Source: Siphonodentalium dalli (taxonomy: Eukaryota; Mollusca; Scaphopoda; Gadilida; Siphonodentaliidae). From it: a stretch of DNA of 64,000 nucleotides. The notes under the pieces are model-generated. The model did not search any database and was not told where the DNA came from. It saw only the letters and a list, made by a program, of their open reading frames with translations. The stretch's first letter is position 1, and each line of letters starts with the position of its first letter. A program made the position numbers and the translations under genes. The stretch is from positions 199,540,052 to 199,604,051 of the forward strand of contig CP136067.1 of the NCBI GenBank assembly GCA_032622095.1, in the 5' to 3' direction. Shown here piece by piece: positions 1 through 64,000 of the stretch.

Positions 1-520
1 AGAAAGTTTAACAATATTTGTCAATCAATACCACTCATTTCAGGAAAATCTTTCATTAATGATATTATCGGTGGTGATTTATAAGGTTATGAAAAGTTAA
101 CACCTCTATCAAGATGCAGTTAATCTGATATCATTAGTATCAACGGGATGTTTTGCCAGTATGTCTGGTGGCGGTGTGTACATAGCTAATCCTCTGTTTC
201 GATGTGCTTTTCTGATGAAGAAACCCTTCTACAATTTCATTGTTAAGCTGTCGGTTTATTGTTCTATGATAAACCCAAGTAAAAAGGCGAGAATTGTCAA
301 TAATGAACTGCTTTCCTATCGATAACAAAGGTCGCTCAAGCAGCGATTGTGGAAATAATCAAAATAAAAGACACAATTTTGTAGAAACTGACAGCATTTG
401 GCAAAAAATATTTTCATTTGGCAAAATTAAATTTCGGGCCAGCGCGGACCCTGCTGATAGAGACATTTATACACTCTGCTAACTGAATAAGTTTGTAATT
501 ATTTGTTTTCTGTTTAACAG
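1..520. other. DDB1 intron at left edge
   Basis: Intronic sequence before the first visible DDB1 exon. No exon or repeat recognised. Confidence 0.6.
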
Positions 521-604
521 GGTCTCTAGTCATGCAGCACTCAGCTGAAACAATCACACCAACACAAGGATCCATGTTGTATGGCACAGTTAACGGGTCC
601 ATAG
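521..604 (+). CDS. DDB1: DDB1 exon (fourth from last)
   Basis: Acceptor tttaacag precedes 521 and donor gtaaga follows 604. The exon enters with two bases finishing a Gly codon and leaves one base (G) of the next Gly. It reads [20 protein letters not shown] and then GTVNGSI, matching the end of the DDB1 BPC propeller. Confidence 0.94.
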
Positions 605-3600
605 GTAAGACTTAGTAATGTAATCATTTCGGATAATTAAAGATGGTGTATCACTTCTATGAAATGTCTGCTCTGTTAAAACAATAGGTTCCACCAGAAA
701 ACACAAGCTTCTGTAGAAATATTTATTTCCACGAACCAGAAAGGATATCTTGCTATTTATTAAAAAAAAAATTATTGAAATTCTGCCTTTTAAAAACACT
801 TTTTAGTGAAATTTAGCATCAGATGTTTCTCTTTTGTTTTTATGAATATAATATAATGTATCTTATCCGGCTTGAATTGGGGGAAATTAAAAGGCTTGAA
901 TATCTCAAATAGCTGATTAATTGTTGATTGATAATTTGATGATCTACAACGAGTACCCAGTTTATAGCGGAATTTACAAAGCTAGTCCAGTAAGTTAGGT
1001 CTTGATTGAGCCTTTGGCGAGGTTCAGACCTACTTTAGTGGACCAGTTTTGTAAATTCTGCTATAAACTGGGACGAGTTGCAGATTCTATTTATTACATG
1101 ATCCAAAATCTAGATAAAACATACTTAAATCAACAAATGGGACGTGAAACGAACTTCGGCTTCAAAAAGACCTGCGACGACTTTTCATGTAACTATGCGT
1201 TGCTTGCCACGTAAAGAAATAGTCCCAGATAAATAGAGACTCTTTGCTTATTTAATGGTGTAAATTTAATGAAATAACTTTTCAAACTCTATAATCATTA
1301 GAGATTGTTGGAAAATATTGCAAGCCATATTATTTTGAGACGCAGCGTACGTAAACAGATGAAAACCGGAAGTCAAAGGTCAACTGGCACTATTTTTCCG
1401 CCAAGGAGAAGCCCTCAACTGAACTATATGGATTACGTCTCCGGCCTTGTGTCAATCAGGAGGGTTAAAATTTTATTGCTGTGCCGACCCCACTCACACC
1501 CGTGTCCAGATTAGTCTCGCATGAATACACCCGCATTCTATCTATTGTCTAGTCAGTTTTTATTCCTCCTCGCCAGGACAGGATCGTTTCTATTTTCTCA
1601 AGGTTGTATCTTTCTGTGTTGCGAGTTTATCGACTCAATATTTATTGTTGATATTACAAACTTGCAATTTATTGTACCCGATAGTTAATTAATATTTCTC
1701 ACATCCGAAACGGGAACTTTTTTCGTTTCACTGTATCCGTAATTTGTTTCCGTGTTTTCTGTTTTCCTCAAGACGGCTTTATCTTCCAACAATTGGAATT
1801 AAGATGGCCATCTTGACAATGACTAAAGAAGCACATAGCTTACTTGTGGCAAAACCACATAGTGCATATTGTGCCACACATACGGCGTGATGACTATCAT
1901 GACTTACAATTGAGGACGCAATGTAGTACGGTATGCGATATCTCCTAATTTCGTGCTACACGTGTTTCACTTTACATAAGTTTCCGTCGACTCGCTTCGG
2001 TTATTTCGTAAGTTCCGTTGCTTTGTATCCTAATGTATACTGCCAAATCATACATGGCACTGCTCTGTTAATTCGCAGAAAGTTGCACAGGACAGCCATA
2101 TCCTCCTTTGTAATAATTTACATGAATAAATACGAAAGATAGTACTTGTTATCACTATCAGATGACAATTCACATTTCTTTCGACTGAGCGATCTGTAAC
2201 ATTGTTTTAACGATCAATACCTGCGAATCTACGCCCGCCAGTATGTATGAGCGCGTGGTCTTGTTAGACACATGGCAAATGTAATAACACATTACATCGA
2301 CTTCAAGGTATTTAGAAAATTCTGCCTTGTCTATCACGATTAAATATCATATAACTCATTGTATCATCAGTACAATAGTTACTAACACTCCGTAACAGGG
2401 GGATGGTATTCGTTATCACATATATAACCACACTTCAAATTGATGTGTTGTCTGACGTTCTAAATATTGTGTTGCATTCTTTACATCCATGTATGTACAG
2501 TTTGGGTTCCTACGAACTATTGTTCACCAACTGCAATGAAGTGAAAACTTTGTAGCCTGACACTAAGCCATCTTACCGTAGGCTCTAATATGCCTCGGCA
2601 TGGGCGAGCTTGCAATAATGTATTGCACGCCGTAATAGTTCCATACATTGTACATGACAATCATATGGTATCAGGGCCTCATGTATGCTGTCAGAACTGA
2701 CTACTAGTATGCTTACATATGGTGAACAGTTTTCATCCCAATACTGACATACTTTGCAGTTTCATCAGTGAATGATAACGGCAAACAGCGAAATAGAAAG
2801 AATACATATTGTCACGTGCTCCAGATTCACTGCCAATAGTCTTTCCAGTAGAGACCATCACTTGGCTCACTAACTTCTATTTCCACATATATCAAAACGA
2901 TATTCTGCCAAATAGCTTTCACTCGTGTATGATGCGCAGTTACATGCAACACATTTATATTGCGCAGAATATCAGAAAGGACTGCATTTGTATTGTTACA
3001 TGTCTAAAGCGAGCTTACATGCGCAGCGTTTATATTGCGCACATCTACTGCCAATATATTTCCGAAACCGGCCAAGACATGGCTCTTCGTCTATTGTCAC
3101 ATATCCACTGATTATGTGACAAAACGATTCGATACAATCATGCCGAAAATGAAGGCATTCGTATCTTCACGTCCGCTGTAAGCGCACTTTCCTAACGGAA
3201 ACCGCCTAGTTCTTGCCTATGTGCATTCGGAACTCATCGTCCTCATATACGAGAAAAGACAGTATCTTACCTGTCATAGCAGGTAAGATCACGTGGCCAG
3301 GGGTATAACGTGATTTTATATTAACCTTACTTTATACTCAATAACCTAGGTTGTATTGTGTTATGTATATTAACCTTGCTTTGTTATAACTAACAGCATG
3401 TCTTGCAGTCGAACATGATTCGAATTTGATGGCCACACACCGTGCAGGTTGCTCATTCACGGGTGTATTACTTGTTATAGTTGGGTAAGGGCATATTAGT
3501 CAATGATTACCTACTTTGAGCAACCGTACCAGTCTTTACCTCGGGCAGGACCAGTTCTGGCCCCCCAGGTCCTGCTACGGCAGTGTGAACCAATGGTAGG

Positions 3601-6600
3601 CGGGTGCTGCAAGTGGTTGATTCGGGAAACCAATCTTCACGGGCGATTGCTCCGGCACCTTTCTCTCAGGTGCCTAATGGTAGTGGCAATACGATTATTA
3701 AATTTCGAAAAAATTCACATCGATATACTATTATTCCACATAGAGTGAAATTTCCATCAGTATTTTGATTTCGGCCTGGATTCCTGCCACGAAGATCTGT
3801 TTATAGGCCACCACAATTATTGGGCACCTGGGAGTAGCCTTTGGCGGCTGTTCTGGGTGGGGAAGACTCGTTGTCACGTGACGCTCTTGCTCTCATAGAC
3901 ATAGCGCACCAGCCAAATGGCCTTCTGACTCTTCCCCATGGTGCAGTGGCCCACATCATTACAAGATGGGGTCCAGTCGATCCCCTGGAATCGTAATACC
4001 TTCGGGATACATCCGGGCCTGCTCCTCCGCCGTCATGTGATCATAGTGGTATGTCATCGACATTTATTCCAGTTTGGTCAGGACCACCTGCATTTGGGGG
4101 ATTCCATGGAAGGGCCTTCCTCTGATCAAATGGCTCATCAGAACTTATTCCCTCTGGCCTTGGGGGCGCAGCTTGATGATGCCCCAGAATTTGAGAGGGT
4201 GACCTTGGACAGGACATAGCTACTTATCCCAAATGCAAGAGCATTTGTCTTGCGTCGAACCATTTCAGAGTAGGCCTCTTCCACAGTCTGGTATCCCAAC
4301 CTGATGCAGCCAATTCTGTTGGCTGGCGTCGATCTTGACATGCTTCTCTGCATCGCGTGGCGTCGGCAGGTTTGACGACGATGAGCAAGAATCGCGGGTC
4401 GACAGTGGGTCGCCAGGCACACTGTCGGACGAGGATTCTGATGTTCCGCTGGTAAGTGATTTTGTACAGGATGAGGATACAGGTTGATATCTTATATTGC
4501 TTCATTTAATTCAACAATCTGCGATAAGTACAAGTATTTATCTCAGTCAGGAAAGATCCAGCACTGTAGCCTATGGAGGATGTTCTGGGTGGGGAAGTGA
4601 AGAGTTGTTGCGTGCCTCCAAGAGCTGCTCCAGCCTTCTGCCTCTTCCCCACGGTGCAGTGGCCCACATCTCAACAGATGGGGTCCAGCCACTCCCCTGG
4701 AATCGTACACCTTCGGGATACCTCTAGGCCACTCCTCCACCGGTAGGCTGAATGTTCTGGGTGGGGAAGACTTGTTATTGCGTGCCTCCAAGTGCTGCAC
4801 CAACCAACCTTCTAACTCTTCCCGTTGGTGCAGTGGCCCACATCTCCACAAGATGGGGTCCAATCCCCTGGAATCGTAATACCTTAGGGATACCTCCAGG
4901 CCACTCCTTCACCGGTAGGAAAGAAAGGCTGAATGATCTGGGTGGGGAAGACTTGTTGCGTGCCTCCAAGAGCTGCACCAACCAGCCTTCTATCTCTTCC
5001 CCACGGTGCAGTGGCCCACATCTCCACACGATGGGGTCCAATCTCCTGGAATCGTAATACCTTCGGGATACCTCCAGGCCACTCCTTCACCGGTCATTTT
5101 GCAATTTTGATCATTCTGCTACATTTGATCATTTCGAAATGTACCCGACACTCGTTATGTGCGCCATCATAGATCACTGATGCTTCTATGCTTGTTCATC
5201 AAGTCCTCAGTGGTGTTCTCTAATCCCATATATACTGGTATGCAATGATACCTTGGATCATGATGGCGTTCCCTGCTCTCTACATTATACGAGGCTGGAG
5301 TACAGATGTGTGGCATGATATAATGAAACCTCATACCTCGCTATGATATCTGCAGCATATCATTTTTATATCTGGTTTGTGTATCACAGGGAGCAATTTA
5401 CTTTCGATATCTGATTAGCAAATAATCTCACATTGACATGATTAGATAGCATTTTTATAACATCATACATGTATAAAAAATTCCTCGCTATTACCGGTAT
5501 CCACATTTCAGTGGCAAATCGCGATGCGATTCCAGTTAATTTGCTCCCTGGTGTATCATAAGCATTCTGATATCTTATGGCATACACAATGGCTGCATGT
5601 GACATCAGTTCATAATGTGAACTGTCGAGAGAGCGAAGAAGATAACAAAGAGAATAGGATGCAGCAAAGTTATACTTGCTCGGTTGTCTCGCTAGCATGA
5701 ATTATATGGCACTACCTGGGATGTTTATTCCAAAAACAAGGGGGGCGGGCGGTACACATTTGAGCAATGTCGTAATCTGAATTGGGAGCTCTTTCACGTA
5801 ACATAATCATATCTGATTCATGACTAAATCACATTTACATGAATCCTGTTTCGGAAGAGTACATTCCCATCGAATTTGGATATTAATTAACTTTATTGCT
5901 CGTGCCTCCTCCTGGGCTTGCATTCTAATCCATATAGTTCAGTTGAGGGCTTCTCCTTGGCGGAAAAATATAATATTTATAAATAATATTACTTTTTCCT
6001 TAAGGGAAGCCCAAAACTGAACTATCATAGATCCCTCCCATGGTGGTGCCATTCCCAACCCTGTGACTCGCAAATCTCATGATTAAGTCGGAAATAAAAA
6101 ACTGACTAGACAATAGATAGAATGCGGGTGTATTCATGCGAGACTAATCTGGACACGGGTGTGAGTGGGGTCGGCACAGCAATAAAATTTTAACCCTCCT
6201 GATTGACACAAGGCCGGAGACGTAATCCATATAGTTCAGTTTCGGGCTTCCCTTAAGGAAAAAGTTATATTATTTATAAATATTATATTTCCTGTTATGC
6301 AACGAACGTTTAATATCACAATTTATAGAATGGGTTTATTGAATGGAATAAGGGTAGGATCATGTAATAAATGCTATTAATCAATCAATAAACTTGTTTT
6401 ATTTAAATTGCTTTAGAATTTTTGCATCCCAAATCTAAACAAATCAATGTATATGGCTTACATTATGTGCATCAGATCATTATTTTACTTTTTACAGGAA
6501 TGGTCACCCAATTAACACAAGATTTCTACAATTTCCTCGTGGATGTCCAAAACAGGTTGGCCAAAGTGATAAAGAATGTCGGAAAGATTGACCACTCATT

Positions 6601-9600
6601 GTATCCTTTGAGAATAAAATACAGTTTGAATTAGGCCCTTAAAGGGAATACCTGTGTACTCAGGCAATTGTATATGTGTTATCATATCTATTATTATTAG
6701 AATATGATCCATTTCGTGGGCGCGGATTATTAGTTGGACGAAATGAGCTAATTGAATTTCTACCCTGTGAAGACCATGGCCACCATCTTTCTGTCATTGC
6801 AGGAGCATTAAATCTAGGGGTGCGAGATATCACCGGTGTATCGCGAATCAGAGTTCTACGATACACGCACCGGTTCCATAGCCAAAAAATCGCGCATCGC
6901 GATACACAATTTTGTTTATCTATTGTCCATTATTCATTCTTTAAAATTGCTATATTCACGCCGGAGAATAAGAATTAAATACAACGCAAAGAAGCATGAT
7001 CAAGTCGTTCTACTTCAAAGCGCCGATTAAATAGGTCAGCCACCTGTTCATCGGTCATGCGCGTGGGCGTTGTTGTTTTTGTGTAAAGATTGATATACCA
7101 TTGTCACCGTTGGCACACAGAAGAGTTCGTTCATAGAAATGATGTCGCCAAAAGGCTCAAAATGTACGTCGTGCTAATCATTTGTCGTTCATCGGACTTG
7201 AACTGCATATTAGAGAATTAAATCATTCCCATTAAGTCACCGATACCCAATTGACATAAACGTGTCGCATCGCAAGACTCGTAGTAAACCGCGTCAATAC
7301 AGACAGCGTTCCGAACTTCCGACGTGGTATTTTTGGATTACCTCCCCTGGACTGTATTTAAATGAATTAAACAACAAACGTGGTATGTTTTTGTACTTGA
7401 AAGTCGTGTAATCCCATACGACCTTGGCCTTAAATAAAACATTCCAATGAACTGAAGTAGCTGGTATTGAAGGATTAATCAAATTAATGAACTATTAAAG
7501 GTACTCAACCCGTAAAGAGGGTCCCCATCTCAACAGATTCCAACAACAACAATCCGATCAGAGGGTCCTATATTACTATTTCTTTGGTTTTGGGGGTAAA
7601 AAATATTTGATTCGAGTCGAGGAACCCATCAAACAAAGCTCAGAGTTATTAGATATTGATTTTTGAAAATTCTTATGTTCTCGAGATGAGTACTTATAAC
7701 TGCCGTCAATTTGGTAACCTGCTCGAGATTTTACGCCAAAATTATATTCAAACAGACAAGGATGGATAACTCTATAATCAAGTGGGTAATAATAACGAAT
7801 TTTTTACTGTCTTCTGGGCCAGAAAGAATTCCCTATAATGAAAAATAATAGATTTCTAAAATCGATATCTAACAAATCTGAGCTTTGATGGGTGACTTCC
7901 TCGACTCGAATCAAATATTTTTGACCCCCGAAGCCATTGAAATAGTAATTGAGAGGAGTTTTATCGGGTTGAGTACCTTTACATAATGACTATGATTGAA
8001 TATATGTTTTTTTTTCAACAAATTCATGAATTCCATATGAAGGGCTGCATCCAGAAATACTAGGGTATTGTATTTAGATACGTATTGTATCTCGACCCGC
8101 ATATCGCGATACGCATCGTATCGCGACACTAGGCGTACCTCCCACCCCTTTGTCAACAACTGGTTCAAAGTAATTTTTTCAAAGAACGCTCAAGAAATAT
8201 AATATTTTTTTTGTAGTACATCATTCATCACAGTGTTCAGTACATATTCCCATATTTGATTCTTAGATATGGACTTTGTTTTTCTTGGACCATTGCCTGT
8301 AAATTTTATTTTGTTAAATCTCAATAAAGTTCACATTTTGTATTTCTAACATAATCCACCATGAAGTATACTCTTCAAATGTTGCATCAATGGGCATGGT
8401 TTCTATGATTACTAATATATATGAACAGAATCCTTTCTTTGGACTCTAAATTTTTTTTGGAAAAATTGGGTCCACACAAAGCCCTTAATTGAGAACAGGT
8501 CACCTTTGTTCAGTCTGGTGATCGCGTTCAACAGAACTTAGAAGGTGATTGTTGTTTTATTGTCCGGTGCCCCTGCTGTGCGAACAATGTTGATTTTATG
8601 ACCCCAGATTAATCATGGGTGTTAATTGCCACAATGATGTCGCAGTAGGATATCAGGAATGTGTTGATAGCCTGTCTACTGGTCAAATAGATCAAATAAA
8701 GAGATTATTTTTTGTGACTTTCTACAGAAGCTGAATCCGGGAGATTGTCATGCCTGTCCGGGAGATCGTGCTCAAATCCGGGAGTCTCCCGCACAATCCA
8801 GGAGAGTTAACAGGTCTGGCCAGCACACTGTGGCAGTGGTCAGACCACCATAGCGATAGTAAAGAACTCTCCCTTGCAGTTTGTCGTTAACCAGCATGGG
8901 GAAATGATATCTCCATGCGGCGTGCTTTGTTTCCTAGAAGATTCAACTAATGTTAGTGTCCACTGTCCTAGGGTCCTTGAATTTATTTGGATTCTATATA
9001 TCCAGAGTTCCAGATTATCCATTATAAATAAGCCATGGAAATCTAAATATTTCTGGAGAAATGTTATAGTTAATGGCTACAAATAAGCCATTCCCTCATT
9101 TCATTACAATATCAAAGAGTAATTATATGAACTTAACAACTACCAGCTGGCGATCATTTCACACAGAACGAAAGACAGAGCCTTCTGAGGGCTTCATAGA
9201 TGGCGACCTGATCGAGAGTTATCTCGACTTGACGAGGGACAAAATGCAGGAAGTGATAGTCGGGCTGCAGGTTCATGTGAGTAAACCTATCTCAATAAGG
9301 TCATGCAAAGTAAAATTTAGTGACGCTATCCCGCATAGAGGGCTAGCATCACCAAATTCACCCTCTGGGGACCACATTCTGACAAACGTCATAATTGTAT
9401 GTTTTTAGCTCAATTTGACAAAGTCAAGTTTGAGCTCTTGCCATGGGTGGCATCCGTCTGTGCGTAAAGTGAAGAAAGATTCCTATTCATTGGTAGGAAA
9501 TGTTCAGATAATAAGTTCTACAAATGGCCTATGAACATCTCCTGAGGGAACTACTCATCAAGAAAGGGTTAAAATGTTAAACCATATTGCATTTCTTCCA

Positions 9601-11575
9601 AATATTGGAAACTTTGCTATAATCAAGAATGGACCATTGCATTATATATTTTTATAATTGAAAGGATTCATTCTGATCTTTACTCGAGGGGCTCACGGTG
9701 GCACAGTCAGTAAACTGCATAGCACCTTAGGCGTCATAAGCTGTCCACCGATGGTAGAGCTGGTTTAAATCCCAACAAGCATTGATTTTTTTCTCCACAC
9801 TAAGAGTGGATAAACTTGTTTGTATATCTGGCAACTTTATCAGTTGCTTACCATGAGTCAGTAGATTCTATTTGCTTGGAATTAATTTCACATTGAAACT
9901 AACCCCTGTACCAGGCATGAGAATATGGTGCTGGACATTTGCAGAATGCCATCCCTAGAGTGTGAATTTAGTGACGCTACCCTGCACCTCTGGGACCTCA
10001 TTCTGCATGGGTTTGTCTACTAATGGAGACCTAGACTCAGATTTAAATTCCCAGATATGCACCCATTGGGCACCTCGATTATGCATTGTGTTGTATACCA
10101 AAAATTATTGAAATCGGTTCATATTTGTTAAAGTTATTAAGTCGGACAGAATTTTGCATCATGCGGAGAGGCAGTCCCAAGGAGATTGCATACAAAAAAT
10201 TATTGAAATCGGTTCATAGTTGTTCGAGTTATGAGGTCGGACGGACACACGGACGGAGAAACTGTGACGGACGGATGGAGGGGTGGACAGACGGACGGAC
10301 AGACACAGTCAATCCAGTATACCCCCCATTTTCTTCGAAAGTGGGGGTATAATAAGCTCTAATAATTTAATCATAAGCTACCAATCCACATAATTCTGTA
10401 AAACTATTGGTTGTCACCATTTAGCTATTAAAGTTATTTCTCGATAACCTAAATTTCTTTATTACATTCCCCGCTACAGAAAAGATAGCAGCGTCGAGTA
10501 GCCACGGCTGTACCACATGCCTAAAAAATGTACCTGGAAACTGTTCGATACTTCCTATGATTTAGCATGAAATGTCGGTGCTGCATTATAATTCCTTTGG
10601 ATATGACTGTATTGACAATAACCATACTAGATGCTAATATTCAGTACACAAGTAAACAGACAAATCAGCAAGATTTAACATAGCAAAGAAGTGAACACTG
10701 AAATTAAAAGCAACACGGGTTTGTGTCACTGCAGTCGACTATATCAATCCCACGTGCAACTTATCCTGATGCGATTTCATCACTCGACGAGCACCAGTTT
10801 TGAGTGACAGGTGTCTCTTTCAATTTATCGTGTCTTTTTCGTCGGAAATAGTCTCAATGCTACTTCCAACTTCTACTTTTTGGTGGTTCTTCTTTGAAAT
10901 GACAGATTAAATTATAAGAAATAACTCTTGTTTCGATTAACCCTTTACCCAACAGAACGGCCCTGTGCCAATGCATTCTCTTATATATGCGAGTCGACCA
11001 TAGGTCGCCTCGCATATATAAGAGAATGCATTGGCTTAACACATTAAAAATTATAAAATTGTTAAAGAATGTAAGAAAAAATGGTAAAAAGTGTTAAAAA
11101 AAAATTTTTTTAGGCCAATGCATTCTCTTATATATGCGAGGTGACCTATGGTCGACTCGCATATATAAGAGAATGCATTGGCACAGGGCATAACTGTAAC
11201 TGTCACAATGTGGTCAAGGAGCCGGTTCCAATGATATCCATATTTGTATGGTTCTATTGAGACAGACCGAAGATATTTTAGGCTGTTGAAGCTTTATTTG
11301 GCCGGTTTGTTGGGTAAAGGGTTAAGGTTATGAGTTATAAATAAACAGTTTGAAAATATATTTTCTGTAACTGCGCTACATGCATTATAGAATTTATCTT
11401 CAAACTTTTCGGTTATAACTCCATAACCCTAATCGAAACAAGAGTTACTTATGAATAAATTATGCTAACCTGTTCTTAACTCTCTCTGCAGCTCGAAGAT
11501 GGAAGCGGAATGAAGAGGGATGCCACAGTTGATGACTTGGTGAAAATTGTTGAAGAACTGACGAGGATTCATTAG
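521..11575 (+). CDS. DDB1: DDB1, 3' part (last four coding exons), DNA damage-binding protein 1
   Basis: DDB1 is the adaptor that joins CUL4-RBX1 to DCAF substrate receptors and, with DDB2, recognises UV lesions in nucleotide excision repair; it acts mainly in the nucleus. Four plus-strand exons (521-604, 6498-6600, 9147-9270, 11492-11575) join in frame and match the C-terminus of animal DDB1: [15 protein letters not shown], then [39 protein letters not shown], and [14 protein letters not shown] before TAG. This is the end of beta-propeller BPC plus the C-terminal helical segment, about 130 of roughly 1140 residues. The 5' part lies left of the window. Introns are 2-6 kb and full of repeats. 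The gene faces XRCC6 tail to tail. The end of exon 9147 is uncertain by 6 bp: ending at 9276 uses the better donor gtgagt and adds Val-His. Identification is from remembered family sequence; I regard it as secure. Confidence 0.96.
949..1080. repeat. Inverted repeat (foldback) element
   Basis: Left arm acgagtacccagtttatagc and right arm ctataaactgggacgagtt are complementary around a centre near 1015. The layout resembles foldbacks at 32940-33065 and 36170-36300, probably diverged members of one family. Confidence 0.6.
1393..1562 (+). repeat. Dispersed repeat, copy 1 (opposed to 6097-6258)
   Basis: About 160 bp, from ccaaggagaagccctcaact through attgtctagtcag, is almost the reverse complement of 6097-6258. 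The two copies lie in one DDB1 intron, 4.5 kb apart and in opposite directions. Confidence 0.75.
3849..5097. repeat. Tandem repeat array, unit about 175 bp
   Basis: Units begin with tgttctgggtggggaag at 3849 (diverged), 4581, 4753 and 4934 (tgatctggg), and contain ggtgcagtggcccacatc and tggaatcgtaataccttc. The last three are contiguous, spaced 172-181 bp; the 3849 unit is separated by about 500 bp of other sequence. Open frames across the array are by-products of the repeat. Confidence 0.85.
5930..6290 (-). repeat. Dispersed repeat, copy 2, with palindromic ends
   Basis: Contains the reverse complement of 1393-1562 at 6097-6258. On its left (5930-6025) the arms atagttcagttgagggcttc and gaagcccaaaactgaactat form a foldback; a further arm copy is at 6228-6258. 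Looks like a foldback transposon of which copy 1 is a fragment. Confidence 0.6.
6498..6600 (+). CDS. DDB1: DDB1 exon (third from last)
   Basis: Acceptor tttacag precedes 6498. The exon reads [20 protein letters not shown], then [14 protein letters not shown]. It leaves TT, completed by C of the next exon to give Phe-Trp as in human DDB1. The donor is gtatcc, GT but weak. Confidence 0.93.
7496..7982. mobile_element. MITE with TTAAAGGTACTCAA termini, copy 1
   Basis: Left end ttaaaggtactcaacccg near 7496 and right end cgggttgagtaccttta at 7981 are inverted. The interior has inverted motifs cgagtcgaggaaccc and cctcgactcgaatcaaat. Related copies are at 20330-20690 and 33817-34290. No coding capacity. 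Confidence 0.75.
8732..8805. repeat. Short repeat with CCGGGAG motifs
   Basis: Three ccgggag motifs and a cggtcgggagt-like inverted pair (ccgggagtctcccgc). A similar stretch (gagactcccggattgcc) occurs near 23250. Probably a fragment of a dispersed repeat. Confidence 0.4.
9147..9270 (+). CDS. DDB1: DDB1 exon (penultimate)
   Basis: Acceptor taccag precedes 9147. The exon reads [20 protein letters not shown], then [20 protein letters not shown] and Q. Phase 0 at 9270 is chosen because it keeps the usual protein length; a stronger donor (gtgagt at 9277) would extend the exon to 9276 and add VH in frame. Confidence 0.93.
9304..9395. mobile_element. Fragment of CAAGCCTTG-type MITE
   Basis: Contains the core of the palindromic family described at 22119: aatttagtgacgctatcccg, then gctagcatcaccaaattcac and ctctggggacc. 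Outer arms are eroded. It lies 27 bp downstream of a DDB1 splice donor. Confidence 0.7.
9690..9935 (+). repeat. tRNA-derived SINE-like element
   Basis: ggtggcacagtcagt (9698) resembles a pol III A box and ggtttaaatcc (9762-9772) a B box, spaced about 60 bp as in tRNA-derived SINE heads. A non-tRNA body follows. No cloverleaf is maintained, so this is not called a tRNA gene. Confidence 0.5.
9946..10010. mobile_element. Eroded CAAGCCTTG-type MITE fragment
   Basis: Short diverged pieces of the family core: tgcagaatgccatccctaga, gaatttagtgacgctaccct and tctgggacctcattctgca. Confidence 0.5.
10100..10352 (+). repeat. Dispersed repeat with GGAC-rich 3' end
   Basis: caaaaattattgaaatcggt occurs twice (10100, 10193), followed by a run of ggacggac motifs (10231-10305) and an end in agtgggggtataa. 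Related ends occur at 28180-28260 and 31160-31230 in XRCC6 introns. An open frame here is a by-product of the repeat. Confidence 0.6.
10917..11450. mobile_element. Inverted-repeat host element interrupted by a TTAA MITE
   Basis: Left arm aaataactcttgtttcgatt (from 10918) and right arm aatcgaaacaagagttactt (to about 11450) are inverted; the arm continues as ggttatgagttataa after 11325. The MITE 10941-11321 has inserted inside the left arm. Confidence 0.6.
10941..11321. mobile_element. piggyBac-like MITE, TTAA flanks
   Basis: Flanked by TTAA at 10937-10940 and 11322-11325. Left end ccctttacccaacagaacgg, right end ggtttgttgggtaaaggg. Contains two hairpin cassettes (10964-11036, 11116-11188), each with arms gcattctcttatatatgcga. 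TTAA target plus CCC/GGG ends is the piggyBac pattern. Non-autonomous, 381 bp, in a DDB1 intron. Confidence 0.85.
11492..11575 (+). CDS. DDB1: DDB1 terminal coding exon with stop
   Basis: Acceptor tctctctgcag precedes 11492. The exon reads [20 protein letters not shown], then EELTRIH and TAG at 11573-11575. DDB1 proteins typically end in ELTRIH. The 3' UTR follows. Confidence 0.96.
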
Positions 11576-13010
11576 CGCATGGCTGCCACGGTTCCTTCCT
11601 GATGGCTGTTAGTGTGCTTGCCCACAATTTCTTTCAAATTTTCACATGTGAAATATAAATACATAGAACGGCACAAGTGTGTAAACTAGTTGACGTTAAT
11701 GTACGAGTTTTGTTACATTGCGATGGTGCCCAAGCATTCTGTTTTCCCAGTAATGGGGACACTGCTTGATGATGGTTATATATACTTCTTATTGACCTAT
11801 TTTCCAGAGGAAGGTGCATGAACTGGTAGGCAGATTTATTATTGTGACTGTATACCTCGTACTTGCACTGTTCCTTGTGGAAAAAGGGCATATAATCATA
11901 TATTGTATCTCACATGATTTTGTCACCTTAGGATTAGCTGTACCCCTATTTCTCATTGTGTGCAACCATTTGAGACAGTTGACACTACCACGGTGGGGAA
12001 TCATGTGGTTTCAAAGTTTGTGAGTACCACGCATATAAAATTGCCGAAGCTAGTGCAAATGCATAAAAAACATAATATATGAGGAACTGACACAGAACAT
12101 AGCATTTTGACTCTTACGAGCATATGCTAGTTTAATTTTGAAACAAGTTGATACCTTATTTCTTCAGAAATACTTTTCTATAACATTCTGACCAAAGTTG
12201 CCAATCAGTGGTTTCTGAAATACACAAGTCCATACATCTTGGAGAATCCTTCGACTGACAACTTTGGTCAGAATGTTAGAGCAAACAAATGTGAATTTGG
12301 TCATAAATGAGGTTCAGCTTGTTTGAAAAATAGTATAGCATCTTCTCGTAGCTGTCAAAATACTATGTAATATGTCATATCTTAGTTTATTACCTTTTTT
12401 CCTCGTTTCTGGTTGCGTTTTAGATCGCCTCGGCCATTTTGAATGCGTGATACTCATCAACTTGAAACACGTAATTCCCCACATTGACTACACCAGCACT
12501 ATGTGCATGTAGTCCCGGCTATTTTTAGCATGGTTGCTCCTTTGAACTTGCTGTTCAATGCATGCACATGCTTCATGCCTAAATACCTTCGATATTTAAA
12601 TCCTATTTTTGCCATATTCTCATTAAAATTGTTCATTCAGTCTTCAGAATTTCTATTGACGTTGTATAGATAATAAATTATAAGCTATTTTATATAAATT
12701 GGTTAAGATGTCTCGCTATCCATGTTTTATTACACCCATTTGATGACATATTTGTCTCTATCTTATATTCGTTGGCTCTTTTTATTTCATGTTTGGCCTA
12801 AGAGATTAGGCCATCTTCCTTGAATCAAATTAATTTTTTCACACATATCTCCAATTTAGTAGAATACGATCTCGTCAAGCCTGATTTAGGTACAGTTTAT
12901 TTTACACAAATACTGTTCATTTAAGAAATGAAGAGTGTATTTTATTGAAGGGCATAGCATTGTGGCCGATGGGCACATTGTGTGGCTACCTCTCAATAAA
13001 CATACTGAAA
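11576..13010 (+). other. DDB1 3' UTR / convergent intergenic start
   Basis: Non-coding sequence after the DDB1 stop. A possible polyadenylation signal is aataaa near 12996 (ctcaataaacatactg), but several A/T-rich alternatives exist, so the transcript end is not fixed. An inverted-repeat element (11988-12482) would lie inside such a UTR. Confidence 0.35.
11988..12482. mobile_element. Inverted-repeat element CCACGGTGGGG, copy 1
   Basis: Starts ccacggtggggaatcatgtg and ends gaaacacgtaattccccac. An internal inverted pair, attctgaccaaagttgcc and caactttggtcagaatgtt, flanks the centre near 12220. A second copy is at 17664-18155. Non-coding; lies in the probable DDB1 3' UTR or just after it. Confidence 0.75.
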
Positions 13011-13365
13011 CTGCATTCATTTTTTCTATTTATATAGCTTTTTTCTTCTTAATTTCTATAAATTCAGCAGAAATTTCTATAAATTCAGCAGATTTTTTTT
13101 CTGAAATCTCTGCAATTCAGACATTATACCATGGGAGTACTTTAAGTTAACCCAATATTATACCTGTGAATTATCGGTCGATTATGGCCGCGCACTTAAA
13201 AACATCTGAGTTCTTTTAATCATCTAGGTCAACAAGATATGACTTGTTTGTGTTATGGTATGTTTTATTGAGATATTAAATGCATGAACAAATTGACAGT
13301 TGACCAATTTAGCGTAACACACACAGGCTATGTAAATATATAATTAAAATCTCCTAAATACATAA

Positions 13366-13594
13366 CCCTTTGAGTGCCAGGGGGCCGATCTCATCGGCCC
13401 TAAACCTACAAAATAAGTCTGTTAAAGAATATAAGAATAAATTATTAAAATTGTAAAAAAAAAAAAAAAAAATTGTTAGGCCGGATGCATTCTCTTATAT
13501 ATGCGAGGCGACCTATGGTCGACTCGCATATATAAGAGAATGCATTGGCACAGGGTATATGGGTTGATACAAAATCGACCTGGCACTCAAAGGG
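13366..13594 (-). mobile_element. piggyBac-like MITE, CCCTTTGAGTGCCAG type
   Basis: Left end ccctttgagtgccaggg after ataa (a mutated TTAA), right end ctggcactcaaaggg before TTAA at 13595. Contains one hairpin cassette (13484-13553). Compared with 24904-25363 it is the reverse complement and internally deleted. Confidence 0.8.
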
Positions 13595-13886
13595 TTAAGA
13601 AATTCATGACTTGTTAATGCTCTAAGCAAACTTCATACTTCTGTCTTGTTTTGTTGATATATGTGACATTATTTGCATTGTATATGTCCATCTGTAATGA
13701 AGATTCATATAGTGCTTGTTATTCAATGATGTATATATTAGACTGTTTACAGTGTACATAAGTATTTACATTGCACATAAAATGTTGATGTTGAAGTGTT
13801 TGATGTTGCATATACTGAAGTGAATTAAATTTTTTCTCCAAAGGATACATTATTTTTCTTTTAAAGTGATAAGAAAGAGGGTGTCA

Positions 13887-13912
13887 CCCCCCCCCCCCCC
13901 CCCCCCCCCCCC
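13887..13912. repeat. Poly-C run
   Basis: Twenty-six consecutive C residues. Length is likely variable or an assembly estimate. Confidence 0.9.
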
Positions 13913-14529
13913 TATACCTCTTTTATCGAATTGATAAAATGGTAATATCCATTTTCAACTACATAGTTAAATTCAACTAGAGGTGTGACTGTCCCAAGGG
14001 GACTAAGGATACCCCCCCCGTGTTTTTAAAATACTAAGATGTTTCACATGTCAGTAAACATTTAGTTAAAATAATAAAATAACAGTTCCCATTGCAGGTG
14101 CACAACCCTAACCCTAATCTTAAACCTATTGACCGAAAAATGTAGGAGGAACTCACGTCACACATAATCTGTGTTTGTTTGCACTTATACAGAAGACTTC
14201 AACTGTTTTGAAAACTTGAGGTCAAATGAGTTCGTATTTGTTTGAAATCATGTAAACATTGGGATAAAATATATATTTCACATTAAATAATTGCTGTTAG
14301 TTGACATTCTTGGGGATTTCAGAACAAATATGTTTTCTGTGGAATAAAATGGGCTACTTTCACAATTGTGACATTCTATTGCCATCATTTGGTTTTTAGA
14401 TGATCGGGTGAATTACGCTTCAAGTCCGCTATAGAAGAGTAATGCAATCATACTTCGACATAAATCATATCCCTACCGATTTCACTAGCTTATTGTCCCC
14501 CGAAAAATTTATTTTCGGGGGACGATTGT

Positions 14530-15760
14530 AATCAACTCCGTCCGTAGTTATAACTCCAGTAATGATCATCCGATTTGATTGAAACTTGGTATGTAGGTGT
14601 CTCAACCAAGAACACAGGTGCTATGAAATTCTGGGTTTGATCCGATGTTCTTTTATTGGATTGTTTAATTGGAAATTCAGAGTTATGGGCCTTTTTACTT
14701 TGAAATTTGTTTTTAATAATTTTCTGTGAGGGTACCTTCATGGTGTAATCAACTCCTCCTACAGTTTTGATCGTATATATTTGAAACTTCAGAGTATTGT
14801 TACCCACATATTGCAGATGTGCAACATGTATATAGATGAAGGAAATTATTAACCCTTTCGACTTGCAACATTTCAACATTTTTTTTAATTTCTTTAACAA
14901 AGCGGCATCGACTTGCCATGTTGTCGGCCGACCTTTTATTGTCCGCTGACCCAACGGGTTCGGAGGACTATTATAATCAGCATGTCCATCCGTGCTTTCC
15001 GGATGATAACTTTAGTTAGAGTGAACCAAATTAAATTAAATTTGGTATGTGGGTTTACTAGCAGAAAAGACAGGTCAAGTTCGAATTCTGGTTCCGTCTG
15101 CCAATTTTCACCAGAGTTATGCCCCTTTTTTTACTTAGAAAACCCCTGAAAGTTGGTTTCCGGACGATAACTTTAGTAGAGTTAATCGGATTCAAACCAA
15201 ATTTGGTATATTACTTTCTCCCAGCAAAACACAGGTCAAGTTCGAACTTGGGTTCTGCCCGACCATTTTTGGCAGAGTTAGGCCCCTTTTTCGACATAGA
15301 AAATTCAGTTTTTCTTCTGTTTTTTGGTTTCCGGATGATAACTTGATTTTGGATTGTTTATATGCAAAACCCGTTTTTTTTGTGGATTACTTATATCAAA
15401 ATACAGCTCAAGTTCGAATTTCGGTTTAATCCGATAATTTTTGCGAGAGTTATGGCCCTTTTTTGTCCGCCGACCCGACATATAAAACCCCAAAAGTTGG
15501 TGTCCGGATGACAACTTTAGTAGAGTTAATCAGATTTAAACCAAATTTGGTATGTGTCTTTCCCCAGCAAAACACAGGTCAAGTTCGTATTCGGGTTCCA
15601 CCCGCCAATTTTCACCAGAGTTATGTCCCTTTTTTACTTAGAATTTTTGCAAATTTGAGGTTTCTGGATGATAACTTTAGTAAATGTGTACTGAATGAAA
15701 TTAAATTTGGTATGTAGGTTTACTAGCACTAAAGACAGGTTTTTATGCGCAAACAACGGT
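14530..15760 (+). repeat. Degenerate tandem array, unit about 165 bp
   Basis: The motif ggatgataactttagt or variants recurs near 15001, 15163, 15332, 15506 and 15666, each followed by caaatttggtatgt, acacaggtcaagttcgaatt and agagttatgcccctttttt. The stretch 14530-14940 has a weaker relative. An inverted, diverged copy is at 62985-63160. Confidence 0.8.
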
Positions 15761-15769
15761 CGTATCAAG

Positions 15770-17410
15770 CCGACGCTTAGAGGCGGACATGAGGTCTACT
15801 GACCTTTTATTTACTTTAAGGTAAACTTGGACTACCTATTAGCATGATATCCAATACATGGATATTGGTAATTTGGTATGGTCTGAAACTGGCCCCAACA
15901 ATGAGTGATATCGTGTGATTGTTGGCACCTAATTTGTATTGTGATTTAAATTTAATATTTCTCGTTAAATCGAACATTCTGATTGGTTGACAAGAACCAA
16001 TCAAACCCCGCAGCTTACTCTTTTAAAACATGTGGTGCGAAACAGTCACAATATGAGCGACCTTGCTCACGGGTCACAACTTGGCATAAGATTTGAACAG
16101 CATGCGATGAAACAATTGCACAACTCAATTTGGCCAAACAGGCTGATGTCATGACGTAAATGCATGCATCACTTCCATACATTCCTTATAGCGTTGTGTT
16201 TGTGTCTCTCGGTGTGGATACACATTCAAAGTAAATGCAGGGTAGGTGGGTAGGTGAATTCACAAGAACAAATCAAAAATAATAATTATGGCATAAATAA
16301 AATACATACATAGCAGAGAATAAAAAAATGGCATTGTGGTTTTAACCACTCACCAAAAGGCTCGTGGTTGGAACCACAATTATATTCCTGGTGAAAATTT
16401 GGTGTTCTCGGCTAATATGGGTGTATTCTATATGTACTCCATGATGCTACCAGATATAATGATTTTGTCTGCACATCAATGGGACTTTAACCTCAAGCTT
16501 GGGGTGGGTGGGGGGATTCATGGTAATAACAACACAAGCAATTATACATAAAAATTTACTCATGTGTAGGAACACTAACAATACAGTGAATAATACACTT
16601 TTGACATTTTAATGCTGAAGGGACAAGCTTGGCTTGAATATCTTATATTTATTATACTGGTCTGGTTAAATTTCTAAGAAAATTCTGGAATTTTATCCCA
16701 GACTAGACATGCCTTATGTTTCTGGTATTCTTGGAAAAGACAAAAGTTTAATGCATAATACGGTTTTGATCCTTTTCATATAATCAAACCTTGCTTGCTC
16801 CTTTAAATGGAATGGCATGATAGCATGTAATAGAAAAAACACTAGATTGAGACAAAACATGCAATGTGTGGTGCATTTTCCATACTTGTCTGTTAGCTGT
16901 GAGCCTGTGGTACATTACTGGCACAGAATTAGTGCCACAGTGGTTTACATGTCAACAAAAAACTACTAGGTACAGAGTTGTTCCTATGACTTTCGTACTA
17001 TGCAATACAAAGGCTAATACACCTACAACATCAATATAAACCCTCTTTCAATTTGGATAGGCAATATTAATACCCACACTTTTCAAAGAAAATGTCAGTT
17101 TGTCCGTCCGTGCGTATACCTCAGCTAAGGGTTATCAGTTCTAGTTTTGCTAGACAGTTTGGATTAGAGATTATAACTATGATGTAGATTCTTGGCCAAT
17201 TAAACATCAACATGAATTTTTCCTAGCCTATGGGATAATGATGAGATGAAAAAGTAAGATGATATTAAATCTCAAGTTTGCTGCCTATTTTGACAAATGA
17301 TTTTTCTCAATGAAACCTAATGTTTATTTCGGAAATGATTATTTGATGGGCTGAAATCAATAACTGAGCACTAAAATGTAATCCCTCTGTCTTGTACATG
17401 AGGTCTCTCA
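15770..17410. other. Intergenic between DDB1 and XRCC6, no gene seen
   Basis: No exon of a recognisable gene. A stretch at 16330-16520 has ggctcgtggttggaaccac, which resembles a pol III B box, but no A box is clear. Confidence 0.5.
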
Positions 17411-17663
17411 TCATGTAGGGTTTCCGCTATGGGTCAATACTATAAACTTCTACGCATGTAATTTGACGGTAACATTTTGAGTACTATAATCATCAATAAT
17501 ACACGGGAGCACATGCTTTCTTACCATGGGATTTGTAATAATATTAGTTTATCTTCGCACAATATCAATAGATATGACCTAGGGTTATCAGTCATTGACT
17601 TGCATTTCGGCAAACTTGTAATTTACATGGATAGAAATTTTTGACCTATTGGGTTAAATGAAA

Positions 17664-18155
17664 CCACGGTGGGGAATCACATGGTTTCGAGTTGATGAGT
17701 ATCACGCATTCAAAATGGCCGAGGCGATCGCAAATGCAACCAGAATCGAGGAAAAGGGTAATAAACTAGGATAATGATATACGACATAGTATTTTTGTCA
17801 GCTACGAGCAGATGCTATACTATTTTTCAAACAAGCTGACACCTCAGTTGTGTCCAAATGCACATTCGTTTGCTCTACCATTCTGACCAAAGTTGTCAGT
17901 CGAAGGATTTTCCTAGATGTATGGACTTGAACATATTCCACAAACCTCCGACTGGCAACTTTGGTCAGAATGTTATAGAAAAATACTGAGCATTTCCGAA
18001 CAAATAAAGAATCAACTTGTTTTAAAAATAAACGTGCATATGCTCGTAATAGTCAAAATACTATATTTTGTGTCAGTTCCAAATAAATTACATTTTTGTG
18101 CATTTGCACATTTTGAATGCATGGTACTCGCCAACCTCGAAACCAAAACCACAAT
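17664..18155. mobile_element. Inverted-repeat element CCACGGTGGGG, copy 2
   Basis: Begins ccacggtggggaatcacatg; internal inverted pair attctgaccaaagttgtc and caactttggtcagaatgtt; right end degraded. Homologous to 11988-12482 in opposite arrangement. Confidence 0.7.
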
Positions 18156-18232
18156 TACAAAACTCAAAATTCCTAATACCCAGGACCTAATTTCTACTTG
18201 ACAAAACTGGTTCCTACTGGTGTATATCCCAG

Positions 18233-18440
18233 TTAACCCTATCATGACAGGAAGTACATTGGTCCAGAATTAAAGCGCCTGTCCAAGTGCATTCTCTTAT
18301 ATATGAGGATTTCCCATATTTAAGAGAATGCACTGGCTTACAAGGTCAAGGTAAATATTGTTAGGCAAATGTATTCTTTTATCAGGCTCCCTATGGGAGA
18401 CTAGCATATATAAGAGAATGCATTGACAATGCGACAAGAG
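18233..18440. mobile_element. Degenerate hairpin-cassette MITE
   Basis: Begins ttaaccctatcatgacagga and has two eroded cassettes with agtgcattctcttatatatg and atataagagaatgcattgac. Closest to the intact 210-bp element at 46429-46638. Confidence 0.65.
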
Positions 18441-18611
18441 GATACACCAGCAATGTCTTGTCATTTCAAAAGTTTTTAAATATCCTCAGGATATAAACTT
18501 GTATAATACCCAAGCTCCAGGCATCTCGACGCTGGTGTAATCAATATTTAATTCAAATATCAATGTTCAACAAAAGTGATGCATAATTGGGGGAAAATTT
18601 ACCCAGGGAAA

Positions 18612-18695
18612 GAGGTCGTAAACTCACTGCCCCATAAACGAGGTCGTAAACTCACTGCCCCAAAAACGAGGTCGTAAACTCACTGCCCCATAAAC
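18612..18695. repeat. 28-bp direct repeat, three units
   Basis: gaggtcgtaaactcactgcc plus ccataaac starts at 18612, 18640 and 18668 with one mismatch in the second unit. Units abut without spacers. Confidence 0.9.
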
Positions 18696-18772
18696 GGAAA
18701 CCCTGCATAATATTTAGATTGAAAACAAATAGTAACCTAAGACTACCCAGAGATATGTCCGAACTCAATATA

Positions 18773-19102
18773 CAGTAATGCCTTAAGTAATCGACCCCTT
18801 AACCACAGCAGAATTATGGGTAACTTTTCAGGATTTAGTCGGAAATATGGCTTGTTGTCATTCATCGGAAAGCTCTCAGTGAGAGCTTTCCGATGAATGG
18901 CAACAAGCCATATTTCCGACTAAATCCTGAATATGGGTAACTTTTCAGGATTTAGTCGGAAATATGGCTTGTTGCCATTCATCGGAAAGCTCTCAGTGAG
19001 AGCTTTCCGATGAATGGCAACAAGCCATATTTCCGACTAAATCCTGAAAAGTTACCCATAATTCTGCTGTGGTTAAGGGGTCGATTATTTAGGGCATTAC
19101 TG
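18773..19102. mobile_element. CAGTAATGCC palindromic MITE with duplicated core
   Basis: Starts cagtaatgccttaagtaatc and ends gggcattactg, flanked by TA on both sides, as for Tc1/mariner-type insertions. The core palindrome (tcaggatttagtcggaaata and its complement, joined by gaaagctctcagtgagagct) is present twice in tandem, unlike the single core of the other copies. Lies 84 bp past the XRCC6 stop codon, so probably in its 3' UTR. Confidence 0.85.
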
Positions 19103-19185
19103 TAGAATAGTCACAGTGAGTTCTGATTCCATGATACTAAGATGAGGTGGTTTAAATGTGCAGCCTGCCGGAGTAGAAATGTGAA

Positions 19186-19305
19186 TCAGGACACTCCGTA
19201 ATGAGCATTAACGGCATCAATGAGTTCTTGTTTTCGTGACCCGTTACACGAGATCTTGCCCTCTTTGACAATCTGCTTCAGCACAGCCACTGTTAGTTTT
19301 CCCAG
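19186..19305 (-). CDS. XRCC6: XRCC6 coding exon 19 (SAP domain and stop)
   Basis: Reads [20 protein letters not shown] then [19 protein letters not shown] and TGA at 19188-19186. Aligns to the human Ku70 SAP domain [20 protein letters not shown] and KKQELLEALTKHF. SAP is a helix-extended loop-helix DNA-binding motif. Acceptor ttttag. A MITE begins 20 bp upstream of this exon in gene direction (19325). Confidence 0.96.
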   Translation of the reverse strand: MGKLTVAVLKQIVKEGKISCNGSRKQELIDAVNAHYGVS

Positions 19306-22300
19306 CTAAAACAAATGAAAGAAACAAGCATTGAGATAGTGTGTCTGTCATTTGCAGAATGAGGTCCCCAGAGGGTGAATTTAGTGATGCTATTCTGTAT
19401 GGTGGACTAGCATCACCAAATTCATCCTCAGTGGACCTCATTCTGCTTAGGCCTCATCTTCTGAGAAGTATCTATAGTATCAAATTAACATTGTTTTCAG
19501 TTACTTTTTCCCTTCTGGGAAGTTCATATATCCCCTAATTTGCAGAAGATAAAACACATAATCGAGGTGACTAATGGGTGAACATCACCAACTTTATAAA
19601 CTGGGGAACTTCAAACTGATCCTAGGTCTCCCATAGCAGTTGAAGCCTTAGCAGAATGAGGTTCCCAGAGGGTGAATTTGGTGATGCTTACTGTACTCTC
19701 ATGGAAACATGCCACCTAATAAAATGTTTGATCTGAGCAGATTGTTTGTATCCACTCTACACCCAGGTAAATAAACACTAACTTACAGGTATGCTACTAA
19801 ACAAAACTTCAAATAGTGCATTTCTCATCTGTAGTATGAGACCCCCAGAGGGTGAATTTAGTAACGATATCCTGCACGGTGGGCTAGCATCACCAAATTC
19901 ACCCTCTGGGAACCTCATTCTTCTTGAGGCATCAACTGATATGGGAGACATAGGATCAGTTTGAAGTTCCCCAGTTGAAGTTGGTGATATTCACCCATTA
20001 GTCACAATGATAATGCTTTTATCTTCTGCAAATTAGATGATATAGAAACTGAACAGAAGAGAAAAAATTAACTAAAAACAATGTTGATTTGAGACCGTAG
20101 ATACTTCCCAGAAGATGAGGTCTAAGCAGAATGAGGTCCCTAGAGGGTGAATTTAGTGATGCTAGCCTGCTCTGTGAGGTAGTGTCACTAAATTCACCCT
20201 CTGGGGACCTCATTCTGCAAGTGACAGACACACTATTTCAAGGCTTTGAATGAAATAAATAATGCATGCTGGTTCAGGTTTCAGTTACACCAACAACTGT
20301 GTACAGACATGCACCATTATTAAAGGTACTCAATCCCATACCATCAAGATACAACAACATTCTTCAAAATACGCTATCAGTTATCAGAATCGATATATTG
20401 CAATAAAATAAAGCTAACCACTGTCAACTATGGTATCAAATTTGTTCAACAAAATATAGCCGTATTATCACAAAATTTGACCATATTACCACTTAATTTT
20501 AGAATTATCCATCTTCATCTGCAATTTTGTCTGAGACCCTCCGTTTGACCACTTGTTTCTGAGCCACATATTATTACACATCTCGAGAAATAACAAACTT
20601 AAAAAATCGATATCTGATCACGCTGAGCTTTGAGGGGTGGGTTCCTCGACTCGAATCAAATATTTTTATGATTGAAGTCTATAAGATAGTTACTTGACTT
20701 ACAAGATCAAGAAGGGTAATTCTTCAAATATGCCATCCATAGCGGAAATGCGACCATTCACTTAAACTCCAGAAACAAAGTGTTGTTAAAGGCACTCACA
20801 GTGTAAATATGCACACAAACAAAAAGTCTGTAAAAACATCACCAGAAGAACGTGGAGAAATAGATACACAACTAAATTTTGCAAGTTAAAACCATTGTGA
20901 TGTTATTTGTCAACAAACGTTGTTAACCATGTAGTAAGTTCAAATATTTTAGTCTAAATATGATTTTTCGATAAGTATGTCATCGCATACAATCTAACCG
21001 TTAACTTAACTTTGAGAAATTTGTTGTTATTCATTGTCTAGCTGTGTTTACGATGTCCTCCTTAAATGTAACCAACTGCTTATACATAAATTGATGACGG
21101 CCAGCCATAAGAGTGTTCTAATTTCTCCATCACAGAAAAGATCCCTTTGGAACGTACTTATGATAACTATTAGTTTTTAGCTCTATACTTACCCTGCCAG
21201 CTTTTGCCTCAGCTTGAGCATCTAGAGAATTAAGAGCATCTTCAACTTTAGCTTTTTTTGCAGCAGTATCTGCAGATGCTGGAGCCTGAAGATACGTTAT
21301 AAGTCATTATTATCTATGTGTTTTCAGGATTTAGTTGGAAATATGGCTTGTTGCCATACATCGGAAAGCTCTCAGCAAGAGCTTTCCAAAGATGGCAACA
21401 AGCCATATTTCCAACTAAATCCTGAAAAGTTACCCACAATTCTGCTGTGGTTAAGAAGTAGATTATTTAGGACATTACTGTATAATCACCATCATTCGTA
21501 CCACACACACATTTTGAAAATCATCCATAATTAACAACAGATCCTAAGGATACGTTCAAGTTTGCACGGTATGTTTTGCAGGCATTTCATCATAGAAAAC
21601 CACATGGTGTCAAAATATGAAAGTAAACGTGCATATAACATGCATCTTCACCAAAAGGAACAACGTGAGATGTAGAATTTCTGTAGTTCCACTTGTAACG
21701 GCGCTACTGACATTTGCCTTCAAATTCCTGTACGATTGATTCTTGCGAGATAATTACATGCTATTTACAGGCTAATTCCGGTAGCATCGCTTCAGATGGA
21801 ACTACGGGGATTTTACTTCGCATGTAGTTAGGTGTGGTACAGATGCATTTTATATGCTTGTTTCCGTTCATATTCTGGCACCATATCGTTTTCTACGACG
21901 AAATGCCTGCAAATCATACTGCGCAAACTTGCCAGTGTATGAACGTACCCTTATTGAGAATGCTCTTAAATGGTTGGACATTGATTTTACTGCACTGTGT
22001 ATTGATAGTTACCTGAAATATGGTAAAACATTTTAAACTGTCTCAATTTTATAAAATAGTGAAAAATGAAGAAGTTTTTTATCAATCTAGGAGTAGACTG
22101 AGAACATGTATGTATAAACAAGCCTTGAAATAGGGTGTCTGTCATTTGCAGAATGAGGTCCCCAGAGGGTGAATTTGGTGATGCTAGCCCACTGTGCAGG
22201 GTAGCATTACTAAATTCACCCTCTGGGGACCTCATTCTGCAAATGACAGACACCCTATTTCAAGGCTTGTGTATAAAAATGTTTCATTGTAATATGTGAC

Positions 22301-25300
22301 CCGCCATATCAAATCCAGTCGTAAGTCGGGATTTTTTTTACCCTGTGCCAATGCATTCTCTTATATATGCTAGTCGACCATAGGTCGCCTCGCATATATA
22401 AGAGAATGCATTGGCCTAACAATTTTTTATCATTTTTTTTAAATAAATGTTTCTTACAATTTTTAGGACATAAATAAAAAAACATCCATTACCCTGCAGG
22501 GAGCCCCACACATATATAGAAGCATATAGAAGAGTGTCGTCTGCTCATGTTTGTCTGGGGCTCTGTATGGGTGAATTATAAAATTGTTAAAGAATACAAG
22601 AAAAAATTATTAAAATTGTAAAAAATTGTTAGGCCAATGCATTCTCTTATATATGCGAGGCGACCTATGGTCGACTCGCATATATAAGAGAATGCATTGG
22701 CACAGGGTAAAAAAAATCCCGAATTATGACTGGATTTGATATGGCGGGTCACATATGCATTATATTATTGGTGATATATGGCTTATTTGCCGATGTCGAT
22801 AATCAATATATCAATACTCACCTTCCGTTTAGCCCCTGGTTCGTATCCAGGAGGGAACACCAGATCTTTGAAATCAGTAATAAATTTCCCAGCTCTTTTC
22901 ATTATTCGTCCTTCATTTGGCACTAAAAATTAGGTAAAAAACATTATCAATACTGCAGGATTCATACATCTGGCTGAGGAGAAAATTCAGGACTTTTTTA
23001 AAAGTATTTTTCAAGGAATAATATTTATAATAATATAAATTCCCTAACTTTTCCGGAGTATCTTTGCTAATGATTCCTATATATGCACAAGGAAAAAAGA
23101 TCTGCTTGAAGGGTATATCTGTATTTTCCCTAATATCCATTGAGCAATTACACTGTTTCTGGCTCCAAATTAGTACCAAAAATATTTATCATTCAGTGAT
23201 ATATCTGTGATTCACACCAGAGGTGTTAAGTTTCACAGATTGTCCATGAGACTCCCGGATTGCCATACGAAAAACGCCCAAAATACGGAAGACCATACAT
23301 TACTCCCGCATTCAGCACAATAATTACTTCTGACACAAAGCCATGTGCAGCAGTTGAGTGAAAATGAATGTCTGTTCATTGTTCATACATTGTGATCAAT
23401 TGAAGGGGGAAAACTCTATTTTAACAGGAAATGCTCTTCGTTCTTGAAGACGACAATTGGTATAGTTTAGATGAATATGACCTTTGACGATTTGTCAGTT
23501 GTTCAACGCATTGTCTTATTTCATATAACATGAATTTGTCTCACAGTACCTGTAGTTTTATTACTGTTTTATTTAGGTATATATCTTTATAACATAAAAA
23601 CAAATAGAAACTCAAAAAATTCTATAATCTTCTTTATAAATAAAAGGAATTAAAGATTAAAATCAATTACTGAATTAATTTTAAAACATTATTTTTTTAA
23701 CATGAGCATATTTGATCATATTTGGGCATTCCTCTTGGATGGCCATTTTCAAAACGTAACAGGTCTGATTCACACCCTCATCTTATTCCGGAAAAGAGAT
23801 AATAGATCACCAATTGAAAATTAATCGTGGACAAACAGAGACTATTCACAAAGAATGTACACCTGTATGTAACACAGTAATATCCAGCTTACTTGTATAA
23901 TCGTTCATCTCTTCTGGCGCGTCCCTATCCAGTGCCAGCGCCTCGATGTTTCTCCAGTGGTTCTGTAAAACTGGGTTCTCAAAACTTTCACTGCTGAACT
24001 TGAACTCTAGTTTCTTGATAATATCCTTTGCTTTATCTATCTGTTCTGCAGTGGCTGAAAGACAAATACCGATTTACAAATCCTTATTAGGCGACACAAA
24101 TTTTTAAGTCTGGTTTACGAACATGTGGGGAGAAAAAAAGTAGATGCAGGAGGGAAAAAAATAAAAATAAAAAAAATTGTCACCCCAATTTATATCAAGT
24201 AAATCGTGGAATTTTACATAAATTTTACAAAAATTGTGAAAAAATGTTTTTGAATGAAATTCTGAACCAAACAAAACATTTCTTGTCATGAAATACATGA
24301 AAATATGGATCTGTAAATTATCATAAGCAAAACCGGATGCGACAGCACATGAAAATCAGTACGCGTGTAAAATGTTTTGGGAGAAAAAAGTTTGTTTTTT
24401 TTCCCATGAAATGGAAAAAAAGTTGTAGGAGGTGTTCGTAAACCAGACTTAAAAATTGGTGTCGCCTTATCTCTACAAAATCCAAAATAAAATTTCCAAT
24501 TTTAATGCATCAGAAATATGGCTGTGATGTTCCCATTCATCTCCACAAACGGATATGTTCCTTGAGTAGGGATGATTGGGCAGCATCTTTGCCCAGCCAG
24601 CACATTTAAAGTATATTCATTCTCTTTTGTCTACCTGTATCTTATGTCATAATGATAATGGTTTTCTTGTATATATACTTAGTGATATAGATATATATAT
24701 TTTCATTATTTAGTTCAATTATATCAGGGGGGACAAAACCGCATTACTTCTTTAGAGTAAATTGATCCCCACTGCATGTGGGCACAAAAGACACATGTTG
24801 ATATAAACATATTTTCTTGCCAGATGAAAATTAAAAATAAAGTCATGAATCATTCTCCTCATTGTAATTATTTGACAACAAGAATATTTCATTATAGTAT
24901 TAACCCTTTCAGTGCCAGGTCCGATTTTTGTATCAACCCATATACCCTGTGCCAATGCATTCTCTTATATATGCGAGTCGACCATAGGTCGCCTCGCATA
25001 TATAAGAGAATGCATTGGCCTAACAATTTTTCATCATTTGTTATTATTTTTTACAATTTTAATAATTTTTTCTTATATTCTTTAACAGACTTATTTTGTA
25101 GGTTTAGTGCCAGTGAATGTTACGTTTTTCATGGGCATCAAAATTATTACTATGAATACTTGGTGTTAGTTTTGAGTTATAACATGCCCCTAAGGTTTTA
25201 TCCAGTTTGTTTTTAAATTCGCTATAGCATGCTTAAGCATACCCAAAAAAAATTCAACCCAAAAACATCTAATAAAAAAAAAATTTAAAAAAAAAAAAAT

Positions 25301-28300
25301 TTAGGGCCGATTTTACAGACCGTAAATTAGGGCCGATGAGATCGGCCCCTGGCACTGAAAGGGTTAAACATTTTGTGACATATATTGCACTGAAATCTTG
25401 ATTGAAAATGCCCAGCTAAAACCAAGTCTGCAAATAGTGTCTGTTATTTGCAGAATGAGGTCCCCAGAGGGTGAATTTAGTGATGCTATCCCGCACAGTG
25501 GGCAAGCATCACCAAATTCACCCTCTGGGGACCTCATTCTGCTTAGGACTCACCTTCTGGGAAGTATCTATAGTCTCAAATTAACATTGTTTTTAGTTAC
25601 TTTTCCCCTTCTTGGAAGTTTCTATATCCCCTAATTTGCAGACGATAAAATGCATAATCGAGGTGACTAATGGGTGAACATTACCAATTTCAACTGGGGA
25701 ACTTCAATATGATCCTAGGTCTCCCATAACAGTTGAGGTCTAAGCAGAATGAAGTTCACAGAGGGTAAATTTGGTGATGCTAGCCCACTGTGCAGGATAG
25801 CATCACCAACTTCACCCTCTGGGGACGTCATTCTGCAAATGACACACACTATTTGCAGACTTGGCTAAAACATCAATCAGTCAAGACTGTCAAGTTATAT
25901 ATTAAAGTAACTACAACCTTTTAGATTCCATAGACTAGTGAAGCATTGACAGTAAACACAAACCAACCTCGAGGCATTTCTTCATATTTCACTTTCCGGA
26001 AGTCATCAGCAAATGGCAGAAATATCACATGGAACCCAGGAGGTGTTATCTGGACCTTGTGTTCATCCAGTTCTTCTTCCTATGAAAAATTCATTTATAT
26101 ATGATGTATATCTTCCCTAAACTTTAAATTACTGTGTTGATTCAAGGGTATTAAAATGAATCGTACACTTCAGCCATCTAATGACACCTAGTAATCTGTC
26201 GCTTTTTATCATATTCCAGTGATCAACATAGGTTGATAAATAATTGTAGTACATAAGTGGGCACTTACTCGGAAAAAAAACTCTTTGGAAACTTAGAATT
26301 CATTGCCTGAGTGCCTTTTTTTCAACAGCATTGGCCTAACAAAACTTGACCTTGTAAGCCAGTGCATTCTCTTAAATATGCGATACTCAATATGGGCGAC
26401 AACATAAATAAGAAAATGTACTAGCACAGAATCTTTAACGTTGCACCATCACAGCTCCAGTCATGAAGGATTAAAAAGTATTCTATTTTGGTCAGTTCCT
26501 GATATGATAAACATGAAGAGCGTTTGTCTTACTTCTAAGCGGAAAGTTGGAAACAGATGATGACCTAGTAATTCCACAGGTTAGTCACATTCTGGTCACC
26601 AAAAATAGGTAGTTAAAAACACAAAATACTAATATATAACCATTGTAATCTCAAATGACATATTTACAAGACATTAATATGTCATTTGAGATTACAATGG
26701 TTATATATTAGTATTTTGTGTTTTTAGCTACCTATTTTTGGTGACCGGAATGCGACTATCCTGTGGAATTACTAGGTCTAGTTTGAGACTTGAAGTGTAC
26801 GAGTCACTACAATGTCAGGCCATATTGACTAACCAACATGAGCTTATGTCACCTAAATTTTGTTTTGAACTGGGACATAAAATGTTACTATTTTTAGACA
26901 ATTACACTCTTTGACTTTGATGTGTTGATGTTTTCAGTGATATATATGTAACACAACAGACAATTCTCTGGGTTTTTTAGGACTAGTGTCTTCAAAATGA
27001 GTTTCATAGAAAGATGTTTGTTGTTGTTGTTTTTGGAAGCGTTGCCTCAAAGGATAGAGTATCTTTAACCATTAAACTCATTCAGTGCCAACTTTTGGTT
27101 TTGGGATTTTTTTACCCTGTGCCAATGCATTCTCTTATATATGCGAGTCGACCATAGGTCGCCTCACATATATATAAGAGAATGCATTGGCCTAACAATT
27201 TTTTATCATTTTTTTTAAATAAATGTTTTACAATTTTTAGGACATAAAATAAAAAATATCCATTACCCTGCAGGGAGCCCCACACATATATATAAGCATA
27301 TAGAAGAGTGTTGTCTGCTCATGTTTGTCTGGGGCTCTGTATGGGTGAAATTATAAAATTGTTAAAGAATACAAGAAAAAATTATTAAAATTGTAAAAAA
27401 TTGTTAGGCCAATGCATTCTCTTATATATGCGAGGCGACCTATGGTCGACTCGCATATATAAGAGAATGCATTGGCACAGGGTAAAAAAATCTTACGATT
27501 AGTTTTTTCTCAAATCGCTCAGAATTAGTCAAACATTGCCAGTATGACAAGTTTCCTGGCCAGTATCAAATGTTTTATTGAAACACATTCTATACAATGT
27601 TACATTCCATTCCCAAAAACGTATTTTACTGACAATGCGACCAGTTGTCATAGGAACAGCCTGTAGTTTGAGCCGACATATTTTACGACATTGGTAATAG
27701 TGAACTACAAGATAGTTATGCTACTTGCATTATTAAAACAGTTGAACAACATTCATAAGCAGACTATATATAATTTACAGTATGCAAGAGAAAATCCTGA
27801 CCATTCTATTTTAATTTTATTTTCAATTGAACAAACAATTCAATGTATGTTATGAAATCACAATCCTAAACAGTTACAGGCAGTTCTTATATGGTGTGCT
27901 GCCCTCTTGTCGATTTAGTCATTTTTGACGGCCAATCCCCTTGTTTATATACAATACAAATCAAACAAGAGGTTGCACGGGTGGTGCTTGCATACCCACA
28001 TGGTGGCAAATTCGAACCGACAAACTATTTTTGAGATATCTGCTCGGACCTACAAAAAAAACAAACATTTCCAGATAAACAAAGATGAATAACTCTATAA
28101 TTGAAAAACCGAAAAAAAAAACGATTGAACACTCCATTGAATGCCTTCGCAGTAGAGAACATCCATACCAAATTTCATTCAGATCCAACAACCGGTGTTT
28201 GAGATATCTGCCCGGATGGAAAAACAGATGCATAAATGTCCAAACGGACAGACAGGCTTAGTGTGCCTGTCATTTGCAGAATGAGGTCCCCAGAGGGTGA

Positions 28301-31300
28301 AATTAGTGATGCTATCCTGCAAAGCGAGGTACATGTACCATCAATGTCTGCGGACCTCAATCTGAATGGCCTCATCTGCTATGGGAGACATAGACTCAGA
28401 TTGAAGTTCCCAAATGGAAAATATTGTGATGTACACCCATTGGGAACCTCGATTATGCAATATGTCATCTACCAATTTGGGGATATAGAGAAACTAAACT
28501 AAAAAGAAATAGAATCTATGTTAAGAAGTTTCTATAGAAATATTATGATAAATACACGTTGCAGAGAAGATAAGGCCTAAGCAGAATGAGGTCCCCAGAG
28601 GATGAATTTAGTGATGCTAGCCCGCTATACAGATAGCGTCACTGAATTCGCCCTCTGGGGACCTCATTCTGCAAATGACAGGCACCATAATTTCAGGCCT
28701 GGGTATAACAGTGTTTGTTGAATTCAGACCAGAACTGTCGATAATCACCGTTATACATACCTGAGGCAATAAGGCCACGAATTTCGGAGTTCCACTCTTC
28801 CCTGGAATGTATTTACATATCGGGACAACATCCCTGTCGATGCAGCGCCGTAGTAATGCACAAAATACTGTGGTACTACCTACGACGGTCTGAAAATAAA
28901 ATTAAAGTTGAATTAAACATTTATTAGACAACTGCCTCCCAAAATAATTTGGGGAAGTTATTTTATTAGTGATTCCTCTCCAATATGTAACATTCCCGTT
29001 GCCACCCCACCCCCATAGCCCTTAAGGGAAATTTTGGAGTTGTATTTAAATGGACATAGTTCATTTTACCCTTCAAATTAAGTCTACTTTGGTATCTTAT
29101 TGGACTTTGATCGATAATGCCACTGTAACAGTAATGTTCACATAACAATCGTTTCAATAATATACAAAATCTTTATTAACCTCTTTGCTGCTATGACGTC
29201 CATAATATTATGGATGTAAAAGTGCAAGGCATGTGCTATATGGTCCATAGGTACTACAGACCTACTTCTGCACACTAGCAGTAGGCCATTATACATGCAT
29301 AACTGGAAGTCAGAGATTGGTGCATCGGAATAACTGAATCTCGAAGTTTAATTAACCCTTTCAGTGCCAAGTCCGATTTTTGTATCAACCCATATTTTCT
29401 TGATCATTTTTCAAATTTATTGATTATAAGAATGTGATACATTGATGGAAAGAGCTCTATTCATACAAAATCAGACTTGGCACTGAAAGGGTTAATTAAT
29501 GGTTGAACATCACTAACTTCAACTGGGGAACTACAATCTGACCTAGTCCTTCCATAGCATTTGAGGTCTAAACAGAATGAGGTTCCTAGAGGGTGAATTT
29601 AGTGATGTTAGCCCACCATGCGGGATAGCATCCCTAAATTTAACCTTTGGGGACCTCATTCTTCAAATGACACACTATTCGCAGGCTTGTTTCACAGCTT
29701 ACTCACATTTTCATCTGGATAAATAAACTGAGATGGTTTGACTTGGTAATGATTTTTCACACACTTCCTCGGCTTAAATCCCATCAGTTGTAATCCTGTT
29801 AATAGAAGAATGAAGAGTGTGAAAGACATTGTCATGAAAAACAAGAGGTTGCATGACGGGCAGTGTTCACGCTGCCGTGAGCAAATTTCGGCCCTGTGCC
29901 AATGCATTCTCTTATATATGCGAGTCGACCATAGGTCGCCTCACATATATAAGAGAATGCATTGGCTTAACACATTAAAAATTATAAAATTGTTAAAGAA
30001 TATAAGAAAAAATGGTAAAAAGTGTTAAAAAAAGATTTTTTTTAGGCCAATGCATTCTCTTATATATGCGAGGCGACCTATGGCCGACTCGCATATATAA
30101 GAGAATGCATTGGCACAGGGCATAACTATAACCATCACAATGTGGTCAATGAGCCGGTTCCAATGATATCCATATTTGTATGGTTTTATTGAGACAGACC
30201 CAAGATATTTTAGGCTGTTGAAGCTTTATTTGGCCGGTTTTGACCGGTTTGTTGGGTAAAGGGTTAAAGAAAAACAAAAGTGGCTCAACAAAATGTGCTA
30301 GTGGCTAAAGAAAGTGGCTCAAAGAACAGATTAAGTTTAACAATTATGTTGACAGTCTGAATGAAAGCACTCGCTAATTGATTCTCAGCTTATGCGACAG
30401 CGGCTGGTCGTAATTGTATTGCCTACAGTGAATGGGATTCCTACTTCTACTCGATAAAAACACACATTCATTGTATTACTTTCACATCACCAAGCATTAG
30501 TGAAACAAAGAAAAGGACACATATCCTATATCAGACTTTGCATAAACACTATATTGTATACCCGTGTCGATTGTGCAATTGATGGCCCTCCAATGTTAGA
30601 CTTTAATTTTGGTAAAGCATTTAATAAATGGGCAGATGTAAAATCTCACAGAATTTTCAATGTTTGATTATTAATATTGTTGTTGTTTTTTTACCTATCA
30701 TAACTTGTTATATTATATTAGAATAAATATTTGAGTTAATTAGCTTGTGTTCTTTGAATATATTTAAATCAAAGTGGCTCCAAAAATATGGTTTGAAAAA
30801 ATGTGGCTCAAGTGTATGAAAAGTGGCTCAAAAACATTCACAAGTGGCTATGGTGGTGGCTCAAGTAAATTTTGGGCCAGTGTGAACACTGACCACGGGT
30901 GCTGGGATACCCCCCATGGAGAAAATTTAAATATGGGCAGGTCGGAAACCAAATTGTGAACAAAAATGTGATGAACGAACAAATTACTTGACAATTCAAA
31001 CAAACGACGGACAATAAATCCAACATTTTCAGATAAAGAAAGAGGGATAACTCTTCAACAGAAAATGTGAAAATGTCAATGAACCCTCTTTTGAAAGCCC
31101 TCCTGATGACAAACCTGCATACCAAATTTCATTAAGATCCGATCACCGTTGGTCGAGATATATGAGTGTATGAACGGACGGAGAGACAGATGGACGGACA
31201 GCTAGACATGTAATCCGGTATACCTCCCATCTTTTGATATGTATCAATAGTTTAACACCATATTGATATGTATATTAAACAGTTATAGTAATGGACGTTC

Positions 31301-34300
31301 AATGCAGAATCAAATTCTTTTACAGATAAAGACTAAAATCAAATGGAATTTATGAGATATCAGATAACTTGCACTCCAGCTTCTATCAAATAGATAAAAG
31401 CCATAGCAGAAACTATTTGAAATGTAAATGAATGTTGTGTTTTTAAAAATTATCCTCAATTCATGGCCACGACAAGCATCCTAATCAAAATAATAACAGA
31501 ATTTCTGACAATCAATGTTGTATTTGAAGAAAAACTCGTAATATCATACCCAAATTAAATCGATCAAACATTCATTGAATTGTGTTAGACAGTGTTAAGG
31601 AATCATATAAACTTCCAAATTGATTGTGGAGGACTCAAATGTATACTTTTATATCCTATTCAGCAATGAAAGGGTTTTCCACCAGCCAAATAAAAAATGA
31701 GGCCATCGGGGAAAATACAAACCATAAGAACAACAAAATACTTTAAATTCCATTACTAGTATATGCACGAATTAGCGATTATGGAGTTAGACATTTCTGA
31801 GGTTCCCACTTACACTCTAAACAAATCATGTTAGTTGGATGTTTAAGGGATAAGTTAGTCACATGCATCTATAAGTGTCCTATGCACCGTGTTGACCATG
31901 TTTTTTTATCTTTTTTCATTGGGCTCAGAACATGAACAACATAAACACATTAGTTCGCAGAAATAAAACATGACAATCGAGTTTTCTTTATGACAACTTG
32001 ATTTCCCATGAAGGTCTGAGGTTCTGACAGGCCAGTAGCCATTTTTTTTACTTGGTATGGGGAGGGAAGTCTTGTTTCGGGAGGGAAATGAGACTGTTTA
32101 CCAGCTGCCCTAGCCTGTCAGGGTTCATGCCATTGGTAGCAAAATTGGCCAATTGTCAAATTTTTTTGGGGAATGGCCTAAGAAACTTTCATTTGGCCAA
32201 ACCTTTCAAAAGTTTCAATCCTATAGTCAGCAATCATATATCAGAATATCACAAGATTTACCAAATCACTTATGTTTGTTAATAATAGCTAATGAGTAGC
32301 TGCTCACATGCGAAAGTGTTTGGATAACAATACACCACAAATAACAAATGCTTAACAAGCCTTGAAATAGTGTGTCTGTCATTTGAAGAATGAGGTCCCC
32401 AGAGGGTGAATTTAGTGATGCTACCCCACATAGCGGGCTAGCATCACCAAATTCACCCTCTGGGGACCTCATTCTGCTTTCAACTCAGCAGAATGAGGTA
32501 ACCAGAGGGTGAATTTGGTGATGCTAGCCCGCTATGCAGGGTAGCATCACTAAATTCACCCTCTGGGGACCTCATTCTGCAAATGACAGGCACACTATTT
32601 CAAGGCTTGATGCTTAATTATCAGAACAATGATGATTAGCAGCTATTACGGCATCCTTTCTTACTCAACAGACAATACTACAGTAATGCTCTAAGTAATC
32701 GACTCCTTAAACACAGCAGAATTATGGGTAACTTTTCAGGATTTAGTCGAAAATATGGCTTGTTGCCATTCATCGGAAAGCTCTCCCTGAGAGCTTTCCG
32801 ATGAATGGCAACAAGCCATATTTCTGACTAAATCCTGAAAAGTTACCCATAATTCTGCTGTGCTTAAGGAGTCGATTAATTAGAGCATTACCGTATACTG
32901 TGTTTTCAATATATAGAGGATCTCACACGAGTTTCTAGTTTATACGGAATTTATCAACTGAGTTCACTAAATTTGATTTGAGCCGAGGTTTACAAAAGCT
33001 CAAATAGAATTTAGTGGACGAGGTTGATAAATTACGTATAAAATAGAACGAGTTTGAGATATACCTTTTATCACATGATTAAATAAACGCGAAGCAACGC
33101 AAAGTATTCATCGAAAACAACAATCATAACCTTCAGCAATCGCATGTCATTTAAATAATGGCGTGACATCATTGCATGCTTTAATATTATATGTGTGTCT
33201 TACCAATAATTATGAAGCTGGTTTTGTGGGTTAATTATGTGATAAAATGCAATACCAAATGAAAGGCTAAATCGGTGCACATTTATGTTGGTATATCATT
33301 CCGCATAGATAGATATATGTTACAGTTTTTGATGATCTCATTGGTGTAGTGTCAATTTTCTAATTTCATAATTGATCAGCTAATTTGTAGTTGGCCATGT
33401 GATTTATTCTCTTGATAAACTTTCTGTTACATTTTATTTTAATATTCTTTTATTCTGTTTTTGTTACTTTCAGATTCAACAATGATCCTTAATTTAGTTA
33501 TTCTGAAAAGAAATGGCCAAAATAATTTTCTGGCCAGTGCGAACCCTGTATTCTCTGTAGCTGTTATATCATGCTTCTTTTCATGGAAAAGCTCATCATT
33601 TCATACCTGATTTGTCAAATCTCTTCATTTCTATCACTTCGTCATTCTCAAATTCAATTTTCTTTCCTCCGTAAGTTTGAGCTTTCTTTAAATCCTGTGG
33701 CATCAGCACTTCACCAGTGTCCTACAAAAGAAGAAAACAATCAACACATGGAAGCTAATTTTTAAATTTAGAATATTTGAATGGGTTAATTTCAAATCGA
33801 CATAAATTTTCAACACTTAAAGATACTCAATCCGGTTTGATGGACCTATATCATCAGGTCACAATAATAACGTTACTTCAAACTACGCTTCAGTTATCAG
33901 CATCGATTAATTACAACAAAATAAAATCCTAACCGCTGTCAAATATGGTATAAAATTTCCCAAAACGTGTTATTTATCAACATGTTGTCCAACGAAATAT
34001 TGCCGTGTCTATGGTATTACCACTTGAGTATCACAAAATTTGGCCGTATTACCACTTTATTTAGAGTTATCCATCTTCATCCGCAATTTTGTCAGAGACC
34101 GTCGGTTTGACGACTTTTATCTGGGCCACAAACAAGTACACATTTCGAGAAATAACAAATTAAAAATATTTATATCTGATCACTCTGAGCTTTGATGGGT
34201 GGGTTCCTCGACTCAAATAATATATATTTTACCCCCGAAGCTAAAGAAATAGTAATTTAGAAGCATCTAATCAGATTGAGTACCTATAAAAGCACTTTAG

Positions 34301-37300
34301 TTCCTTTCAACTATTTTTTACCCCCGTAGCGTTAACCGAAGCATTTGGGAGCGATAATTCAGATTATGTATCTTTAAGTGATTTGTGGTTTAACCCTTTG
34401 AGTGCCAGGTCCGATTTTTTTATCAACCCATATACCCTGTGCCAATGCATTCTCTTATATATGCGAGTCGACCATAGGTCGCCTCGCATATATAAGAGAA
34501 TGCATAGGCCTAACAATTTTTCATCATTTGTTATTTTTTTTTTTACAATTTTTTACAATTTTAATAAATTTTTTCTTATATTCTTTAACAGACTTATTTT
34601 GTAGGTTCAGTGCCAGAGAATCTTACGTTTTTCATGGGCATCAAAATTATTACTATGAATACTTGGTGATAGTTTTGAGTTATAACATGCCCCTAAGGTT
34701 TTATCCAGTTTGTTTTTAAATTCGCTATAATATGTTTAAGCATACCCAAACAAAATTCAACCAAAAAAAAAAAAAAAAAAAATCTACCGGTATAAAAAAA
34801 AACAATTGTTTTTTTAGTTTTTTTTTTAGGGCCGATTTTACAGACCGTAAACCCTGGCACTGAAAGGGTTAAAATAAGACAATATCGCCAAATAAGTGCT
34901 CATTTATGTTGATATAAATTTCCTATTTTAGTTTTTGCAGTTCCCATCCATGCACATTCCCATTGTCATTTTTGTCAATTGAAATTTATCAGTTATTATG
35001 TACATTGTTAGTTATCTTCGGCAACATCAGGGGTACATGGAGATTTAATACCTGGATGTCGATTTTGAACCACGAGACGGAGCCAAGGGGTTCAAAAATA
35101 GACATCCATGTATTATCCATGTACCCCACGATGTTGGCGGAGATAACGATTTTGGCCCCACAACAATAGCCATGGGGCCTCAATTTAAGTGTGCTTTTCA
35201 TAGGTTCTCAGATAAATTCACACCAATCAGCACCAATAAGAATAATTCAGTAGCTGACCTATATATGGATTCGGCATCAGGTGACGTCAAACTAGAGCAA
35301 CATCATGATTGGTGGAAACTGCCAGTTCAAGGGTCATTCATATACCCCCCGATGTTTCACGTGCCCATATTCCCCCCAAAAATGCCCCAAAAAATAAGCC
35401 AAAAGAATTTTCAGGACAGCGTGAATGAGCCCTGTTGATGTATCCATCAACAGCTTGTCAGATGAAGATTCTCACTTACTCAGATAAGATCAACAAATTT
35501 CACAGTAGTGATATACAAGCCTTGAAATAGGGTGTCTGTCATTTGCAGAATGAGGTCCCCAGAGGATGAATTTAGTGATGCTACCCCCGCATAGTGGGCT
35601 AGCATCACCAAATTCACCCTCTGGGAACCTCATTCTGCTGAGGTGTAAGCAGAATGAGGTCCCCCAGAGGGTGAATTTGGTGATGCTAGCCCGCTATGCG
35701 GGGTAGCATCACTAAATTCACACTCTGGGGACCTCATTCTGCAAATGACAGACAAACTATTTCAGAGTAGTGATATATTAATCACATAATTAGCCCCTAA
35801 AACCGGCCTCATCTTTTTTAGTAAGACACACATGTATTATCAGCATGCGCAGTGCCGTGAGAGCTTAGCGCAATCATATTGATGTCAATGCTGGAACTTT
35901 TTCAGAACTGTTAATTTGAATATAATTATGATATTCAATTTGAGTTGGGTTATTTAGTGTAAACTGTAAGATAAGGGTGGTTGAGATACACATGGGTGAT
36001 AAGGGTGGCTGAACAAATTTGTCAACATGAAAAGACACATTTAAAATTGAACTATATTTTTTCTTGAAGGTGTCTTTACTTACTCTTTGTTGTGATAAGG
36101 AAATCAATATTAATTCTTTTTAGCTCCAGCCATTTCAAGATCGTTTTTACTTGCTGAAATGTGATTATGTGATAAAATGGATCTCAAATTCGTCGCAATT
36201 CTATACAAAATTTATACTAAACCTCGATTCGAATCAAATTTAGTGCACTCGGTTAATAAATATCGTATAGAATTGTGACTCATTAGCGATCCTCTATGTA
36301 TGAAACACGTCGTTGTTTACTTGTCACTATTGACTCACTTTTAGGTATGTCTTTGTATGTGTCTTCAGTTCTTCATTAGTTTTCTTGTATAGCTTCACAC
36401 CATATGGCTTGGGACAGGTTCGTACTAGGTTATAACTGAAACATAGAAATTTGTTTATCAACGAAACTGCATTCATAAATTTCAACAAATGTTATGACTA
36501 TAGAATTAGAAATGTGATTTGTAGTCTAACAAAGAAAATGTTGAAAAAGGTAGCAGCATCCAGTGGATGCTAAACCTGAGTCAATAAGTGGTGTGGAACA
36601 ATCCACTGGGGTCCAGCCTCAATTTAGTGTGTCTGACATTTGCCGAATTAGGTCCTCAGAGGGTGAATTAAGTGATGTGACAGAAGGTCTACTTCTTCAC
36701 GCATGTGCAGAGCGATATTTTAAGAAAAAAGTTTGCTTTTTATCGTTGCCCTAAGATTCCACTCCATTCCTCCAATATAAAATATATCAAATAACTTACA
36801 CTCCAATTCCAAACTCCATTCCTCCAATATCAAATATATCAAACCATAACTCACACTCCAATTCCAAACTCCATTCCTTCAATATCAAATATATCAAACC
36901 ATAACTCACACTCCAATCCCAAACTCCATTCCTCCAATGCCGAACGTACATCGCCGCAGTGCCCTCTTCTTATGGTCCTTTGTCCTCATTCTGTAATCAG
37001 AGATTAACCCTTTCTATACTAAATGGATTCTCCATTCAGTTATAAATGTATTCATTTGAATAGTCCATTATTTATTTGGAGGGATGTTCAGGTAAAACGA
37101 GCAGACGAGCAGACGACAGTATAACAAAACGATAATACAAGTGCAGAAGGATTCATATTCTTTGAAGGAACTGTTCCGATAACAAGTTTCAACTTATTGT
37201 ACTTATTATCTGAACATTTCCTATGGTCGTTTGTTGAACTTATTATCTGAACATTTCCTAAGGGAATTGCTCGTTTCATATCTCGTGCCAGGTTGTGACC

Positions 37301-40300
37301 CTTGGGCAGGGTCACTTGTACTGTGCTCGCTTCGTCGTACCTAGACGAGAAAAAGATACCTGGTTGTTGGGTATCTGTAAGCCGCTCTAGTGAAACGCCT
37401 GTAAAATGGCAGCAGGCACAAGACTCGGCATTACTCATAAAAAACAGCTGGGGTAATAATATAAGCGCTTAGAGCTACACCAGGGATTAAGCGCTATATA
37501 AATAATATACATTTATTATTATTATTATTTTCAAATTATGGCAGTATTTTTATAGCACAATACAACCAGCCAGCACTAAACTCTAGTGTAAGACAGGGAG
37601 GTTTTGAGCATGGAATTTCAAATTTTGCATACAGTACTGCCCTAAGTAATCGACTCCTTAACCACAGCAGAATTATAGGTAACTTTTCAGGATTTAGTCA
37701 GAAATATGGCTTGTTGCCATTCATCGGAAAGCTCTCTCCGACTAAATCCTGAAAAGTTACCCATACTTATGCTGTGGTTAAGGAGTCGATTACTTAGTGC
37801 TTTACTGTACGACAGGCCAAACCATGGTTCTATCTTAGGTTCTATGGACCCTACATTTTATCCCCAGTTGAAACCCTGGTCACAAGTGTTGTGTTCTGCG
37901 CCAATGGCTGTTAATGAGAGGAATAAGAATGTTAAGAATGTTAAAACAAGAATTTAGTCATATCCAAAATGGCCATTGGCAGTCATGTTTAGTAAGGAAA
38001 TTTGGAAATTTGATGGCTCCTGTAAAGAGTGAAATCTAATATGGCCATGTTTTTCATTTAAAAAAAAGTCAATTGCTCCCATCTACAGGTGATACTAAAC
38101 AGGCGTGTAAATTTAAAAAACAATTCTCCAATAAATGTAGGCTGCAGGGTGTGCCAATGAATTCAAATGTGAAACCCAAGATGGCTGCTGGTGGCCACGT
38201 TTTTAATGTTGTAATGAATTTTGGAAAAAATTGATGGCTCCCATCAAGAGGTCATCCTGAAGATGTATATGAATTTTGGTGACGATCTGATGAAGGATGT
38301 TGACTGTAGGGTAGGCTATAGGAAATTGTTGAAGGAGTGCACACAAGGATGGATGTCAAACCATGACAATAGCTTAAACTTGACGTTGTCAAGTTGAGCT
38401 AAAAATAATTGTTATTCCCATGAAAAAAGATGGTGGTCTCTACAAGTCTTTTATGTTGATGATATTGAAGAGTAAAGGCATAAAGTTGGCATCTTATATA
38501 CAGGCCAATCTGACCTTGTAAGGAGTCAATCTGACCTTGTAAGGAGTTCCTCTAATCGTTCAGAAGCATCAGGCAACTCCGTCAATTCATCGTCGGCAGT
38601 AAATATCAGATCCTGCAAAAAAAAAAGACAGACTGACTTATTAGTATTTTTAACCCTTAGCATGAAGCGCATGTATTCAACAAATCTCACAACTGCCAAA
38701 TACCTATTACATTTTCTCACATGTTGAATCTAAGCCGGATCTAATTTGTGTTGACAATGTCGCGAGAGTGATGAAATAAATTACGTCAACTATTTGATTG
38801 CATTGATGCCCAAATAATTGACAATTGTCTTACAAGACTTGAGTCAAAATTATGGCAACAATTATATCACTACTGAATGAAAGTCTAGGATATGGCTTAA
38901 AGATACAGACAGAATATATTATACTACAGCAGGGTTTCCGCGAGGGGAAAATTAATGAGTCTGTATTGTGAAAACACATAACGCGACGGGACGACAATGG
39001 TTCGTCCTGTCGGGCGAAAATTTTGTTATTTGACACTGAAAAGTAACAATTTCCTTGCACCTAAGAGTCTCACAAAGCAACCAAAGCTATACGTATATAT
39101 TACGCAAATCAATCATTTCCGTGGGTGCATTAATTAATTCTGTTGATGGTATCCAGAGAATCAATCAATTAATTACGCACATAAGACTGCCGTCTGATTG
39201 AAGATTATATATAAATGAACAAGCTACGAGTTAGTGTTTACAAATTTATACAATAAGATTCCGACAGGTATAATGAATCTAAACACTACAAAGCATCTAT
39301 GCATTGACCAATAATAGACAGCAAGGAGAATTGAATAAACTATTTCCTAGAATTTCAAGCAGCTTCTGTGAAAATGAAACTGACATGATATAGGCTGTCA
39401 ATCGTAAAACTATTTGTGCGCTGTGACGTCATACTGCAGGGTTTGTCTGCAGGAGATATTTATAACGGCAAAATACGAATGGTAGCGACACAGGTATTTG
39501 GCGAAAAAAAAAATTAATAAAAAGAGATTTTTATTAAATAAAAAAAAAAAATTGTGCCTAATACCTGTGGGTAGCGACATCTTTCACTCGGAACGCGTAG
39601 CTTGTTCACTAGTCTCTATTAGTCCATAAACTGACGACCGCAATTGCTTATTATGCGCAGTCAACAAAATCCCAAAGTGATTTGTTTCACAATAATACTG
39701 AACCTGTCCCGAAATCAGTCTTTATAGTGGGAATTCATAGTGACAAGTTAACAACACCATTCATTTGAACCATATTACATACATGGGGGATAAAGACAAA
39801 CACATACCCACTCCCCAATATGGAGATAAAGTCAAAGGACGGTAAATAATAGTTGCGTTGTCCCCAAGCACAATCAACGACGCACGTGTTCACATTTCCC
39901 GCCAAAATTATATTTTATAACACATTGGCTAAAACTCTGTTCTATACCTCATGGTCATGGACTCTGCAGAGGGACCCATTTATTATGTACCGTACGATAG
40001 CACGGGATCTCGGAGAGGAGTAGTTTCATCCATGAAAATCCCGTGCATAAAAATGTCCCGACTAAGAAATTCGGCGTTCGGTGCTCTTTGATCAAATTAT
40101 GTAATCGTAGGATATCACGGGATTTTCGAGCATGAGTAGTTTCATCCCGTACACAAAAATATGCGTACTCAGCAGACTCCGGCATTCTTTGTTTTTACCG
40201 CGACATGCATTACGCTGTATCTAACGTCGCTATTTGACCCGCTTTTTCACCAGTATTCTGTTTAACCCACCGAACTCCCGTTGTAACCTGATTTGTTTAA

Positions 40301-43300
40301 GACATTGCGACTGACATGTGGTATATGTATGAACCAAACAGATAATCTGCGAGGGGAATGAGGCCGTCCTACGGACGGTGAGCCGTACTAACGGAAACCC
40401 TGCTACAGACAAACTTTCTTCTTATACCAATCAAAAATATCGCGTTAATTGCATGTTATTGTCATGTTTGTGTTATGTAAACAAATGACATGTTATGTAA
40501 ACAGAGTGTAAACAAAGAGTATGCGATAAGCAAAACACTCAACACCAGGGAGACCTCACAATAGTGATGTTCCGATAATCGGAATCGGAATCGGCCATCG
40601 GCCGATAATAGCCCATCGGAAATTAATCGTACCTCGCAGTTGAACATCGGCTTTTACCGATTGTCAAAATAAATAAAAACGTTCTAGTATCTAAGCGCAA
40701 TGTGCACACTTTAATAAACATACGCAATACAACTGTAGTATTGAATGTAAAACGCAGTTGTAACAGCCTAAAAAGAAGCCATTGGCATCATCAAAGCAGT
40801 CTGATATGATGATATATTATAAGAATGGCAATACACATGCCCGACATCCCGTGTAATATGAAGTTATTGGTTCAATCGCGTTGACACGAAATAGATTCAA
40901 AGAAAGCTTTAATTAAAAAGCTTACCTGATTACAGTGAGGCTTCCTCTGGAGCACGTGTCATGTGACGTCACATGCTATGTCAATAACTTGAAGCACACA
41001 CTGAATGAATTAATACAGTTGTTATCAGAACTGTCTTCAATAACGATCAACGTTAGTAGGGGCATAATTAGCTTTTTCGTCTGTACAACGTGAAATACGC
41101 TTAGCTCCACGTTGAACTTGCGAAACAAAAATTGAGCAGGCGGAACTATAAAAGCTTCCGAGTTGTTAAAAGATAAAAGGTGTGACCAATGGAAACTTGG
41201 GAAATCTCAGACAAATATGACAGCAATTATTATCCATCAATCAAAATTTAGTTAATAATCATCGCCATTCCATACATTGTTGCAACTTACAAGTATTCAA
41301 TCAAGACTTTTACTCTGCATGCAAGTGTTCCACACATGGTCATAACGTTACTCTGAGTCGGCACCTTTGATCTCTTTGTCAAAACAACTACCGATATACA
41401 TCAAAGGAAGCACACAACCGACGTCGGCAGAAATACTGTCACGACAGTGTGTATATATTTCTTTGATGTATTTGGCTTTGAAACTATGCGGGATATGGAG
41501 TGCATTGGGTGTATATAAGTCCATTATAGGAACAAACGCACAATATATATAAACATCGGAATCGGAATCGGAAATCGGCCGATTGTGCCTCCAGTTATAT
41601 CGGAAATCGGTCCGATAAGCTTTTTCATTATCGGAACATCACTACCTCACAAAGTGCACTTTGGTTAGAAATGACACCAAAAGTTGTTTACAACATACCG
41701 GTATAGCGCTCTTTAATCCTTGAATCAAAAGATTTTGGTGTTGGATGGTCATCGTGAATCACTCTCCTAAACAATCACCACAGTGTTCAGTGTTTTGCTT
41801 ATCACTCACTATTTATGTGCTATATATAAACAAATGCTCGGCTCACACAAAATGTGTTTTGTGGATAATATCACTTTCATACTATCGTTATACTATTCTA
41901 TTAGTATGTTCTTGAGGAAATTTTCATAATTTGTTAACTGTTATTTCTAAATTATAACTTACAACAAGGGCCACCTGTGCCTTTAATACCTAATTCAAGA
42001 GTGTGGAATAAATAAAGAATACAATATGCATCATAATCTCCAATCTGTTATCATATAGGTACATTTTACTTGAGCCTTTGGTTCTTGGTGATATTAGTTT
42101 TCCCCATACACAGCTCACTTAATAAACAATTCTCAATAAATATGCGCTTTTTGTTCTGTCCATATATTTCACTTTCGATAACAATGAATATATCAGAAAA
42201 TATACTTAAACTAAGATATTATTTTCATTTCACACTGAGTGATTTTTGTTGCACATATTTTTGACCAATTGGTTGCAACATACCCAACTTAAATTGAAAT
42301 CACTTTTCTCAGAATTATTTGCTAAATAGCAGATACACCATTTTCATAGTTTTTCACCATGGTTTAGTAAGTAAAATGAATGAGATGGATCAGAGGATAC
42401 CATTATGTCTAGATTGTTTCTATTATACTAAAGATGCAAGCCTTGAATAGGGTGTCTGTCATTTGCAGAATGAGGTCCCCAGAGGGTGAATTTGGTGATG
42501 CTAGCCCGCTATGCAGGGTAGCATCACTAAATTCACACTCTTGGGACCTCATTCTGCAAATGACAGACACCCTATTTCAAGGCTTGTAAAGATGCTCTAT
42601 CTCTGGCTTAACTTTAGGGGAATTGTACACTACATCCAGCCATTTATGGGACCATCTCCTTTTATACTCAACAGAATATATGCAACAAATGAATTAATTT
42701 ACCGGGTACATCCAGAAATGTGACAGTACCGGAGCTATCCAGAAATGTGACAGACGTACTGGGTATAATGTAAGTCTCCTAAGGCCACGCAAAGTACATT
42801 TCCTGTTTCTCAGGCCCGTGTACAGTAATGCCCTAAGTAATCGACTCCTTAACCACAGCAGAATTATGGGTAACTTTTCAGGATTTAGTCGGAAATATGG
42901 CTTGTTGTCATTCATAGGTCAGCTACTCGGGGAGAGCTTTCCAATGAATGGCAACAAGCCATATTTCCGACTAAATCCTGAAAAGTTACCCATAATTCTG
43001 CTGTGGTTAATGAGTCGATTAATTAGAGCATTACTGCATATGCTCCCGAAACCCTGCGCATCCAACCTTTTAATTCGCGTTTTTTGTCTGAAAAAAATAA
43101 CTGATACGAAATAATTGCGGTACACTTCTATACAAACTTGCTCTAACTGAGATTGAATATACCTGTTTCCGTTTTAATAGATAATTAAATTAAAACCTGC
43201 ACACGATCGAATGCTTTTCAAAATGTTTGGCCCCAGATATGGGAAATTGTCTATGCATTGGCCTTTGAAGAAAATATAATTTTAAAAGAACATGTTGACA

Positions 43301-46300
43301 AACCTTGTAAAATTTGTTGATATCAAACGACTCATTTTTCTTCTGGAGATGCATCAACTCGAGATCAATGCCGGTCTCATTTAAATCACTTGCTTTTGTT
43401 TTGGCTTGCCTCTGAAAAAAGAGAATATTTCTATTTATAGCATCTTGACCTTCAATGTGCGACGACAATAAAAACAATGTAAATATACCATATTTTCATT
43501 GACAGTACTTTTAGTTCAATTGCGGTACCCCTATTGAATCGAATAATCCATGGGCCATCGGTGGGCAGGTTGTCTACATATTTTAGCGATAACGTAAACC
43601 AAACACACATGGGGTTTACATAGGTATTATTGCACTAAGGGTTACACAACGTTTATGTTTACGCAACTATTACTGCTTTACGTGTTGAAAGGGTTAATGC
43701 GGCAATTTGGCTGAAGATTCTATCGACCATTTCTCAAAAAACAATAAAATGATTGAATTTATTAGCGATAATATCAAGTAAAAACTGACCTGGAGTTGAA
43801 CACTGTTGATGTGAGGGTTATCGTCATTAGTGAACAAAATCACCCGCTTTGATCCAAGTTTCTGTGAGCTGTAAAATTTTTTAGCATTATATTTTATCTC
43901 AGATATTAATACATATATCTCTCAAAACTGAACCCAATGTAATTTGACTCAGCCCTCTTAATTCAGATTGTTTGGCTTCAGCAATCCACCATGGCAACCC
44001 TTTGTCGTGGCCCAGTTTGCTTCAGCAAATGGCTTCGGCATTGCTGATTGCCATAGCCAATTATGAGGGCTGTTGACTCCAACTCAAAAGCTGTCCAATT
44101 TTATCACAGGGTATATATCTTTGTAATTTAACCCTTCCTTGGCTGGAGCTTCCTGAAATTTGGCGAAAACCCTCGTATATATAAGAGAATACATTGGCCT
44201 AACAATATATACCTTGTAAGTCCGTGCATTCGCTGATATATGCGAGGCTCCCTATGGGAGATTTGCATATATGAGATTATGCACTGGCACAAGATCTTTA
44301 TTGCTGCACCAGCGCAGTTAATATCTACAAAACCTATTTTACCTTAAATTTAGATTCTAGTGCATAAAATAACATGTTTGAATGAGAAGTGCTACTTGAA
44401 AGATTTGACATTATGAAGTGACCTACCAGTTAGAGAACATGTTTGCACAAGTCCAAAAGGCATCACTAAGAGAAAATGCATCACTGTGTCCGATCTTCTT
44501 CGGAAACTTTTTGTAACCACCTGGAAAAAATTACTTATATGACTATCGGTGACTATCATACACAATCACTGTTTCAAATGTCGAGATTCACTGGTTTCCA
44601 GTTTCTGACTTTCCATTATGAATGCTGGCCAATGGACCATTTCACAACTGTGAGATATTTTTTACCAATCAGTGACTGAGCCACAATGAAAATTCTTTTT
44701 CGCCCTAATTTTGATATCCTTATGTACTTTCCACATTAAATTTCCTATTTCCAAACAACTTTTTTGTTGTCAAATCATAATGTACTGAAAGTGTCCTCAT
44801 TTTTTTTTTTAGAATAGACAACTGGTTAACCCTTTACCCAACAAAACGGCCAAAAACGCCCAAATAAAGCTTCAACAGCCTGAAATATCTTCGGTCTGTC
44901 TCAATAACACCATACAAAAATGGATATCATTGGAACCGGTTCATTGATCACATTGTGATGGTTACAGTTACGCCCTGTGCCAATGCATTCTCTTATATAT
45001 GCGAGTCGACCATAGGTCGCCTCGCATATATAAGAGAATGCATTGGCCTAAACAAAATCTTTTTTTAATACTTTTTACCATTTTTTCTTACATTCTTTAA
45101 CAATTTTATAATTTTTTCTTACATTTTTAATAATATTTTTCTACATTCTCTAACAATTTTATCATGTTTAATATGTGTTAAACCAATGCATTCTCTTATA
45201 TGTGCGAGGCGACCTATGGTCGACTCGCATATATAAGAGAATGCATTGGCACAGGGCCGTTCTGTTGGGTAAAGGGTTAATAATAATATTTCATCCATTT
45301 ATTACATGCATTCTACAGTACAGTTTCAATGCATGGAACAGTTATTATCCCTCAACCCACATGCTACCAGCAATCAATGTAAAAAGTTGAGCATCATAGG
45401 TGACTAAGTCAGGCACGATTTGAACATTCGAGTATCGTAGGTGATTAAGTCAGGCACGATTTGAACATTCGAGTATCGTAGGTGACAAAGTCAGGCACGA
45501 TTTGAACATTCGAGTATCATAGGTATCTAAGTCAGGCACGATTTGAACGTATAATTTCTTCACATCATGATGTTACAAGTCAAACAGGCTAAGCACTTGA
45601 ATACTGTACCAATCTTTCTACAGGAAAGAATAACTTTTTTCTATTCCCTCTTGATGCAGTCCTATGATATGTGGCTAAAATTCCAAGGATGACAGAAGGA
45701 GGTGTCTCGGTATGAATTTTCGATAATTTTTTTAATTTGAGATTTTAATTTGAGAAAGAACACTCATTATTAGCAAAAAGGTTGTAATATACTGCTATGT
45801 ATCTGAATGATTTAACACTCAGAACAATATTACACATGCGAAATGATAACTATTTTGATTAATCACCAGATGATGATCATATTATAATAAGAAATTTATC
45901 TTTTCTTTTCTCACGATGGTGAGTAAAATGTTTATTAGTAGTATACCTAGCTAGTCAAGAAGAGGTGTATTAAACTAAAGTCTTACCTTCAAGCATATCT
46001 TCTAAATCTAAAATTCTCGGAGCATCAGGCTGGTCTAATGTCTGCAAGGAACAATTTAATAGCTCCAATCGAATGTTACATACTGTACAAATATCACAAA
46101 CAAGAAATATTCTCAAGAGGACATTTCTGATAACAATTGACAAGAACATTATCCACAATGTGGGATACAAAAATATTAACCGAGGAGACAGATATTTGGG
46201 CTTGCCTATTAACCAGCTCACAAACCACTTGTCCGATGCAAACATTACATTGTGCTTCTGAATACAGTGGTTTCATTTTAACCCACTCAGTTACCACGTC

Positions 46301-49300
46301 AATAACAATCTTCAGCTCAGACTGTGTCTCAAAATAGATCGCTATCAATGAGGGGTATGTGTCCAGCCCACAAACACTGTGCCACTCAGAAACACGGCTG
46401 GATGGAAAACCAATATCAGAAATTTTAACCCTTTCATGATGGGAGCTGCGCTGGTGCAACATTAAATATACTATACCAGTGCATTCTCATAAATATGCAA
46501 GTCTCCCATAGAGAGCCTCACATATATACGAGAATGCACTGGCTTACAAGGTCAAGATAAATATTGTTAGGTCAATGTATTCTCTTACATATGCACAAGG
46601 TTTTCGCAAAATTTCAGAAAGCTCCAGTCATGAAAAGGTTAAAGAGGAATTGGCACACATAATTAGTTATGTTGCCATCATCTATACTGTGTCCACAACA
46701 GTGGTGATGTATGACCCTCGTTGATAAATAGTAAATAAGAAACTCAGGAATATATGCATGGTGAAATGCTATGCAACACTATAAACAACAATATCTGCTG
46801 ATCTGATCGGTCCATGAAAAGAGTCAGTTGTTACCGTGTAAATTCCATTTATAAATTATGTTTATTTGTTTACGAAAGTTATAGGATTTCCAATAAAAAT
46901 TCTGAACAATCTGGGAATCTCCCGCGTAAACTCATGACCTTCACTCATTAGCGTAGTTTAGTGCCAAAGTTTGCAGCCAATCAAAAAACAGATACTGTGT
47001 CCAGGTGGTCAGTATTTTGATGTGCGATGACAAACTTCTGTTGACATAATGTGTATCTGTTTATGCCACAGAAAGGAAAAGCATTTTGTATAACAGTTTA
47101 ACACATTCGACAACAAAGTTTCTGCTTCCTATATATCACAAAGTAGTAAAAAGACTCAAATGAATTATATTTACCTGATAGACGAAGATATGCTTGAAGT
47201 CACTTGGATTATCAGTTTTATCCTGCAACATATAATTTAAGCATGAGAGTTGCTCCATGAAAACTTTTTTCAACAGATATTTATGCATGGTTCATGATGG
47301 TTGAGTTTGTATAGAATATTTTGTTTCAATTAAAGGGACCCAAGGCACAAGCAGTGGGTAAATGTTCAAAAGATATAAAAGATATAAAATCAAGCCTTGA
47401 AATAGGGTGTCTGTCATTTGCAGAATGAGGTCCCCAGAGGGTGAATTTAGTGATGCTACCCCGCATAGCGGGCTAGCATCACCAAATTCACCCTCTGGGG
47501 ACCTCATTCTGCAAATGACAGACACCCTATTTCAAGGCTTGTATAAAATTCCAATTACATTAGGAACTTAATTGATCTATTACCCACTTTGACTTCATTA
47601 CTGAAAAATATATCAAATCACATTTGACCAGATGCGAGCATTCACTGATGGGACAATTTTGATGTGGCATTCTTCCAATACGAATCAAAACTGGGCGATT
47701 CAGGGCTGAAGATGAGGAAGAATGTTTGTGCGAGTTGTGTGACACTAGTTCAACTGGTATGTTGTCCAGCTTACTCGGACGTTCGTAGCTGGCTATTGTT
47801 TCTTGTTGGTGACATTTCCCAAATTACTTCTGATGTTGACGTTATGATCCATATTGTGAACAATTTCCCTGTATATGCTGCTAAGTTTATTTCTGAAGCA
47901 TACGATAAGACAAACAAACTTTCCAAATCGTAATTGTATGTGCATAATCTGTAAATAGTATACCTACACAAGACTTATAGACCCTATGAGCCAGATGTTT
48001 GTATACATATGTCACTATAATAAACATATTCATTCATTCATTCTATTATCTGGCTTAAAATTGCTGATTATCAAGGTAGTCCTTCTTATAGGGTCCTGCG
48101 AATAATCGGTTATTCAAAATTAAATTTGATTTTATCTGAGTATCAGATTTGTATTTGATTCGACTATCAGCGGCGAATATCAATCGAATATCTCCATTAA
48201 TCTTAACGATGCTATTTTATGTCTGAATATTCCCCACAAATGAGTGTGATCGGCCGAAAAGCAGTATTCTGTAAGAAGCACACACATCCATGACATTGTC
48301 GTAGAGAAGTAAACATCCCCTTAGTATGAGAAGAGTTCATCTTGAAGGTCCCTTTCAGCATGCTGAACAAACTCTGCCCTTGAAAGTAGTAAATACACCT
48401 GAAAACAACTGAGGAAACGGAATGCATTACCTAGATCGCCGATAATAATTCACGGAAGTCAACATTCAGTGTAGTAGTCTTTTTGAGTTTGATGATCAGA
48501 TTTATGATGACTTTAAATTATGAAATGCAAAGCTACAACAAGCTACATGTTCGTTCTTTTGGGAGTGGGGATATGATTTAAAATTTGACATAAAAAGTTT
48601 ATGAAAATATAATAATATAGTATACCGTGCCAAAGAACACAACACCAATCATATCTTTGTCGCTGGATATTATCTTGTTTTGTAACGTTGTTTTTGCACA
48701 CTGAAAACAAATAATAAGTCAGTGACACCATGTATCATGAGCTCCTTTGTTCACATCAGAGACTCTCATAAATCACTTTAGAAGTATAGATTTAGATGGA
48801 TAATTGGATATATGTGTAATATATAACTTAGTCATCAGAACAAGTCTCAACAAGGACACTGACGGTGAGAATACGAAGCTTGAGTATTATACTCACGCAC
48901 GTATCATGCATTATATTCACAAATGTATCCATGGCATATACATTGTATTCCTTGTGTGTAGTGCCAGTATGTGTGTATCCACACCTGGCCATTGTCTATG
49001 ACGCGATTGTTTGATAGGATCATTATTTACTAACCTCGGGTGTTAGAATACCATTAAGATTAACTGTTATTTGCCGAGTCGATGTTCTGTTTGGTCACAT
49101 TTCATGAAGGATTGTCAATGGACGCTCTTTTCATTTTTGGATTTTGCAAACTAGTTTTTGATTTCGTCATTCGAGTTTTGGTATAATTATAAAGAACTTA
49201 TATGCAGTCAATGGAAACGCCCACATGATCACGGCTTGCACGCATTTAAGACGATATTTGTACTATCAACTGATATTTGTACTATGATATGATAAGACGA

Positions 49301-52300
49301 TATTTGTACTATCAACTGATATTTGTACTATGACTGATGGCCCAAAAATGCGAAATGAAGATACCTCCGCAATGTATTGTTGTAAGAACAAAAGAATGAA
49401 CAAGTTTTGCTTGTGTGAATAATACACAAGCTTCGGACATCTCACCATGTTTTATTTGGCAAGTTACGCCAAAACCAGAAAAGAAGGCAATAGGATGAAG
49501 AATAAAAAGATCATTTGTTTCATTTTTCGAGGCAAATGAAGTCTGTATAAGCATTTCTTGTAGTCATCGCCTTACTTTATCCCCAGAATATAAAAATAGC
49601 ATACAATTACTAGGTATAATTTTACCCAATAATCAGAGGCGTGTACAGTAATGCCCTAAATAATTGACTCCTTAACCACAGCAGAATTATGAGTAATTTA
49701 GTCGGAAATATGGCTTGTTGCCATTCATCGGAAAGCTCTCACTGAGAGCTTTCCGATGAATGTCAACAAGCCATATTTCCGACTAAATCCTGAAAAAATT
49801 ACCCATAATTCTGCTGTGGTTTAGGAGTCAATTATTATTTAGGGCATTACTGTAGTTAAATAAGCATTTAATATTTAAAACCCAGCCCCTTTGTTCTACC
49901 TCGACCTTCTATTTCTCCGAATAGGCACTTTATACCATGCTTTATACCACAAGACGACAATCGTAATTTAGAACGTTCATGTTTCCCAATGCACAATGAG
50001 CTCACACGTATACCCCTAATAGACCGCTAACAGAGAAATAGTTCACTTCTACACACCCTCATAATAACAGATATTTGCAAAGTGCTTATGAACCCCACAT
50101 AATTAATTTCCTTGTCGGTAGAGGCGTGCTGCTCATTTGCATACCTGGGGGTTTCTATCACTATAAAACATCACACGTCAGCCTGCAAGACTACTGTAAT
50201 AGAGTTACTGTTCTTATTCTATACACAACAATATGAATGCATTGTTTGAGTCGAAATTATCCTAATATGCATACGTACCTAAAATACAGACAATTGCATT
50301 GACAGTATATATTATGTATATATACGACGCTATGTACAGTGCAAAACAAATAATTTATTTTATGTTCGCGTACATCGAGGTCTGCTTAGTTGTAGTTGTA
50401 GAGGTATATATGCCTATATGGAAAAGCCCACATACAATCTCCACTAACACGAACCATGTCAAGGGCGTGTTTTATACAGAAAAACATTCGTATCCATCTC
50501 ATGTATCAGAATTTTTCATCTGTATAAAAGTACTTTCTCTTTTTATATTATAAAACCGTGTTTTTAGTCGGTTAATGGACTCGCGACTGGACAATCGGAA
50601 ACTAGTTTCCGAATGTCCAGTAGCCCGTCCATTAACCCTGACATTATAGCTGCTCTGTTATCAAAGCTTTCAGCCACTGGCCTTCCATAGTGATGATACA
50701 CAAATACACTTTCGACTTGAAGATTATGTTGCTTTTGGAATCAGCTATATGTATCAATTTAACTATGGTAATTCTTGTGCATCTTTTGGCATGCAATTAG
50801 TGTGTTACTCAACTCTTACATATATTATTTATTATTAAATAAGCAGCCCAAATACAGGACATGTGAGGCCATTTAATTAACATTTTTGTTGGTGTAGGAA
50901 GCCCAGACGAACATTTTGATTTTTGGATTTCTGAGATACTTTTTGTTACATATAAAACATCTGGGATTCAATGCTTTTTCTCAGAAATGTCCAACTCAGG
51001 TTGACATATATATAGGAAAAATTAACCCACCAGGAAAATCAGAAAAATCCTCAAATTTTTCAAATTTTCCGGAAAATCCAGAATTCGGGGGAAAATCCTG
51101 AAAAACTACATTCCTGAAAAAGGTGAAATAATTTTAAAATGTTGTGTTCTCAGGCACCTCCCCTGTCACTCAGGCACCTCCCCCGTCACTTAATATTCTT
51201 TAAAAATAGCTGCGTCAAATATTTATTCAATATTTTCTGTTTAGAACTATTGGATTTGAACAAAGAAAATGAATTTTTGTTTGTATCTGGAGTATGTTTT
51301 CCAGATTTTGAGAAAGACAAAAATTAAATAGCTGCCCTCCCTCATCTCTAAATTAAAATCTAACTGCCCGAGAATACAATATGTTTTATTTTAATGGCCT
51401 AAGGAATATAACTGGCATTAAACATTAAGTTGAAATAAATGTGGGAATAAATGTGGTGCTACATACCCTGATACAGAGCTCAAAGTGACTCTCGTCTCCA
51501 CCTGGTCGTTCAAACATGTCATCAGTGCAGTCGATCAGGAAGACCAATCCATCTCGCTGAGGAAGCTGAAACTGAAAATTTGATGGAAGACTCTAAAATA
51601 TGAAGAAAAAGAACAAGCTGCGCACTGTATAAATTCTTTAATTTTTTGTCATGCACTTTTAACCCACATCAATTCAAATAAATGCACACTTATTCTAAGA
51701 CAGTTGACAATAAAGGTGACAAAAGTCAACGACCTACTGCATTTGATTCGTGTTGACTCATCAATCCGTAGGTTCCAGAACAAAAAGATTCCAGATACGG
51801 ATCGTGGAACGGACTTTACCAAGCACAGAGAACGCGTTTTTAAAAAATATTTTGCTCGGTGCGGTTTCTCGGTGTTGTCTCAACACCGAAACCTCGGTGT
51901 TAAAACCGACACTGTTATAACTCTTGTGACGCGAGCGATGTGACTTCAGCGATGACGCTCATTTAGGACAAACATATTATCACTGAGGTATTCACACGGC
52001 ATCACAAGCGATGTTACCAAAGCTTCAATCGCAAGGGTAGGATTTGTTCTAATTGAGCGACGTGATCAGTGCGTTTACTCGAGTGTTTTTTTTTTTTTTC
52101 AATGACGGAGATAGACAAAGTTATTATACCGTACCTTTTTCCGTATTACACTGAAATTGTGATGTCTATGTCTCATTTTATTATTGTTTCCAATTGTACA
52201 AGTAGTACATAACTCTCAATCATCGAAATCATAACTGTTTTTATTTGGTATACTGTGTATATCACCGTAATTCACTGCCTGTGAAGGCGCCTATGATTGG

Positions 52301-52666
52301 CAAATAAAGTTATTCTATTCTATTCTATAGGTTTAGGACCGCCCAACTGCCCAGACATGGGCCAGCTACCGGTCCCTCATCAAACAATAAGTTAATTAAA
52401 AACTTGACTAATAAACAAGAAAAGTCTTGGTACAGTAATGCCCTAAGTAATCGACTCCTTAACCACAGCAGAATTATGGGGAGAGCTTTCCGATGAATGT
52501 CAACAAGCCATATATTCCGACTAAATCCTGAAAAGTTACCCATAATTCTGCTGTGGTTAAGGAGTCGATTACTTAAGAGCATTACTGTATGTATAATTAC
52601 CCCTTCATATCCTTCTTCTTCTTCTTCGTCTTCCTCACCGAAATGAGCAAATCCCCAGTCAGCCAT
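19186..52666 (-). CDS. XRCC6: XRCC6 (Ku70), complete, 19 coding exons
   Basis: Ku70 pairs with Ku80 to form the ring that binds DNA double-strand ends, recruits DNA-PKcs and ligase IV factors, and starts non-homologous end joining in the nucleus. I joined 19 minus-strand exons with GT-AG junctions; every phase agrees, giving 1806 bp and 601 residues plus stop. Order: acidic N-terminus (1-25, run of Glu), vWA domain (about 27-215), Ku core beta-barrel (about 225-440, with [19 protein letters not shown] and [16 protein letters not shown]), C-terminal arm (about 445-520, [19 protein letters not shown]), basic linker with a likely bipartite NLS (AKRK, KKAK), and SAP domain (563-601). Exons are 48-162 bp; introns are filled with MITEs. 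The start ATG at 52666 gives [14 protein letters not shown], comparable with human MSGWESYYKTEGDE. An acceptor-like ttctag just upstream (exon edge 52678) suggests a further 5' non-coding exon. Confidence 0.97.
19325..20236. mobile_element. Large CAAGCCTTG-type MITE in last XRCC6 intron
   Basis: About 910 bp built from repeated arms gcagaatgaggtccccagag and ctctggggacctcattctgc, with an inverted central part (cataatcgaggtgactaatg, left side; repeated in mirror right of centre). Flanks aatgaaagaaa and aatgaaataaa are a likely, one-mismatch target duplication. It begins 20 bp from the acceptor of exon 19. Confidence 0.75.
20330..20690. mobile_element. MITE with TTAAAGGTACTCAA terminus, copy 2 (truncated)
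   Basis: Left end ttaaaggtactcaatccc; interior tgagctttgaggggtgggtt and cctcgactcgaatcaaatat as in 7496-7982 and 33817-34290. The right terminus is not recognisable. Confidence 0.6.
21193..21285 (-). CDS. XRCC6: XRCC6 coding exon 18 (linker)
   Basis: Reads [20 protein letters not shown] then [11 protein letters not shown]; Ala/Lys-rich linker between the Ku C-terminal arm and the SAP domain. KKAK may form the second half of a nuclear localisation signal with AKRK of exon 17. Acceptor cttcag, donor gtaagt. Confidence 0.9.
21322..21480. mobile_element. CAGTAATGCC-type MITE, left end truncated
   Basis: ttcaggatttagttggaaat and its complement atttccaactaaatcctgaa form the palindrome; right end ggacattactg before TA. 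The outer left arm is missing. The truncated edge is about 35 bp upstream of the XRCC6 exon 18 acceptor. Confidence 0.8.
22119..22269. mobile_element. CAAGCCTTG palindromic MITE, 151 bp, 8-bp TSD
   Basis: Near-perfect palindrome. Left end caagccttgaaatagggtgt, right end the complement, ending gcttg. Flanked by tgtataaa on both sides. The 8-bp duplication fits a hAT-like transposase but the family is not assigned with certainty. Centre gctagcccactgtgcagggt is the only asymmetric part. Confidence 0.9.
22296..22752. mobile_element. TIR element GTGACCCGCC carrying two hairpin cassettes
   Basis: Left end gtgacccgccatatcaaatc and right end gatttgatatggcgggtcac are perfect inverted repeats; possible ATAT flanks. 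Inside lie two hairpin cassettes (22339-22417 and 22630-22707) around a middle with ccctgcagggagccccacac. The cassette is shared with TTAA-type MITEs. Confidence 0.8.
22822..22922 (-). CDS. XRCC6: XRCC6 coding exon 17
   Basis: Reads [20 protein letters not shown] then [14 protein letters not shown]; aligns to human [20 protein letters not shown]. The basic AKRK begins the likely NLS. Acceptor tttttag, donor gtgagt. Confidence 0.95.
23893..24054 (-). CDS. XRCC6: XRCC6 coding exon 16
   Basis: Reads [40 protein letters not shown] and [14 protein letters not shown]; aligns to human [20 protein letters not shown] in the Ku C-terminal arm. Acceptor tttcag, donor gtaagc. Confidence 0.96.
24904..25363. 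mobile_element. piggyBac-like MITE, 460 bp, TTAA flanks
   Basis: TTAA at 24900-24903 and 25364-25367. Left end ccctttcagtgccaggtccg, right end ggcccctggcactgaaaggg. One hairpin cassette at 24945-25020. The right part has ttagggccgatgagatcgg. In an XRCC6 intron. Confidence 0.88.
25423..25863. mobile_element. CAAGCCTTG-type MITE, 441 bp, 8-bp TSD
   Basis: Ends caagtctgcaaatagtgtct and its complement; flanked by gctaaaac on both sides. Contains two palindromic cores separated by a middle with tcgaggtgactaatgggtga, as in 19325-20236. Lies about 105 bp from XRCC6 exon 15. Confidence 0.88.
25968..26079 (-). CDS. XRCC6: XRCC6 coding exon 15
   Basis: Reads [20 protein letters not shown] then [17 protein letters not shown] plus G; aligns to human [20 protein letters not shown] and PFADDKRK. 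Acceptor ttcatag, donor gttggt. Confidence 0.96.
26320..26475. mobile_element. Degenerate hairpin-cassette MITE
   Basis: gtaagccagtgcattctctt and a weak complement, then catcacagctccagtcatga, which matches the right end of 46429-46638. The left end is lost. Confidence 0.55.
26562..26778. mobile_element. Long foldback element, arms about 100 bp
   Basis: Left arm from gacctagtaattccacagg and right arm to cctgtggaattactaggtc are nearly perfectly complementary, with a small loop near 26660-26672 (ttacaagacatta). Single copy in this window. Confidence 0.85.
27085..27500. mobile_element. Hairpin-cassette element, third terminus type
   Basis: Two hairpin cassettes (27114-27193, 27407-27484) around the same middle as 22296-22752 (ccctgcagggagccccacac). 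Outer sequence differs: cattcagtgccaacttttgg on the left, ttacgattagttttttctc on the right, without clear TIRs. Confidence 0.65.
27960..28255 (+). repeat. Dispersed repeat ending in plus-strand GGAC-like motifs
   Basis: aagaggttgcacgggtggtg, then accaaatttcattcagatcc and tgagatatctgcccggatgg. Homologous in layout to 30880-31240. It abuts a MITE at 28256. Confidence 0.5.
28256..28706. mobile_element. CAAGCCTTG-type MITE, diverged
   Basis: tgtgcctgtcatttgcagaa at left and its complement near 28676; middle with acctcgattatgcaatatg as in the larger copies. Ends about 55 bp from XRCC6 exon 14. Confidence 0.75.
28761..28889 (-). CDS. XRCC6: XRCC6 coding exon 14
   Basis: Reads [40 protein letters not shown] and LPQ (43 codons); aligns to human [20 protein letters not shown] and PPYFVALVPQ. 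Acceptor attttcag, donor gtatgt. Confidence 0.96.
29356..29491. mobile_element. Short piggyBac-like MITE, 136 bp
   Basis: TTAA at 29352-29355 and 29492-29495; ends ccctttcagtgccaagtccg and cagacttggcactgaaaggg. It has no hairpin cassette, so this is the terminus type without cargo. Confidence 0.88.
29500..29690. mobile_element. CAAGCCTTG-type MITE, right half
   Basis: Has ggttgaacatcactaacttc, cagaatgaggttcctagagg and tggggacctcattcttcaaa. It starts right after the 136-bp TTAA element and stops about 17 bp from the XRCC6 exon 13 donor. Confidence 0.65.
29707..29795 (-). CDS. XRCC6: XRCC6 coding exon 13
   Basis: Reads [20 protein letters not shown] then [10 protein letters not shown]; aligns to human [20 protein letters not shown] and PSLFVYPEE. 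Strongly conserved Ku core segment. Acceptor ttaacag, donor gtgagt. Confidence 0.96.
29889..30263. mobile_element. piggyBac-like MITE, left end missing
   Basis: Same type as 10941-11321: two hairpin cassettes (29893-29966, 30046-30118) and right end ggtttgttgggtaaaggg before TTAA at 30264. The left terminus is replaced by other sequence. Confidence 0.75.
30880..31240 (+). repeat. Dispersed repeat with GGAC-rich 3' end
   Basis: ataccccccatggagaaaat at left, accaaatttcattaagatcc in the body and gaacggacggagagacagat near the 3' end, followed by tccggtatacctccca. Related to 10100-10352 and 27960-28255. Confidence 0.5.
31250..32340. other. XRCC6 intron sequence, nothing recognised
   Basis: Part of the long intron between exons 12 and 13. 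No exon phase is missing here and no repeat family was recognised. Confidence 0.5.
32356..32609. mobile_element. CAAGCCTTG-type MITE, double core, 8-bp TSD
   Basis: Left end caagccttgaaatagtgtgt, right end complement ending ggcttg; flanked by atgcttaa on both sides. Two core palindromes in tandem (254 bp). Confidence 0.9.
32691..32893. mobile_element. CAGTAATGCC palindromic MITE
   Basis: Starts cagtaatgctctaagtaatc; palindrome centre ggaaagctctccctgagagc; ends agagcattaccg; TA on both sides. Confidence 0.88.
32940..33065. repeat. Inverted repeat (foldback)
   Basis: Arms cgagtttctagtttatacgg and cgtataaaatagaacgagtt; inner ttcactaaatttgatttgag and its diverged complement. Similar layout to 949-1080 and 36170-36300. 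Confidence 0.6.
33607..33721 (-). CDS. XRCC6: XRCC6 coding exon 12
   Basis: Reads [20 protein letters not shown] then [18 protein letters not shown] plus G; aligns to human LLLPSDTKRSQIYGSRQI and EELKRFDDPG. Acceptor cttttgtag, donor gtatga. Confidence 0.95.
33817..34290. mobile_element. MITE with TTAAAGGTACTCAA termini, copy 3
   Basis: Left ttaaagatactcaatccgg and right cagattgagtacctata; interior tgggttcctcgactcaaata. Compare 7496-7982. Confidence 0.7.
34394..34868. mobile_element. piggyBac-like MITE, 475 bp, TTAA flanks
   Basis: TTAA at 34390-34393 and 34869-34872; ends ccctttgagtgccaggtccg and accctggcactgaaaggg; one hairpin cassette at 34435-34509. Close relative of 24904-25363, with different poly-A/T lengths. 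Confidence 0.88.
35027..35160. repeat. Imperfect palindrome
   Basis: atcaggggtacatggagatt and the later ccatgtaccccacgatgtt are inverted; inner ctggatgtcgattttgaacc pairs with ggttcaaaaatagacatcca. Confidence 0.65.
35516..35770. mobile_element. CAAGCCTTG-type MITE, double core
   Basis: Left end caagccttgaaatagggtgt; right end cut after gacaaactatttca. The sequence agtagtgatata lies on both sides, so the target copy survives although the right arm is shortened. Confidence 0.8.
36170..36300. repeat. Inverted repeat (foldback)
   Basis: Left ctcaaattcgtcgcaattct and right gtatagaattgtgactcatt; ends about 40 bp from XRCC6 exon 11. Possible relative of 32940-33065. Confidence 0.5.
36339..36435 (-). 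CDS. XRCC6: XRCC6 coding exon 11
   Basis: Reads (V)[19 protein letters not shown] then [13 protein letters not shown]; aligns to human [20 protein letters not shown] and NEPVKTKTRTF. Start of the Ku core. Acceptor tgtttcag, donor gtgagt. Confidence 0.95.
36761..36942 (-). repeat. 55-bp minisatellite overlapping XRCC6 exon 10 donor
   Basis: Plus-strand units start with actccattcctccaatat at 36761 (52 bp), 36813, 36868 and 36923 (partial, exonic). Each full unit contains the complement of a splice donor: gtgagt at 36909-36904, gtgagt at 36854-36849, gtaagt at 36799-36794. The exon end lies within the third unit, so the array grew from an exon-intron boundary. Confidence 0.92.
36910..36990 (-). 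CDS. XRCC6: XRCC6 coding exon 10
   Basis: Found by requiring the missing segment between exons 9 and 11. Completes Arg, then reads [20 protein letters not shown] and MEFGIG plus GT; aligns to human KETRKRALSRLKLKLNKD and ISVG. Entry and exit phases fit both neighbours. Acceptor gattacag, donor gtgagt. The last 33 bases belong to a 55-bp minisatellite (36761-36942) that repeats the donor. Confidence 0.92.
37270..37535 (+). repeat. SINE-like element with ATT-repeat tail
   Basis: gacccttgggcagggtcact, ggttgttgggtatctgtaag and tagtgaaacgcctgtaa precede gattaagcgctatataaata and a (tta)n tail. The 3' end resembles that of SINEs mobilised by CR1/L2-like LINEs in marine invertebrates. The 5' border is not clear. 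Confidence 0.5.
37632..37807. mobile_element. CAGTAATGCC-type MITE with core deletion
   Basis: Starts cagtactgccctaagtaatc and ends tgctttactg between TA dinucleotides. One copy of the inner arm is missing: gaaagctctc joins directly to tccgactaaatcctg. Confidence 0.85.
38040..38410. repeat. Diverged dispersed repeat
   Basis: Contains direct motifs ttgatggctcccatcaagag and a start gtcaattgctcccatctaca, ending cgttgtcaagttgagctaaa. A related, opposed end (tagctcaatttgacaaagtc) is near 9407. Ends about 125 bp from exon 9. Confidence 0.4.
38536..38612 (-). CDS. XRCC6: XRCC6 coding exon 9
   Basis: Reads [20 protein letters not shown] then EELLT plus AG; aligns to human DIISIAEDEDLRVHFEESS and LEDLL. 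Acceptor ttttgcag, donor gtcaga. The donor region is duplicated: ctgaccttgtaaggag occurs twice, about 20 bp apart. Confidence 0.92.
38930..40402. mobile_element. Element with CAGGGTTTCCG termini, copy 2
   Basis: Left cagggtttccgcgagggg, right ctaacggaaaccctg; flanked by ctacag on both sides. 1473 bp, non-coding as far as can be seen. The interior has a duplicated stretch with agtagtttcatcc (40019 and 40134). Confidence 0.75.
40562..41644. mobile_element. hAT-like non-autonomous element, 1083 bp, 8-bp TSD
   Basis: Left tagtgatgttccgataatcg and right ttatcggaacatcacta are inverted; the sub-terminal parts are rich in atcggaatcggaa and complements. Flanked by cctcacaa at 40554-40561 and 41645-41652. 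An 8-bp duplication is the hAT hallmark. No transposase reading frame seen. Confidence 0.9.
41660..42430. other. XRCC6 intron sequence, nothing recognised
   Basis: Between exons 8 and 9; no repeat family or coding segment identified. Confidence 0.5.
42437..42596. mobile_element. CAAGCCTTG palindromic MITE, 8-bp TSD
   Basis: Left caagccttgaatagggtgtc, right complement ending ggcttg; flanked by taaagatg on both sides. Confidence 0.9.
42823..43036. mobile_element. CAGTAATGCC palindromic MITE
   Basis: Starts cagtaatgccctaagtaatc after TA and ends agagcattactg; the centre is altered (cataggtcagctactcgggg). Confidence 0.85.
43304..43411 (-). CDS. XRCC6: XRCC6 coding exon 8
   Basis: Reads [20 protein letters not shown] then [16 protein letters not shown] (36 codons); aligns to human RTKAGDLRDTGIFLDLMHL and FDISLFYR. 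End of the vWA domain. Acceptor ttttcag, donor gtttgt. Confidence 0.95.
43790..43868 (-). CDS. XRCC6: XRCC6 coding exon 7
   Basis: Completes a Cys codon, then reads [20 protein letters not shown] and NSVQLQ; aligns to human SHKRIMLFTNEDNPHGND. Acceptor tttacag, donor gtcagt, phase 0 exit. Confidence 0.95.
44130..44340. mobile_element. Degenerate hairpin-cassette MITE
   Basis: ttaacccttccttggctgga at left; cassettes with atataagagaatacattggc and gtccgtgcattcgctgatat; right part ctgcaccagcgcag. Diverged relative of 46429-46638, opposite orientation. Ends about 90 bp from exon 6. Confidence 0.6.
44427..44520 (-). CDS. XRCC6: XRCC6 coding exon 6
   Basis: Reads [20 protein letters not shown] then [10 protein letters not shown]; aligns to human GSDYSLSEVLWVCANLFSD. 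Enters with two bases of a Gly codon and leaves TG. Acceptor tttccag, donor gtaggt. Confidence 0.93.
44830..45276. mobile_element. piggyBac-like MITE, 447 bp, TTAA flanks
   Basis: TTAA at 44826-44829 and 45277-45280; ends ccctttacccaacaaaacgg and ccgttctgttgggtaaaggg; two hairpin cassettes (44975-45050, 45181-45253). Same type as 10941-11321, in reverse. Confidence 0.9.
45389..45552. repeat. 41-bp tandem repeat, four units
   Basis: Units start at 45389, 45430, 45471 and 45512 and contain aagtcaggcacgatttgaac. Few mismatches, all near the unit start. Lies in the intron between exons 5 and 6. Confidence 0.93.
45987..46041 (-). CDS. XRCC6: XRCC6 coding exon 5
   Basis: Reads [18 protein letters not shown] plus one base; aligns to human ELDNPGAKRILELDQF. 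Acceptor ccttgcag, donor gtaaga, exit with one base. Confidence 0.93.
46429..46638. mobile_element. TTAA-flanked MITE, CCCTTTCATGA type
   Basis: TTAA at 46425-46428 and 46639-46642; ends ccctttcatgatgggagctg and cagctccag-like right end tccagtcatgaaaagg. Holds diverged hairpin cassettes (agtgcattctcataaatatg). Best copy of a subfamily seen in eroded form at 18233, 26320 and 44130. Confidence 0.8.
47175..47222 (-). CDS. XRCC6: XRCC6 coding exon 4
   Basis: Reads [16 protein letters not shown]; 16 codons, phase 0. Aligns to human EKDKNSVNFKNIYVLQ. Acceptor tgttgcag, donor gtaaat. The smallest exon of the gene. Confidence 0.93.
47391..47541. mobile_element. CAAGCCTTG palindromic MITE, 151 bp, 8-bp TSD
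   Basis: Near-perfect palindrome; flanked by tataaaat at 47383-47390 and 47542-47549. Centre accccgcatagcgggctagc. Confidence 0.92.
47650..48045 (+). mobile_element. LINE 3' end remnant with ATTC tail
   Basis: A short open frame to 47933, then a UTR-like part with caataaacat-like sequence (actataataaacatattc) and an (attc)n tail near 48030-48043. The reading frame has no motif I can name; the tail is typical of CR1/L2-like non-LTR elements. Family unproven. Confidence 0.45.
48626..48700 (-). CDS. XRCC6: XRCC6 coding exon 3
   Basis: Reads [20 protein letters not shown] then VFFGT; 25 codons, phase 0. Aligns to human SKIISSDRDLLAVVFYGT in the vWA domain. Acceptor gttttcag, donor gtatac. Confidence 0.94.
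49646..49852. mobile_element. CAGTAATGCC palindromic MITE
   Basis: Starts cagtaatgccctaaataatt, centre gaaagctctcactgagagct, ends gggcattactg; TA on both sides. In the intron between exons 2 and 3. Confidence 0.9.
50570..50636. repeat. Short perfect-armed hairpin
   Basis: gttaatggactcgcgactgg through aactagtt to the complement, ending ccgtccattaac. About 30-bp arms with a few mismatches. Isolated. Confidence 0.65.
51467..51571 (-). CDS. XRCC6: XRCC6 coding exon 2 (start of vWA)
   Basis: Reads [20 protein letters not shown] then [15 protein letters not shown]; 35 codons, phase 0. Aligns to human GRDSLIFLVDASKAMF. Two acceptors 6 bp apart are in frame (exon start 51571 or 51565). Donor gtatgt. 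Confidence 0.93.
52130..52330 (+). mobile_element. Possible LINE/SINE 3' end with TTCTA tail
   Basis: caaataaagttattctattc then tattctat repeats at 52303-52328: an A-rich signal followed by a pentanucleotide tail, as in many non-LTR element 3' ends. No coding part identified. Confidence 0.4.
52433..52587. mobile_element. CAGTAATGCC-type MITE next to XRCC6 exon 1
   Basis: Starts cagtaatgccctaagtaatc and ends agagcattactg; TA flanks; left inner arm deleted. The right edge is 13 bp from the exon 1 donor junction (52601). Confidence 0.88.
52601..52666 (-). CDS. XRCC6: XRCC6 coding exon 1
   Basis: ATG at 52666-52664; reads [20 protein letters not shown] and EG (22 codons, phase 0 exit), donor gtaatt. 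Acidic N-terminus typical of Ku70. A MITE edge lies 13 bp past the donor junction. Confidence 0.93.
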
Positions 52667-53025
52667 ATCACCTAATGTCTAGAACAAAATTCACAAATTG
52701 ATATCATATTCTAGAGATGAGTACTCACATCATGAGGATGCCATGTACATGTAGCTAGTGCCTCAATGAAGCTGAAATGAAAGCATCTGCAGCCAGAGAT
52801 GTGGACTCATTCCTAGTGCCTACTCTGCACAAAGGTGCACAAATGATCTGACAAGTATTGACTATTAAACATTGTTTCTTTGTGAGTTTCTTTGGCCACC
52901 ATTTTCTACGGCGATATTATAATTTAAAAAATATAAAATGAATCACGATAGGCATATCGTACTATGAAAAACAATTATGATGCGTAGCATATCATAATGT
53001 AGCAGGGCATGTATCGTTACAGCTA

Positions 53026-53224
53026 CAGTAATGCCCCAAATAATCAACTCCTTAACCACAGCAGAATTATGGGTAACTTTTCAGGATTTAGTCGGAAATA
53101 TGGCTTGTTGCCATTCATCGGAAAGCTTTCCGATGAATGGCAACAAGCCATATTTCCAACTGAATCCGAAAAGTTACCCATAATTCTGTTGTGGTTAATG
53201 ATTTGATTAGTTAGGGCATTACTG
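53026..53224. mobile_element. CAGTAATGCC palindromic MITE, upstream of XRCC6
   Basis: Starts cagtaatgccccaaataatc and ends gggcattactg; TA on both sides; core tcatcggaaagctttccgat. Only about 360 bp upstream of the XRCC6 start codon, so it may lie in the 5' UTR intron or promoter. Confidence 0.88.
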
Positions 53225-53892
53225 TATACTGGCAGCTGGTCTACTAATATGGTGGCACTTAAGTAGTGGACTCTGCAGGCTTAAGTGTTACAATGGAGGG
53301 TTATACTGAGCAGTGAGTAGTGTCTCATCCAGAAATGAGATATATATATTAACTAAAATTATATTTTATCACTTTATAATTACAACATTTAGAAGGACTG
53401 TGGTTAGTAAATGGTTTGACAATTTTTCGATTTGCAGTAGGTCCCTTTGCGGAAGTCCCCCAATTTGCGGAGGTCCCCTAAAATTGGCGAAAAAGAGAGA
53501 TTTAAAGGGGGAATGGGCATGTATAGGTCAATTGATAAGTATTTTAAACCAAAAACAACACAAGAATAGATGTTCTATCAATAATATTCACGGAGATCAC
53601 TTGGCCATACTGATGATAAACATTCACTATATGACCCAGTATGCCAGGCGACCCATTAAATTTGTGAATATGATGAAGCATATTGAATAGATGTTATTCA
53701 GTCAATTAGATAATATTACTCATTAGCTAATAGCTAGCGCCTATATATACTCCTGAAGAACGCTGTTGGGGATGTCTCGATTCGGCAAATTAAATAACAG
53801 AGGTCCATCAACTCACATTTGTAATTCGCGTATCTAAATTAGCAAAACAAACAACTTTAAAGAAGGAATGTGGTGTATACTGGCTAGTAACT

Positions 53893-54712
53893 ACCCTGCT
53901 GGACAAAACAAGTGTCCACTTAACCGAGGTGTGGTTAGCGTTGCCACCACGGCCGAAATACAACTACACCGCGGCTCCACCAGCTACTCTTCGGCTCCAA
54001 ATAAAAGTGCAGGGGGGGAAATTCCATTGAAAGTTAATAAATGTGCAAAGTCAAATAATAGTGCAGGGGGAACTTTGAGCATACATCGAAAACAACGACA
54101 TACTGTATTAACGGTGGTTAAACAAAGTATTTTTATAATATAGGAACAAGTATCAAGTATAGGAACCAACATAGTATACGTCATGTGATGTTTTATTCAA
54201 TATTTAAATGTTGACATGTATGCCATATACATGTACATGCATAAAGTTATACTGGTAAGCTCACCATTTTGATATCAGAATTATATAGAAATCTTGAGTT
54301 TGTGCTGATTTCAGTTTTCATAGCCTCAAAATTAATAAACGTGCAAACCCAAATAAGCACTGTGCAGGGGGGGAATTACCCATGAAAATAATAAACGTGC
54401 ATGCATGTTTATTTGGAGCCCAAGAGTAACTACAGTTGGGTTGCGGTGTACTTGCCGTTCGGCCATGGCGTAATTGCTGTGGTGTACGTTCATTAAACTG
54501 AAAAAAGACGATACAAACCAGAAATCTAACCACGGTGTACATGCCGTTCGGCCGCGGTGTAGTTGCCGTTCGGCCGTGGTGTACTTGCCGTTCGGTCGCG
54601 GTGTACTTGCCGTTCGGCCGCGGTGCTCAACTGCAGTTACAAACTCTGACACCACGGCCGAACGGCAAATACACCGTGGTGCCAATGTACACTTGTTTTG
54701 TCCAGCGGGGTA
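53893..54712. mobile_element. TIR element CCCTGCTGGACAAAACAAGTG with internal minisatellite
   Basis: Left taccctgctggacaaaacaa, right ttgttttgtccagcggggta. 820 bp; inside are opposed cggctccaaataaaagtgca and ataagcactgtgcaggggg stretches and the 22-bp array. Open frames here follow the repeat. Confidence 0.75.
54533..54626. repeat. 22-bp minisatellite, about four units
   Basis: Units of cggtgtacttgccgttcggc (plus cg) from 54533; a stray unit is near 54443 and opposed copies near 54652-54680 and 53947. GC-rich compared with its surroundings. Confidence 0.85.
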
Positions 54713-55523
54713 CATATCCTTCAACAAATAATAAATTATAATGGTTTTATTCATTAATTATATTCAGAGGTTCCTTTGGTGAGTTTGAACATGGTAATAA
54801 GCATTTTGCAGTTGTTCCAGTTGAGGTCCCCTTTAATTAGTTGAAGAGCACACTTATAATGAATATAATTTATTCTGTTCTTTGCATATTTGCTTTTATG
54901 TTTTCTAAAATAAACAATATATAAATAATGAAAACAATAAATTTTATTTTTATATGTACATGAGTTAAGGGACCTCTGCGATTTAATTGGTGAACAATTG
55001 GGACATCAGCAAAAGGACCTCTGGGATTAGAACTAATGCACATTATTTAATTGATTTAATTACCTCTAGTCAACATTCTTTATCTTCTCTTCCGCAAGTT
55101 ATGGGGGACCTCTATAGCGTGGGTACAGTGCAAATGGATGTAATTAATTCAATTATTATATAAATACTATATTATTATCTACATGTACCTCTGCCTTTGT
55201 ACTATGTTCTTTGTTTTATACCCAAAATGGATAGATGTACTTGCGTTTCTTTTCTAAATTATTATTGATAACTATATTTGGGTTTGTTTTCTAAATTAAA
55301 AAAGGATATTATTTTATTCAACAAGAAATGTATATGTATAATAAAAACCCCGACCCATCCATAATAAAATTGGATGAAACCGTATTGTAAGTAGTCCTTT
55401 ATATCCACATAAACAGGGCATGGCTAAAATACAATGGCCTCATCGTTGATGAGGCCTTTGTATTCAGATTATAACATATCCATCTCAGCTATATGATGAA
55501 ACCTGAGTATTTCTCTATAACAG

Positions 55524-56776
55524 CAGGGTTTCCGCTATACCGGCAGGGGGTCCCCTTGACGGCCCCGTTCACCTCGCCAAGTTTTCCCCTCCTGCCATAC
55601 CTCAGGACATACTGCATGTCTATAAAGGTATAAAGATGTTTAAAACTTCTGAATTTTGTTGGAATAGTACTAAGGAATTTTAAAAGCTGAATTTATTTTA
55701 TATCTTGTGAGTGTACACACTCTAAACACGTTGTTATACAGAAAATTGAAACAGGAAGTGATCGGAACTGACATCGCTAGAAGCTATGCCTTTGAGGCTG
55801 GTTAGTTACGTTGCGGTTAGTACCCGGTTATGTTATGCAAAAGAGCAGTATTTTAATCGTACCTGTCATTTTTTATACCGCAAAATATACTGTTCACTTT
55901 GTAATAGAGCGAGAGAGAAATGTGGGAGTAGCCGCACCGGGCATCGAGGCATCTTACCACTGCCCACAAAGAATACTCATCGGCCAGATATGTAATCAGC
56001 CTTCTATATTTACACTGCAGCTGCTAAAATATATTCCGATTACGTTATGCATCCGAAATATCTGCTGGGTCTTCCACAGTGAGTCTTTTAACATTAACGA
56101 GCACGTTTAACTCGGGATCCAAATTACTGGTGTTCTGTACTTCGTAAATTAATTTATATCTAATAAATTTACTAGTTTTAAAGTTACAGGTACATGTATA
56201 AGGTTTGATAGCTTGGCACTTGGGCAGAAATGGAACAAAACAATCTGCCATTTCTACTCTCACACGATTCTATTGGCCGCAGGGGGCGCCGGAAGCATCC
56301 TAGGGCAGGGGGGGGGGGGGGGCAGAGCCTACAAAAAGGGCACTTTTCCGCAAAAAAGGGCATTTTCTCCGCAAACTCAGGAAAATAACCATAAATTCAT
56401 TGTGGCAAAAATCCCTATTTTAAAGGTATTTGTCGGTTTTTATGGCCGTTTTGTGATAAAATTGACAAAAAATTAATATTCCTTGTGAAATTGGTGGTAT
56501 TTGGACCAAAAAAGTCACATTTTGCTATAAAAACACGAGATTAAACACACAAAAAGCATTTTCTGTCTCCAGAAAAAGGGCAAGTCCTGCCCCCGCTCGC
56601 CCCCTTTGGTCAAGGGCAGGGGGGTCAGCTGCCCCCTCTGCCCCCCTCTTCCGGCGCCCCTGATTGGCCGATATAACGAAAGTAGTTCAACTAGTGCGAA
56701 AACAGGCTACTTTTACCTGGATTTTTCCCCTTGACGGCTACCGGCCCCATTCCCCTACCCCCTAGTGGAAACCCTG
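55524..56776. mobile_element. Element with CAGGGTTTCCG termini, copy 3 (host of nested hAT)
   Basis: Left cagggtttccgctataccgg, right ccctagtggaaaccctg; flanked by ataacag at 55517-55523 and 56777-56783. Sub-terminal parts have ccccttgacggcc on the left and ccccttgacggctaccggcc on the right. Contains 56280-56662. Confidence 0.82.
56280..56662. mobile_element. hAT-like MITE, 383 bp, 8-bp TSD, nested
   Basis: Left cagggggcgccggaag, right cttccggcgcccctg; flanked by attggccg at 56272-56279 and 56663-56670. Contains a G run (12 or more) at about 56311. Inserted inside 55524-56776, so it is younger than its host. Confidence 0.9.
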
Positions 56777-57883
56777 ATAACAGATCAATTTTTTAGAACA
56801 CAAAGTGATCTCAATGAAATAATTTTGTTGAAATATATATATCATATATAGCCAGTATGTACAGTATTTCCTTCTGTAAAGTTGTTTGGTTTGCCAATTT
56901 CTCATGGACCTCCGCGAAATATGCATATAGTCAAGTTGAGGAACTTCCATGATTAAATTTGTGTGATTGGGACATCAGCACAGCATTCTCCGAGAGTATA
57001 TATAGGCTATATAGCTCATGATTAATAATACTTAATTGCAATCTGTACCAGACCGCACCAGTCATGCTTCCTTTCTGATCCTGTAACCGGCTGGGTACTA
57101 GTCCGTGTTTCTATATTTAGCATGGGATTTTCCAGCAAAAATGGCGAAACCCGATCGCTCCAAAGTCAAATTTTCTGTGAGCTTTGAGAACAATTTCCAC
57201 ACAAATTTCGCAAACTATTTGTCAAAATTGCAGCAAATTAGAACTCTTGTGTTTGACTTGCCGTTCGAGTTGTGACAATGTCGTACACATGCGTTTATAC
57301 TTTTGTGTTGATAGAATAATCGGAGAACCGAATCACACCGTTTCGAAATATAGTTCTTCGGTTTTAGTGGGACTTTTCAAACATAAGTTCCAAAATTTAT
57401 ACAAATTTTGTTCAATATTTTGTGTGCTTAACAAGGGCAGCATGTTGCTCTGTTCACTTAGTATATATTTTAATATCGCGGAAGTCCACCAAATTTGGGT
57501 GAAATGTTGCCAGTAGCAGCGGTCTTACCGGGTCATCAAGGGAGGTAAACCCTGCATGGAGTTGGACTTAATTGACTGAATAAAATCTATAATCAATATT
57601 CTTCATCTTATTCACAAATTAAAGGGGATCTCCAAGCATGCATGGGCACATCCACCTTCTCCGCAAATTATTATCGCCATTTCCACGACTCCACAAATAT
57701 AATTGATGAATAAAACCATTATTATGCCCGATTTATTCATTCAAGAATATGTATTAACTAGTTAGTATACACCACTTTCCTTCTTTAAAGCTGTTTGTTG
57801 CCAATTTAAAGGGACCTCCATGAATTATGAATGCCAGTTGATACCAGCATGATAGACCCCCGGGAGTAGGCCTTTTGTATAGG

Positions 57884-58196
57884 TTGATTGATTGATTGAT
57901 TTTTATTTTGATAAAAACAATCAGCATTTTAACACTATAAAATTTACAAATCACATAGTTACATTGATAAAAGTAATAAAAAATTGACAGAGCTGAAAAT
58001 TTGAATGAGAAGGTAATTATGTTGGCTTATAAGAGGCTGTAAAAATAGAGATGTTAGAAAGGAGAGTAGGAGGGCAGACTAATCGAAAATAAGAAGATGA
58101 ATGCTGAGGGCTATCAAGGATGACACAAAAAGTCCCAGAAGGGACTTATTTCCATCGTGGTCCTTAGGAAGCTCCCAGCGACACGAGAGTGTTGAA
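57884..58196 (-). mobile_element. LINE 3' end remnant (minus strand)
   Basis: On the minus strand, ggagcttcctaaggaccacg, then tctgggactttttgtgtcat and a UTR ending tttatcaaaataaaaatcaa with (tcaa)n. Simple tail plus A-rich signal point to a non-LTR element truncated at its 5' end. Confidence 0.55.
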
Positions 58197-59559
58197 ATAA
58201 TTCCACTGTTGTCAATTGGTCAGTTGAGTTATGTATTACTTTAAAATAGTATTTAATAATAGTATGAGACTACTCCATGACAGGAATTGGTGCCATATGA
58301 ATAATATTATTTAATTGACTCAATAACATCTCTTGAATTTGCTTCATCTTATTCACAAATTTAAAGGGTCCTCCTGGTATTGATTTGCAAGTAAAAATGA
58401 TAGTGATAAGTAGACCCCGAAGCCACGACAAATAGTTTTCATGGCTGGCTCAACCGATTTTCGTGGCTGGTTAGCTAGCTAAGCCGGCTCAGTCAAGACG
58501 TTCGTGGCTGACGAAATATGGCGGCTGAGCCGGCTGAGATGTTGTCATTCAGTGTATTCTCGTTTCCGAAATGTTCCTAATCCCCTGTTACCGGTTATAG
58601 ACGCCGTTTTGTTTAGCGTTTGTGGTGAACCCGTAGAATTCCAGACCACACGTAATCTTTTGATGTTGGGCTTTTCCATTATGGCGAAAATTCACGAAGG
58701 ACTGGTATGGATATACTATGTAGTTTCCCATCTAATCGGTATAAGTAGTTACATTTGGGACTTCTGTCGACTTCAGACACTGCCATCTTGCGATATATGC
58801 ATGCATCATTGAATGATGAACCCGATAGTAATGATATATAATATTTCAAACTATTTTCTATTCTTATGTGTAATATATATTGACAAATGCCAGCGATGTC
58901 CGAGACTGGGTGTTGTCGATATAAACAATTCATATTTTAACCCTTTCAATACCGAATGGATGCGCCCATTCAGTTATACGAAAGCATGCATTGGGGTAGT
59001 CTATTCCACACTAAGGGGCCCGGTGTTCTGATAACATAACAACCATTGCGTGTCCATGCGAGTATATGCCAATATTAGGAAATGCGGTTTAGTTCTTTGC
59101 GATTCACAGTACAGTTGTGCTTGACATATAAGCCCATGCACATGGCTCAGCCATTTTACAATTCTGGTGGCGGAGATTTTTAAATGTGGCTGGCGTTAGA
59201 GATAATATGGCTGGTGACGGCTTGTGGCCAATATGGCTGGCGGCGGCGGCGTGCGATGGCGGCTTCGGGCTCTAGTGATAAGTACTGATACTGATACATG
59301 TAGGATGTGGATACCAGATTCCAAGTAAACAATTTGTTATGATAGAAAAGTCACTATTAGTACCTCCTTTAAAAGTCGTCTCTTTCACACATTTTAAGTG
59401 GACTCCGCCGACTTCCGCGAATACGGGGACTTCCGCAAACGGGGACCTACTGCAAATGCAATTGCAAACCACAATTATATTTAGTAAAACGTTACAAATT
59501 GGTTATAATACTGTATGGTGCAGCTTGCACTTTTTATGGTAAATAAACAATATTTTAAT

Positions 59560-59692
59560 TCTTACAACAGGTCTATATTTCAGAAAATTCAGAAAACGGG
59601 AAAGGGAATACCGAGAGAATACCTGTAGGTCCGAATCCGATTTCCGCGATTGAAGTGCGAACACCGATCGATGTTCGCTCACACATTCGAAA
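59560..59692 (+). promoter_or_regulatory. Probable UMPS 5' UTR and promoter region
   Basis: Sequence just before the UMPS ATG is less AT-rich than its surroundings and has several CpGs (ccgatcgatgttcgctcac). No TATA box was recognised. The transcription start cannot be placed. Confidence 0.35.
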
Positions 59693-59851
59693 ATGGCGGC
59701 CCCCATGAACACGAGTTCTGCTACTGAAAACATAATTCTTCGCCTTTTCGATATACAGGCTGTTAAATTTGGAGAATTTAAATTAAAAAGTGGAATAATA
59801 TCTCCTGTTTATTTTGATTTGAGGGTTGTCATTTCTTATCCTGGTTTGATG
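59693..59851 (+). CDS. UMPS: UMPS first coding exon (OPRT domain start)
   Basis: UMPS is the bifunctional cytosolic enzyme (orotate phosphoribosyltransferase plus OMP decarboxylase) for the last two steps of UMP synthesis. ATG at 59693 opens 53 codons: [20 protein letters not shown], then [20 protein letters not shown] and [13 protein letters not shown], followed by donor gtaaga. Human UMPS has [20 protein letters not shown] then PIYIDLRGIVSRP at the same place. Only the N-terminus of OPRT is present; the PRPP-binding loop and the decarboxylase domain must lie right of the window, since no further UMPS exon could be recognised up to 64000. Divergent from XRCC6. Confidence 0.93.
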
Positions 59852-60369
59852 GTAAGATTACACGTCCAAATACATTTTATTTTGTTAATAACACGAAAAT
59901 AGGAGATGTGAAAGAAACAGATCCTGTTTAAAAAAAAATCGACCAATGTCATTTGAACACTGTAGTAATAATTCATTTTGTTTTAGTAAGTGTAGGAATC
60001 GGTTCGACAAAATCATGGATAGTTTGTTCAAACGACTGTGATATCATCGCAAATGATAAAAACAATCGACATTTATCAATCAATCGTCTGTTGTTCGTAA
60101 GCCATGGTTAACCACGTGATTGACTACCCCACGATCTTTCCATCCACGATTTTTAGGTATACACAAGTGGAAGTAACCAAGGTACGCCTTGACTAACTAC
60201 TGGTTACTAGTGCTGAATTGGACATTGTCACATGATTTTGTGCAAAAAAGACACCCTGCATCTCCTCAATGTGCAAAAAGATACCCAGTATCTCCCAAAT
60301 GTGCAAAAAGACACACATGATCTCAAAGTCGATTCAAGGATACAGAACCATGATGCAAGTTAAAGTCAA

Positions 60370-61655
60370 AGCGAACAAAATTTATTGTTGTTGTTGTTGG
60401 CATCATAATCATCTGTAGCTGGTTAATGTCACTGGTGCATTAACTGCTGGTGCTGTATTCACTAGGTGCTATACTCTGTATGTGTGACGTCTTCTATCTG
60501 GTAAGGGAGAGTTATATACATATATAAAATCATTGTTTAGACACTGATGCCTGAAGATCTGACAAAGTTGTGAACAAGTTTATGTCGAAGAAGTTCTGTA
60601 TCTGCTGACAGCTAGTGTCCTTCGCATTGCCCGAGGAGAAGTTTTATTGTTTTGCCGCTGTCATTTATAGAATCCTGGAGTTGCGGACTTTCGGTGAGAT
60701 CAGAAAACAGTATGTCCCTGTACCCTTGGTTTAAGCTGCAGTTGAGAATGTAGTGTAGTATAGTTCCTTGTTCACCACAAGAGCATTTCGGTGTGGCTAC
60801 AAGATTCATTTTGAACATATGCTCATTTAGGAGAGTGTGACCTAACTTGAGTCGGTTAACTTTCACCTCCGTGGCTCTGTCAGAGAATGAGAATTTGGTA
60901 GGCTTCATACCAGTTATTGGAAACAATTCTTGAGTGTGCTGTGAAGTTTTACAAAGGTCCCACGAGGTTTGCCACTTACATTTAACAGAGTCCTTTATTG
61001 CATTTTTATGTTCTTTGAAAGAGTTCAGATTAGAGTGATCTGTGAAAGAAGCTTGCGGGACAGTAGAAGCTGCTTCTTTTGCTGCAATGTCTGCCAAATC
61101 ATTACCCGTAATGTTAGTATGACCTCTCATCCATTTCAGAATAACCCTGGATCCCGTTTCATTAAAAATATCATTTATTAGAGAGTTACATGCACGAGTG
61201 TGATCTATGTGACCTTTATAATAGTCTCGATTGTATATTGTCTGTAACGCACTTTTTGAGTCACTGATAACAATGGTTGCTACAGATAGCTTTTTTGTTT
61301 TGACAAACGATTTGGCATATATTAGACCCAGTCTTAGTCCATAAAGTTCAGCATTGAGACTGTCATCAGAAGATTGAACAGGTTCACTTATGATAACCGG
61401 ATCGCTGAGTAGGCCACTAGTGTATATAACGGCAGCAGAACCACTGTGTCCATTATTTAGCACTGATCCGTCCGTAAAAATAATCAGGTCTTTTCCACCT
61501 GTGCTCTGTAGGAATTTACAGTTATCATTACTTTCGATGTCTAGAGATGCTGCTTGAGATGTATTACTAGAGTTTGGTACAGTTTCAGGAGTTTTATAAT
61601 ATTCAAATTCAGTTGAAATTCCACTCTGATCTAAAAAAAAACAAATACATATAAT
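60370..61655 (-). mobile_element. Non-LTR retrotransposon 3' part, with RNase H
   Basis: A 5'-truncated LINE: RNase H region (60612-61634), then a 3' UTR ending in tgccaacaacaacaacaata near 60380. The 5' break is next to a tta/ataat repeat at about 61652-61665. RNase H next to the C-terminus of ORF2 is found in the I superfamily and some relatives; reverse transcriptase is not present here. Confidence 0.8.
60612..61634 (-). CDS. RNase H domain of a LINE ORF2 (5'-truncated)
   Basis: An open frame of about 340 codons ending at 60612. It shows the four acidic residues of an RNase HI fold: Asp in IIFTDGSVLNN (codon at 61472-61470), Glu in SLNAELYGLRLG, Asp in ATIVISDSKSAL, and Asp in HTNITGNDLADIAAKEA. 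A C-terminal Cys/His cluster follows (PKCSCGEQGTILHYILNC). RNase H would remove RNA from the RNA-DNA hybrid during target-primed reverse transcription. The start is not a true start: the frame runs in from the truncated 5' side, and the first catalytic Asp lies upstream of any good Met. The frame itself has no stop, so the copy is fairly young. It is a mobile-element fragment, not a host gene. Confidence 0.85.
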   Translation of the reverse strand, partial: LDQSGISTEFEYYKTPETVPNSSNTSQAASLDIESNDNCKFLQSTGGKDLIIFTDGSVLNNGHSGSAAVIYTSGLLSDPVIISEPVQSSDDSLNAELYGLRLGLIYAKSFVKTKKLSVATIVISDSKSALQTIYNRDYYKGHIDHTRACNSLINDIFNETGSRVILKWMRGHTNITGNDLADIAAKEAASTVPQASFTDHSNLNSFKEHKNAIKDSVKCKWQTSWDLCKTSQHTQELFPITGMKPTKFSFSDRATEVKVNRLKLGHTLLNEHMFKMNLVATPKCSCGEQGTILHYILNCSLNQGYRDILFSDLTESPQLQDSINDSGKTIKLLLGQCEGH

Positions 61656-61924
61656 AATAATAATAATTAGCAGACGACTAATCTAAAATCATGTTTTTTA
61701 ATGAGATATCGATATGCTGGGTGACTTTTGATCTGGAGATCCTGGGTGTCTTTTTGCACGTTTCAGATATGCATAATCCTAGGTGTCTTTTTGCACGATA
61801 CCATGCGACGATCAATTCAAATTCAGCATTGCTAGTACTACCCATGGTGGAAAACTTTCCACTTACGATCGAATCATTGTCGTCTGAATGTTCACCTAAA
61901 CAGAGATTTAGAATTTGTCCTCGT

Positions 61925-62320
61925 TGATGTTGTTGGCTTCGTAATCATCTATAGCTGCATCAATATATACATTTTGGCCCTAAGCGACTGGACTATAACT
62001 GCTGGTGCTGTATTCTCTTGGTGCTAACTATTCTCTGTATGTGTGTTGTCAACAATCTGGTGAAGGAGAGTTATTACTTGTATACAATAGTTTAGACATT
62101 GATGTCTGATGAACTCACAAATTTATGGATTAGTTTATGTCTAAGAAGTTCTGTGTCTGCTGACAGTCCTTCATATTGTCCGAGGAGAAGTTTTAGGGTT
62201 ATACTGCTGTTATTTATAAAGTCTCTGCCTTGCTCACTGGAAGCTTGTATTCTGCTATTGATGAACGGACAGTCTGCCATCAGAGCAGTTTTAGCCAGTC
62301 CAAATTTAAAATAGTATAGA
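61925..62320 (-). mobile_element. Second LINE 3' end fragment
   Basis: Homologous to the 3' end of 60370-61655: complement of tgttgttggcttcgtaatca, then tgtctgctgacag and ccgaggagaagtttt. The coding part (LKLLLGQYEG) matches IKLLLGQCEG of the first copy. Same strand, about 280 bp apart. Confidence 0.75.
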
Positions 62321-62984
62321 TAGCATTGTAGAGAACCATGAATATCAGATTATGTTATAATATATTCATTATTCATACAAAATGTAAGTTATCGTCTTTT
62401 GTATGCCAAAATTTTTAGTAGTATTATGGAGTGATTTGTATGTGTCACTTTAAATAAGTTTAGTTAATATAATTATTGTGTTAAGGTTTGTTCAACATAT
62501 AAAGTGACCATTGGAGGTGCCGTAGTTACATGTATATGATCATTTAGTTCAGATGCAAATTGTACGCTCTTCATATGCATTTGTTAATATCACGGAGTTC
62601 AGTTACAAACATTGCATTCAGATTCGTGGCGAGGCTACTTTGTTTTAATATATAAATATCGGAGGTCATGTTGTTTAATACAAACATGCTGTAAACAGCT
62701 CGAAACGAGAGCTATTGGGGGGGGTGGGTAATCACATGATGCGATGCAGGGATAAATCTGTATCTGGTAACATATACATAGTCTCCATATGTCAGTATTC
62801 CAAGTTGTCACATATATAGATAATTCTAAATGTAAACATACTAGTACTCAGAATAAGTGCTCGATAGTTAAGTGATACCCATAATATATGGGCGGGGGGA
62901 TGCTTGTATCCCAAGCAACACAACAGACTAAACGTTTAGTGAATAATTTTTTACAAGAGTCTCGCTATAGGGCTTGAAAAAAAC

Positions 62985-63160
62985 GCCGTGGTAATTCCAA
63001 CAAAGGGCCATAACTCTCATGAACATTGGCGGGCAGAACCCAAATTCGAACTTTACATGTATTTTGCCATAGTAAATACATATACAAATTGTCATTGCAT
63101 TCAGTGAGACTATCTAAAGTTATCATACGGAAGCCAGATGCAAACGGATGGGCGGACATA
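62985..63160 (-). repeat. Inverted relative of the 165-bp array
   Basis: The minus strand reads like units at 15.0-15.7 kb: complement of gccataactctcatgaacat, gcagaacccaaattcgaact and ctaaagttatcatacggaag. Confidence 0.6.
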
Positions 63161-63895
63161 ATGACATAATAGATCCTATTTTTAAAAACGGGCATTCAAA
63201 AATGATCCCATATTTATTATAACATATTTTTACGCAAACACGTACTTGTATGCATGTTGGAATTGGAGTTTTTCACATATATAGATGTAACATGAAGTAT
63301 GATATCTGAATAATAAAAGTGTAAACTCCAGTGCTTTCCAGAAAACATTTTATACAGATTGACCCATTGTATAATATACCATTTGGATATCTGTCACACA
63401 CGTAACAGTTTCTGGAGATAACAGGGTTCATATGTTTAAAATGTGTCAATATATAAAGGAACAAGATTTTTTTCACTCACAATAATTAGCATCTCCCCGA
63501 TTATTAATGACAGCTAGCTTTTCTGGTTATCATTTAAATTTTTTCAGAAGGTCACACACGTAACGATATTTGTGTCACACACAAACGCAGCTAAATTTTG
63601 ATTTTGGAATTGGGACACTTCAGTTCAAACATAAAATTCATCACAAAAGTATTATTTTCAAAATTGAGTATCCCTTCAATAACTTTAAATAGCTTGTAAT
63701 TTCTGATGTTGTAAGAATTCACATAAATTAGGTTTCAAAATAAGCTAATCTAAAAACCTGATTTTTCTGAGGTCACACACGTAACGCTCGAAAAAAATCT
63801 TTCATCTCCATCATGATGCAATGTTGGTCAATTATACTCAAATAAGAAGGGCTCATTGCAGATAGAATGACCATACTCATACTGTGTACCCATAA

Positions 63896-64000
63896 TGACC
63901 CCTATGCTCATTTAGGAGAGTGATACCTAACTTGAGGTGGTTTATTTACTTCACTAGCTTTGTCTAGAGTGTGAGAATTTGAAAGACTTCGTACCAAGCA
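63896..64000 (-). mobile_element. Third LINE fragment, cut by window edge
   Basis: atgctcatttaggagagtga and cctaacttgag-like sequence match 60817-60911 of the RNase H region, with divergence (for example tagctttgtctagagtgtga for the first copy's ctctgtcagagaatgag). Continues beyond 64000. Confidence 0.7.

Follow-up and report, generated by a model that had tools for sequence, protein, structure and literature searches.

The locus analysed here raises the question of which of three tandem copies of a splice donor a gene uses, and with what consequence for its product. In the window, by which we mean the whole 64-kb stretch of DNA under analysis, we found on the minus strand a gene whose exon translations, once joined, aligned with human Ku70 chains at E 1.6e-85, and in this translation both the Ku (beta-barrel) and the Ku_C (C-terminal arm) Pfam domains scored above cut-off; judged by its predicted protein, the gene carrying the array is Ku70 (XRCC6). 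The homology-based model has approximately 18 coding exons, running from roughly 52.7 to 19.2 kb, with small exons possibly missed and any 5' non-coding exon lying outside it. The original prediction had numbered the exon that ends in the array as exon 10; by homology it is about the ninth of the 18 coding exons, so that the number 10 was not borne out, yet would be possible given small or 5' exons. When a 220-residue part of Ku70 was searched against the whole genome (2.23 Gb in nine contigs of 190-301 Mb), six matches were obtained, all within this gene, which places Ku70 at one genomic position; none of the six was an intronless copy, which would have documented the real junction. Two other open frames were noted in the window, a long one on the minus strand (60615-61682) that encodes an RNase H domain (Pfam PF00075, E 3.2e-12) and may belong to a retroelement, and one on the plus strand (59654-59899) that resembles a first exon of UMP synthase, a tentative name, as a Pfam search of this short piece gave no match.

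Coding exon 9 (36910..36990, minus strand, 81 nt), whose acceptor and donor were fixed by frame and homology, ends GGA GT/GTGAGT (the slash marking the exon end) within the first unit of a 55-bp tandem array of 3.3 copies (36761..36938, minus strand; TRF, 93% matches, score 307). The 55-bp repeat at this exon is beyond chance. Both the unit listing and self-comparison showed that unit 1 straddles the boundary, taking in the final 29 nt of exon 9 and the opening 26 nt of intron 9, and self-comparison at period 55 showed the repeat running from -29 to +63 relative to the exon 9 donor. The span originally given, 36761-36990, is too long for the array, as the repeat ends at 36938 and positions 36939-36990 are the remaining exon. 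The array sequence has a single genomic location, which rules out a dispersed element and identifies the array as local. Tandem arrays are frequent in the window (30 TRF rows, some overlapping). Separately, two similar tandem pairs of 103-104 bp with palindromic-looking units were detected by TRF at 32387-32580 and 35545-35742, and a fragment like these units, perhaps a small mobile element, occurs in Ku70 intron 9 near 36680 and also beside the sampled exon L042.

Three donors lie in the array on the minus strand, D1 (GTGAGT, 36904..36909), D2 (GTGAGT, 36849..36854) and D3 (GTAAGT, 36794..36799), and their starts at 36909, 36854 and 36799 follow one another at exact 55-bp steps, in agreement with the original prediction that a minisatellite has triplicated a Ku70 donor. 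The next coding exon (36339..36435, minus strand) has its acceptor TTTCAG just upstream, outside the array. Joined to this exon, D1 gives the in-frame FGIGV/YNLV, which aligns with SVGIYNLV of Ku70 and is collinear with the human Ku70 segment LKLNKDIVISVGIYNLVQ; D1 was the sole donor to keep the frame. The truncation foreseen earlier for the downstream donors was also recovered, since either D2 or D3 joined to the next exon reads GTG TGA, an immediate stop. The last residue of their product would align with position 273 of the human chain, which we take to be near the start of the Ku core. Nonsense-mediated decay depends on where a stop lies relative to a downstream junction. Here the stop would precede the next junction by 51 or 106 nt, and eight further introns follow in the exon model, so that decay of D2 or D3 mRNA would be expected. 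Use of D1 is, on the predicted reading frame, required for the Ku70 protein.

In the reading that we favour, with a probability of about 0.8, the exon 9 array is a boundary-spanning minisatellite of the mirage type, in which D1 is mainly used and D2 and D3 are decoys spliced out with the intron. Mirages are minisatellite-like tandem duplications of exon-intron boundaries reported from the Adh3 and globin genes of amphioxus (PMC3087553), and the corresponding arrangement was found at Ku70 exon 9, where the unit spans the exon-intron boundary, the authentic boundary is intact and the copies are intronic (between 36909 and 36761). A local tandem duplication, through slippage or unequal exchange, would have copied these 29 exonic and 26 intronic nucleotides as one block. 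As the copies would lie downstream of the authentic donor, the exon would remain whole and the copies would become intron, making such duplications tolerable at donors. D1 would then predominate and the decoys would be used little, with any leak to D2 or D3 yielding truncated, decay-prone mRNA.

The preceding coding exon (38536..38612, minus strand, 77 nt) has an array of its own, which is absent from the original prediction: TRF and self-comparison identified a 21-bp duplication in two copies, 100% identical, across its donor (38506..38547, minus strand). The duplicated segment comprises 12 nt of exon and 9 nt of intron and places donors at 38535 and 38514 (minus strand), each scoring 7.63 bits with a donor matrix from the same genome. 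Use of the second (38514) would stop translation at once after LLTRSD. Arrays were thus present at 2 of the 17 Ku70 exon ends examined and at 0 of 17 exon starts, the donors of some exons, such as 1 and 3, being uncertain.

We compared the donors by scores in bits from a matrix built on this genome, with percentiles taken among sampled donors. The expectation of near-identical donors in exon 9 held, as their predicted strengths were similar (5.56 bits for D1, 5.56 for D2 and 6.18 for D3). D1 stood at the 18th percentile, and D3 was slightly stronger. Predicted U1 pairing energies were equal for D1 and D3 (-7.0 and -6.9), and predicted accessibility showed no consistent difference among the Ku70 donors that would point to RNA structure hiding D2 or D3. 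As neither prediction separates the donors consistently, a preference for D1 would have to rest on position and not on strength. The slight advantage of D3 and the weakness of D1 count against the decoy reading, as does a further consideration: a published study reports a preference of SRSF1 for the intron-proximal donor (PMC5585400), which in the Ku70 array would be the wrong one and speaks against an automatic first-donor rule.

The weakness of D1 would also suit a different explanation, in which clustered downstream U1 sites strengthen D1 and the array is kept by selection. Consistent with such helper sites, donor nonamers differed among copies less than the remaining unit positions (6/234 vs 89/1835), although the difference fell short of significance (P 0.07; 0.19 when each array contributes a single alignment). 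Arrays were also found at strong donors, such as that of L095 at the 98th percentile, and donors are not enriched in arrays over intron sequence, as described below; we consider selection for helper sites improbable. L033 was excluded from the comparisons of donor strength and donor copies because its donor was uncertain. Across the arrays examined, 23 of 25 downstream donor copies retained GT and the donor nonamers were identical across all compared copies in 8 of 13 arrays, while the second donor of L164 differs from the first at +6. There was thus no significant sign that downstream donors are either purged or specially kept. Such retention suits rare or harmless use of the decoys; young arrays would look alike, and the retention may reflect the youth of the arrays, a further point against the decoy reading.

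We then surveyed exons of other gene families in the same genome, set 1 comprising 80 kinesin and 40 chaperonin exons and set 2 comprising 40 SNF2 and 20 myosin exons, drawn from 123, 53, 73 and 85 rows respectively. We chose to leave out likely recent paralogues, some rows with multiple stops, many weaker rows and two chaperonin frames that were long and uninterrupted; match ends served as a proxy for exon ends, which suits SNF2 least, and arrays were detected at periods of 12-150 and a score of at least 20. Among the myosin matches, many near-identical muscle-myosin exons are clustered on contig C4 at about 274.2-275.5 Mb, which hints that myosin heavy chain genes have recently expanded in tandem. 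Arrays spanned 13/120 of the 3' match ends in set 1 and 1/60 of those in set 2 (the sets differing at P 0.04; kinesin 9/80, chaperonin 4/40, SNF2 0/40, myosin 1/20), 5/120 and 2/60 of the 5' match ends, and 1/120 and 1/60 of the mid-exon positions. Since the excess in set 1 was absent from set 2, the genome-wide rate is uncertain.

For background, arrays spanned 4.1% of 1500 random positions of the window at a score of at least 13 and 3.1% at a score of at least 20, and 3.3% of 2000 positions drawn from eight 10-kb pieces. Within the introns of set 2, at a depth of 160 nt, they spanned 11 of 120 positions, with 1/60 donors and 2/60 acceptors spanned over the same narrower stretch. Donors did not differ from nearby intron (14/180 vs 11/120, P 0.68), were richer than mid-exon positions (14/180 vs 2/180, P 0.003) and did not differ significantly from acceptors (14/180 vs 7/180, P 0.18). 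Array coverage came to 8.3% right at the 3' boundary, stayed at 5.6-7.8% through the following 140 nt of intron and had dropped to 1.8% at exon position -120; at the acceptor-side boundary it was 3.9%. The first 120 exons hinted at a hot spot at donors, which was lost both in the next 60 and against the intron control. Donors of set 2 fell below nearby intron (1/60 vs 11/120, P 0.06), a shortfall that would fit some cost of donor duplications and counts against the decoy reading. As a coding control, and not as a donor sample, we used 14 uninterrupted AMP-binding frames (14 matches, some of them close paralogues), in which arrays covered 38 of 24,357 coding nt vs 2157 of 33,192 flanking nt; arrays are nearly absent from coding interiors.

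Donors were placed with the matrix in 147 of the 180 exons, the 33 without a confident donor near the match end being dropped, and a downstream copy was counted when its GT was intact and it included 6 nt or more of exon. By this definition 11 of 147 donors (7.5%, CI 3.8-13%) in four families other than Ku70 had a downstream tandem copy. These lie in kinesin, chaperonin and myosin genes (L030, L033, L049, L051, L057, L065, L072, L077, L095, L105 and L164), with periods of 30-88 bp. Three arrays of set 1 fell outside the count, L098, whose nearest downstream copy has lost its GT, and L061 and L110, which have no clean donor copy. On the acceptor side, the SNF2-type exons L143/L144 showed a 127-bp array containing an acceptor and exon start, and a 39-bp pair in which the upstream copy no longer has its AG. 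Genome-wide, AGGTAAGT occurred in pairs 16-46 nt apart 2856 times per 55,976 single sites (5.1%) vs 3078 per 130,622 (2.4%) for the reversed word; as the places listed are largely a few long satellites, we give this excess little weight, though its direction was expected. One long satellite array, at C1:140561-147083 on the minus strand, has AGGTAAGT every 73 bp and is rich in perfect donor motifs.

A boundary-spanning array is probably not special to Ku70, as it recurs in the sampled genes. At the 7.5% rate the chance of two or more arrays among 17 donors is 0.37, which makes Ku70 ordinary in its array content. The same structure in other genes, at an intron-like rate, is what ungoverned local duplication would leave. 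That only D1 restores Ku70, and that the preceding exon and these 11 other donors share the structure, argues for the decoy reading.

The survey also bears on whether the assembly is at fault and the true genome has a single unit. Tandem arrays are common sites of misassembly, one haplotype is represented and the 21-bp pair is perfectly identical, all of which would suit an artefact. However, substitutions and a small indel distinguish the units of the exon 9 array from one another, and several other genes carry similar arrays that vary in period and divergence, so that we regard an artefact as very improbable indeed, the least probable of the explanations weighed.

It had further been proposed that competition among the donors renders part of the Ku70 mRNA unproductive, with array length tuning the level of Ku70. 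The likeness of the donor copies in strength and context would favour such a switch, as would the immediate stops beyond the first donor in both Ku70 arrays and the length instability reported for mirages in amphioxus (PMC3087553). On the other hand, unrelated kinesin, chaperonin and myosin genes share the structure at the background rate of introns, two arrays in one gene are expected often enough by chance, and the closest published case, in amphioxus, was spliced regularly by RT-PCR in the same report, with splicing undisturbed by the unstable mirages. Tuning of Ku70 output by array length is therefore unsupported, and we hold a regulatory switch to be unlikely, marginally more so than selection for helper sites, and return to decoys spliced out with the intron as the preferred reading.

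Arrays of this kind are already known, and what is new is the presence of two in Ku70 and their frequency in this genome. Amphioxus mirages and the Ku70 array are alike in having an intact exon, intronic copies with splice signals and units of tens of bp, and mirages, like the arrays here, affect several genes of one genome; they differ in that length variation and splicing were reported for amphioxus, whereas the host here probably lies outside the cephalochordates and the array is known from the sequence of one assembly. One muscle myosin exon of this genome scored best against a PDB entry from squid (3i5f), followed by scallop and tarantula, with vertebrate myosin-7 behind them; as far as a single exon and the few animals in the PDB can show, this suggests a spiralian and not amphioxus. 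A molluscan haemocyanin domain gave no match, a result that does not demonstrate its absence. In human IFI6 (6-16) a minisatellite likewise supplies repeated donors at an exon end, and its downstream units are reported to be used, giving three mRNA species (PMC4526556, citing Turri 1995), in contrast to the downstream Ku70 donors, both of which are predicted to give immediate stops. Internal tandem repeats at exon-intron boundaries have also been described in human genes within segmental duplications (PMC2812944), a similar minisatellite expansion at such a boundary; as reported, that case concerns recently duplicated primate paralogues and novel introns with transcript support, whereas Ku70 is old and single-copy, and its intron seems to have stayed in position. 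Intron gain by tandem duplication (PMC4974935) shares with Ku70 a duplication that crosses an exon-intron boundary and copies splice signals, but there a new intron arises, whereas the Ku70 acceptor at 36436 is separated from the end of the array by 325 nt. With the acceptor so placed, there is no sign that intron 9 arose from the array, and intron 9 does not have both splice sites derived from a duplicated segment. A literature search, mostly without subscription papers, found no genome-wide count of boundary-spanning arrays and none in Ku70.

The Ku70 case alone would be a modest curiosity, and the frequency of arrays in the genome is the interesting part. Beyond Ku70, we suggest tentatively, at a little under even odds, that boundary-spanning minisatellites are a genome-wide habit outside the cephalochordates, affecting approximately one donor in thirteen, and that the first of the near-identical donors is picked by its position and not by its strength. 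If this is true, the genome would be a natural large-scale test of choice among competing 5' splice sites. Competing donors usually differ in strength and context, and the near-identical copies found here could expose a positional rule over many genes. The arrays would further illustrate how duplications across a boundary turn into harmless intron instead of shifting the frame, and provide raw material for new introns.
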